From Candidatus Nitrospira nitrificans (lineage in GTDB: Bacteria; Nitrospirota; Nitrospiria; Nitrospirales; Nitrospiraceae), in contig NZ_CZPZ01000018.1 in assembly GCF_001458775.1 (NCBI RefSeq), positions 1-36,484 on the forward strand: a DNA stretch of 36,484 nucleotides, read 5' to 3'. How positions within the stretch are numbered: the first letter of the stretch is position 1; every line of letters begins with the position of its first letter. The notes below the pieces were generated by a model. It was not told where the DNA came from. It did no database searches and saw only the letters and a program-made list of their open reading frames with translations. The translations under genes were made by a program, and so were the position numbers. Below are positions 1-36,484 of the stretch, one piece after another.

Positions 1-59
1 TATGGCTAAGCCCTCAATTACTGATCGCTATTGACGGTAGACATGTGCGATCCTGTGGG

Positions 60-464
60 ATGAGATGCTCAACAGATTTGCGCCAACGGGTTGTGGAGTT
101 TGTTCGCGGTGGAGGCAGCAAGGCCGAAGCGGCTCGGCGGTTCAAGGTCGGTGAGGCGAGCGTGTACCGCTGGCTCAAGCCTGGCGGCCTGACGTACCAG
201 CGTCCCGGCCCTCGCCGGGCCCGCAAGCTGGATTGGGAGCAGTTACGTCGGCATGTGGAGGCACAGCCCGATCAGACTCAAGCGGAACGGGCGCGGCAGT
301 TCCAGGTCTCGCGGCACTGTATCTGGAACGCGCTGCGAAAATTGGGGGTGACCCGTAAAAAAAAGACTGGGCTATTCCGAACGCGACCCGCTCCGACGAA
401 AACAGTTCCTCCGCCTTCGCGAGCGGTTCGTGCGCCGTGGCAAACACCCCGTGTACATCGATGA
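60..464 (+). CDS. IS630 transposase N-terminal frame (orfA)
   Basis: This is the DNA-binding half of an IS630-family transposase. A helix-turn-helix region is visible in the first ~50 residues (SKAEAARRFKVGEASVYRWL), with a second one near QAERARQFQVSRHCIWNAL. The ATG at 60 is preferred because the protein then begins MRCSTDLRQRVVEF, typical of the family; an in-frame GTG lies at 45. The true transposase frame is left at the A8 run (357-364). Residues after TRKKK are out of the conserved frame and look like nonsense. A single full transposase therefore needs a shift into the downstream frame. Confidence 0.85.
   Translation: MRCSTDLRQRVVEFVRGGGSKAEAARRFKVGEASVYRWLKPGGLTYQRPGPRRARKLDWEQLRRHVEAQPDQTQAERARQFQVSRHCIWNALRKLGVTRKKKTGLFRTRPAPTKTVPPPSRAVRAPWQTPRVHR
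357..364 (+). other. A8 slippery run joining the two transposase frames
   Basis: Eight consecutive A residues lie where the conserved transposase sequence leaves the first frame (TRKKK) and resumes in the +1 frame (KKRLGYSERDPLRRKQF). Both IS copies carry the same eight A residues, so this is unlikely to be a sequencing error in one copy. Transcriptional slippage losing one A or gaining two, or ribosomal frameshifting, would produce the full-length enzyme. This is inferred from the frame geometry only. Confidence 0.6.
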
Positions 465-888
465 ATGCGGGTTTGTGTCTTCGACGGCGCGGCGGCATGG
501 ATATGCGCCCAAAGGCCAGCGTGTGGACGGCCTGGTTTCCGGGCATCGACGGCCCCGCACGTCGCTCATCGCCGCTCGCATGGATGGGCGACTCGCCGAA
601 CCCTGTCTATTCGAAGGCACCTGCGATACAACCGTCTTCAACGCCTGGCTGAAGACGCGGCTGTGCCCGCGTCTGAACGTCCACCATCTCGTGATCATGG
701 ACAACGCCGCATTTCATACCGCACCCGAAACAGCGCAGCTCATCGCAGCGACTGGCGCGACCCTGCTGTTTCTCGCGCCCTATTCTCCCGACCTCAATCC
801 CATCGAGCATGACTTCGCCGCTCTCAAGAAGCGCCGCGAGTATCAGGACCAGACCACCCTCGACGACATCGTGAGAGGCTATCAATGA
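430..888 (+). CDS. IS630 transposase catalytic frame (orfB, DDE)
   Basis: This is the catalytic half of the IS630 transposase, an RNase-H-fold DDE enzyme that cuts and rejoins DNA at TA. The first Asp lies in YIDECGF. The second lies in HHLVIMDNAAFH, and the terminal acidic residue lies in the signature YSPDLNPIEHDFAALK. The frame is open well upstream of the nominal GTG at 430, back to the A8 run. It is therefore probably translated as part of a fusion with the upstream frame rather than independently. The stop lies just inside the right inverted repeat. Confidence 0.88.
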   Translation: MRRGKHPVYIDECGFVSSTARRHGYAPKGQRVDGLVSGHRRPRTSLIAARMDGRLAEPCLFEGTCDTTVFNAWLKTRLCPRLNVHHLVIMDNAAFHTAPETAQLIAATGATLLFLAPYSPDLNPIEHDFAALKKRREYQDQTTLDDIVRGYQ

Positions 889-905
889 TTGTGGGCTTAG
901 CTATA

Positions 906-1868
906 ACCGCCATGCCGAATTGGACGGACCGGATGCCGTTGCGGGGGGCGCCGCTCCTATTATTATTCCTGTTGTGGCTGGGGGGACGGCTCCTGATGGC
1001 TTTCCCATGGGCTGGAGCGGCGACAGCCGCCGTTGTGGACGGAGCCTTTTTGGTTCTCTTAGCGACCTATATCTGGCGAGAGATTGTAATAGCCGGTAGC
1101 TGGGACCGAACGCCGATCGGCATATTGGTCGGCTTGTATGCTTGTGCCAATATGTTTTTCCACGAGGCGGCGTTGCGTGGCGCGCCCACGGACTTCCCAG
1201 AGCGCTTCGCGCTGTCGGTCATGACGCTGATGTTGACCATCATCGGCGGACGCCTCACACCCACCTTTACCCGTGAGTTTTTGGCGGACAGGAACATTGC
1301 AAAGCTGCCGGCAGTGTTTTCTCCGGTGGATGGCGTCGCGATTGTCTCGGTCCTCGTGGGAGTCATCGCGTGGGTTCTCCAACCGGAGAGCGCGTGGGCA
1401 GGAGTCATGTTGATGGTAGCCGGCATGGCAAGTGTGGCGCGCCTAGTGCGTTGGGGAGGGTGGCGGACCTGGCGCGAACCGCTCGTGCTGGTCCTGCATG
1501 TAGGCTATCTTTGGGTTGGGCTGTATTTACTGGCTCTCGGCGCGTCGATTCTAGGATTTGGGTTCACGACGGCGAATGCGGTTCATGTCCTCACCACCGG
1601 CGCGATGGGTACGATGACACTCGCGGTGATGACCCGTGCGAGCCTCGGCCACACAGGGCGGCCCCGGCATGCCGGCCGGCTCACCGTGGCCATGTACGTT
1701 CTGATCAATGTCGGGGCGCTTCTGCGAATCCTTGCTCCGAATCCCGATGTCCCCACAGCCCTGACTCATGCGATGCTCGGCCTGTCGGCACTGGGGTGGG
1801 GTGGGGCGTACCTGCTCTTTGCGCTGCACTATGGACGATACCTGATCCGTCCGAGTCTCGATGAATAG
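906..1868 (+). pseudogene. nnrS: NnrS-family membrane protein, 5' part removed by IS630
   Basis: The 3' part of an NnrS-type gene is present, encoding a haem- and copper-containing integral membrane protein linked in other bacteria to nitric-oxide stress and denitrification. The family-typical segment TAMPNWTDRMPLRG starts right at the IS junction. About nine hydrophobic segments follow, with NnrS-like motifs such as GGRLTPTFTREFL and HVLTTGAMGTMTLAVMTRASLGHTGR. The reading frame is open to the stop at 1868 and shows no decay. An ATG within the IS right end (885) could start a short product, but the N-terminal membrane segments would be missing. The rest of the gene should lie left of base 1. 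I cannot tell whether the C-terminal remnant is expressed. Confidence 0.85.
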
Positions 1869-1933
1869 GGACTTCATGCGGATAATAACCGGGATCCTCG
1901 AAAAGAGGTTTCGGACAGACAAGTGGCGTCCCA

Positions 1934-1961
1934 TTGACCAGTGCGGTATGATGAGTATCTA
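1934..1961 (+). promoter_or_regulatory. Candidate sigma-70 promoter for ssrA
   Basis: TTGACC at 1934-1939 and TATCTA at 1956-1961 are separated by 16 bp, close to -35/-10 consensus. They lie about 100 bp upstream of the mature tmRNA 5' end, so a short precursor leader would be removed by processing. No other plausible promoter was noticed in the gap. Confidence 0.4.
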
Positions 1962-1983
1962 GAATGTACGTCGTTCGGTGAAA

Positions 1984-2029
1984 CGTGAAGCATATCTCGC
2001 AGGAAGTTCGTCCTATTTCGCGCTTCACG
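1984..2029. repeat. CGTGAAGC/GCTTCACG inverted-repeat element
   Basis: An 8-bp perfect inverted repeat, CGTGAAGC at 1984-1991 and GCTTCACG at 2022-2029, lies in the leader region before tmRNA. The same arm sequences recur at 22184-22281, which suggests a dispersed intergenic repeat family rather than a terminator; no T run follows. Confidence 0.45.
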
Positions 2030-2064
2030 AATGACGAGAGGACGCTTCAGCACATACAAAGAAA

Positions 2065-2412
2065 GGGGGCGACCGGTTTCGACGGGGATACTGAGGTCAC
2101 TGTCGCATGTCGAGCTCTCGGGGACTCGTAACCCTCCGGGAAAATGCAACTGCCAATCAAGAACTGGCACTCGCAGCTTAATTAACTGCGACGTTCTTCC
2201 ATCTGATGCCCGCGGGGGTGGAAGAGCGCGATGCAGCGGGCTGGTCCAAGGCTGGTGCTCAGCGGCTGAGGACGAGAACTTTCTGGGCTAGTGGCTGTTC
2301 TAAGCCGGTCGACAGGCGTGGATGGCCGCGAAACTTAAATTGTCGGCTACACATGTAGACACAGTGCACTGACGATCTTCGGACAGGGGTTCAACTCCCC
2401 TCGCCTCCACCA
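2065..2412 (+). ncRNA. ssrA: Transfer-messenger RNA (tmRNA)
   Basis: tmRNA rescues stalled ribosomes and tags the truncated protein for proteolysis together with SmpB. The 5' end GGGGGCGA pairs with TCGCCTCC near the 3' end, followed by A and an encoded CCA at 2410-2412. The tRNA-like T arm GGTTCAACTCCCC and the 5' hallmark CCGGTTTCGACGGGG are both present. The mRNA-like segment starts with the GCA resume codon at 2146 and encodes ATANQELALAA, then TAA at 2179, ending with the near-universal ALAA. At 348 nt it is a normal one-piece tmRNA. The tag frame is chosen because only it ends in LAA. Confidence 0.97.
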
Positions 2413-2430
2413 TACCAACCTTCGGTTGAG

Positions 2431-2471
2431 CCGGCGCCTCTTTATCGCTGTATCGTGATTGAGGGCGCCGG
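2431..2471 (+). repeat. Palindromic repeat A downstream of tmRNA
   Basis: CCGGCGCC (2431-2438) pairs with GGCGCCGG (2464-2471), enclosing a loop that contains TTTATCGCTGTATCGTGATT. A related element lies at 2526-2566, where the loop matches at 16 of 20 positions while the stem has changed but still pairs. It could assist transcript ending of ssrA, but the T-rich stretch (TTTCTTTTTCTTC) starts about 17 bp after the stem, so a simple intrinsic terminator is not clear. Confidence 0.45.
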
Positions 2472-2525
2472 ATAAAATTCTCCAGTGTTTCTTTTTCTTC
2501 ATGTGACGCCGCATGTCGTGCGTGT

Positions 2526-2566
2526 CGCCGGCTTCTTGATCGCCATATCGTCATTGAGGCTGGCGG
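2526..2566 (+). repeat. Palindromic repeat B downstream of tmRNA
   Basis: CGCCGGCTTC pairs with GAGGCTGGCG, with two G-U pairs in RNA, around the loop TTGATCGCCATATCGTCATT. It is the second copy of the element at 2431-2471. Conservation of the unpaired loop with drift in the stem is unusual for a plain terminator. Confidence 0.4.
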
Positions 2567-2737
2567 AGAGAGTTTTCAACCTCGCTATAGTTAACTCTTC
2601 GGTTGACCCGCAGGCACTGTTTTGTTTTATCGAATTGATGCCCGCGGGTAAACGCCTCTAGTACCGGGTTTCTCGACATGCCATCGAATACGCGCCTGGT
2701 ACCGGCCTCATCGGAGAGAGTCCGAATGAGAAGCGCT

Positions 2738-3214
2738 TTATTTGGAAATCGGAAGGATGGCGCCACCGACGAGAAGAACGTAACCGGTGTTATAGAAGAC
2801 ATGCAGAGCGATGGAGGGGTACAGGGATCCAAAGCGCTCTCGTATGAAGCCGAAACAGAGAGAAGGAGCAAACACGAGTAAAGACCATGGGATGGAATGG
2901 CAGGCCAGATGGGCCAATACGAATAGCAGAGACACCACGAGGTTGGCCATGGATAGGCCGATCCATGTTTTCCGTCCCCACCTGGTTTGCAGGACCTGTC
3001 CTTGAATGACGCCGCGGAACAGCAACTCTTCGAACAGAGGTTGCCACAGGGCGACGGAGAGAAATGCCGCTGACCATATGGCATGCCAAGGCTGCGGTTG
3101 AGGCGCAAAGAACCGGATCATGGCAAGCCATGCCAGCGGACCAAGAGCCGACAACAAGAGAAATACAGAGTCCCGATGAAAGGGGAAATGATGTTGAAGG
3201 CCCAGGAGCGCCAT
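2738..3214 (-). CDS. mrtJ: CPBP/glutamic-type intramembrane protease, MrtJ-like
   Basis: This is a multi-pass inner-membrane protease of the CPBP (CAAX-like, glutamic) family. All three signature motifs are visible: FEELLFRG with paired Glu62-Glu63 and Arg67, FVLAH with His102, and HVFYN with His138/Asn142. Four or five hydrophobic segments span the 158 residues. It follows directly after an S8 protease whose C terminus has a JDVT-CTERM-like sorting tail. NCBI protein-family work describes a CPBP protease (MrtJ) dedicated to such tails, so the inferred job is to cut that tail at the membrane. The start is uncertain: ATG at 3214 lacks a strong ribosome site, and the frame is open further upstream, including GTG at 3337 just before the S8 stop. 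A longer N terminus is possible. The name rests on motifs plus neighbourhood. Confidence 0.75.
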   Translation of the reverse strand: MALLGLQHHFPFHRDSVFLLLSALGPLAWLAMIRFFAPQPQPWHAIWSAAFLSVALWQPLFEELLFRGVIQGQVLQTRWGRKTWIGLSMANLVVSLLFVLAHLACHSIPWSLLVFAPSLCFGFIRERFGSLYPSIALHVFYNTGYVLLVGGAILPISK

Positions 3215-3318
3215 GACTTGGCCTGAGCCCCTGGGTCGCGGGAAGACACCGGAGAGGAAGCCTTGGGCGGGATCCAAGTTCCGTTGGGACGATATTTCTC
3301 GCGCTCCGAAGTTCAAGC

Positions 3319-5631
3319 TCAATGGCGCCTTGCCCTCCACAATAAGACAATCAGAGACATGAAAAACATGGCGGGTAATAACAGATCTCCGGTTGCGCCG
3401 GGGGCGAGCGTACAGCCTCCTCCGCCCGCGCTCGCTGCCGGCGGGGGTGGCGCGATGTCGAATGTCGCAGTGACAGTCGCGTCTTGAGTAAGCGAGCAGG
3501 GGCCGGTTCCTGTGCAATCTCCGCTCCATCCTCCGAAGATGGACCCGCTATCGGGTGTTGCGGAAAGGTTGACAGTGCCGCCTTGAGGGAACTCTCCATT
3601 GCATGTCGCTCCGCAATTGATCCCAGAGGACGTGGATGTCACCGTGCCGGTGCCGGCACCGGCCTTGGCGACGGTGACGGTGAAATTCGCCGCCACGCTG
3701 GCCAATGCGGCGCGGGCATTGATACGGCCACCGGTCGACACTTTTCCACTCAATGCCGCCTTCCGATCTACCGTGTTCAGGATTGAGTTCCTCAGTTGGG
3801 TTACGGTGAGGTTCGGATTAACCGAGAGCAGCAATCCAGCGAGTCCTGCCACATGAGGGGTGGCCATCGAAGTGCCCTGAAAAAACTGATAGTCCGTGAT
3901 TCCCGACGGCGGGCCTGACACGCAGGCGATGCGGACATTGTCCAAATACGCGCCATCGAAGACCTGGCTTTCGTTTGACATGAATCGAAAGCGAAAGCGT
4001 GAGTCAGCCATGCCATCGGCGATGTCTCCCCAGGTGATGGGAACGAATTGGGCATTGCTGCTTCCTGAGAGTCCGTTCATGATCTGCCAACTGGTCCCGC
4101 TGTCTCTGGATATTTCTATAAGAACTCCGTCGGTATCCAGCTCGGTTTGCAGGCGAACGCGGCTGTCCAATCGGCAGCCTCTCTGTCCCGTGGTACTGAA
4201 CACCGGCCCCATCGCGAAGGAATCGGTGTCGTTCTGATAGCTTCCGGTCGGGCTGTCGGTCAGACTGTTCGGTTGACTGAATGACGTGGAATTGGTGAAT
4301 CCCCAGGTGCCGGTGGTTCCCCCGAAGACGTATCCGAGTCCGGTCGGACCGGAGTCATAGTTATGAAAAAGGACAGTCGTCATGTTCGATGTGGGCCTTG
4401 TGCTGTTGATGTGGACTCCCGGCGCAGCCACCTGGACGGTCGTGGACCCAAAATTCGAGAAGGTCGCCAATTGATCATGTTGGTCGGTGGCCGCTACCGC
4501 GATCACGTTGGCCAGCGCGGCCTTCTGGTGTCCGGCACACACTGAGGGAGCGCTGAAATTGGAAGGAAAGTTCGGCGTGTTATCGTTGTCGTCGCCGATC
4601 CCATCATCTCCACCGTTGCCTGCCGCGGCAACAAAAAGCACCCCCGCCGCATTCGCGGCATTCACCGCATCATAGAAGGCCAGGCTGCATTCAGGTCCGA
4701 TAAAGCTCGCGTTAATCACGCGCGCGCCTTTAGCAATAGCATAGTGGATTGCGCTGATGATGGCGGTGGTGGATAAGGATCGGTCCACCCCTCCGGCTTT
4801 CAACGCCATTAGCTTTGCGGTCCACATGACCCCTGTGATTCCGGTTCCGTTGTTCCCGGCTCCCGCGATGGTCCCTGCGACGTGGGTGCCATGTCCCTCG
4901 TTCCCTCCGAGATTGAGATCGACAGGGTCCATCGGGTCACTGTCGTTCATGTGAAAATCCCACCCCCGCACATCGTCGACCAATCCATTTCCATCGTCAT
5001 CCACGCCATTTCCGTCAATCTCTCCAGGATTCGTCCAGATATTGGGGGCGAGATCCGGATGGTCGTAGGCAATGCCGGAGTCAATGACGGCGATAATCAC
5101 GTTCGAACTTCCCGTACTGATATCCCAGGCTTCAGGCGCGTCAATATCGGCATCTGCCCTTCCCGCCGTTCCGTTCACGGCTTGGCCTGTGTTATGGAGA
5201 CCCCATAATGTGCCGAACTGCGCATCAGTGGGAATGGCTTGCAGCGAGTAGAGATAGTTTGGCTCGGCATATTCAACGGTGGGGTTACTTCGGTACTTCA
5301 AGACCGCGTCCTCCACCGACAACGCGCTTTCCAGTTTGTACCGGTGCACCACCGCGGAATTCACCGAGAGCGCTCTGAGTTCTTTGGCGCGCATATCGGC
5401 ATTCAACGACTTGATTCCCGATAAGGATGCCTCATCCCTGAACTTGACGAGCACCTCCCCTGGGACATAGTGCGCAGGGCGACGTATGTCTCCTGATAAC
5501 GCCGTCATTCCACCGGATGTCTGTTTTTGTTTCGCATGAACCAAGCGATCTCCGAGCATAAGTTCTGACAATGCGACCACGGCCGCAGTGATACTTACAA
5601 TGGCCCCGACCCAACAGAGCACAATTTTCAT
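3319..5631 (-). CDS. Secreted S8 subtilisin-like protease with JDVT-CTERM-like tail
   Basis: This is a 770-residue serine protease, numbered from ATG 5631. Order: signal/TM segment at 3-25; Inhibitor-I9-like prodomain around 55-130 (PGEVLVKF, VEYAEPNYLY); S8 catalytic domain with Asp184 (AVIDSG), His250 (GHGTHVAGT), oxyanion Asn339 (AAAGNGG) and Ser588 (GTSMATPHVAG). A beta-rich insert, roughly 420-570, sits between Asn339 and Ser588. A Gly/Cys-rich repeat of the InlB-B/Flg_new type follows (about 650-726), then a Pro linker. The last 37 residues are GGGGCTLAP with Cys740, then DLLLP, a hydrophobic helix and RARRH, which matches the JDVT-CTERM layout. The start was chosen at 5631 because it follows the upstream stop by 4 bp; an in-frame ATG at 5673 would overlap. 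It forms one leftward unit with the prodomain protein upstream and the CPBP protease downstream. The substrate is unknown. Confidence 0.9.
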   Translation of the reverse strand: MKIVLCWVGAIVSITAAVVALSELMLGDRLVHAKQKQTSGGMTALSGDIRRPAHYVPGEVLVKFRDEASLSGIKSLNADMRAKELRALSVNSAVVHRYKLESALSVEDAVLKYRSNPTVEYAEPNYLYSLQAIPTDAQFGTLWGLHNTGQAVNGTAGRADADIDAPEAWDISTGSSNVIIAVIDSGIAYDHPDLAPNIWTNPGEIDGNGVDDDGNGLVDDVRGWDFHMNDSDPMDPVDLNLGGNEGHGTHVAGTIAGAGNNGTGITGVMWTAKLMALKAGGVDRSLSTTAIISAIHYAIAKGARVINASFIGPECSLAFYDAVNAANAAGVLFVAAAGNGGDDGIGDDNDNTPNFPSNFSAPSVCAGHQKAALANVIAVAATDQHDQLATFSNFGSTTVQVAAPGVHINSTRPTSNMTTVLFHNYDSGPTGLGYVFGGTTGTWGFTNSTSFSQPNSLTDSPTGSYQNDTDSFAMGPVFSTTGQRGCRLDSRVRLQTELDTDGVLIEISRDSGTSWQIMNGLSGSSNAQFVPITWGDIADGMADSRFRFRFMSNESQVFDGAYLDNVRIACVSGPPSGITDYQFFQGTSMATPHVAGLAGLLLSVNPNLTVTQLRNSILNTVDRKAALSGKVSTGGRINARAALASVAANFTVTVAKAGAGTGTVTSTSSGINCGATCNGEFPQGGTVNLSATPDSGSIFGGWSGDCTGTGPCSLTQDATVTATFDIAPPPPAASAGGGGCTLAPGATGDLLLPAMFFMSLIVLLWRARRH

Positions 5632-5635
5632 CACA

Positions 5636-6022
5636 CTACTTCTGTGTTTCGTACCGATAATTGGACTCTGCATACTCGACCTCCGGATATGAAGCGAATT
5701 GGGCGATCACGGATTCAACCGACCGGTCGTGCAAGATTCTGACGTGATACAGACGCCCTCGCTGGATTTCGGTAATCACCTCGGTTCGACTCTCCGTTAG
5801 AAGCGACATGATCCGCTCTTGTGAAATCCCATCCTTGAATTTGACCAACACTTCATACGGGGCGAACCGTTTTGCGGGAGGTTTCGTAGGTCGTGCGAAG
5901 GTATGTGGTTCTGTCAGATGTTGGTTTGTTGCATCACAGGATACGGACAACCAAACAGCCGACACACACATCGTGAGCGTCAGAAGTTGTGTCATGCGAG
6001 AGGGAGCGGGCAAGCAAGTCAT
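5636..6022 (-). CDS. Free-standing subtilase prodomain (I9-like) exported protein
   Basis: This 128-residue protein has a hydrophobic export signal (about residues 11-30). A Cys follows in WLSVSC, which might be a non-canonical lipobox. The rest is a domain alike to the prodomain of the neighbouring S8 protease: YEVLVKFKDGISQ and EVEYAESNYRYE correspond to GEVLVKFRDEASL and TVEYAEPNYLYS there. Such domains fold the protease and inhibit it in trans. Here it has no catalytic domain, so it is probably a dedicated chaperone or inhibitor of the S8 enzyme, possibly lipid-anchored. It is translated 4 bp upstream of the protease. An ATG at 5995 is an alternative start. Role inferred; similarity seen directly. 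Confidence 0.75.
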   Translation of the reverse strand: MTCLPAPSRMTQLLTLTMCVSAVWLSVSCDATNQHLTEPHTFARPTKPPAKRFAPYEVLVKFKDGISQERIMSLLTESRTEVITEIQRGRLYHVRILHDRSVESVIAQFASYPEVEYAESNYRYETQK

Positions 6023-7003
6023 CGCGTTCTCTGTCGCTAGCGGGGGCTATCACATCGGCCGATCCGATCGGATCGATTACATGTAATGGAACGAGTGGTA
6101 ATTCATCCATCCCTCTTACGAGGGAGAAAGCTGGTATTGAAAAGATTACTGATCGACGAATGTGTGAAGCAAGGAATTATTTCTCGATCGATGGTCCGGG
6201 TAAACCGAGTGTGTGTCGGCGCACATCATCTCGGCTTGGGGAAACCGTTCCAGATATCGTTGCTTGTTCTCGTTATGCGGTGGTGCATCGGGCGAAAGCT
6301 GAGTTGCCTCGCCTGGAAGATTCATGCGTTTCAACGCGAGTGGATTCTGCAGATGTACGGCATTCAGCGCCAGTCGGCTGAGGAGTAGAACGGTTGCGTC
6401 AGTTCGGCCTGAACACAGAGGGTACGTGCGATCCAAATGGTCGTACATTTCGCATCGTGAGCAGCACGGTCGTGCGAACATCTTGCATCAATGCGGACCA
6501 CGTCCCGAACATTCTCACTGATCAACGCGGTTGCCATCGTTCACTTTTCTCTAGGGCAGGGGAAATGACATCCGACATCTGCGATGCGTTCATCAACACG
6601 ATACCATTCGTTTCAGGCGATCGCCGGATGATGACTGTCGACCAAGGAATTCACCATACCACTTGACTGACTGCGCCGCGAAGCCTATCGTACCCTTGTG
6701 GGGGGAGTTAACGCCCCGAGGGAATATGGTTCATCAGGGGATCGAGCGCGAGGACGGTGTGCAGGACCAGCTTGTACTGGGAAGCCTAAACTCCTCCCAA
6801 GATCTCCGCCGTACCTAATCGTCCTCGGTTAGGTGCGTGCTCCTCCCACCTTAACCTTCACTCCTTCTTTTCATCCTCAACCCTGACCACCTTTTGGTTT
6901 TTGACTGAGAGCCGGCCGTGCGTCGAGCATCCGGCATAAGGGGGACCGCCTGCTATACTTTGGTCAATTGCCGCATCATTGAGGCACTGAGGTGTTCCAC
7001 AAC
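6023..7003. other. About 1 kb without a recognisable gene
   Basis: Short open frames exist on both strands (for example 6394-6666 and 6086-6388 on plus) but none shows family motifs, a convincing ribosome site or domain-like composition. An 8-bp hairpin with core ACCTAA/TTAGGT lies at 6811-6836. A TATACT box near 6953 could be a -10 for the downstream DUF4124 gene, but no matching -35 was seen. It may be a graveyard of decayed coding sequence. Confidence 0.5.
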
Positions 7004-7558
7004 ATGAAAGTCCTTATCCTGAGCCTAGTCAGCGGTCTCTTTTTGTGGCCGATGGTCGGGTCGGCGGAACTCTATAAATGGACCGATGAGCAGGGCAATT
7101 TTCATATTACCGATACCCCTCCTCCCGGGGCCAAAAAAGAGTCGACTACGCTCGTGGTTCCAGCTCCTCACTCCATCTTATCGAAGAAGGCCACAGTCCG
7201 GACGACCCCGCTCGGGCAACCCCAAGCAGAGGTTCAGCCGGTACCTGGTCCCTTAGTCCCTTCTCCCGCATACGAAGAAGTTCCAACTCAACGTCCGACG
7301 GAAGGGTTGAGTCCGAGCCAAGCAACGCTGACGAGTTCATGGCACATCTTCGACAGTACCCAGATGGATGCCAAAGCGTCCGTTCAGCGGTGGAAAGATG
7401 AACGGGGCCTTGACCATCTTGTTGATGTCTTGCCGGCGACTCCGGGTCACCCGGAAGCTGCTTCAAAGTTGGAAGACCTTGCTGCCCCGCACTCTACCCA
7501 TAGGGCCAAGGCCCGGGCGACCGGTGTATCTCGTCCTCGCCATCAAGCGGCTGAATGA
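7004..7558 (+). CDS. DUF4124-domain exported protein
   Basis: This 184-residue protein begins with a signal peptide (MKVLILSLVSGLFLWPMVGSAE). The DUF4124 motif follows directly: ELYKWTDEQGNFHITDTPPP. A Pro/Thr-rich linker comes next, then a second, weaker DUF4124-like stretch near the C terminus (VQRWKDERGLDHLVDVLP). The ATG at 7004 is preferred over the in-frame GTG at 6992 because GAGGTG at 6988-6993 then acts as the ribosome site. The function of DUF4124 is not established; proteins with it are periplasmic or envelope-associated. A WD40 protein gene starts 10 bp after its stop, so the two are probably cotranscribed. Confidence 0.85.
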   Translation: MKVLILSLVSGLFLWPMVGSAELYKWTDEQGNFHITDTPPPGAKKESTTLVVPAPHSILSKKATVRTTPLGQPQAEVQPVPGPLVPSPAYEEVPTQRPTEGLSPSQATLTSSWHIFDSTQMDAKASVQRWKDERGLDHLVDVLPATPGHPEAASKLEDLAAPHSTHRAKARATGVSRPRHQAAE

Positions 7559-7568
7559 AGCGACGACC

Positions 7569-9800
7569 ATGAATCGTTGGAAGCCATATACGCGGGTCTT
7601 GAGGATCCTACTTGCGGCCGTCCCCTTCCTTGCCACTTTCTCGATTCAGGATGCGGCTGGTTCCATCTCCAGGACTCCTACGGCATTCTCCGATGATGGG
7701 CGGCTGTTTTTGGTTCAGACGGATGAGCTGGTCGTCTGGGATCTTGAGACGAAGGCGCTTGTGGCGAAGATTCCGGGACTTCACTGCCGGCAGATCGCGT
7801 TGCTGAAACAGGACGGGTGGGTGCTGTGCGTGGAGCACAGCGTCACCATCTACGATTGGAAGAATCGAGCTTCCGTGGCCACGATTCCGCAGGAATCGCA
7901 GCAGCCCTATGGCCTGCTGGCCTACTCAAGCGAAACCGATCGGATGATTCTCCGGCACGGGAACGAGGCTGTGTCCGTCTGGCAGCTCGGGAAAAAACTG
8001 GTACCGCTCAAACATATTGCGCTGGAGGTCAAGAAAGACGTCCCGTCGGCGGTCGCCTCGCCCGATACGAAGTGGTTGGCGATTGCGCAAGGCCACACCA
8101 TTCATCTGCATGACCTCACCGGCACAACCATCCGCGACCTCGTCATTGAGGGAGGAAAGCCTCGTGATCTGCTCTTTGCGCCCGACAGTTCTCGTTTAGC
8201 GGCGAGTGTGGGCAAGACGATTCTGCTGATCGATCCAGTGGAGGCGTCCATAGCCACGCGCGCCACGTTGACGAATGTTGAAGGAGCGCAGGGTCCTCTC
8301 ACGCCCGAGGTCTTCTCGCGGGACGGTCGTCGCTTGGTGGCAGCCAATGGAGAATGGAGCTATGCGCTGTTCAATGCTGATACGGGCGAGCTGGTCACTT
8401 TGACCGAGTTCACCTATGCGGCGCCGGGGAGTGGGATGCGCTCACCGACACAGCTTCGTGCCGTCGACATTGCCGCCGATGCAGATCACTTGGTCGGGCA
8501 ACCGGAGCATCTTCACACGTTACAGATCTGGGATCTACAGACCGGCATGATGTTGCCGGACCTGTGCGGAGAGGATTGCCGCAACAGGGCCCCTCGTGTT
8601 TCGGTACTCAAATGGTCGCCGACCGGCTCGAAAATCGTAGTCGGGATGCAGGGCGGTGCCAATCCGGATGTCGATGGCAAGATATCGGTTTGGGATGTTC
8701 CCTCACGTTCCCCGGAATTGGTGCTGGACCCCGGCCAACCGCAGGCGAAGGTATTGGCGAAACGATCGACTCCACCGACATTTATTACGACGACACCAGC
8801 TGTGCCGGCCTTCGTTCATGCTCAGGCCTTGCGCGCAGCGGGGACCTCGCCCAGCGCAAACCTGCTTGTCACGAGCGGCGACGACGGACTGTTGAAAATA
8901 TGGGATCCGAGTCAGGGGACCCTCTTGCGTCAACTGGCATTGTCTGCTCCGGCCAATGCATTGGCGTTCAGCGCCGATGGCGTGATCTTGGCGGCGGGTA
9001 CGCTGGAAGGAGAGGTACGCTTGTGGGAAACCGACACCTGGCGTGAATTTTCGCCCTATGCAAGCAAGCAAGGCCGGATCAACGCGCTGCAATTCCTTCC
9101 AGGCAATCGATTGCTCGTGGTTGCAGGGGAGAGTCCCAAGGTTCCGGTCGTAGATCTCGTCACCCGAACGGTCGTGAAAGAGCTGGCGCATACCGGCCGC
9201 TCTCCGGCGTGCAATGGGACAAACTGTGAAAAAAACCTCGCTCTGCGTGGAGAAGTCGTCGACAGCCTGAGTTTTCTGGATGGAAGTTCGTTTCTCTTGA
9301 CGATCTCGCAATCCGGTCGTGTCGTCTGGGACATTACGACCTGGCGCGAAGTTGAGAAGCCGGCCGGGATTCCGGCGGTCTGGTCCGGTCTGGGTTGGAA
9401 ACAGTCCTTTGTCTGGACAACCACTCGTGCCGGTGATCCGAAAGCCTGGACCCTTGCTGTATGGGATGCCAAGCGCAATAGAGTCTTAGCGAGCTTGGAT
9501 ACCTTCACGAAGCGGGATACGGAAATCGATCATGGGCCGCCGGTCGCGTTAGGGACATCGATCGCCGTCGATCCCTCGCACCGATGGGCCGCCACCCGAG
9601 TCGGAGAACATATTTCAGTGTGGGATCTCTCAACGCAGGCAAAGCGAAAGACGTTTCATGTCAAAACTCCGTATCAACTGCATTGGACGAGCGACGGCAA
9701 ACATTTGATCGTCGCCACGCTTGACCGAAAAATCCTCGTCTGGTCGGCCGAGACCATGGAGCCGGCGCACTATCTGCGGGATCCTTCCGTCGCTCGGTAG
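7569..9800 (+). CDS. Exported WD40-repeat beta-propeller protein
   Basis: This 743-residue protein has an N-terminal signal-like hydrophobic stretch (residues 9-25) followed by many WD40-type blades. Repeated endings include LVVWDLETKALVAKI, LLKIWDPSQGTLLRQL, EVRLWETDTW, VVWDITTW, ISVWDLSTQAK and ILVWSAETM. They could form one long or two propellers. No enzymatic domain was recognised, so a scaffold or binding role in the periplasm is the safest inference. The start was set at the ATG ten bases after the DUF4124 stop because the open frame further upstream only overlaps that gene. The two genes form a likely operon. Confidence 0.85.
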   Translation: MNRWKPYTRVLRILLAAVPFLATFSIQDAAGSISRTPTAFSDDGRLFLVQTDELVVWDLETKALVAKIPGLHCRQIALLKQDGWVLCVEHSVTIYDWKNRASVATIPQESQQPYGLLAYSSETDRMILRHGNEAVSVWQLGKKLVPLKHIALEVKKDVPSAVASPDTKWLAIAQGHTIHLHDLTGTTIRDLVIEGGKPRDLLFAPDSSRLAASVGKTILLIDPVEASIATRATLTNVEGAQGPLTPEVFSRDGRRLVAANGEWSYALFNADTGELVTLTEFTYAAPGSGMRSPTQLRAVDIAADADHLVGQPEHLHTLQIWDLQTGMMLPDLCGEDCRNRAPRVSVLKWSPTGSKIVVGMQGGANPDVDGKISVWDVPSRSPELVLDPGQPQAKVLAKRSTPPTFITTTPAVPAFVHAQALRAAGTSPSANLLVTSGDDGLLKIWDPSQGTLLRQLALSAPANALAFSADGVILAAGTLEGEVRLWETDTWREFSPYASKQGRINALQFLPGNRLLVVAGESPKVPVVDLVTRTVVKELAHTGRSPACNGTNCEKNLALRGEVVDSLSFLDGSSFLLTISQSGRVVWDITTWREVEKPAGIPAVWSGLGWKQSFVWTTTRAGDPKAWTLAVWDAKRNRVLASLDTFTKRDTEIDHGPPVALGTSIAVDPSHRWAATRVGEHISVWDLSTQAKRKTFHVKTPYQLHWTSDGKHLIVATLDRKILVWSAETMEPAHYLRDPSVAR

Positions 9801-10172
9801 CCGTCCAATCAGAGTCCTTCGCGCGCTACCTATTCGCGCAGGGTGGTGATGCGAATCGAGGGATATCGATCGTTCATCAACTCATCGAGCTTGCCTTCGC
9901 CATTCAGCATCGAACTGTAGCACATGAGCGGGAAGTTGGCGGGTTCTCACTTCCGCAGTTGTTCGATACGTGCGCTGAGGTCATCCAGCGATCCGAGTCG
10001 TACGACACGCAGAGCTTTCCCGATCTTCCTCATAAGCATGATAAGCATGGACGATCCCATGAAAGTCGAGCACCTCACCGGCAATCTGGAAGGCATTTGG
10101 AACGGGCCGTTCGTGTAGAGCGACCTCCGCTGTGTACTGTGCCGTGTCAGCACAGGTCGCCTCTCTCGATCC
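9801..10172. other. Gap with small leftward open frames of unknown nature
   Basis: No known family was recognised. On the minus strand a 31-codon frame (9830-9925, ATG at 9925) ends GKLDELMNDRYPSIRITTLRE. Just upstream, a second minus frame ends at 9947 with GSLDDLSARIEQLRK. Their protein-like composition suggests the C-terminal remnant of a decayed or frameshifted gene rather than random sequence, but this is a weak call. Confidence 0.3.
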
Positions 10173-10763
10173 TCAAGTTGTTTCCTCTTCGCCACCCCAG
10201 GGATAGATGCGCGGGATCGCGTAGTTCAACAGCGAAGCCACCGCGATCGCCAGCGCTGTTGCCGCAAAGAATTGCGTCCAGTCGTTCGGTCGCAGCGCGC
10301 CGAGCGACACGATCACCACAAGGATTGGGATATCCAGGAAATGTGTGAACGATGCGAGTCGTTCGCTGCGGGCGCGTGCGAGTTCAGAAGTCATTCGCTC
10401 CACCGCGAGGGCTTCCCTCGCGAGACGTCGTAGCCGCATGAAGTACATCCGCGTGATGGTGTTCCCCTCGATGAACTCGAAGGCAAAAAGAAGGACCATG
10501 CCGGCAAGCCATGGAACGGCGAGGAAGCTCCACCCGTTGTAGTAAGAGACGATCAACCAGGTTCCGCTTGCGAGCAAAAGCAGCGCACCCGGAACGACCA
10601 ATCCGTCGTAGAAGACCGCGATCAGCGTCACCGCCTGCGCAAACAATTTCAGATCGCGCACCTGACGGGATCGTACGTCGGAGACAAAGACGCCGATCAG
10701 GCCGGCCGACATGAGCATCAGGCCGAGCAGATGCGCAAAGCGTAGCAGGAGATAGGTATTCAT
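10173..10763 (-). CDS. DUF2269-like integral membrane protein
   Basis: This 196-residue inner-membrane protein has about four to five hydrophobic segments. The N terminus (MNTYLLLRFAHLLGLMLMSAGLIG) and the EFIEGNTITRMYFMRL segment are typical of the DUF2269 (predicted integral membrane) group. A Gly-Glu rich tail follows the last helix. GGAAGAGAG upstream of the ATG could serve as ribosome site. It is the last gene of a leftward cluster with the ABM monooxygenase and the membrane oxidoreductase, 75 bp from the latter. The role is unknown. The IS insertion upstream probably has polar effects on its expression. Confidence 0.75.
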   Translation of the reverse strand: MNTYLLLRFAHLLGLMLMSAGLIGVFVSDVRSRQVRDLKLFAQAVTLIAVFYDGLVVPGALLLLASGTWLIVSYYNGWSFLAVPWLAGMVLLFAFEFIEGNTITRMYFMRLRRLAREALAVERMTSELARARSERLASFTHFLDIPILVVIVSLGALRPNDWTQFFAATALAIAVASLLNYAIPRIYPWGGEEETT

Positions 10764-10838
10764 TTCCGGTTCTCTCTTCCTTCGTGTTGTTCGAGCACAT
10801 TCAGCCGGTTTCTCTACCCTGGGGCGTCGCGCGTGCTA

Positions 10839-11350
10839 TCAGTAGCCGGTGAATATCTCCGCATGCAGGTCCTCGCCCTTGACCCCAGCGCCTCTGAGGA
10901 GTGTTTCCATTGCGGAGACCATGGCGGGCGGTCCGGCGACATAGTAGACGGGCGTCGCGACATCGCCGACGTGTTTCACGATCATTTCTCGCGTGATGCG
11001 CCCTCGCTCCATGGGCCAATCCGTGCGAGTCCCGCCCGTTTCGGTCATCGTCGCGATCAGCTTGAATCGCGGGTTCCGCTTCGCGATCTCGATCAGTTCG
11101 CTAAGGAAGGCGGCCTCCTCGGGACTGCGGTTGCTGTAGAAAAGAAATAGACGGTGAGGAAGTCCGCGCTTCGTCGCGTCCAGGATCATACTCCGAAACG
11201 GCGTGACGCCAATCCCGCCCGCGAGAAAAACCGCCGGCCTCGCGGGGTCTTCGTGCAGCGATAGATCTCCGTAGGGTCCATCGATCTCGACGGCTGTCCC
11301 CAGGGGCAAGCCCATCAAGCCTCGCTTAAAACTCGTATCACGGGATCGTG
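10839..11350 (-). pseudogene. FNR-type oxidoreductase, 3' half split off by IS630
   Basis: This is the NAD(P)-binding half of a ferredoxin-reductase-like flavoprotein: GTAVEIDGPYGDL (end of the FAD domain), FLAGGIGVTPFRSM (nucleotide-binding loop), FLFYSNRSPEEAAFL, YYVAGPPAMVSAM, and a C-terminal EIFTGY. It is the continuation of the gene interrupted at 12254. Deleting the IS and one TA joins the two halves in frame as ELVIATRSRDTSFKRGLMGL, giving 390 residues. An internal ATG at 11318 could start a partial product, but the FAD site would be missing. Confidence 0.93.
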
Positions 11351-11367
11351 TATAGCTAAGCCCACAA

Positions 11368-11826
11368 TCATTGATAGCCTCTCACGATGTCGTCGAGGGT
11401 GGTCTGGTCCTGATACTCGCGGCGCTTCTTGAGAGCGGCGAAGTCATGCTCGATGGGATTGAGGTCGGGAGAATAGGGCGCGAGAAACAGCAGGGTCGCG
11501 CCAGTCGCTGCGATGAGCTGCGCTGTTTCGGGTGCGGTATGAAATGCGGCGTTGTCCATGATCACGAGATGGTGGACGTTCAGACGCGGGCACAGCCGCG
11601 TCTTCAGCCAGGCGTTGAAGACGGTTGTATCGCAGGTGCCTTCGAATAGACAGGGTTCGGCGAGTCGCCCATCCATGCGAGCGGCGATGAGCGACGTGCG
11701 GGGCCGTCGATGCCCGGAAACCAGGCCGTCCACACGCTGGCCTTTGGGCGCATATCCATGCCGCCGCGCCGTCGAAGACACAAACCCGCATTCATCGATG
11801 TACACGGGGTGTTTGCCACGGCGCAC
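11368..11826 (-). CDS. IS630 transposase catalytic frame (orfB), copy 2
   Basis: Identical in translation to the frame at 430-888: DDE catalytic half with YIDECGF, VIMDNAAFH and YSPDLNPIEHDF. It is reached from the N-terminal frame through the T8/A8 run at about 11892-11899. The nominal GTG start is probably not used on its own. Confidence 0.88.
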   Translation of the reverse strand: MRRGKHPVYIDECGFVSSTARRHGYAPKGQRVDGLVSGHRRPRTSLIAARMDGRLAEPCLFEGTCDTTVFNAWLKTRLCPRLNVHHLVIMDNAAFHTAPETAQLIAATGATLLFLAPYSPDLNPIEHDFAALKKRREYQDQTTLDDIVRGYQ

Positions 11827-12196
11827 GAACCGCTCGCGAAGGCGGAGGAACTGTTTTCGTCGGAGCGGGTCGCGTTCGGAATAGCCCAGTCTTTTTTTTA
11901 CGGGTCACCCCCAATTTTCGCAGCGCGTTCCAGATACAGTGCCGCGAGACCTGGAACTGCCGCGCCCGTTCCGCTTGAGTCTGATCGGGCTGTGCCTCCA
12001 CATGCCGACGTAACTGCTCCCAATCCAGCTTGCGGGCCCGGCGAGGGCCGGGACGCTGGTACGTCAGGCCGCCAGGCTTGAGCCAGCGGTACACGCTCGC
12101 CTCACCGACCTTGAACCGCCGAGCCGCTTCGGCCTTGCTGCCTCCACCGCGAACAAACTCCACAACCCGTTGGCGCAAATCTGTTGAGCATCTCAT
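11792..12196 (-). CDS. IS630 transposase N-terminal frame (orfA), copy 2
   Basis: Identical in translation to the frame at 60-464: helix-turn-helix DNA-binding half that leaves the conserved frame at the A8 run. The start is taken as the ATG giving MRCSTDLRQRVVEF. Confidence 0.85.
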   Translation of the reverse strand: MRCSTDLRQRVVEFVRGGGSKAEAARRFKVGEASVYRWLKPGGLTYQRPGPRRARKLDWEQLRRHVEAQPDQTQAERARQFQVSRHCIWNALRKLGVTRKKKTGLFRTRPAPTKTVPPPSRAVRAPWQTPRVHR

Positions 12197-12253
12197 CCCA
12201 CAGGATCGCACATGTCTACCGTCAATAGCGATCAGTAATTGAGGGCTTAGCCA

Positions 12254-12914
12254 TAGCGATCACCAGCTCCGGATCTTGCGGTGGGCTGGCGATAGAGAAG
12301 ATTCTGACGCGTCCCTCGGCGTCGCTCTCTGCCGAGTTGGACAGTGTCACATAGACGGCCTGTCCGGCCAAGAACTCGAACTCGTCTGGCTTCTTCACAT
12401 GGAATGTCACCGTGCCCTTCGCGACCTCGTCTCGGGCCACGAGGCTCGTCGAAAAAGCTTGCGCAGGCCGAAGAAAGCTTCTTCGCCTCCACCGCGTAAG
12501 GTTTAGGCCGTCGCGCATGCTCAGGCTCAATAGCGTGAGATTCGTGGCGCCCGCCACGAGTTCGAGCGTCTGCACTGCGTAGAAGGCCGTATCGAATTCT
12601 GCAGCGCGCGCCTTCGACGCAAGGAACAGCGCAGCAGGGATGAGAATCAAGATGCCGTTGGCGGCGATCAGCGGCATGCGCCGGAGTTTCCTACCGATGA
12701 GCCCAGTCCGCTGTCCCTTAGCCATGGCGAAGCCGGAGCCCCCTGTCGCCGCCAGCGCCGGAATCAGCACTAGGAATCCCCACGGGATGGCGGCTTTAAC
12801 GGTGACCACCATCGGCGGAGAGCCAAATAGCTCACTGAGTACGGTCGAGAGCCAAAACGAGGCGATCGTTAGGATAGCGATTGCACCGGCGATGGGATGG
12901 ATGATTTTGATCAT
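12254..12914 (-). pseudogene. Membrane domain-FNR oxidoreductase, 5' half, interrupted by IS630
   Basis: The N-terminal part of a flavin oxidoreductase has an integral membrane domain of about four hydrophobic helices, starting MIKIIHPIAGAIAIL with an early His. The start of an FNR-type FAD domain follows (TSLVARDEVAKGTVTFHVKK, GQAVYVTL, RIFSIASPP). ATG 12914 is preferred over 12932 because GAAGAGGG lies just upstream of it. Reading runs into the IS and stops at 12222 after a few foreign residues. The predicted intact enzyme would pass electrons from NAD(P)H through flavin to something at the membrane; the acceptor is unknown. The joint between membrane and FAD parts (LTRWRRRSFLRPAQAF) is Arg-rich and could reflect a gene fusion. 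Confidence 0.88.
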
Positions 12915-12946
12915 GGCGTGCCCTCTCTTCATAGAAACTAGATGAG

Positions 12947-13315
12947 CTAGGCGACACAGATGCCTGGCACGGCGACCTTCTGGAACAAGTGTGGAGCGGC
13001 AATGGCCGACGACGGGTAGGCCGAAAGGTTCGACAGGAACTCCGGATGAGTAAACGCGGCCTGGAAGGCCGCAGTGGATTCCCAGACCGCATAGTTCAGA
13101 TATGTCGTGCCGTCACCAATCGCACGGTGCAACTGGGTCGAGATAAAGCCCGACTGCCGCTTCATGAATGCCGCATCGTTCATCCAGATCTCTAGGAATT
13201 TTTGCTCGTCGGCCTTATCGAGTGTGAACACATTCACCAGCACGACGGGTGCGGCTTCGATCGCGAGCTGACGTTCGATCGGTAAATTCGGATCCAGTGG
13301 ACGTAACAGAGACAT
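12947..13315 (-). CDS. Antibiotic biosynthesis monooxygenase (ABM) domain protein
   Basis: This 122-residue protein has one ABM-type ferredoxin-like fold: PVVLVNVFTLDKADEQKFLEIW, then FMKRQSGFISTQLHRAIGDG and YLNYAVWESTAAFQAAFTHPEF. Such small proteins act as cofactor-free monooxygenases or haem-/quinone-related enzymes; the substrate cannot be told here. AAGGAGG lies 7 bp upstream of the ATG. It is the first gene of the leftward cluster with the membrane oxidoreductase (32 bp downstream) and is divergent from a MarR regulator, so it is probably induced by the ligand of that regulator. Confidence 0.85.
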   Translation of the reverse strand: MSLLRPLDPNLPIERQLAIEAAPVVLVNVFTLDKADEQKFLEIWMNDAAFMKRQSGFISTQLHRAIGDGTTYLNYAVWESTAAFQAAFTHPEFLSNLSAYPSSAIAAPHLFQKVAVPGICVA

Positions 13316-13374
13316 GACAAGCCTCCTTGATTATGATAGATAATTTCGGTCGCATAAGATGCATGCTACATAAA

Positions 13375-13390
13375 TGACATTATGATGTCA
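13375..13390. promoter_or_regulatory. Palindromic operator candidate between ABM gene and marR
   Basis: TGACAT-TATG-ATGTCA is a perfect 6+6 inverted repeat with a 4-bp spacer, in the 94-bp divergent intergenic region. Its size and place fit a MarR-dimer operator that controls both its own gene and the leftward cluster. Confidence 0.6.
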
Positions 13391-13409
13391 ATTGAGCATC
13401 GGGAGGCAT

Positions 13410-13874
13410 ATGCACAAAGGTAAGCGAACACCGGTCGGAGAGGCGATGACTGAACTCATCCTCGACCTATTCCGACTCAACAACCGGCTATTAATCGCAG
13501 GAGATCGATTGGTGTCGGAACTCGGGCTGACAAGCGCCCGTTGGCAAATCCTAGGAGCCATCGTCGACGCCGAGCGACCAGAGCCGGTGGCGTGGCTCGC
13601 CCGGAATCTGGGTGCGAATCGTCAAAATGTGCAACGGATTGTTAACGACCTGAAGGATGAAGGGCTTGTCACATTCCAGGTAAACCCGCATCATCGTCGA
13701 GCGCAACTTGTTGTGCTCACGGACAAGGGGCAGCAGACGTTCGAGGCGGCTATGAGCTTGCAGGCCCCGTGGATCAACACCCTCTCGCAGGGGCTCGTGG
13801 TCCGGGACATCGAAACCACTCACCGGGTTCTCACGACGCTGCGGCGGAAACTTGAAAGCAGTGATGAGGTCTGA
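13410..13874 (+). CDS. MarR-family transcriptional regulator
   Basis: This 154-residue winged-helix repressor begins with a dimerisation helix (TELILDLFRLNNRLLIAGDRLV). The recognition region is TSARWQILGAIV, AWLARNLGANRQNVQRIVNDLKDEGLV, and the wing is VNPHHRRAQLVVLTDKG. A C-terminal dimer helix ends LRRKLESSDEV. ATG 13410 follows GGGAGG by 3 bp; TTG at 13392 and a later ATG are alternatives. The gene is divergent from the ABM/oxidoreductase/DUF2269 cluster, with an operator-like palindrome between. It most likely represses that cluster until a small, perhaps phenolic or quinone-like, ligand binds. The ligand is inference. Confidence 0.9.
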   Translation: MHKGKRTPVGEAMTELILDLFRLNNRLLIAGDRLVSELGLTSARWQILGAIVDAERPEPVAWLARNLGANRQNVQRIVNDLKDEGLVTFQVNPHHRRAQLVVLTDKGQQTFEAAMSLQAPWINTLSQGLVVRDIETTHRVLTTLRRKLESSDEV

Positions 13875-14078
13875 GCATGGAGTTCTGTGTAGGTCGGCAT
13901 GGAAGCCCGGCGGTTTTGTGTGCCATCGGGCTTGAAACGTCTCGCTGTTGCAAACGACATTTCTCCCGTTTCAGGAAGTCATAAATTGATCATCATCTGC
14001 TACACACTTTCATCGCCCCATTGTTTCCTTGAAAGTTTTATGGTACCAACAGCGAACGTTTGTTTCACGAGAGGGTGA

Positions 14079-16163
14079 ATGGCACAAAAGAAAGAGTCCG
14101 CCTCAGAGACTGAATCGACATCTTCCGCTCCTCGAACAAACTCTGAACCAGCCGCAATGAAGAAAGCCGCCGCCAAGCAGGCGGAGCGGGTGACTGCGAT
14201 AGAGATGGGGGCGCGTCAGCGGGAAATCTCCGTCTCGGAATTTTTCACGAAGAACCGGCACCTGCTGGGCTTCGACAATCCGCGCAAGGCGTTGCTGACC
14301 TGCGTGAAAGAAGCCGTCGACAATGCGCTCGACGCCTGCGAAGAGGCCGGGATTCTTCCAGATGTGACGGTCAAGCTTGAGGTGGTGTCGAACGGCGAGC
14401 CGGTTGCGCCGAGCCAAGCGACCAGATTCCGCATCACGGTGACGGACAACGGCCCCGGCATCGTTCGCCAGCAGATTCCTCGGATCTTCGCGAAGCTGCT
14501 TTACGGGTCCAAATTCCATCGGTTGCGGATGAGCCGCGGACAGCAGGGCATCGGCATCTCCGCCGCCGGGATGTACGGGCAGCTGACGACCGGCAAGCCG
14601 GTCAAAATTATTTCCCGCATCGGTCCGAAGGCCGCCGCGCATTTCTTCGAAGTCCAGATCGACACGAAGAAGAACGAGCCGTTGGTGCATGAGAACAAGC
14701 AGATTGATTGGGAGCAGCCACGGGGCACGCAAGTCACGCTGGAGGTCGAAGGGAAATACCAGAAGGGGCGCGCCTCGGTCGATGAATGGCTGGAGCAGAC
14801 ATCAATCGCCAATCCGCATGTCAGACTCCTGTATCACACTCCCGAAGGGGAGATGAAAGAATACCCGCGCACCTATCACGAACTGCCGCCTCAACCTCGC
14901 GAGATCAAGCCCCATCCGTACGGCATCGAGTTCGGCATGTTGCTCAAGATGATGCAGGACACGAAGAGCCATACGCTGTCCGGCTTCCTGGCTACTGATT
15001 TTTGCCGGTTGTCCTCTCAGATGGCCGATGACATCTGCAAGGCGTCGAAGGTGTCGCCTGATGCCAAACCTCGCGAACTCAAGGGGCCTGTGGCGGAGAC
15101 GCTGTATAAGACCTTACAAGACACAAAGATCATGGCGCCGCCGACCAATTGTATTTCACCGATCGGCGAGAAGGCGATTCTTTCAGGGCTCTATAAGCAG
15201 ATCAAAGGGGAGTTTTACACGGCCGTCAGTCGGCCACCCGCCGTCTATCGCGGCAACCCGTTCATCATCGAAGCCGGACTTGCGTATGGGAACCGGCCAC
15301 AAGACCAAAACAAGCCGCAACAGCCGGCCATGCCGAAGGCTGAAGGGGAGCATGAGGAGGAAGGTTCGGAGCTCGCCCGCGTGATCCGCTACGCGAATCG
15401 GGTGCCGCTGCTGTACCAGCAATCGGCCTGTTCGACGTTCAAGGCGGTCCTGAGCACAACCTGGAAAAACTATGGCTTAGCGCAGTCGCGCGGGGCGCTC
15501 CCCGGCGGACCGATGGTGATCTTCGTGCATATGGCATCGGTCTGGGTGCCGTTCACGAGCGAATCGAAGGAAGCGATCGCCGACTACGATGAGATCCAAA
15601 AAGAAATTACCCTGGCGCTTCGCGAGTGCGGCAGGCGGCTTGGCCTGTTCGTTCGGCGGCGCGAACGGGCGGCCAGCGAATTTCGACGACGTAATATCTT
15701 CGAACTGTATATCGAGGAAGTCGTCGAGGCGTGCAATCGGCTGAAGGGCGGCACGCTTCCGAAGCAAAAACTGAAAGAGCAGCTCCAGAAGATTGCCACC
15801 TCCCGCACGGGCGGTCAGAAAACCGATGAAGCGCTTGGGAAGACCGGCGGAGGACCTGAAGGCTTGCCGCATTCGATTATCGTGACGGCGGACGGAGTGG
15901 AAGGCGAAGCGGAATTGGCCACGCAAGTCGAGGCCGATCAGGCCGCGGCAGAGTCGGATTCGCTTGATGCCGGACGATCGACTGACGAGCCGGGCTCGAA
16001 GGGAACATCCACCAAGGAGACGGCCGCGAAAACGGCGCCGAAGAAGACAGCCGGACAATCGGACCAGATCGCGCTCTTTGCCGGACAGCCCGTGGTAAAG
16101 AAGACGGTAGGTGGAAAATCTCCCAAGCGGGCGAAGACCTCAGGGCCGCGCAAACCGAAATAG
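14079..16163 (+). CDS. top6B: DNA topoisomerase VI subunit B (GHKL ATPase)
   Basis: Subunit B of the type IIB topoisomerase, which binds ATP and opens and closes the gate while subunit A cuts both strands. It has 694 residues. The GHKL ATPase core shows KEAVDNALDA (77-86, N-box), DNGPGI (123-128) and GQQGIGISAAGMYGQ (about 154-168). These are followed by the H2TH-like region and a transducer domain carrying PTNCISPIGEKAI. The first ~40 residues and the last ~90 are low-complexity, Lys/Ala/Ser-rich and unlike the archaeal core. The C-terminal tail contains QIALF (663-667), which resembles a sliding-clamp binding peptide. GAGGG at 14071 precedes the ATG. Six bases separate it from subunit A. 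Topoisomerase VI is mainly archaeal and plant, and sporadic in bacteria. Confidence 0.95.
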   Translation: MAQKKESASETESTSSAPRTNSEPAAMKKAAAKQAERVTAIEMGARQREISVSEFFTKNRHLLGFDNPRKALLTCVKEAVDNALDACEEAGILPDVTVKLEVVSNGEPVAPSQATRFRITVTDNGPGIVRQQIPRIFAKLLYGSKFHRLRMSRGQQGIGISAAGMYGQLTTGKPVKIISRIGPKAAAHFFEVQIDTKKNEPLVHENKQIDWEQPRGTQVTLEVEGKYQKGRASVDEWLEQTSIANPHVRLLYHTPEGEMKEYPRTYHELPPQPREIKPHPYGIEFGMLLKMMQDTKSHTLSGFLATDFCRLSSQMADDICKASKVSPDAKPRELKGPVAETLYKTLQDTKIMAPPTNCISPIGEKAILSGLYKQIKGEFYTAVSRPPAVYRGNPFIIEAGLAYGNRPQDQNKPQQPAMPKAEGEHEEEGSELARVIRYANRVPLLYQQSACSTFKAVLSTTWKNYGLAQSRGALPGGPMVIFVHMASVWVPFTSESKEAIADYDEIQKEITLALRECGRRLGLFVRRRERAASEFRRRNIFELYIEEVVEACNRLKGGTLPKQKLKEQLQKIATSRTGGQKTDEALGKTGGGPEGLPHSIIVTADGVEGEAELATQVEADQAAAESDSLDAGRSTDEPGSKGTSTKETAAKTAPKKTAGQSDQIALFAGQPVVKKTVGGKSPKRAKTSGPRKPK

Positions 16164-16169
16164 GACAGC

Positions 16170-17273
16170 ATGACGACCAAGACAAAGAAAACCACGCCGG
16201 TCGAAAAGAAGCTGATCAGCTTGGCCGATATTGTGATCCAAGCGGCCGATCGATCGAAAGACCCGACGTTTCAGATTCCCATCCGCGCGCTCTCGAACGT
16301 GTCCTTCAATGAGCGGAAGGGGCTGATCGAGATGGGGAGTAAGAAGCAGGAGCGGTCGTTTTTCAACGTAGGCATGGCGAAGAAATTCATGCAGACGGTG
16401 TTGGTGGCGGATGCCCTCTCCGAATTGCAGCGAGCCGATCTGACCACCTCGCTTCGAGAAATTTACTACCGCACGAAACATACGATCAGAGACTCTCACG
16501 AGAATACATTCGATACGCAGGATGAATCCGATCCCGTGATCGAGGATCTCGAAGTGTCCCTTGCCGCGCTCCGGGAGGAGCTGCATGTGCGGGCGGAAAA
16601 TAGCGGCAGCATTGTCGGGCCGGTGGTCTTCGGCGACGACGGCGATCGCGTCGATTGTGCCAAGCTGGGGAAGGGCGGGTATTCGGTGCCGTCGATCGTG
16701 GAGCCGGAGTATCTGGAGATCCGGCGCTGTACGGCGGACTTCGTGCTGCTCGTGGAAAAAGGCACCCAGTGGAACCGGTTGTCCGAAGATAAGTTCTGGC
16801 GACGCTATAACTGTGTGTTGCTCACGGGCAACGGCCAGCCCCCGCGAGGCGTTCGGCGCCTGGCGCGGCGGCTCCATGAAGAATACAAACTGCCGGTGTA
16901 TGTCTTGGTGGATAATGATCCGTGGGGATACTATATCTATTCCGTCATCAAGCAGGGCTCGATCAATCTCGCGTTCGAAAGCCAGCGGATGGCGATTCCA
17001 AAAGCCAAGTTCATGGGCTTGTCCAGCGCCGATCCGGAGCGATACGAGCTGCCGCGCAATGTCGGGATCAAATTGAACGACAAAGACATCGCGCGCGCGA
17101 AAGAATTGATGAACTATGAGTGGTTCAAGAAGCCGGCTTGGCAGGCGGAAATCAAGCGCATGCTCGCGAGCGGATTGAAGTACGAACTCGACGCGCTGGC
17201 CAATAAGGATTTTCAGTATCTGACGAAGAAGTATCTGCCGAGGAAGCTCAAAGAAAAAGATTGGCTGGACTAA
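16170..17273 (+). CDS. top6A: DNA topoisomerase VI subunit A (Spo11-like)
   Basis: Subunit A, 367 residues, carries the cutting tyrosine and the Toprim metal site. The winged-helix 5Y-CAP motif LREIYYRTKH places the catalytic Tyr at 99 or 100. The Toprim fold shows FVLLVEKG (Glu196), NCVLLTGNGQPPRGVRRLARRL and VYVLVDNDPWGYYIY (Asp248, Asp250). The C-terminal part is normal for the family. It pairs with the B subunit directly upstream. Together they relax supercoils and decatenate DNA with an ATP-gated double-strand passage. An SF2 helicase gene follows after 58 bp on the same strand. Confidence 0.96.
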   Translation: MTTKTKKTTPVEKKLISLADIVIQAADRSKDPTFQIPIRALSNVSFNERKGLIEMGSKKQERSFFNVGMAKKFMQTVLVADALSELQRADLTTSLREIYYRTKHTIRDSHENTFDTQDESDPVIEDLEVSLAALREELHVRAENSGSIVGPVVFGDDGDRVDCAKLGKGGYSVPSIVEPEYLEIRRCTADFVLLVEKGTQWNRLSEDKFWRRYNCVLLTGNGQPPRGVRRLARRLHEEYKLPVYVLVDNDPWGYYIYSVIKQGSINLAFESQRMAIPKAKFMGLSSADPERYELPRNVGIKLNDKDIARAKELMNYEWFKKPAWQAEIKRMLASGLKYELDALANKDFQYLTKKYLPRKLKEKDWLD

Positions 17274-17331
17274 ACGGCCTCCTATCCGTGCCATCATTGA
17301 GCCACCAACAGTCCGCTCGCACGAATCGGCC

Positions 17332-18888
17332 ATGAAGACCTTGCCTGCCTGGACGGCGACGCTTCGCGATTGGCAGAGCCGCGCGCTCTCGGCCGTCCGT
17401 GCCCATCAGACCAAAGATTTTCTGGCGATGGCGACTCCGGCCGCGGGGAAAACGCGGTTTGCCTTGCGCGTGGCGCACGAATATCTGGCGAAACAGGCCG
17501 CGGCCCGGGTGCTGGTCGTCTGCCCGACGAATCACCTTCGCACGCAATGGTCGTCCGCCGCGGGCAAGATCGGCGTGCAGCTTGATCCGGCCCTGACCAA
17601 CGAACAGGCCGCTGAAGCGCCGGACTATCACGGGGCCGTGGTCACCTATCAACAAGTGTGTCTGGCTCCGGCGATCTTTCAGCAGGTCAGCAAGAGCAAG
17701 AAGACGCTGCTCATCTTTGACGAGTTGCACCACGCCGGCGACGGCAAGAATTGGGGAAAGGCGCTGCGTACCGCCTTCGAGCCGGCGGTCTTCCGACTGA
17801 TTCTGTCCGGCACGCCGTTTCGCTCGGACAACAACCCGATCCCGTTTATTCGATATGATCAAGGAGAAAGCCGGGCGGATTTCGCCTACGGGTACACCGA
17901 CGCGATCCGCGACAATGTCTGCCGGCCCATTGTCTTTCCGAGCTACGAAGGCGAGCTGAGTTGGCTGTCGGAAGGCCGCGAGCATCATGCGACGTTTGAA
18001 GACGGGCTGAAGTTCAACCGGCAGCGAGAGCGGCTGAAGACGGCGCTCTTGCAGGAAACCTGGCTTGGTCCGGTCATTACCGATGCCCATGCGCAACTGA
18101 CTCGGCTTCGGAAACAGGAGCAATCGGATGCCGGTGGGCTGATTGTGTGCATGGATCAGGACCATGCTCGCTGGGTTGCGGAGCTGGTCGCGCGTATGAC
18201 CGGAACGAAAGCCGCGGTGGCGGTCTCAGACGATCCCGCAGCCTCGCGCACGATCGAGGAGTTTGCCGGGCACAAGACACAGCAGTGGCTGGTGGCGGTG
18301 AATATGGTGAGTGAAGGTGTAGACATTCCGCGGCTTCGCGTCGGCGTCTATGGGACGAACGTGATCACGGAGATGTATTTCCGGCAGGTGGTCGGCCGCT
18401 TCGTGCGGATGCAGGAGGGTTTGCCCACACCGCAACGGGCCTGGCTCTATCTGCCCAAAGATCCGGTGCTGGTGCATTATGCCAAACAGATCAAGGCGGA
18501 ACGCGATCATGTGTTGGAAGACATCATGTCGGCCGGGCAACGGGACCTCTTCGGTCGCGTGACAGTTTCGACCAACGAATACATGCCGTTGATGGCCGTG
18601 GCCAGAATGGATAGCCTGATCGGCGAAGAGGAAACGCGAACGGAAGGCGGTGTGGTTGCCTCTGAACCGGCGGTCTCACTCCATGAGCAGAAACAAGATC
18701 TGCGGGATCTCCACCGGTTGCTGGTCACCAGTCTTGCGAGAACGAGTGGAATCGATCATCGAAGGCTCAACGCGGAACTCATCGCGCGCACCGGCAGCCG
18801 CGTCGATCAGGCGACGACGGATCAGCTTCGGAAACGCATTCAACTGCTGGAGCGATGGAAAGAGCGGGGGTATGACGGGAAGCGGTGA
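17332..18888 (+). CDS. SF2 DEAD/DEAH-box helicase next to topoisomerase VI
   Basis: This 518-residue superfamily-2 ATPase carries the following motifs: LRDWQSRAL (Q-like), TPAAGKT (35-41, Walker A), LLIFDELHH (DExH at 130-133), LSGTPFR (motif III position), VNMVSEGVDIP (motif V) and RQVVGRFVR (motif VI, 351-359). The core resembles the ResIII/UvrB-like group used in DNA translocation. After the core, AGQRDLFG (QRDLF, 403-407) looks like a clamp-binding peptide. A helical C-terminal part follows. No nuclease or methylase domain is attached. Its place directly behind top6BA suggests a joint role in untangling or repair of DNA, which is inference. Restriction-system origin is an alternative, but no partner genes are nearby. 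Confidence 0.85.
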   Translation: MKTLPAWTATLRDWQSRALSAVRAHQTKDFLAMATPAAGKTRFALRVAHEYLAKQAAARVLVVCPTNHLRTQWSSAAGKIGVQLDPALTNEQAAEAPDYHGAVVTYQQVCLAPAIFQQVSKSKKTLLIFDELHHAGDGKNWGKALRTAFEPAVFRLILSGTPFRSDNNPIPFIRYDQGESRADFAYGYTDAIRDNVCRPIVFPSYEGELSWLSEGREHHATFEDGLKFNRQRERLKTALLQETWLGPVITDAHAQLTRLRKQEQSDAGGLIVCMDQDHARWVAELVARMTGTKAAVAVSDDPAASRTIEEFAGHKTQQWLVAVNMVSEGVDIPRLRVGVYGTNVITEMYFRQVVGRFVRMQEGLPTPQRAWLYLPKDPVLVHYAKQIKAERDHVLEDIMSAGQRDLFGRVTVSTNEYMPLMAVARMDSLIGEEETRTEGGVVASEPAVSLHEQKQDLRDLHRLLVTSLARTSGIDHRRLNAELIARTGSRVDQATTDQLRKRIQLLERWKERGYDGKR

Positions 18889-18908
18889 GATGTTTTCGGG
18901 ATAGCAGA

Positions 18909-19205
18909 TCAGTTCGTGGCGGCTTCTTTCTCACGCAGGTGTTTGTCGAAGATGAACGGTCCAAACGGGAGAAGAGAAGCCAGAAAGGCGGCGAATGAAA
19001 ACCGGTTGTCCCATTGATGGGGGGATCGTAACGTAACTAACTGGGCGACGTAGGCCAGGAACAGGATTCCGTGAATCGCCCCCACGACGGTTACCACTCT
19101 CGGCATCCCCATCACATACTTCATCGGCATCGCGACGAATAGCAGCAGAAGAAATGAACTCCCTTCGGCTAAGGCGGTCATTCTAAATCTTCGAATTTGC
19201 CCCAT
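18909..19205 (-). CDS. DUF3817-family small membrane protein
   Basis: This 98-residue protein has three hydrophobic segments. The DUF3817 pattern is clear: IRRFRMTALAEGSSFLLLLFVAMPMKY, VVGAIHGILFLAYV, and a final segment near FLASLLPFGPFIFDKHL. The conserved Glu in the first helix and His in the second are both present. It sits convergent to the helicase, 20 bp from its stop. The function of this family is not established; in other genomes it occurs as a stand-alone membrane protein or at transporter ends. Confidence 0.85.
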   Translation of the reverse strand: MGQIRRFRMTALAEGSSFLLLLFVAMPMKYVMGMPRVVTVVGAIHGILFLAYVAQLVTLRSPHQWDNRFSFAAFLASLLPFGPFIFDKHLREKEAATN

Positions 19206-19355
19206 CTGTATTGATGCTCCCGCCTAAGGAATCTGTCGCGATGTGTCTACCCTATGGCATTGTCTTGAACCCACGAACCGGTGTCAATACAGCTTGTCAG
19301 GACTCGATCTGATAGGGTGGGAGTGGAACGGGGAGTAAGAAGCATGAAACCACGG

Positions 19356-19381
19356 GCACCACGGCCGTCAGACCGTGGTGC
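19356..19381 (-). terminator. Strong hairpin downstream of small membrane-protein gene
   Basis: GCACCACGG (19356-19364) and CCGTGGTGC (19373-19381) form a perfect 9-bp stem with an 8-base loop, 24 bp after the stop of the leftward gene at 19406. The sequence following the stem on that strand has few T residues, so it may be a factor-assisted terminator or a mRNA-stabilising hairpin. Confidence 0.45.
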
Positions 19382-19405
19382 TTCGGTGCGCCGGGTCCGT
19401 TCGGC

Positions 19406-19630
19406 TTAAGTCGGCGGCAGCATCCAGTAACACCAGCCGAGAATAAACGGGGCTGCCACATACATCGCCTTCTTCCCGAAGGCATCATTGACCCCATAGA
19501 TGAGGATGCCCCCGATGAAGGTGAAGTAGATCAATCCAATTCCACGATAGTTGGCGCTATGTTCTGCCGCCAAAGCGAGGGTGGGCGATCCAAGGATCAG
19601 TCCGGCTGAGAGTGTGGCTAGGCGTTTCAT
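19406..19630 (-). CDS. Small exported or membrane protein, unknown function
   Basis: This 74-residue protein starts with a clear signal peptide (MKRLATLSAGLILGSPTLALAAE). Two further hydrophobic stretches follow (GLIYFTFIGGILIYGV and AMYVAAPFILGWCYWML). AAGGAG lies 7 bp upstream of the ATG, which makes translation likely. I do not recognise the family. It stands alone, with a strong hairpin after it. Confidence 0.7.
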   Translation of the reverse strand: MKRLATLSAGLILGSPTLALAAEHSANYRGIGLIYFTFIGGILIYGVNDAFGKKAMYVAAPFILGWCYWMLPPT

Positions 19631-19996
19631 CGCGATCTCCTTCTAAGATTGGGTAAAGGATGGGGCCAGTTGACGTAGAGAGGAAAGGTTACAGACACAG
19701 GAACGCCCTCGTGGTGAACGGGTGCCAGGAGGGCGTGGGATGGTTCTGGAGCGGGATGCTATGGTGGTATCGGCGAAACCTAGCAAGGAGTCACAGAACA
19801 CCTCTTTGTCTAAATGAGATGAGACATGCTGCGCCTTCCTGGCCAGGAAGTCAAACCAGCGGCTGTCGGCTGAATGTGTGAGGCATGCGAGGAAGAGATC
19901 CGAACGTCCATCGCGACGGCTAGAGACGGCACCCAACGGAGCCGCTCGTGGTTCGTGGGATTCCTTCAGAGCGAGAGAGTGTCTTGCGCTGGATTA
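19631..19996. other. Intergenic stretch, no gene seen
   Basis: A minus-strand open frame (19643-19936) has no family features and no ribosome site. Presumably this region holds the promoter of the small membrane-protein gene and the 3' region of the EEP gene. Nothing else is recognisable. Confidence 0.5.
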
Positions 19997-21085
19997 TTAG
20001 CGAGCGCTTGTATCTGGTAGCCGGCTGAGCCGTGGCCGGTCGACGGGGGGGAACTCAATTTCCGCATACACACCGCGGTGGTCCGAGGACCAGAGGGCAT
20101 CGCCGTTTGGAAGGCGCCCGGGTTGGTCAAAGGCCAGACGGCTTGAATGCACGACCGGACTGTTGCCGGTAGGCCCAGCAAGCAAGAAAATAAAATCGAC
20201 GCGACGATCGGCGGTGGGCCATTCCACGAAAATGTTTTGCCAGACTGTTCCTCCGGCGACGCCGGGATTCGTGGCGCGGAAGACATCGATGAATCCCGGT
20301 TCTTTCTGCCATTCGGTGAGGACCGGAGACTGCTCTCCAGTATTCAAGTCGCCCATCAAAATGGTTCGTCCTGTTCCTTGATGTTCACGGACCAGTTCTC
20401 CGACTCGCTGGAGCTGGCAGTCATCCCCTTTTGAAGTATGGGCGGAAAAGACCTGCACCGGTCCATCCGGTGCGTTGATCTCAGCGCGCAAGAGGATGCG
20501 AGGATCCAAGCGGCGTTGGCACCGAGGCAGGTCGTAGACCTCCGAGGTAACGATCGGATATCGGCTCACAATGGCCGGGCCTTCTTTGAAACCGATGGCT
20601 GCGGTGATCAGCCGATCCAAAAGACCGATTCCGGAGATGTGTTGAGTGGCAGGCTCAAATACCATGTGATATCCCAACGCATCGGCGATCCGTTGCGGTA
20701 CGTTGCCGTGTTTCCGGCTGTCCGACGCTTCTTGCAGCGCGATCACATCCGGTTGCAACCGCTGCAGTTCCTGAATGGTCATGACGAGACGCTCTTCCAG
20801 ATGGGTGCCGCTCTCGAAAAATCCAGACCACCCCCCATCGTGCAGGAGGTTGTAGGTCAAGACATGTAACGGGGCAGGCTGGTCTTGAGCCCTGGCTGCT
20901 CCCGGCTCAGTCCACAGGTAGGTCAGTGCAATGTACAGAAGCCACAAGGGCATGAAGATCAATCGGATCCTGCGGCGAGCAGGAGGAACATAGGATGGAG
21001 CAACTACGTGTTTCGCAGTAACCATACGACTCGTATACGGCCGGGGAATTTCCGAGTAGGCAGTGGGGCATGTCATCGGTATCAT
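19997..21085 (-). CDS. Exported endonuclease/exonuclease/phosphatase (EEP) family hydrolase
   Basis: This protein of about 362 residues has an uncleaved or cleaved membrane segment (IFMPLWLLYIALTYLW, AARAQ) after an Arg-rich stretch. The EEP fold follows, used by DNase I, sphingomyelinases and inositol-phosphate phosphatases. Metal and catalytic residues are visible in order: Asn in LTYNLLHDGG, Glu in VIALQEASD, His in FSAHTSKGDD, Asp/Asn in ILMGDLNTGEQ, Asp in RRVDFIF and Asp-His in SSDHRGVYAE. The substrate could be nucleic acid, phospholipid or a sugar phosphate; export argues for an external substrate. The start is uncertain: ATG 21085 follows an in-frame GTG, and ATG 21025 or 20953 would also keep the signal. 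No strong ribosome site was seen. Confidence 0.85.
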   Translation of the reverse strand: MIPMTCPTAYSEIPRPYTSRMVTAKHVVAPSYVPPARRRIRLIFMPLWLLYIALTYLWTEPGAARAQDQPAPLHVLTYNLLHDGGWSGFFESGTHLEERLVMTIQELQRLQPDVIALQEASDSRKHGNVPQRIADALGYHMVFEPATQHISGIGLLDRLITAAIGFKEGPAIVSRYPIVTSEVYDLPRCQRRLDPRILLRAEINAPDGPVQVFSAHTSKGDDCQLQRVGELVREHQGTGRTILMGDLNTGEQSPVLTEWQKEPGFIDVFRATNPGVAGGTVWQNIFVEWPTADRRVDFIFLLAGPTGNSPVVHSSRLAFDQPGRLPNGDALWSSDHRGVYAEIEFPPVDRPRLSRLPDTSAR

Positions 21086-21355
21086 CACACCATGCGACCA
21101 CCGCGCGCGTATAGCTGATTATACTCTTCTCCATCGGAAGGTAGAAGAAGAGGCCTGAGACGAGTGAGCGCACAGCGGGAGACAATGTCGACCGAAAGAC
21201 CAGTCGAGTCACCAACGGGAGCTGAGGCTTATCATCGAAACGAAATTCAACGATTACCTGATGGGATTTCACAAGGGCGTCTGCAGGTGGAAACTCGGCG
21301 AAAGACGCTCATCCTGGTCTCAACCTAGTTCGGGTCAGAACGAAGGAGGGGTTTT

Positions 21356-21634
21356 ATGGACACCACAGGCAGGAAATCAGTCGCCATCCTTGTCGGCATG
21401 GTGCTCATGGCAGGATCGGGTTGCGTACCGAAAGAAACTCGGAATTCATTGGCTCAGCACACCGGCGAGCCGGGAAGCACGGTGGTGAGAACTGAGCCTC
21501 CTCGCTATCATTACCCCAATACCGCCGGCAACATTGTGGCCCCTCCGGGAAACCCGGCAGGGAACCCCGCCGGATCACCTCCGATCATCAACGGTACGGA
21601 AAATCAGTCGGGGGGATGGCCGGTAGGGCGGTAA
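21356..21634 (+). CDS. Small lipoprotein-like exported protein
   Basis: This 92-residue protein has an N-terminal hydrophobic signal ending MAGSGCVPKE, a near-lipobox, so it is probably lipid-anchored. The rest is Pro/Gly/Asn-rich and low in order, with GNPAGNPAG repeats. AAGGAGG lies 8 bp upstream of the ATG. No family recognised. It is the first gene of a rightward run leading to addB, but a 104-bp gap to the next gene leaves cotranscription open. Confidence 0.7.
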   Translation: MDTTGRKSVAILVGMVLMAGSGCVPKETRNSLAQHTGEPGSTVVRTEPPRYHYPNTAGNIVAPPGNPAGNPAGSPPIINGTENQSGGWPVGR

Positions 21635-21738
21635 CCTCTTCGTTCCGCCGGTTTCAAACTCGCGCTCCTTGCACCGGCTTTTCAGCGGGTGCTAAGATTC
21701 GATCGTCAGAATAATTTCGCGCCTGCTTCGAAAGCATC

Positions 21739-22005
21739 ATGGCAAACATTACGTTACTTGTATCGCCCAGTTGCGGGGCCTGTCCCTCCGCGAAGAACCT
21801 GTGGAAACAGTTGCGCGTGAAATACAGCTTTTCCTACCGGGAGGTGGACATCACCACGAAAGACGGGCAGGAGTTGGCGGACCGCCATTCGGTGCGCGCT
21901 GTCCCCGCGACCATTATCGATGGTCGGCTGACGTTCGTCGGTGTCCCAAGTCGGGAAAGCGCGGAAAAGGCCATTCAATTGAAGATCAAACAGCGAGAAG
22001 GGTAG
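21739..22005 (+). CDS. Glutaredoxin/thioredoxin-fold protein with CGAC site
   Basis: This 88-residue redox protein has a betaalphabeta start LLVSPSCGACPSAKNLW with a CxxC site at Cys12-Cys15. A cis-Pro loop follows (RAVPATIIDGRL) with a normal fold length for small glutaredoxin-like proteins. CGAC is not the classic CPYC or CGPC, so it could be a disulfide reductase or a mini-thioredoxin. It has no export signal. Eight bases separate it from a zinc-ribbon microprotein, and both lie ahead of the AddAB genes, so they may travel as one unit. Confidence 0.85.
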   Translation: MANITLLVSPSCGACPSAKNLWKQLRVKYSFSYREVDITTKDGQELADRHSVRAVPATIIDGRLTFVGVPSRESAEKAIQLKIKQREG

Positions 22006-22013
22006 GGGGAGCC

Positions 22014-22169
22014 ATGGACGAATACGAGAATGAGCTCCCGGATCTTCCCCTCATTGCCAAGGGGCCTCCACCGGATTGCCCCATCTGCGCCGATCCCATG
22101 TCCTTCATCGACGGCGACTGGGCCTGCGTCGATTGCAACGGCGAGCTCTTGGGACCGGAGACGGGGTAA
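22014..22169 (+). CDS. 51-residue zinc-ribbon microprotein
   Basis: A very short gene with ATG at 22014 and AGGGGGA just upstream. The protein starts MDEYENELPDLPLIAKG. It contains one four-cysteine knuckle: CPICADPM and, after a short hairpin, WACVDCNGELLG. The spacing fits a zinc-ribbon. An acidic N terminus precedes it. Similar knuckles serve protein or nucleic-acid contact. The role is unknown; position directly after the CxxC protein suggests redox or zinc handling as a pair. Confidence 0.75.
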   Translation: MDEYENELPDLPLIAKGPPPDCPICADPMSFIDGDWACVDCNGELLGPETG

Positions 22170-22183
22170 TTGCGTCGCTCGTC

Positions 22184-22281
22184 GTTCGTGAAGCGTAGGT
22201 TTACAGGAAAGAAGATGCCGATGTCCGTACGCGTCACGCTCGCCTCGCTGAGCGGGCGAAGCGGGTTTCACGCTTCACGAA
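22184..22281. repeat. Second GTGAAGC/GCTTCAC inverted-repeat element
   Basis: TTCGTGAAGCG near 22185 and CGCTTCACGAA at 22271-22281 form an inverted pair around about 75 bp. The arms match those at 1984-2029 ahead of tmRNA. This is probably a dispersed intergenic repeat; here it lies just upstream of addB. Confidence 0.4.
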
Positions 22282-22292
22282 GCAAACGTTGA

Positions 22293-25200
22293 ATGCTCCG
22301 CATCGTCACCGGGCGCTTTCATTCCACTCTTGAATCTGCTCTCGTCGAGCATCTTACCCGCATCAAGGTCGCTGACCCGCTTGCACCCCTCGCAATCTTT
22401 GTTCCCTCCAAGCCGCTCGCCGATCGCCTGCGCGTCCTGCTCACTGTCGAACAACGGCTGTCGCTCCTGAACCTGCACGTTTTAACCTTTCATCAATTGG
22501 CCCTGAGGTTGGCCGGAGAAGCACCTGTCGATCGCCCGCTGCCGCGTGTCGTCGATGAGCTGTTCTTTGAACAACTGGTCCGGCACATCGTTCGCGGCAA
22601 GCTTTCCAGCCAGGCCCCGTTGCAACGGATCGGACAATCCTTCGGAACGTGGGGCGCGCTTTGGGCGACGATTCGCGACCTGAAGGATGCCGACGTCGAT
22701 CCTGTGCAGGCGCTGCAAGGGCTCCACGAAGGCTATTTCGAGGAAGATGACCGGGCGTGGCTCGGCGCGCTCCTGGCGCTCTATGCCGCCGTGAAGGAAG
22801 CGGGGAGGGCGCTCGGTGTGGGGACGCAGGACGATCTGGCTGAATCGCTTACCCCTTTCATTCCGACTGCCTCGTTCCTGCAGCCGCTCAGAGAAGTGTG
22901 TTATTACGGGTTCTACGACCTGACGCAGGTACAGCTGTCCCTCTTTGAAGCCATCAGCCGAGCCAAAGACACGACCTTGTTTTTTCCGTTGGAGGACGAT
23001 CCGGCTTTTGGGTTCGCCAGGAGGTTTTTCGATCGCTACATTCAGCCGCTGGCGATGTCGGATGCGGCGACGATCCGATCGGATCAGGAATCGTCCACCG
23101 TGCCGCCCGGTCACGTCCGACTCACCATACGAAGCGTAATCGGCGTGGAAGAAGAGTTGGCGGCAACTTGCCGAACCATTCTCGATCTGGCTGAAACCAA
23201 CGGCTATCGATTCGACGAGATCGGCATGACAGCCCGTACCCTCGATCCCTACAGCCTGCATATTCAGTCGGTTTTCGATCGCCATCGGATTCCCTTTCGT
23301 ACGACGGCATCGAGGCCGTTGATGCAGGAACCGATCTGCAAGCTGGTGTTACAGATAGTCTCCCTGCCGCTGAACGATTTGTATCGCGCGTCGGTCCTCG
23401 ATGTGGTGACGTCTCCGCTCTACCGCACTGATCTGTACGACGAGCGGTCAACGTCGTACCGGCCGGAACAGTGGAAGCTGCTGGTGCAAGCCCTGCACAT
23501 CACTCACGGAGTTGAAGAGTGGAAACGGCTGGAGCGGGCGAGTCAAGCCGCGTTGGTGCTGGACGGCGAGGAGAGCGTTGTCGGCTCTCTGGCTATTGCG
23601 CCGGGAGTGATCAGCTTGCTCTGGCAGGTGGTCTCACAGCTTACGCAAGACTGTGGAGCCCTGCCCTCGCGAGGCACGATCGGCCGGATGGTCGCCGCTT
23701 GTCGCGCACTCATCGAGCGGCGCCTGCGTCGGCCTGATGCAGCCCTATCGACCACCGACGATGGTCCGCTTGCCCGCCACGCGATGACATGGGACGCGAT
23801 AGACCGTATCTGGACGACGCTCATGGAATTGGAGTTGCTCAACGAGGAGATGACCTGGGCCGAATTCGTCGAGCTGCTGTCCCATGCCTTCGAGCGCGCA
23901 ACGATCCCTCTCCACGATGGCTCATCGCAGGGGGTGACGGTGTGCGATGTGATGGCGGCCCGCGGCGTGCCGTTCAAAGTGCTGTTCATCCTCGGTTTGA
24001 ACGAAAAAGTGTTTCCCCGTTATATCCGGGAAGACCCGTTTCTTCGCGATCGCCATCGGCGCGTGCTCGACGCCACGCTCGGATTCAAAATCGACGAGAA
24101 ACTGGCCGCCTATAGAGAAGAGACCTTGCTCTTTCACCTGAGCTGTCAGGCTGCCTCACAACGGCTGTTCTTGTCCTATCAACGCGCTGATGAATCGGGG
24201 CGCATGCTGGCTGCCTCTTCGTATCTCGGAAACGCTCGTCGTCGGTTCGGCCAGGATGAGCAGCCGATAGAGATGGTGCCTCGTCGCCTAACCGATCGAG
24301 TCTCACAACGACCGACGCTCAAATTATTCCTGCCGCCGGCTGAACTGACTCAGTGGTTGGCGATCAATGGGCAAGACCCGGCCGATCTGGTCCAGGCGCT
24401 CGGGCGTGATGCCGAGACGCTCCGCCATGCGGCGGCGGCGCTCGACCGAGTCGAAGAGGACGGCGCCATGCTGAATCTCTTCGACGGGATTACCGGAACG
24501 ATCGAGCCCCATTGGGCGCGGCTTCTCGACCGGGGCCTCGCCCCGACGCCGCTCGAACGCTATGCGCGCTGTCCGTTTCAATATTTTGCCGCGGATGTGC
24601 TGAGACTCGAACCGAGCCGTGTCGTGATGTCGCAGGAGCCGGATGCGGCGTTGGTGGGGATGCTCTGTCATGCTGCCTTGCGTCGTGGCTATGAACAGCT
24701 TGTGTCGGCCGGGTGGCCGACTCGACAGGTGGCGGGCGAGATGGTGGACCAGACGATTCGACGGGCGGCGGAACAGGCGGCGGCGGACTTGGAATCACAA
24801 CATCAGACAGGCCATTATCTGCTGTGGGAGTTGGCAAAAGAACTGATCGTGACGCTGATGATCGCGGCCGTGAAAGCGGACGAGGAGGAACAGGCCGAGC
24901 ATCCCTATGAGCCCATCGCATTTGAAGTGGACGGTGAAGGGACGATTCCCGGCGTCCTCGGCGAGGGATTGTTGAAGATTCGCGGTCGCATCGATCGGCT
25001 CGATCGGAACCGGACCTCCGGCGCCCTGCGCGTGATCGATTACAAATTCAAAGTCGGCTCGGCGATGAAACCGGAAGACCGGAACTTGGTCCAGTCGGCG
25101 GTCCGTGGGTATCGGCTGCAGCCGCCGCTCTATGGTTGCCTAGCCGTTCCCGGCCGGTCCACACCGAGCCAGGTGCAGTTCCTGTTTCTCGCTCCGCAGT

Positions 25201-25463
25201 GGTCCACGACGATCAGCCGGTCGAGTTTTGAGGCGATGTCGTGGTCCTCCAAAACCGGAGCGCTGATCCAGAACACGATGAGAATGCTCGTGGACGGCAT
25301 CCGTGCCGGACGATTTTTCATTCTTCCGGACGGCTATTGCGAGGGATGTGACTTTCGCGTGGCGTGTCGGCGGGAACATGCGCCGACGTGGTGGAGGGCC
25401 CATCGCGCGGCCGAGCCGAAAACGTTGAAGATGCTTCGGGCGCAGAAGATTGCCGATGAGTAA
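22293..25463 (+). CDS. addB: AddB-like helicase-nuclease subunit
   Basis: 1056 residues. This is the AddB-type partner of a double-strand-break resection complex that prepares ends for RecA. The N terminus RIVTGRFHSTLESALVEH lies where the P-loop would be, but GxxxxGK(S/T) is absent. The helicase-like core is otherwise kept (VPSKPLADRLR, LNEKVFPRYIREDPFLRD, LFLSYQRADESGR). The nuclease domain is intact: YARCPFQYF (Cys760), VIDYKFK (Asp916, Lys918) and CEGCDFRVAC (Cys1016, 1019, 1025). These four cysteines are expected to hold a 4Fe-4S cluster. The start codon follows no strong ribosome site. The stop overlaps the addA start by 8 bp, so translation is coupled. Confidence 0.93.
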   Translation: MLRIVTGRFHSTLESALVEHLTRIKVADPLAPLAIFVPSKPLADRLRVLLTVEQRLSLLNLHVLTFHQLALRLAGEAPVDRPLPRVVDELFFEQLVRHIVRGKLSSQAPLQRIGQSFGTWGALWATIRDLKDADVDPVQALQGLHEGYFEEDDRAWLGALLALYAAVKEAGRALGVGTQDDLAESLTPFIPTASFLQPLREVCYYGFYDLTQVQLSLFEAISRAKDTTLFFPLEDDPAFGFARRFFDRYIQPLAMSDAATIRSDQESSTVPPGHVRLTIRSVIGVEEELAATCRTILDLAETNGYRFDEIGMTARTLDPYSLHIQSVFDRHRIPFRTTASRPLMQEPICKLVLQIVSLPLNDLYRASVLDVVTSPLYRTDLYDERSTSYRPEQWKLLVQALHITHGVEEWKRLERASQAALVLDGEESVVGSLAIAPGVISLLWQVVSQLTQDCGALPSRGTIGRMVAACRALIERRLRRPDAALSTTDDGPLARHAMTWDAIDRIWTTLMELELLNEEMTWAEFVELLSHAFERATIPLHDGSSQGVTVCDVMAARGVPFKVLFILGLNEKVFPRYIREDPFLRDRHRRVLDATLGFKIDEKLAAYREETLLFHLSCQAASQRLFLSYQRADESGRMLAASSYLGNARRRFGQDEQPIEMVPRRLTDRVSQRPTLKLFLPPAELTQWLAINGQDPADLVQALGRDAETLRHAAAALDRVEEDGAMLNLFDGITGTIEPHWARLLDRGLAPTPLERYARCPFQYFAADVLRLEPSRVVMSQEPDAALVGMLCHAALRRGYEQLVSAGWPTRQVAGEMVDQTIRRAAEQAAADLESQHQTGHYLLWELAKELIVTLMIAAVKADEEEQAEHPYEPIAFEVDGEGTIPGVLGEGLLKIRGRIDRLDRNRTSGALRVIDYKFKVGSAMKPEDRNLVQSAVRGYRLQPPLYGCLAVPGRSTPSQVQFLFLAPQWSTTISRSSFEAMSWSSKTGALIQNTMRMLVDGIRAGRFFILPDGYCEGCDFRVACRREHAPTWWRAHRAAEPKTLKMLRAQKIADE

Positions 25464-28400
25464 CGATCTTCCGATACCGGATCGCGCGGGGCGCGAGTCG
25501 GCTGAGACGACATTCGATCGCAACGTGGTCGTCGTGGCCGGGGCAGGGACCGGCAAGACGACCTTGCTCGTGAATCGTCTCGTGTATCTGCTGATGAAGG
25601 AGCCCGCTACGGTCTCGATCACGCAGGTCGTCGCCTTGACCTTCACCAACAAGGCGGCGACTGAAATGAAAGTGCGGCTGCGCGAGCGACTCATGGCGCT
25701 TGCTCACCCGGAGGCCGATCCGGCGCGATCGAGCGACGGAGGGGCTGTCGCGCGCGAAGATCTGCGGAAGCGCTACGGACTCAGCGCGGATGCCATAGCC
25801 GCCCGTGCCCAGGCAGCACTCAGCGATCTCGAAAAGGCCCAGATCGGCACCCTTCATAGCTTCGCCGCGCACCTGTTGCGACTCCATCCGCTGGAAAGCG
25901 GCGTCGATCCTGATTTCAAGGAAGACGACGGTTTACGATTCGAAGAACACTTCACTGCCGCGTGGGATTGCTGGCTCGACCGGGAATTGAGCCGAGCCGG
26001 ACAACAGCATTGCGTATGGCGATCGGTGTTGTCATCGACCACCCTCGAAACGGTCAGAACGTTGGCCCGGTCCTTGTGCAGCGAATTGATCGACCTCGAC
26101 GCCCTGCGACAACAACTCGCATCGACAACGGTGCCACCGGCCGTCTCGCGTTGGGTGCAACATATGGGAGATCGAGCGGAGCGACTCTTGAAGACCTACG
26201 ATCGACCCAAGCGCCGCAAGGCGGAGCACATGCTTGCCGCGACGGCGTCGTTGATGCGCCTCATAGGAGAAAAGGGGTTGTCGGGCCGGCAAGGCCTGGC
26301 CATGGAAGACGATGAATGGTTCGGCAAGGATCTCGGAAACGCCGTGGGTGGATGGGAGCAAGGCGACTTCAAAGAGGCCGCGTTGCTCATCCAGACGGCG
26401 CAACAGCTCCTGACGGTCGACCATGAATTCTTGAACCAGCTCTTGGGATTGCTCATTCCCCTGGTGCGGAACATCCGTGAGACCTTTGCGCGGCAAGGCT
26501 GGATTTCGTTCGATGGATTGCTGGCGCGGGCACGGACACTGCTTCTCGAACATCCGTCGGTTCGTGAACGGATCAAGCGGGACTATCGAGCTGTATTGGT
26601 CGATGAGTTTCAGGACACAGACCCGGTGCAGTACGAGATCATCCTTGCGGTCTCGGAGCGGCAGGGGCTTCAGGCGGCTCACTGGCACGAGATGGCGCTC
26701 GAACCAGGGAAACTGTTCATTGTGGGAGATCCGAAACAGTCGATCTATGCCTTTCGGCGAGCCGACATCGAAGCCTTCGACCGAGTCGTGGAAAAAGTCA
26801 CGGGTGATGGCGGAATAGCCTACACGTTGACGACGAACTTCCGGAGCGATGCGGCCGTGTTAGAGCCGGTGAATGAGATCTTTGATCGGTTGTTCGAACG
26901 GGAGCCGCTGGTCCAGCCGGCGAATGTTCGATTGGAGGTGCGACCTCACCGGCGTCAGGCGTCAATCGAACCGGGTGTTCGTCTCAGCGTGACGACGCCG
27001 AATAGCGCGGGGGAGACATTCGACGCAGCAGGGGCGACGAGAGCCGAGAGCGAAGCGCTGGCTCACTGGCTGAACGACGAGGTCCTGAGTCGCCCGTCCG
27101 TGAAACCGGGCCACATCGCGTTGCTGTTCAGAAAGCTCACACAAGCCGATGCGTATCTCGATGCCTTGCGCCGACATGACATTCCCTACGTCATCGAGGG
27201 GGAAAAGCATTTCTATCGTCGCCAGGAGGTCATCGACCTCGTCAATCTGCTGCGGGTCTTGGATCATCCTCATGACGAAATCGCGTTGGCCGGTCTCCTT
27301 CGGTCACCACTTGGAGGGCTGACGGATCGGGAGCTCTATGAGCTCAAGCAGGCGGGGCATTTCAATTATCTCTATGCCGTGAGTCTCGGATCGTGGTCTC
27401 ATGTCCGCGCCGCCGCTGTTCGGAGACTGTACGAACATCTAGCGTGGCTCCATCGGGCGATCCCGGTGCTGACAGTGGCTGAGGCCCTTGCGCTGATGTT
27501 CGACCGTTTGCCGATTCTCGACGTGGCGGCTGCCTCGCTCCATGGCGAGCAGGCCGTGGCCAACCTCATGAAGGTCAAACAGACGGCTGCCTCATTAGGT
27601 GATCGGCCACACATGACCTTGAGTGGATTTGTGGAGCTCATGATTGCCCGCCTTGACGAGCAACCGGACGAATCGGAAAGTCCTCTCGCCGAGGAGTCGC
27701 TCGAAGCGGTGCATGTGTTGACGATTCATAAGGCCAAGGGGTTGGAATTTCCCATTGTCGTGTTGCCGGGTCTTCACCAAGGGAGCGGACGCGGGCGGGA
27801 ACGAAGCGCGCCGCAGGTTTCCTATGATTGGTCAAGCGGCATCTATGGTCTGTCCCTCGACCGTCATCGGTCTCTCGGTTCGCTGCTGGTCCAACACAAA
27901 CTTCGGCTGCGAGAAGAGGCGGAGCGGCGACGGGTGCTCTATGTGGGGATGACCAGGGCCAAAGAGTTGTTGCTGTTGTCAGGGGGGATCACCGGCCGCT
28001 CACTCGGTGAAACGGTCTTCGACCTTCTGCAGAACATCGGCACGGGGGAGATCGGAACGGCCTCGACGGAGGCTTTGACGATCGGAGTCAGCGCGATTCC
28101 CCATCGAGTGGTCCGGGCATCGGAACGGAGGCAGCCCCGCCGATGGTCGGATAAGGCGGCCAGTGAAGCATTGATCAATCCACACGAGATTGCTGAGCGG
28201 TGGGAGATCAGGACTGCTCGATGGACCGCGGTTCGCGAGACCTCCTATCATCTGACGCCGACGACGCTGGGAAAACGATCGGCGCTGGTTGTGCGTGAGA
28301 CGATTCCGGCTCGACGGGATGCGGCGGTTGGCCGGTTGGCTGGTGTGGTAACGCACCGTGTGCTCGAGCGATGGAACTTTTCGCAGGACCCTTCAGGATT

Positions 28401-28812
28401 ATGTGATCAGGCGGTCTTAGCCGTCCAGGCGGTTCTTGGGCCGGACGACCAGCCCCATGCCGACGCGGTCGCCGAATCCGTGCACGATCTTCTTGCGATG
28501 TTCGGCCGATCGGAAGTCTATGAACGTCTCCGGTCGTCTCAAATCCTTGGCCGAGAAATCCCCTTCGTCATGCCGTGGGGTGACCGGCAGGTCATGGAAG
28601 GAGTGATCGACCTCCTCTACCGGCTTGATGGAGAGCTGTGGGTCGCCGACTATAAGACGGATGCGATATCGGCCGATCAGGCAGCCGCGCGGGCCGAGCA
28701 GTACAGAACACAGAGTGAAATCTATAAGTTTGCGATCAGACAGAGTCTCGCGTGCGACTCGGTTCGGTTTCACTGTCTGTTTCTGCGATGTGCAACGGCA
28801 GTAGAATTATAA
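25456..28812 (+). CDS. addA: AddA-like UvrD-family helicase-nuclease subunit
   Basis: 1118 residues. The motor and second nuclease of the AddAB complex for recombination repair. SF1A motifs are present: VVVVAGAGTGKTTLL (Walker A), VVALTFTNKAATEMKVRL (Ia), LVDEFQDTDP (Asp383, Glu384), FIVGDPKQSIYAFRRAD (III), TTNFRS (IV), LTIHKAKGLEFPIVVLP (V) and LYVGMTRAKELLLLSGG (VI). The C-terminal RecB-like nuclease shows WVADYKTDA (Asp1065, Lys1067). The ATG at 25456 overlaps the end of addB. The full length and intact motifs suggest this subunit drives translocation while AddB lacks a P-loop. Confidence 0.95.
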   Translation: MSNDLPIPDRAGRESAETTFDRNVVVVAGAGTGKTTLLVNRLVYLLMKEPATVSITQVVALTFTNKAATEMKVRLRERLMALAHPEADPARSSDGGAVAREDLRKRYGLSADAIAARAQAALSDLEKAQIGTLHSFAAHLLRLHPLESGVDPDFKEDDGLRFEEHFTAAWDCWLDRELSRAGQQHCVWRSVLSSTTLETVRTLARSLCSELIDLDALRQQLASTTVPPAVSRWVQHMGDRAERLLKTYDRPKRRKAEHMLAATASLMRLIGEKGLSGRQGLAMEDDEWFGKDLGNAVGGWEQGDFKEAALLIQTAQQLLTVDHEFLNQLLGLLIPLVRNIRETFARQGWISFDGLLARARTLLLEHPSVRERIKRDYRAVLVDEFQDTDPVQYEIILAVSERQGLQAAHWHEMALEPGKLFIVGDPKQSIYAFRRADIEAFDRVVEKVTGDGGIAYTLTTNFRSDAAVLEPVNEIFDRLFEREPLVQPANVRLEVRPHRRQASIEPGVRLSVTTPNSAGETFDAAGATRAESEALAHWLNDEVLSRPSVKPGHIALLFRKLTQADAYLDALRRHDIPYVIEGEKHFYRRQEVIDLVNLLRVLDHPHDEIALAGLLRSPLGGLTDRELYELKQAGHFNYLYAVSLGSWSHVRAAAVRRLYEHLAWLHRAIPVLTVAEALALMFDRLPILDVAAASLHGEQAVANLMKVKQTAASLGDRPHMTLSGFVELMIARLDEQPDESESPLAEESLEAVHVLTIHKAKGLEFPIVVLPGLHQGSGRGRERSAPQVSYDWSSGIYGLSLDRHRSLGSLLVQHKLRLREEAERRRVLYVGMTRAKELLLLSGGITGRSLGETVFDLLQNIGTGEIGTASTEALTIGVSAIPHRVVRASERRQPRRWSDKAASEALINPHEIAERWEIRTARWTAVRETSYHLTPTTLGKRSALVVRETIPARRDAAVGRLAGVVTHRVLERWNFSQDPSGLCDQAVLAVQAVLGPDDQPHADAVAESVHDLLAMFGRSEVYERLRSSQILGREIPFVMPWGDRQVMEGVIDLLYRLDGELWVADYKTDAISADQAAARAEQYRTQSEIYKFAIRQSLACDSVRFHCLFLRCATAVEL

Positions 28813-28823
28813 GGGTAGGGATA

Positions 28824-29207
28824 ATGGAAATGGCCAGTCGTGACCATGTCTCATTTGAGGATTTTGAAAAGCTGGTTCAGCAGGCGATCGCGGACCTGCC
28901 TCTTCCCTACACGAAACTCATGGAGTCCATTGCCGTGGTGGTGGAAGAAGAACCGCCGCAAGAGGTGCTCGAAGATCTTGAGCTGGACAGTGAAGACGAT
29001 TTGCTTGGGCTGTACCAAGGTCGGTCACTTGCGGCTGAGTCGTTCTTTGGGCCTGGAGGGGAGCAGCCGCCTCGCATTTCCATCTATCGCGGACCGATCC
29101 TTCGCTGTTGTGAGAGTCCTGAGGAAGTGATGCAGGAAGTGCGTGATACCGTTGTCCATGAATTGGGCCACCATGTGGGCCTGGATGATGATGAGATGCC
29201 GTACTGA
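28824..29207 (+). CDS. Small zincin-like metallopeptidase (Zincin_1)
   Basis: 127 residues. A single-domain metallopeptidase-like protein with the zinc signature VVHELGHHVGLDDDEM (HELGH, His112, Glu113, His116) and a third Asp-rich ligand region. N-terminal helices (FEDFEKLVQQAIADLPLPYTKLM) are typical of the PF06262-type minimal zincin. The ATG at 28824 lies 11 bp after the addA stop with AGGGATA just upstream; the open frame further upstream only overlaps addA. It may be cotranscribed with addAB. A physiological substrate is not known for the family. Confidence 0.88.
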   Translation: MEMASRDHVSFEDFEKLVQQAIADLPLPYTKLMESIAVVVEEEPPQEVLEDLELDSEDDLLGLYQGRSLAAESFFGPGGEQPPRISIYRGPILRCCESPEEVMQEVRDTVVHELGHHVGLDDDEMPY

Positions 29208-29296
29208 GGATGCGGTACGAACTCTCCGGCGTCCTTCTCACTCCGCTCACTGCCTCAACGCGTCAACCGTGCACGATTCGGCCGTGTGCCCGGCAC

Positions 29297-30118
29297 TCAG
29301 AACTTTCCGGCGTGCGCAGCCCTCTGCCTCGCCCGCTGGTAGCCCAGGACGAGCATGATGAGTCCGATCGCCACCATCGGAATGGAAAGAATCTGGCCCA
29401 TGGTGATCGATCCTAAGATAAACCCTAGGTGCTGATCCGGTTCACGGAAGAGTTCGACGATGAGTCGGCTGATACCGTATCCGGTGATGAAGGTCCAGAA
29501 GATCGTCCCAGGCGGGGTCGCTCGCCGATCAATCAACCACAACACCGTAAACAGTGTCAGCCCTTCCAGCGTTGCCTCGTACAATTGCGAAGGATGGCGG
29601 CAGACAGGACCCCCTGCCGGGAAAACCATGCACCAGTCCACGTCCGTCGATCGACCATACAGTTCACCGTTGATAAAGTTGCCTATCCGGCCAAATCCCA
29701 ATCCAATCGGCGTGACGGCCGTCGCTAAGTCCGCAACGGTATAGGTCGGAATGCCCTGCCGCTTGCTGAACCAGATCAGTGCGATAGCGGTCCCGATGAG
29801 GCCGCCGTGGAAGGACATGCCCCCTTCCCAGACCGCCAGAAGTTTCAGCGGGTTTTGGCTGTAGTACGAAAAGTTGTAAAAGAGCGTGTACCCGATCCGT
29901 CCACCGAGAAATACACCGAAGGCCGCATAGACGACCATGTCATAGATCTGGTCTTTCCTGATCATCAACCCTTTTTGGGCGACTTTATGTTGAATAAGGA
30001 AGTACGCCACGGTCAGGCCGATCAGGTACATCAGTCCGTACCAGCGGAGCTGGATGGGGCCGAGCGCCACAAGGACTGGGTCGATATTGGGGTAGGGGAT
30101 GGCGGCTGGGAGGGGCAT
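29297..30118 (-). CDS. lgt: Prolipoprotein diacylglyceryl transferase
   Basis: 273 residues, seven hydrophobic segments. Lgt moves the diacylglyceryl group from phosphatidylglycerol to the lipobox cysteine of prolipoproteins in the inner membrane. The signature LGFGRIGNFINGELYGR is present, as are YGLMYLIG near the N terminus, MSFHGGLIG in the middle and FIIGYGISRL-like FITGYGISRLIVELFREPD at the end. It converges with the zincin gene. It supplies the lipid anchor for lipoproteins such as the solute-binding protein at 31658. The ribosome site is weak (GGAAG). Confidence 0.96.
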   Translation of the reverse strand: MPLPAAIPYPNIDPVLVALGPIQLRWYGLMYLIGLTVAYFLIQHKVAQKGLMIRKDQIYDMVVYAAFGVFLGGRIGYTLFYNFSYYSQNPLKLLAVWEGGMSFHGGLIGTAIALIWFSKRQGIPTYTVADLATAVTPIGLGFGRIGNFINGELYGRSTDVDWCMVFPAGGPVCRHPSQLYEATLEGLTLFTVLWLIDRRATPPGTIFWTFITGYGISRLIVELFREPDQHLGFILGSITMGQILSIPMVAIGLIMLVLGYQRARQRAAHAGKF

Positions 30119-30475
30119 TACGGTGCTTCCAGAATAGTCCTTTGTGCGGCGGCGCTCCTATCACGAGAGGAACACGAATCTTGGATCATCTGCGGCACCC
30201 TTTGCGTCGCGCGGCAAAACTTGCCGGTGGATCATACGGGGCCTTACGTATCAATGCAAGCGCGACAAAGATTAGAAACAGCTAAAGTTTATAGCCGTCA
30301 AATCGGCTTCCATAGCTGATTTGCACGCATGCGAAGATCTCAAGTGTTGGTTTTCTGAAACGACTGTGTCCCGGCCTGTCGAGAAAAAGAGACCCAAAAT
30401 TAGTCACTCCTCATTGCCAAAAAACGCTTCCTGCGATTTCTCAGGGGAATCGTCTCTTTTACGCCTATTCAGGTC
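30119..30475. other. Intergenic region between lgt and the sigma-54 promoter
   Basis: No gene seen on either strand; the open frames are short and without features. It probably contains the lgt promoter and any upstream activator sites for the sigma-54 promoter at 30476, but no clear activator palindrome was found. Confidence 0.45.
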
Positions 30476-30492
30476 CTGGCACAGAGCATGCT
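30476..30492 (+). promoter_or_regulatory. Sigma-54 (RpoN) promoter upstream of ytxH-like gene
   Basis: CTGGCACAGAGCATGCT fits the -24/-12 pattern: TGGCAC, then GC with GG-N10-GC spacing. It lies about 70 bp ahead of the YtxH-family start. Two positions depart from the TGGCACG-N4-TTGC consensus. Confidence 0.7.
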
Positions 30493-30560
30493 GAAGGATC
30501 GTGGCATAGAAGAGTTTTTAAAGGATCTTCCGGCTCATTTACCACATGAGGAGGTTCACC

Positions 30561-30830
30561 ATGTCGGAGCAGGGGAATCAGGTCGCCAAGGCAGCAGCAT
30601 TCATCGCCGGTGGGGCGGTCATCGGAGCGGGACTCGGGCTCCTGTTCGCTCCACAGACCGGCGTGGAAACTCGTCGAAGCATCGGCCGGTATGCCCGCAA
30701 GGCGCAGGTGCAGACCAGCCGATGGGGCCGGGCCGTCAAGTCCGGGGTGGAGGAAGTGCTGGACCGGAAATCGGCAAAAGGCAAGAGCTCTGAGGAGTCG
30801 AGGCCTCAATTGACCGCGGTCATGAACTAA
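30561..30830 (+). CDS. YtxH-domain small membrane protein
   Basis: 89 residues. One N-terminal transmembrane helix with small-residue packing (AAAFIAGGAVIGAGLGLLFAPQTG) is followed by VETRRSIGRYARKAQ and a basic helical tail, the layout of YtxH-like proteins linked to envelope or general stress. GAGGAGG sits 7 bp before ATG 30561; the earlier ATG at 30546 overlaps that ribosome site and is rejected. The sigma-54 promoter ahead means expression needs an enhancer-binding activator, perhaps responding to nitrogen or envelope signals. Confidence 0.88.
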   Translation: MSEQGNQVAKAAAFIAGGAVIGAGLGLLFAPQTGVETRRSIGRYARKAQVQTSRWGRAVKSGVEEVLDRKSAKGKSSEESRPQLTAVMN

Positions 30831-30843
30831 GCTTCTCGACGAT

Positions 30844-30903
30844 CATCGGTAGCGGATCACCCCGTCGCTCTCCTCCGTCGGCACGGGCTGACTGCTACCG
30901 ATG
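30844..30903. terminator. Long inverted repeat between convergent genes
   Basis: CATCGGTAGC (30844-30853) and GCTACCGATG (30894-30903) form a perfect 10-bp stem with an inner CCCGT/ACGGG stem. It lies between the ytxH-like gene and the leftward haem-protein gene, and its right arm overlaps the latter's last codons and stop. Probably a bidirectional terminator, though T runs are lacking. Confidence 0.45.
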
Positions 30904-31641
30904 GTCCGAGGGGATTTGAATACTGATGGCCCCAGCCAGTTCTCCCACCTGAGCGCCTTCTCGCGGATAGCCTGAAATATCGAGGATCCCTTTGGGGTTT
31001 CCATGGCAGGCGAGACAATCCTCCGTGTAATAGATCGGCATCACTGTTCTGAGTAACCTTCCGCCGTCGATCCATTCGACGACCGGAGTAGTCGAGGCCG
31101 GTAGAGTCGCAAGCCGCGCCAGTATCATTTCCTCGTACGTATCCGGACTATTCTTCAAGTTTCTCGGGTTGAGGGTCGTCTGCTTGATCGTCACGCGTGA
31201 TCGATTGGAAAACTTCCGTGCCGCCTGGCTGCCGAACGTCGCCGGGATAAAATTCTTATATCCGATCCCGCGCTGGTTGATCACGAACTGTGCGTCCCGG
31301 ACCACCTCTTTGCTCGCGAGGATCAGCGCGGCCAAGAGCTCTTTGGCAAGAGCAGGTAAAGATGAGGGAGGGTGTTTCAAATCAATCCCGGTCTGATGAA
31401 AAAATTCGTCCAGCATAAGCCGTTCAAAGACCTCGGGCGTGAATCCCTTATCGCCTTGGGCCGGATCGTTGATCAATGATTGATTCCGTTCGACGACGAC
31501 ACGCCCTGCATTGAGCAGAGTTGTCAGGAGCTGCGCGGTCTGTTCGATCTCCTTGTGCGAGTCCTGTGTCCAACCGATCTGGGGACATAGAAGCGACAAG
31601 ATCAAACCAACGGGTAGTAATACTTTCGACGGGACGATCAT
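30895..31641 (-). CDS. DUF3365 (Tll0287-like) c-type haem protein
   Basis: 248 residues. Signal peptide (VLLPVGLILSLLCPQIGWTQ) then a DUF3365 domain, a PAS-like periplasmic fold that carries one c-type haem. The haem site CLACH is at 209-213, followed by GNPKGILDISGYPREGAQVGELAGAI, which is the family's usual ending. Such domains act as redox or ligand sensors or simple electron carriers. ATG 31641 is supported by GAGGTG. Sixteen bases separate it from the solute-binding gene upstream, so they form one unit. Confidence 0.9.
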   Translation of the reverse strand: MIVPSKVLLPVGLILSLLCPQIGWTQDSHKEIEQTAQLLTTLLNAGRVVVERNQSLINDPAQGDKGFTPEVFERLMLDEFFHQTGIDLKHPPSSLPALAKELLAALILASKEVVRDAQFVINQRGIGYKNFIPATFGSQAARKFSNRSRVTIKQTTLNPRNLKNSPDTYEEMILARLATLPASTTPVVEWIDGGRLLRTVMPIYYTEDCLACHGNPKGILDISGYPREGAQVGELAGAISIQIPSDHR

Positions 31642-31657
31642 GAACACCTCTGCCTTC

Positions 31658-32686
31658 TCATTGCTTCTCCGCAGGACGGCACTGGCCTTGATCATAATGG
31701 TCGGGAACTTGTGTGACCTCAAGCGGCAACCCTTCCGTTGTCGCCCGCCGGGTGGGCGCATACTCCATCTCGATCCATCGGGTTCGCATCTGTTTCAACC
31801 GTCCCGATTCTTCCAAACGAAAGAGCAAGTTGTTCAAAAACCATTGTAAGCGCCTATGCTCTTCGCTTGTCACGATGGAAAGGTCCTCATGAGTCAGAAT
31901 CAAGGGAGTCCCGTTGGGGCGTGACACGAGCCGCCAATTCTGCCAGACCCGTTTCGTGACATATTCGAGGATGGAATGGTTGGTCAGGATGACATCGATC
32001 GCCGGGTCCTTTGTTTCGATCGAGGCGGGAAGCGAATCGCAGATGACCATGCGGATCCGCGCGAGGTTGGCTTCGGCATAGAGGTGAGAGGATCTTCCCT
32101 TCTGAACCGCCACGGTCAAGCCGGCAAAGCTTTCCTGGACGGCTGCAAGCGTATCATTCCCGTTGTGTTTTTGAAATTGTGCTCGCACGCGTTCCGTCAC
32201 TTCAGGCTTTTGGATGATGGCGGCGATCCCGTCGTCACGGAAATATGGAGCGGAGAACCACAGGCCCGTCGGCCTCGTGCCGGGAACGGTGCCGCTGACG
32301 GAGGAGACAAAGAGATCGAGCTGGCCTTCATTCATCTTGATGAACAGATCAGGGAAGCGAGTGACGTGCAGGGTTGGAACGACGGGGGTCGGTCCGCCGC
32401 AGTAGGACGTGAGCGCGTCGGCGACCTCCCGAATCAACTCGATATCCAAACCCGTGACCCGAATGCCTTCGTCGGTATACATGGCGGAAAAAACGAACGG
32501 ACGAAACGGCTCAACCGAAATCCCGACGCGCAATCGCCCCCGCGCGCAGATCGTAGACAGCTCATCACGGGTCAGCGGATGGACGAGCTCAACGGCGTCA
32601 TACACAAGCCCGCATCCTTGCAGAAGAATGCCCAGCGTCGTCAGGATAAGCGAACCAAGGAATCTTTTGATGGCGCAAAGGCGCAC
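31658..32686 (-). CDS. Family-3 solute-binding lipoprotein
   Basis: 342 residues from a GTG at 32686. It starts with a lipoprotein signal (LILTTLGILLQGC) followed by a family-3 extracellular solute-binding fold: GRLRVGISVEPFRPFVFS, GLDIELIREVADALT, LDLFVSSVSGT, APYFRDDGIAAII, LTVAVQKGRS, DVILTNHSILEYV, WFLNNLLFRLEESGRLKQMRTRWI. It binds a small organic ligand, classically an amino acid, at the membrane face. No permease or ATPase gene is near, so it may serve sensing rather than uptake. GGAGG nine bases before the GTG decides the start. It sits between a barrel protein and the haem protein. Confidence 0.88.
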   Translation of the reverse strand: MRLCAIKRFLGSLILTTLGILLQGCGLVYDAVELVHPLTRDELSTICARGRLRVGISVEPFRPFVFSAMYTDEGIRVTGLDIELIREVADALTSYCGGPTPVVPTLHVTRFPDLFIKMNEGQLDLFVSSVSGTVPGTRPTGLWFSAPYFRDDGIAAIIQKPEVTERVRAQFQKHNGNDTLAAVQESFAGLTVAVQKGRSSHLYAEANLARIRMVICDSLPASIETKDPAIDVILTNHSILEYVTKRVWQNWRLVSRPNGTPLILTHEDLSIVTSEEHRRLQWFLNNLLFRLEESGRLKQMRTRWIEMEYAPTRRATTEGLPLEVTQVPDHYDQGQCRPAEKQ

Positions 32687-32736
32687 GTCCCATATCCTCC
32701 ACGTCTTGGCATGTCTAAAGATAAAGAGCCATCGGC

Positions 32737-33399
32737 TTAAAACCGAACGCCGATGGTGAAGAGCCATTGTCGTGACAAGTCGGACTTGCCCTGGAAATCA
32801 ATTTCGAATCGTGTGTATTGAAGTCCCATATCGACGGAAAACCCCTGGGCAACAGGAAATCGTACGCCGATTTGACCTCCATATAGGTAGCCTGGTGAAA
32901 GTGCTCCTCTCCCCGGCAGGGTTCCTCCCAGCATCGCTCCGACATAAGGTACCGCCCGGTGCTCAAGTGGTCCGAAAAGAACGTGTCGCAGGAGGCGACT
33001 GAGTGGTTTGCCACTGGGGAAATCCAACAAATCGATGAAATTATTCCAACGGGGATTCGCATACAACGAATGTTGATCGGTGATAAAGGACGGCGTATGG
33101 TGACTGTAATATTGGTAGATGCCTCTCAATTCAAGGGGGCCATAGCGAAGGGCAGTGATTCCAGCTTGAACGGCGATGATTCTGCGAGTGGGCGCGAAGC
33201 TGCGATCGTTGAATGACACGTCGAAACTGAACGGACGAAGCGGGAGGATATCGAGTACCGCTTCTTGGGCAGCCACTCCGGTTGGCAGTGCCATCGTGAG
33301 TACCAAAACCCCAATGAAGCAACCGGAAGCGTGTGTTCTCAGCTGATTACCTCGCCACATGACTATTGCGTCACCGATACCCAGTCGTTTTTTCTTCAT
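32737..33399 (-). CDS. Outer-membrane beta-barrel protein, lipid-A-deacylase-like
   Basis: 220 residues. After a signal (FIGVLVLTMALPTGVAAQ) the chain alternates in short beta stretches and ends in Phe (LFTIGVRF), as Bam-inserted barrels do. Features include RIIAVQAGITALRYGPLELRGIYQYY, PYVGAMLGGTLPGRG, GYLYGGQIGVRFPVAQGFSVDMGLQYTRFE. The size and pattern recall PagL/acyloxyacyl-hydrolase-type small barrels, but the His-Ser catalytic pair was not confirmed. It is the first gene of a leftward unit with the solute-binding and haem proteins. ATG 33399 is favoured over TTG 33411. Confidence 0.72.
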   Translation of the reverse strand: MKKKRLGIGDAIVMWRGNQLRTHASGCFIGVLVLTMALPTGVAAQEAVLDILPLRPFSFDVSFNDRSFAPTRRIIAVQAGITALRYGPLELRGIYQYYSHHTPSFITDQHSLYANPRWNNFIDLLDFPSGKPLSRLLRHVLFGPLEHRAVPYVGAMLGGTLPGRGALSPGYLYGGQIGVRFPVAQGFSVDMGLQYTRFEIDFQGKSDLSRQWLFTIGVRF

Positions 33400-33559
33400 A
33401 TTGTAGCTCAACGAGACGGGTAATTTCTGGAAGATTCTTCTGGAAGATTGGCTGAAGCTAGCGCGTGCGGAGGCTTGCGCGCTTGGGGTGCAGTTATGTT
33501 CGGTAAGGCAAGAGAAAAGTGGCTGTGAGCCATGTGCGCTATGTTAAAATCCGCCTCGC

Positions 33560-33649
33560 GCCGGAGTGGCGGAATAGGCAGACGCAAGGGACTTAAAATC
33601 CCTCGGGCTCAAAAGGCCCGTACCGGTTCGATCCCGGTCTCCGGCACCA
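33560..33649 (+). tRNA. tRNA-Leu (UAA)
   Basis: Acceptor stem GCCGGAG pairs with CTCCGGC; discriminator A and encoded CCA end at 33649. The anticodon loop CTTAAAA between AGGGA and TCCCT gives anticodon TAA. A long variable arm (CTCGGGCTCAAAAGGCCCG region) is typical of leucine tRNA, and GGTTCGATCC is the T loop. Confidence 0.96.
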
Positions 33650-33718
33650 TCAACGGGTAGGATCAGGCGAAAAGACTCAGCGGGTTTTTTGACCTTCAAT
33701 ATACTGAAAGAGGGATTC

Positions 33719-33967
33719 ATGAACGCCAAGAAAGGAATTGTGCTCGTCGGGAGCGTGGCCCTGGCTATTTTGGTCCTGGTAGGGGGGGCATGGGTCGTTA
33801 CAGCGCCTCCGGAGAATGTAGAGGCTTGGAAGGCGAAGCAATGTAACGAATATGTGGAGCAATTGGAGATGCTCAATCGTTATAAACTCTTCTGGTCGTT
33901 CGTCCAACGGCGAGGGGCGTTTAACGATTGCTTGAAAAGAGTGGACGAAAACGGCCAGAAGCCCTGA
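33719..33967 (+). CDS. Small single-pass membrane or exported protein
   Basis: 82 residues. N-terminal hydrophobic helix (KKGIVLVGSVALAILVLVGGAWVV) then a mostly helical soluble part with two Cys (KQCNEYVEQL and FNDCLKRVDENGQKP) that may form one disulfide in the periplasm. AAAGAGGG lies just upstream of ATG 33719. No family recognised. It lies after the tRNA and is probably transcribed on its own or from the tRNA promoter. Confidence 0.72.
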   Translation: MNAKKGIVLVGSVALAILVLVGGAWVVTAPPENVEAWKAKQCNEYVEQLEMLNRYKLFWSFVQRRGAFNDCLKRVDENGQKP

Positions 33968-34145
33968 ATCGATCGACTACCTATGGTTCTGGTTTTCTGC
34001 GCGGCATGTGTGCCAGTGCCCTGCCCCCAACAATAAGAGTTTGAGTCATGGCTTTCCTGCCGACAAGGAATTGTGACTGCCCTCCGACCAGTCGGCCGGC
34101 GCCTTTGGGAACAAGCCCAAGCCTCAGCGATCGGAACCGTCGTTT

Positions 34146-34655
34146 ATGAGGTTTGGCCGACGGCGTAAAGAGATCAGCCTAGCCAAGCCGTGGTGCCCCA
34201 CTTTCGGTGCGTTCGTCTTTCGTGACGGATTTGTGTTGCTCACTGGTTGCTTCTTCCGCAGTGTTCCTTTGATTTTCTCGCTCCTGGTTGCGTCCCAATC
34301 GCTGAGCGAGGCTCCTGCATTTGCGGAATGGCTGTTGATCGATGGTAACGACAAGGCAACGGTCTATTTCGATTCAGAAACCATCAAGCGGAGCGGTGAG
34401 TTGGTACGAGTCCGGATCTTAGACGATTTGAAAACCGCTCGCACCAGAGGCTTCAAAACATTCTTATCCGTTCGTGCCCAGGAAGAACACGATTGCGCCA
34501 AAAAGCGCTTTCGGCTGGTGGCGGTAGAACAGTTTGCGGGAAGCATGGGAACTGGCGACGTGATTTATCGGAAGTCAGGCGAGTCAGCCTGGGCACCCAT
34601 TCCACCAGGGACTCTCGCTCAATCCGTCTGGAAATTCGTCTGCAAGAAGAAGTGA
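34146..34655 (+). CDS. Exported protein with surface-adhesin-E-like domain
   Basis: 169 residues. An unusually long N region precedes the signal helix (SVPLIFSLLVASQSLSEAPAFAE), so a later start is possible, but no better ribosome site was found. The rest is a single small domain: WLLIDGNDKATVYFDSETIKRSGELVRVRILDDLK, DCAKKRFRLVAVEQF, and SVWKFVCKKK. This matches the surface-adhesin protein E type, a periplasmic or surface beta-sandwich with one disulfide. The adhesin name comes from other species and should not be taken as proof of function here. It is convergent with the DUF2007 gene. Confidence 0.7.
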   Translation: MRFGRRRKEISLAKPWCPTFGAFVFRDGFVLLTGCFFRSVPLIFSLLVASQSLSEAPAFAEWLLIDGNDKATVYFDSETIKRSGELVRVRILDDLKTARTRGFKTFLSVRAQEEHDCAKKRFRLVAVEQFAGSMGTGDVIYRKSGESAWAPIPPGTLAQSVWKFVCKKK

Positions 34656-34678
34656 CGGGTAGAAGGTTGCCGGAAAAA

Positions 34679-34996
34679 TCACGACGAGGGTTTTTCCTGT
34701 CCGCACTTCCAGCAGACGCCAAACTGACCTTCATGACGCTCGCCGCATCCTGAGCATGTCCAGAAGTCTTGGCGCATCGGCGACAACTCAGTGCCTTCTT
34801 CATGTAGCCGGCGTGCCTGATCGTAATCCCGCTCTTGGAGTACCCACAGCTCCGGGAAAATCTCTACAAAGGGAATCTCTCCGGCAAGTCCTGAGGAACG
34901 CTGGTTCTTGATCATGCACCGGATGCCGGCCTGCTCAAGCTGCTCCTTGCGCATCTCAACCTCGATCAAGCTCTGAGAGACGAAGACTTGTTTCAT
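34679..34996 (-). CDS. DUF2007-type protein with C-terminal zinc ribbon
   Basis: 105 residues. The first 70 show the DUF2007 (putative signal-transducing) pattern: MKQVFVSQSLIEVEMRKEQL, AGIRCMIKNQ, PELWVLQERDYDQARRL. A C-terminal zinc ribbon follows with CSGCGERHEGQFGVCWKCG. The fusion of the two is common. The role is unknown; such proteins bind small proteins or RNA in some species. No strong ribosome site was found. It is a single-gene unit. Confidence 0.85.
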   Translation of the reverse strand: MKQVFVSQSLIEVEMRKEQLEQAGIRCMIKNQRSSGLAGEIPFVEIFPELWVLQERDYDQARRLHEEGTELSPMRQDFWTCSGCGERHEGQFGVCWKCGQEKPSS

Positions 34997-35020
34997 CAGC
35001 GTACCGTAGGCTTCGCCCGA

Positions 35021-35035
35021 CAGAGAGTCAAGAAT
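35021..35035 (+). repeat. 15-bp direct repeat, left copy
   Basis: CAGAGAGTCAAGAAT here recurs exactly at 36062-36076. The pair brackets about 1 kb holding an unknown gene and the ParE-type toxin-antitoxin pair. It may be a target duplication, an attachment remnant, or chance. Confidence 0.4.
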
Positions 35036-35150
35036 TCAGCTCTGCTGCCAAGTCCGCCTTGACCTCAATGCTGACGATGAGAGGAGTTCGCTCTCCTTCC
35101 CACTCTCGGCTTGACCTTTGAGCAATACTCGTGTAACCATCGGATACATC

Positions 35151-35504
35151 ATGGGTCGTGAAGAAATTGCTCTCGGCGTCTACCTTCTGCAAACAGCCGG
35201 TGACCGGAGGGGTCTTATCGCCGTGGTTCACCGCATCGGGACAAGCTTGTCAGGGGAGTGGTTCTTTCAGTTGCGGTATCTTAGTCGTCCAGCGGGAAGA
35301 AGGAACAGACGTGGTTCGGAGTGGAGCGTGAACCTTCGAGAAACAGATCTAGCCCACTTCGACCTGATCGGACCATGGATCTCCGCGCAGGTCTTACTGG
35401 CATCGAGCCCACCGTTCGCCAAACTCAAGAAGGAGCCTACGCTTCTGACGTGGAGACGCGGGACCTCACATCCGGACCAGCTTCGGATGTTTGATGGTTG
35501 CTGA
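35151..35504 (+). CDS. Hypothetical protein between direct repeats
   Basis: 117 residues from ATG 35151; an in-frame TTG lies at 35118. The sequence is protein-like (VYLLQTAGDRRGLIAVVHRIG, GEWFFQLRYLSRPAGRRNRRG, ETDLAHFDLIGPW) with no signal peptide, no membrane segment and no known motif. It has no ribosome site to speak of. A minus frame at 35028-35231 competes weakly. Its neighbour is a toxin-antitoxin pair, so it may be accessory DNA. Confidence 0.45.
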   Translation: MGREEIALGVYLLQTAGDRRGLIAVVHRIGTSLSGEWFFQLRYLSRPAGRRNRRGSEWSVNLRETDLAHFDLIGPWISAQVLLASSPPFAKLKKEPTLLTWRRGTSHPDQLRMFDGC

Positions 35505-35529
35505 GGACAGCACCACACAAGGATGTTGA

Positions 35530-35841
35530 TTACTTGTTTGCCCAAGGTTTGGGCTTCATACCGGAGAGATTTCTCGCCCCATGGACGATCGCCAGAATCT
35601 GAGCAGACCCTTTCTTCAACCGATAGATCACTCGATAGCTTTGGACAAGGAGCTCACGAATCTTTGGATCGGATGCTTCAGGAACAAGTCGGCCACTTTC
35701 AGGGAATGAGGCAAGCCGATCAACCGAGAGGATGAGACGCTCAACGATGGCATCAGCATACTCAGCAGAGTCTCTGGCAATGTAGTCTTGGATATTCTCG
35801 AGATCAGAAACGGCGGGCTCAGTCCACTCGATGCGGGTCAT
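35530..35841 (-). CDS. parE: RelE/ParE-family toxin
   Basis: 103 residues. A ParE/RelE-type fold: MTRIEWTEPAVSDLENIQDYIARDS, AIVERLILSVDRLASFPESGR, then SYRVIYRLKKGSAQILAIVHGARNL. The Arg and aromatic residues of the last strands are kept. ParE-type members poison gyrase, whereas RelE-type members cut mRNA on the ribosome. The N terminus and RELLVQSYRVIYRL favour the ParE side. The ATG overlaps the stop of the antitoxin gene (ATGA), the normal arrangement of a coupled pair. Confidence 0.88.
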   Translation of the reverse strand: MTRIEWTEPAVSDLENIQDYIARDSAEYADAIVERLILSVDRLASFPESGRLVPEASDPKIRELLVQSYRVIYRLKKGSAQILAIVHGARNLSGMKPKPWANK

Positions 35842-36017
35842 TTCTTGAGAAAGCGTTTTCTTACGGCGCCATGCGGCACCACTTTCCCTTCATCTGCCGC
35901 CTGAATACCGGCTTCAATCTTCTTCCGGACGTAAATCTCGTACATGATATCGTCCCATGTGGATTTCTCCGGCAACTTCTTCATCATCTCCAGCGCTTGC
36001 TTCTTCACTGTTGGCAT
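35838..36017 (-). CDS. Antitoxin partner of ParE-type toxin
   Basis: 59 residues. It reads MPTVKKQALEMMKKLPEKST then WDDIMYEIYVRKKIEAGIQ and ends KRFLKK. This is an addiction-module helical antitoxin (ParD/StbD-like in size and layout), basic and Met-rich at the N terminus. GAGAGGG sits 7 bp upstream of its ATG. Antitoxin first and toxin overlapping by ATGA is the usual order, giving more antitoxin and autoregulation. The class name is not settled. Confidence 0.85.
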   Translation of the reverse strand: MPTVKKQALEMMKKLPEKSTWDDIMYEIYVRKKIEAGIQAADEGKVVPHGAVRKRFLKK

Positions 36018-36061
36018 ATGTGCCCTCTCAATACTTGGCCCAAAGTGTAGGCCCCACTTGG

Positions 36062-36076
36062 CAGAGAGTCAAGAAT
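36062..36076 (+). repeat. 15-bp direct repeat, right copy
   Basis: CAGAGAGTCAAGAAT, identical to 35021-35035. It lies just upstream of the antitoxin gene, on the side of the IS481-type element. Confidence 0.4.
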
Positions 36077-36215
36077 ACCACCCAGCTACGTTGCCGACAC
36101 CCATCAAGGGTTGAGGTTGGAAACAGGTCGGAGCGGCGGCACAGTTGGGGAGTAACCAAGCTGAGGTGTAAAAGCTTCTGGTTGGTCAGATGCGGGCTTT
36201 TCTATCGAGTGCCTG

Positions 36216-36335
36216 GTGCATTTTCCTTCGCTGCTAGGACAAGATGTAGAAGTGACAGTTCGCGTGGCTCCAACCGGGCGGCGGGGAACAGTCCGGATCA
36301 GGGTAGCGAAGAAGCCGGAACGAGTTGCTAGCTAG
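36216..36335 (+). other. Small open frame or gene remnant before the IS481 element
   Basis: A 39-codon frame from GTG 36216 reads HFPSLLGQDVEVTVRVAPTG, then RRGTVRIRVAKKPERVAS and stop. The frame is open back to 36160 without a better start. The alternating VEVTVRVA and VRIRVA stretches look protein-like, so this may be the C terminus of a gene cut by rearrangement. The rest of the 36018-36357 gap shows nothing. Confidence 0.3.
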
Positions 36336-36357
36336 CCAATTCTCTTAGCCGCTCAGC

Positions 36358-36484
36358 TGTAAGTGCTAGAACTTAATCTGACAGTCCGGTAGAGTCCTCG
36401 CCTTCACGAAAGGAGTGCGGACGATGACCACCGAACAGAAAATTATCCGGGCGAAGGTTGGCGTGTTGGAATTGGCGAAACAAT
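36358..36484 (+). mobile_element. IS481-type insertion sequence, left end, truncated by window
   Basis: The left end is placed near TGTAAGTGCTAGAACTTAAT at 36358 because it precedes a transposase start and contains an AATCTGACAG motif of the kind seen in IS481-group ends; the exact border is not certain. The element continues beyond 36484. Confidence 0.55.
36424..36484 (+). CDS. IS481-family transposase, N-terminal fragment (window edge)
   Basis: The first 20 residues, MTTEQKIIRAKVGVLELAKQ, are the well-known start of an IS481-type DDE transposase (helix-turn-helix then rve integrase core, not visible here). AAAGGAG lies 9 bp ahead of ATG 36424. The gene is cut by the window end, so nothing can be said about its integrity. 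Confidence 0.85.
   Translation, partial: MTTEQKIIRAKVGVLELAKQ

Follow-up and report, generated by a model that had tools for sequence, protein, structure and literature searches.

We analysed a 36,484-nucleotide stretch of Candidatus Nitrospira nitrificans DNA (contig NZ_CZPZ01000018.1; the window), in which three minus-strand genes occupy positions 2738-6022, a place given beforehand. The initial annotation had read these genes as a compact leftward cassette composed of a secreted stand-alone prodomain, an S8 protease with a JDVT-CTERM-like tail and a MrtJ-like intramembrane protease. This layout is borne out, with gene overlaps of 38 and 4 nt, and its features are as follows.

5636..6022, minus strand: free prodomain gene, 128 aa; a lipoprotein-like signal, then a Fervidolysin_NPro-like domain (PF22148, 45.1 bits); best PDB matches are subtilisin-type prosegments
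5936..5938, minus strand: Cys29 (SVSC) at the end of the hydrophobic signal of the free prodomain; invariant, 34/34
5636..5673, minus strand: 38-nt overlap of the prodomain 3' end with the S8 5' end
3319..5673, minus strand: S8 subtilase, 784 aa (770 aa if ATG 5631 is the start)
5257..5478, minus strand: built-in prodomain of the S8 protease (PF22148, 55.3 bits)
3325..3429, minus strand: JDVT-CTERM tail of the S8 protease (NF033191, 41.5 bits in the genome search)
3412..3414, minus strand: tail Cys of the S8 protease (C740 in 770-aa numbering), invariant in the A3 alignment
2738..3322, minus strand: mrtJ, CPBP glutamic intramembrane protease (NF033192, 103 bits), TTG start

Judged from the sequence, the S8 gene probably starts at ATG 5673 rather than ATG 5631, the start for which the Cys740 numbering of the initial annotation is correct. 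A GGAGG (5684-5680) precedes ATG 5673 inside the prodomain gene, and the downstream ATG is missing from 12 of 24 cassettes. The TAT bias that was tried as proof of the upstream start is unconvincing: the upstream ATG is kept in 33/35 loci, which is not significant against the 21/25 Tyr codons of the built-in prodomain that served as a control, and the corresponding figure for GspD is 11/15. The mrtJ gene, initially drawn to 3337, most likely begins not at GTG 3337 but at TTG 3322, which gives a 4-nt overlap with the end of the S8 gene, stop codon included, because 23/24 cassettes carry ATGA at this junction, where the window has TTGA. The three-gene unit is probably translationally coupled. 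A flanking pair of IS630 elements was considered as the ends of a composite transposon, but this finds no support: the left one sits at the edge of the contig, and the right one is inserted within an oxidoreductase gene.

The S8 protease consists, in order, of a signal sequence, its own prodomain, a split catalytic domain (PF00082, 185 bits in the Pfam search), an InlB-type repeat and the JDVT-CTERM tail. The tail (residues 735-769 of the 770-aa form) matches the NCBIfam model NF033191 at 35.2 bits (cut-off 27), as the initial annotation had anticipated, and the model also matches all 17 members of the A3 alignment at E 0.001 or better; these are the 17 of 31 complete class-A S8 ORFs that were caught by the start pattern. 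GGGC is present at the tail in 31/31 class-A S8 sequences, and the invariant Cys is followed by what reads as a helix and an Arg-rich end. Likewise, the CPBP gene passes the MrtJ equivalog NF033192 (103 bits, cut-off 75), and the expected EExxxR, FxxxH and HxxxN motifs are found as EELLFR, FVLAH and HVFYN. All three motifs are present in 22 of 25 adjacent MrtJ copies and the other three copies are decayed.

The closest known system is therefore JDVT-CTERM/MrtJ itself, which is described, in the part of the source available to us, as a two-gene neighbourhood occurring sporadically in beta- and gammaproteobacteria (Haft 2024 via PMC11980579). Both curated cut-offs are passed here, the Cys is invariant, mrtJ adjoins its target and the window's genome has a single JDVT protein. 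The Nitrospirota version differs from that description in its host phylum, in its third gene, in an enzyme that is sometimes unlinked and in the two to three JDVT matches of some genomes. The myxosortase MrtX of Myxococcus xanthus also resembles it, with a CPBP enzyme, a Cys-helix-Arg tail and a proposed lipidation and type II secretion (T2SS) route, but the laboratory strain has 35 MYXO-CTERM targets (PMC11980579), whereas the Nitrospira tail alone scores 17.2 bits with the MYXO-CTERM model, below its 20-bit cut-off.

Across 146 genomes searched, JDVT tails were found in 33, all of which also carry MrtJ over cut-off, and the free prodomain in 29, including 27 of the 33 JDVT genomes; the co-occurrence that the initial annotation proposed to survey is seen in relatives. 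In 14 control genomes the JDVT model gave matches at E 1 or better in nine and over cut-off in none. Both neighbours, some of them decayed, flank 24 of the 26 complete class-A S8 ORFs of the first set. The annotation had also named one substrate per genome as the usual state, which stands for the window's genome (one JDVT tail, one over-cut-off MrtJ) and fails for the genus Nitrospira, with up to three JDVT matches per genome. Relatives with an S8 tail but no CPBP gene nearby, which the annotation had named as evidence that would refute its reading, do occur: MrtJ is absent from the vicinity of the S8 gene at five complete S8-JDVT loci (L085-L089) and decayed at four more, but all these genomes encode another over-cut-off MrtJ elsewhere, and the enzyme can therefore apparently act without genetic linkage to its target. 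The correlation between S8 and MrtJ distances is weak (r 0.31, with 97 of 2000 shuffles as high). The free prodomain is broken beside three class-A S8 genes (L051, the second copy of L053 and L065) and the entire cassette is broken at L061; each of these genomes keeps another intact prodomain. In two genomes (G027, G059) a free prodomain was found and a JDVT tail or over-cut-off MrtJ was not, and in both the S8 gene runs off the contig.

Both the Pfam assignment and the predicted fold make the product of the third gene a stand-alone prodomain of the subtilisin type. Its PF22148 score is more than twice the cut-off of 21, and the only other PF22148 match in the window's genome is the built-in S8 prodomain (51-55 bits), to which it is homologous (37% identity). 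The predicted fold aligns with the subtilisin prosegment 1spb_P (Z 8.1, rmsd 2.2, 67 aligned; last aligned residues 128 of the model and 76 of the chain) and with the inhibitor POIA1 (1v5i_B; Z 7.5, rmsd 2.4, 67 aligned; last aligned 128 and 75), the latter in a range of Z scores that unrelated folds also reach. A PDB sequence search with this protein as query gave a single match, at E 0.84, and no subtilisin relative. In the AF2 model, residues 125-128 of the tail have pLDDT below 50; that of the S8 protease (mean pLDDT 43) was not used, and active-site geometry is therefore argued from sequence register only.

Two features of this protein are constant or nearly so. The first is Cys29, present in 24/24 rows of the A1 alignment, in L065 and in 9/9 further loci. 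Of 27 prodomain ORFs, 24 are in A1, the others having no N terminus (two) or an internal stop (one). The start codons of A1 were chosen with reference to the Cys, but the residue is present in 25/25 ORFs with an N terminus. The signal-like N terminus suggests export, as initially proposed, and the protein looks like a lipoprotein that would be lipidated at this residue; its SVSC context has Ser at -3 in place of a Leu-type lipobox, and the copies at L122 and L123 have VTAC at this position. No Cys was seen at the end of the signal in the L193 and L196 copies. The second feature is the C terminus, which in 35/35 free copies runs seven residues beyond the Asn of EPN and ends in Lys. Nine of the 35 were chosen by a pattern requiring five to eight residues after AEPN, which lost no copy because none of these nine loci has any other prodomain ORF; the broken L065 lies outside the 35. 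In the BPN' prosegment, Asp71 (a residue named in the accessible part of PMC6993865) lies six residues short of the end of the chain, which has 77 residues (length from the 1spb title). By this register, the free prodomain would end at the point where an autoprocessed subtilisin prodomain enters the active site.

Taken as a whole, these data are best explained, with a probability of roughly 0.6, by a unit that encodes a secreted, membrane-held protease along with a brake for it, the free prodomain most likely being a membrane-tethered inhibitor/chaperone of the anchored enzyme. In this model, Sec would export both the protease and the free prodomain, and the latter would be lipidated at Cys29 and remain tethered to the membrane. 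The S8 protease would fold with its built-in prodomain and autoprocess while the JDVT helix at its C terminus retains it in the inner membrane. By analogy with MrtX, MrtJ would then cut the tail beside the invariant Cys to give a lipid-anchored protease that a type II system could move to the surface. Already ending like a cleaved prodomain, the free prodomain would bind the mature active site in trans and keep the protease quiet in the envelope, perhaps also aiding its folding, until the protease leaves or the brake is degraded.

There are precedents for such a brake. Stand-alone I9 prodomain inhibitors such as Pleurotus POIA1, yeast peptidase B inhibitor, Arabidopsis SPI-1, Plasmodium SUB1-ProM and Toxoplasma MIC5 share the separate gene and the prodomain fold; their C-terminal tail is directed towards the active site, as that of the free prodomain may be, to judge by its length, and the SUB1-ProM gene adjoins subtilase genes as the free prodomain does. 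These inhibitors are eukaryotic, however, and the sections of the source available to us describe none as a lipoprotein or as a member of a C-terminal sorting cassette (PMC6993865). A bacterial parallel is the Aeromonas sobria ASP/ORF2 pair (PDB 3wqb), in which an S8 protease is inhibited by an adjacently encoded partner that ends in a Lys and seems to touch the catalytic centre with it (PMC5638518, in part). It raises the alternative that the free prodomain serves chiefly as an external chaperone for folding, with inhibition an incidental effect: active ASP requires ORF2, this type of operon has been reported for Aeromonas and for four further genera (PMC5638518, in part), and ORF2 (3wqb_B) is among our structural matches (Z 6.9, rmsd 3.3, 74 aligned), albeit in a range shared with unrelated folds. 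We consider this unlikely. ASP is propeptide-deficient, according to the title of a reference cited in PMC5638518, whereas the Nitrospira S8 protease has a built-in prodomain under purifying selection (dN/dS 0.20). The two systems also differ in that ORF2 is encoded downstream, and the accessible text of that paper mentions no sorting tail or CPBP gene. The intact-looking built-in prodomain is also a point against our preferred model, since in a simple scheme a second prodomain is unneeded for folding. Further points against it are the broken prodomain copies, the lack of a Leu-type lipobox, the low pLDDT of the AF2 tail, the two genomes G027 and G059 and the unrelated folds with Z scores in the POIA1 range.

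Prodomains of the same family also occur on the type II secretin of other Nitrospirota. Secretin is followed by a C-terminal Fervidolysin_NPro-like domain in 15/15 scanned GspD fusions, and comparing match lists of 245 and 295 genomes gave 35 genomes with such a prodomain, one of them via a further search. Of 21 rows of fused copies, near-duplicates included, 16 have their end at N+6 or N+7. The presence of such a prodomain on the secretion channel suggests that protease export has a safety catch built in. The free prodomain might accordingly do the same job, its lipid placing it at the outer membrane as a docking or gate factor in the type II secretion of the protease, and the best GspD match lacks a prodomain in four genomes that have a free one (G000, G159, G186, G243). 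This seems to us rather improbable for the cassette. The window's genome encodes GspE over cut-off and a GspD-like secretin just below cut-off, in keeping with the type II route of our preferred model, but this secretin itself has no PF22148 match and aligns with the A2 alignment at 4-147 of 221 only, and the prodomain tree does not resolve (69 of 111 inner branches open). More speculatively, tethered and pre-cleaved subtilisin prodomains may be a general export safety catch in Nitrospirota, carried either on the GspD C terminus or on a lipoprotein encoded by a gene overlapping that of the protease, such that any protease that matures in the periplasm would be caught and silenced at the exit channel, to be released in active form only outside. 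If this tentative idea is correct, the Nitrospira cassette is the version of the catch joined to a dedicated C-terminal sorting enzyme. The locus places such a sorting system in Nitrospirota, and its added partner suggests a way in which self-digestion is avoided during the sorting of a protease; the secretin fusions of relatives genetically connect subtilase control with the export channel. Two questions thereby become testable: by what means the type II system recognises its protease cargo or keeps it in check, and why a second prodomain in trans is retained for a protease that already has one.

In the prodomain tree (114 rows, 74 columns), the mean path from six free Nitrospira rows is 2.49 to other free, 2.55 to GspD-fused and 2.93-2.99 to built-in prodomains. 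A free-prodomain model outscores a built-in model on 21/21 GspD-fused domains, but also on 32/57 built-in domains of other organisms. Topology tests rejected neither a grouping with GspD (p-AU 0.70) nor one with the protease's own prodomain, in which the free and built-in Nitrospira copies form one clade (p-AU 0.32), and we therefore claim no origin for the free prodomain. The latter topology and the identity to the built-in copy fit the notion of a functionless relic of internal duplication, which is nonetheless very improbable given the invariant Cys and C terminus. The free prodomain is, in addition, retained beside 5/5 S8 genes without an adjacent MrtJ. Its core has a dN/dS of 0.29, indicating purifying selection; both dN/dS values come from 14 of 24 full cassettes (six were omitted by hand as broken, truncated or tandem and four were dropped by boundary patterns), and the value for the S8 tail was set aside because of wrong boundaries (73 columns).

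The initial annotation read three minus-strand genes as a sorting cassette in which a stand-alone prodomain might act in trans on an S8 protease. The three-gene cassette with its free prodomain was confirmed in the window, which is a complete contig of a 4.1 Mb genome:

5636-6022, minus strand: free prodomain protein, 128 aa
3319 to 5673 or 5631, minus strand: S8 subtilase
2738-3322, minus strand: CPBP protease

The proposed family assignments also hold, as against the NCBIfam models the S8 tail scores 35.2 bits for JDVT-CTERM (cut-off 27) and the CPBP protease 103 bits for MrtJ (cut-off 75). The MYXO-CTERM model gives 17.2 bits on the tail alone, under its cut-off of 20, and the remaining NCBIfam myxosortase models all stay under their own cut-offs in the window. 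Pfam identifies the small protein as a Fervidolysin_NPro-like prodomain (PF22148, 45 bits), places a second such prodomain at the start of the subtilase (51 bits) together with its S8 domain (185 bits), and finds an InlB-type repeat ahead of the tail. The same genome holds one JDVT tail, one MrtJ over the cut-off and two PF22148 matches, both inside the cassette. The catalytic Asp, His and Ser were found in 31 of 31 class-A S8 proteins (the S8 type of the window cassette). A long insertion interrupts the catalytic domain between the Asn and Ser motifs (window about 4380-3895, minus strand), and the homologue at L135 has an InhA-like_MAM match in that region. An ATG of the S8 frame at 5673 lies inside the prodomain gene and is preceded by GGAGG (5684-5680); a start there makes the two genes overlap by 38 nt. 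This ATG is kept in 33/35, and a second one (5631) is missing from 12 of 24 cassettes. The S8 stop and the MrtJ start share four nucleotides, which read ATGA in 23 of the 24 cassettes and TTGA in the window.

The best matches in named genomes are nearly all Nitrospira, with one 'Nitrospirae bacterium' and one 'uncultured Nitrosospira'. Among 146 genomes, the present one included, MrtJ exceeds its cut-off in 35 and JDVT tails occur in 33. The free prodomain is found in 29: a threshold of E 1e-12 gives 30, of which one, in G030, is a built-in domain. All are within one genus of 24. Every one of the 33 JDVT genomes belongs to the 35 with MrtJ; the other two (G075, G078) have short MrtJ frames of 114 and 153 aa. 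The free prodomain is present in 27 of the 33. Four of the remaining six carry a larger, different type of S8 with a JDVT tail (L042, L049, L050, L059), G033 encodes a different S8-like protein (L067), and the G020 locus (L045) is interrupted by a contig end. Two genomes with a free prodomain (G027, G059) gave no JDVT tail or over-cut-off MrtJ, but their S8 genes are truncated by contig ends, so these two weigh neither way. Another group of JDVT proteins, about 850 aa long (L063, L069, L071, L075), has no match to the S8 query and adjoins MrtJ in some Nitrospira; L063 has a weak PQQ-dehydrogenase-like match.

Gene order was counted for 26 complete class-A S8 ORFs from the first 41 fetched loci and the window: a prodomain ORF lies 5′ in 25, a MrtJ-like ORF lies 3′ in 25, and both are present in 24. 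Five more loci (L085-L089) have prodomain and tailed S8 with MrtJ not alongside, and their genomes (G016, G012, G031, G018, G041) each encode MrtJ elsewhere. The genomes with tandem cassettes (G010, G037, G067) include four decayed MrtJ copies (a fragment, an internal stop or a lost motif), and each genome retains another over the cut-off; likewise, three prodomain copies are decayed (L051, the second copy of L053, L065) and an intact one remains in the same genome. Since neighbouring copies are missing or decayed while the genome keeps another, both MrtJ and the free prodomain seem capable of acting in trans.

The free prodomain proves to be genuine and under constraint. A 24-row alignment has 22 invariant columns, among them Cys29, Glu119, Asn121 and the C-terminal Lys128, and dN/dS is 0.29 for its core, 0.55 for signal and linker and 0.20 for the built-in prodomain (14 of the 24 cassettes). 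Core distances correlate with distances for the catalytic part of the S8 (r 0.58) and for MrtJ (r 0.62; 0 of 2000 shuffles as high for each), more closely than S8 with MrtJ (r 0.31; 97 of 2000); these correlations show common descent and give no indication of contact. For the predicted fold, subtilisin-type prosegments lead both the Foldseek and the VIA-align rankings, and the stand-alone inhibitor POIA1 scores Z 7.5. The best Foldseek E-value is just 0.004 and folds with no relation score up to Z 7.4, which leaves the PF22148 sequence match as the main evidence. A Cys follows the hydrophobic stretch in all 34 free copies with an N terminus. The predicted signal might be cut by signal peptidase I or processed as a lipoprotein; because some copies lack the Ala that signal peptidase I would favour (SCDG in L086, L087 and L089; SCDT in L052), lipoprotein processing is the better reading, with a motif that is not a textbook lipobox.

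The C terminus is fixed. Each of the 35 free copies counted stops seven residues past the EPN asparagine (the window has ESN). The final residue is always Lys, and the penultimate one is Gln in 33 copies and Glu in two. Another nine free copies, of which two come from divergent Nitrospira and seven from other sources, stop at +6/+7 in eight cases and at +11 in one. The prosegment of subtilisin BPN', whose helix-capping pair is Glu69/Asp71 (PMC6993865), has 77 residues and so ends at +6, and the built-in S8 prodomain continues beyond that point (YLYSLQAIP in the window). The free version therefore looks, from its sequence, like an already-cut prodomain. A comparable trans partner of an S8 protease, also with a C-terminal Lys, is Aeromonas sobria ORF2, which inhibits its protease and whose Lys seems to contact the catalytic centre (PMC5638518); unlike in that case, the S8 here carries its own prodomain. 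In our search of the literature on stand-alone propeptides, SUB1-ProM ranked top.

The alignment was searched against named genomes, with the best 80 of 171 matches kept (79 loci). These best 80 comprise Nitrospira cassettes (of which L122 and L123 are divergent three-gene examples), ordinary S8 proteins, free prodomains paired with an S8 in MAGs from other phyla (L131 from Chloroflexi; L135; L147), one free prodomain with no S8 nearby (L137), and long C-terminal fusions. CFI-box-CTERM tails occur on the S8 proteases L131:5502-7871 and L125:369-2972 (93 and 104 bits, cut-off 40). At L131 a free prodomain gene lies upstream of the CFI-box-tailed S8, so that a trans prodomain can also accompany tails other than JDVT.

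The fusions are 15 long proteins, again among the best 80 of 171, with the prodomain at the extreme C-terminal end of the type II secretin GspD:

GspD fusions: L124:4111-6249, L125, L126, L128, L129, L130, L132, L134, L140, L141, L142, L146, L153, L158, L174

Secretin, Secretin_N and PF22148 are present in 15/15 and GspD N0 in 13; L124, the single fusion tested, passes the GspD equivalog (539 bits, cut-off 351). All belong to Nitrospirota outside the genus Nitrospira cassettes. A same-strand S8 gene lies 1-2 kb upstream of the fusion at L125, L142 and L146. Lists from 245 Nitrospirota genomes (searched for PF22148) and from 295 genomes (searched with an alignment of secretin plus prodomain), compared by eye, gave PF22148 on GspD in 35 genomes, G252 being added by a separate search; the match extends to at least column 215 of 221 in 60 of the 295. 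Of 21 fused rows, which include near-duplicates, 16 end at +6/+7 and the other five between +9 and +16. The window's genome has GspE over its cut-off (700.9 vs 630.25) and a GspD-like secretin slightly under (349.5 vs 351.35), on which no prodomain was found; the best GspD match in three other free-prodomain genomes (G159, G186, G243) has none either. It is suggestive that free and GspD-fused prodomains may be one job done two ways, a pattern that phylogeny confounds. Within the literature library searched, we found no publication joining secretin/GspD, subtilisin prodomain, Nitrospirota and fusion, and none on the cassette or the GspD-prodomain fusion, although Haft 2024 may contain more; the ten papers listed for I9 inhibitors with secretin and type II secretion do not use the term 'inhibitor I9'.

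The idea of a trans-acting prodomain is strengthened beyond its original form and now has a possible connection to the secretion channel, with a function that we infer by analogy. In PMC11980579, the one JDVT-CTERM/MrtJ paper found, the word Nitrospira does not occur and MrtJ/JDVT is described as a two-gene neighbourhood of beta- and gammaproteobacteria; the paper also reports that TraA depends on the myxosortase MrtX for cleavage of its C terminus and for anchoring at the surface, and adds a partly speculative model of Cys lipidation and T2SS transport. By analogy, MrtJ would trim the S8 tail, the trimmed protease may become lipid-anchored, and the free prodomain, probably lipid-anchored as well, would keep it inactive in the envelope.

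Elsewhere in the window, an IS630-type transposase is present in two copies (45-888 and 11368-12211) of opposite orientation, each in two frames; their translations are identical. The right copy sits within an oxidoreductase gene, whose parts lie at 10839-11318 and 12222-12932, and the left one, at the contig end, adjoins an NnrS gene that lacks its first part.
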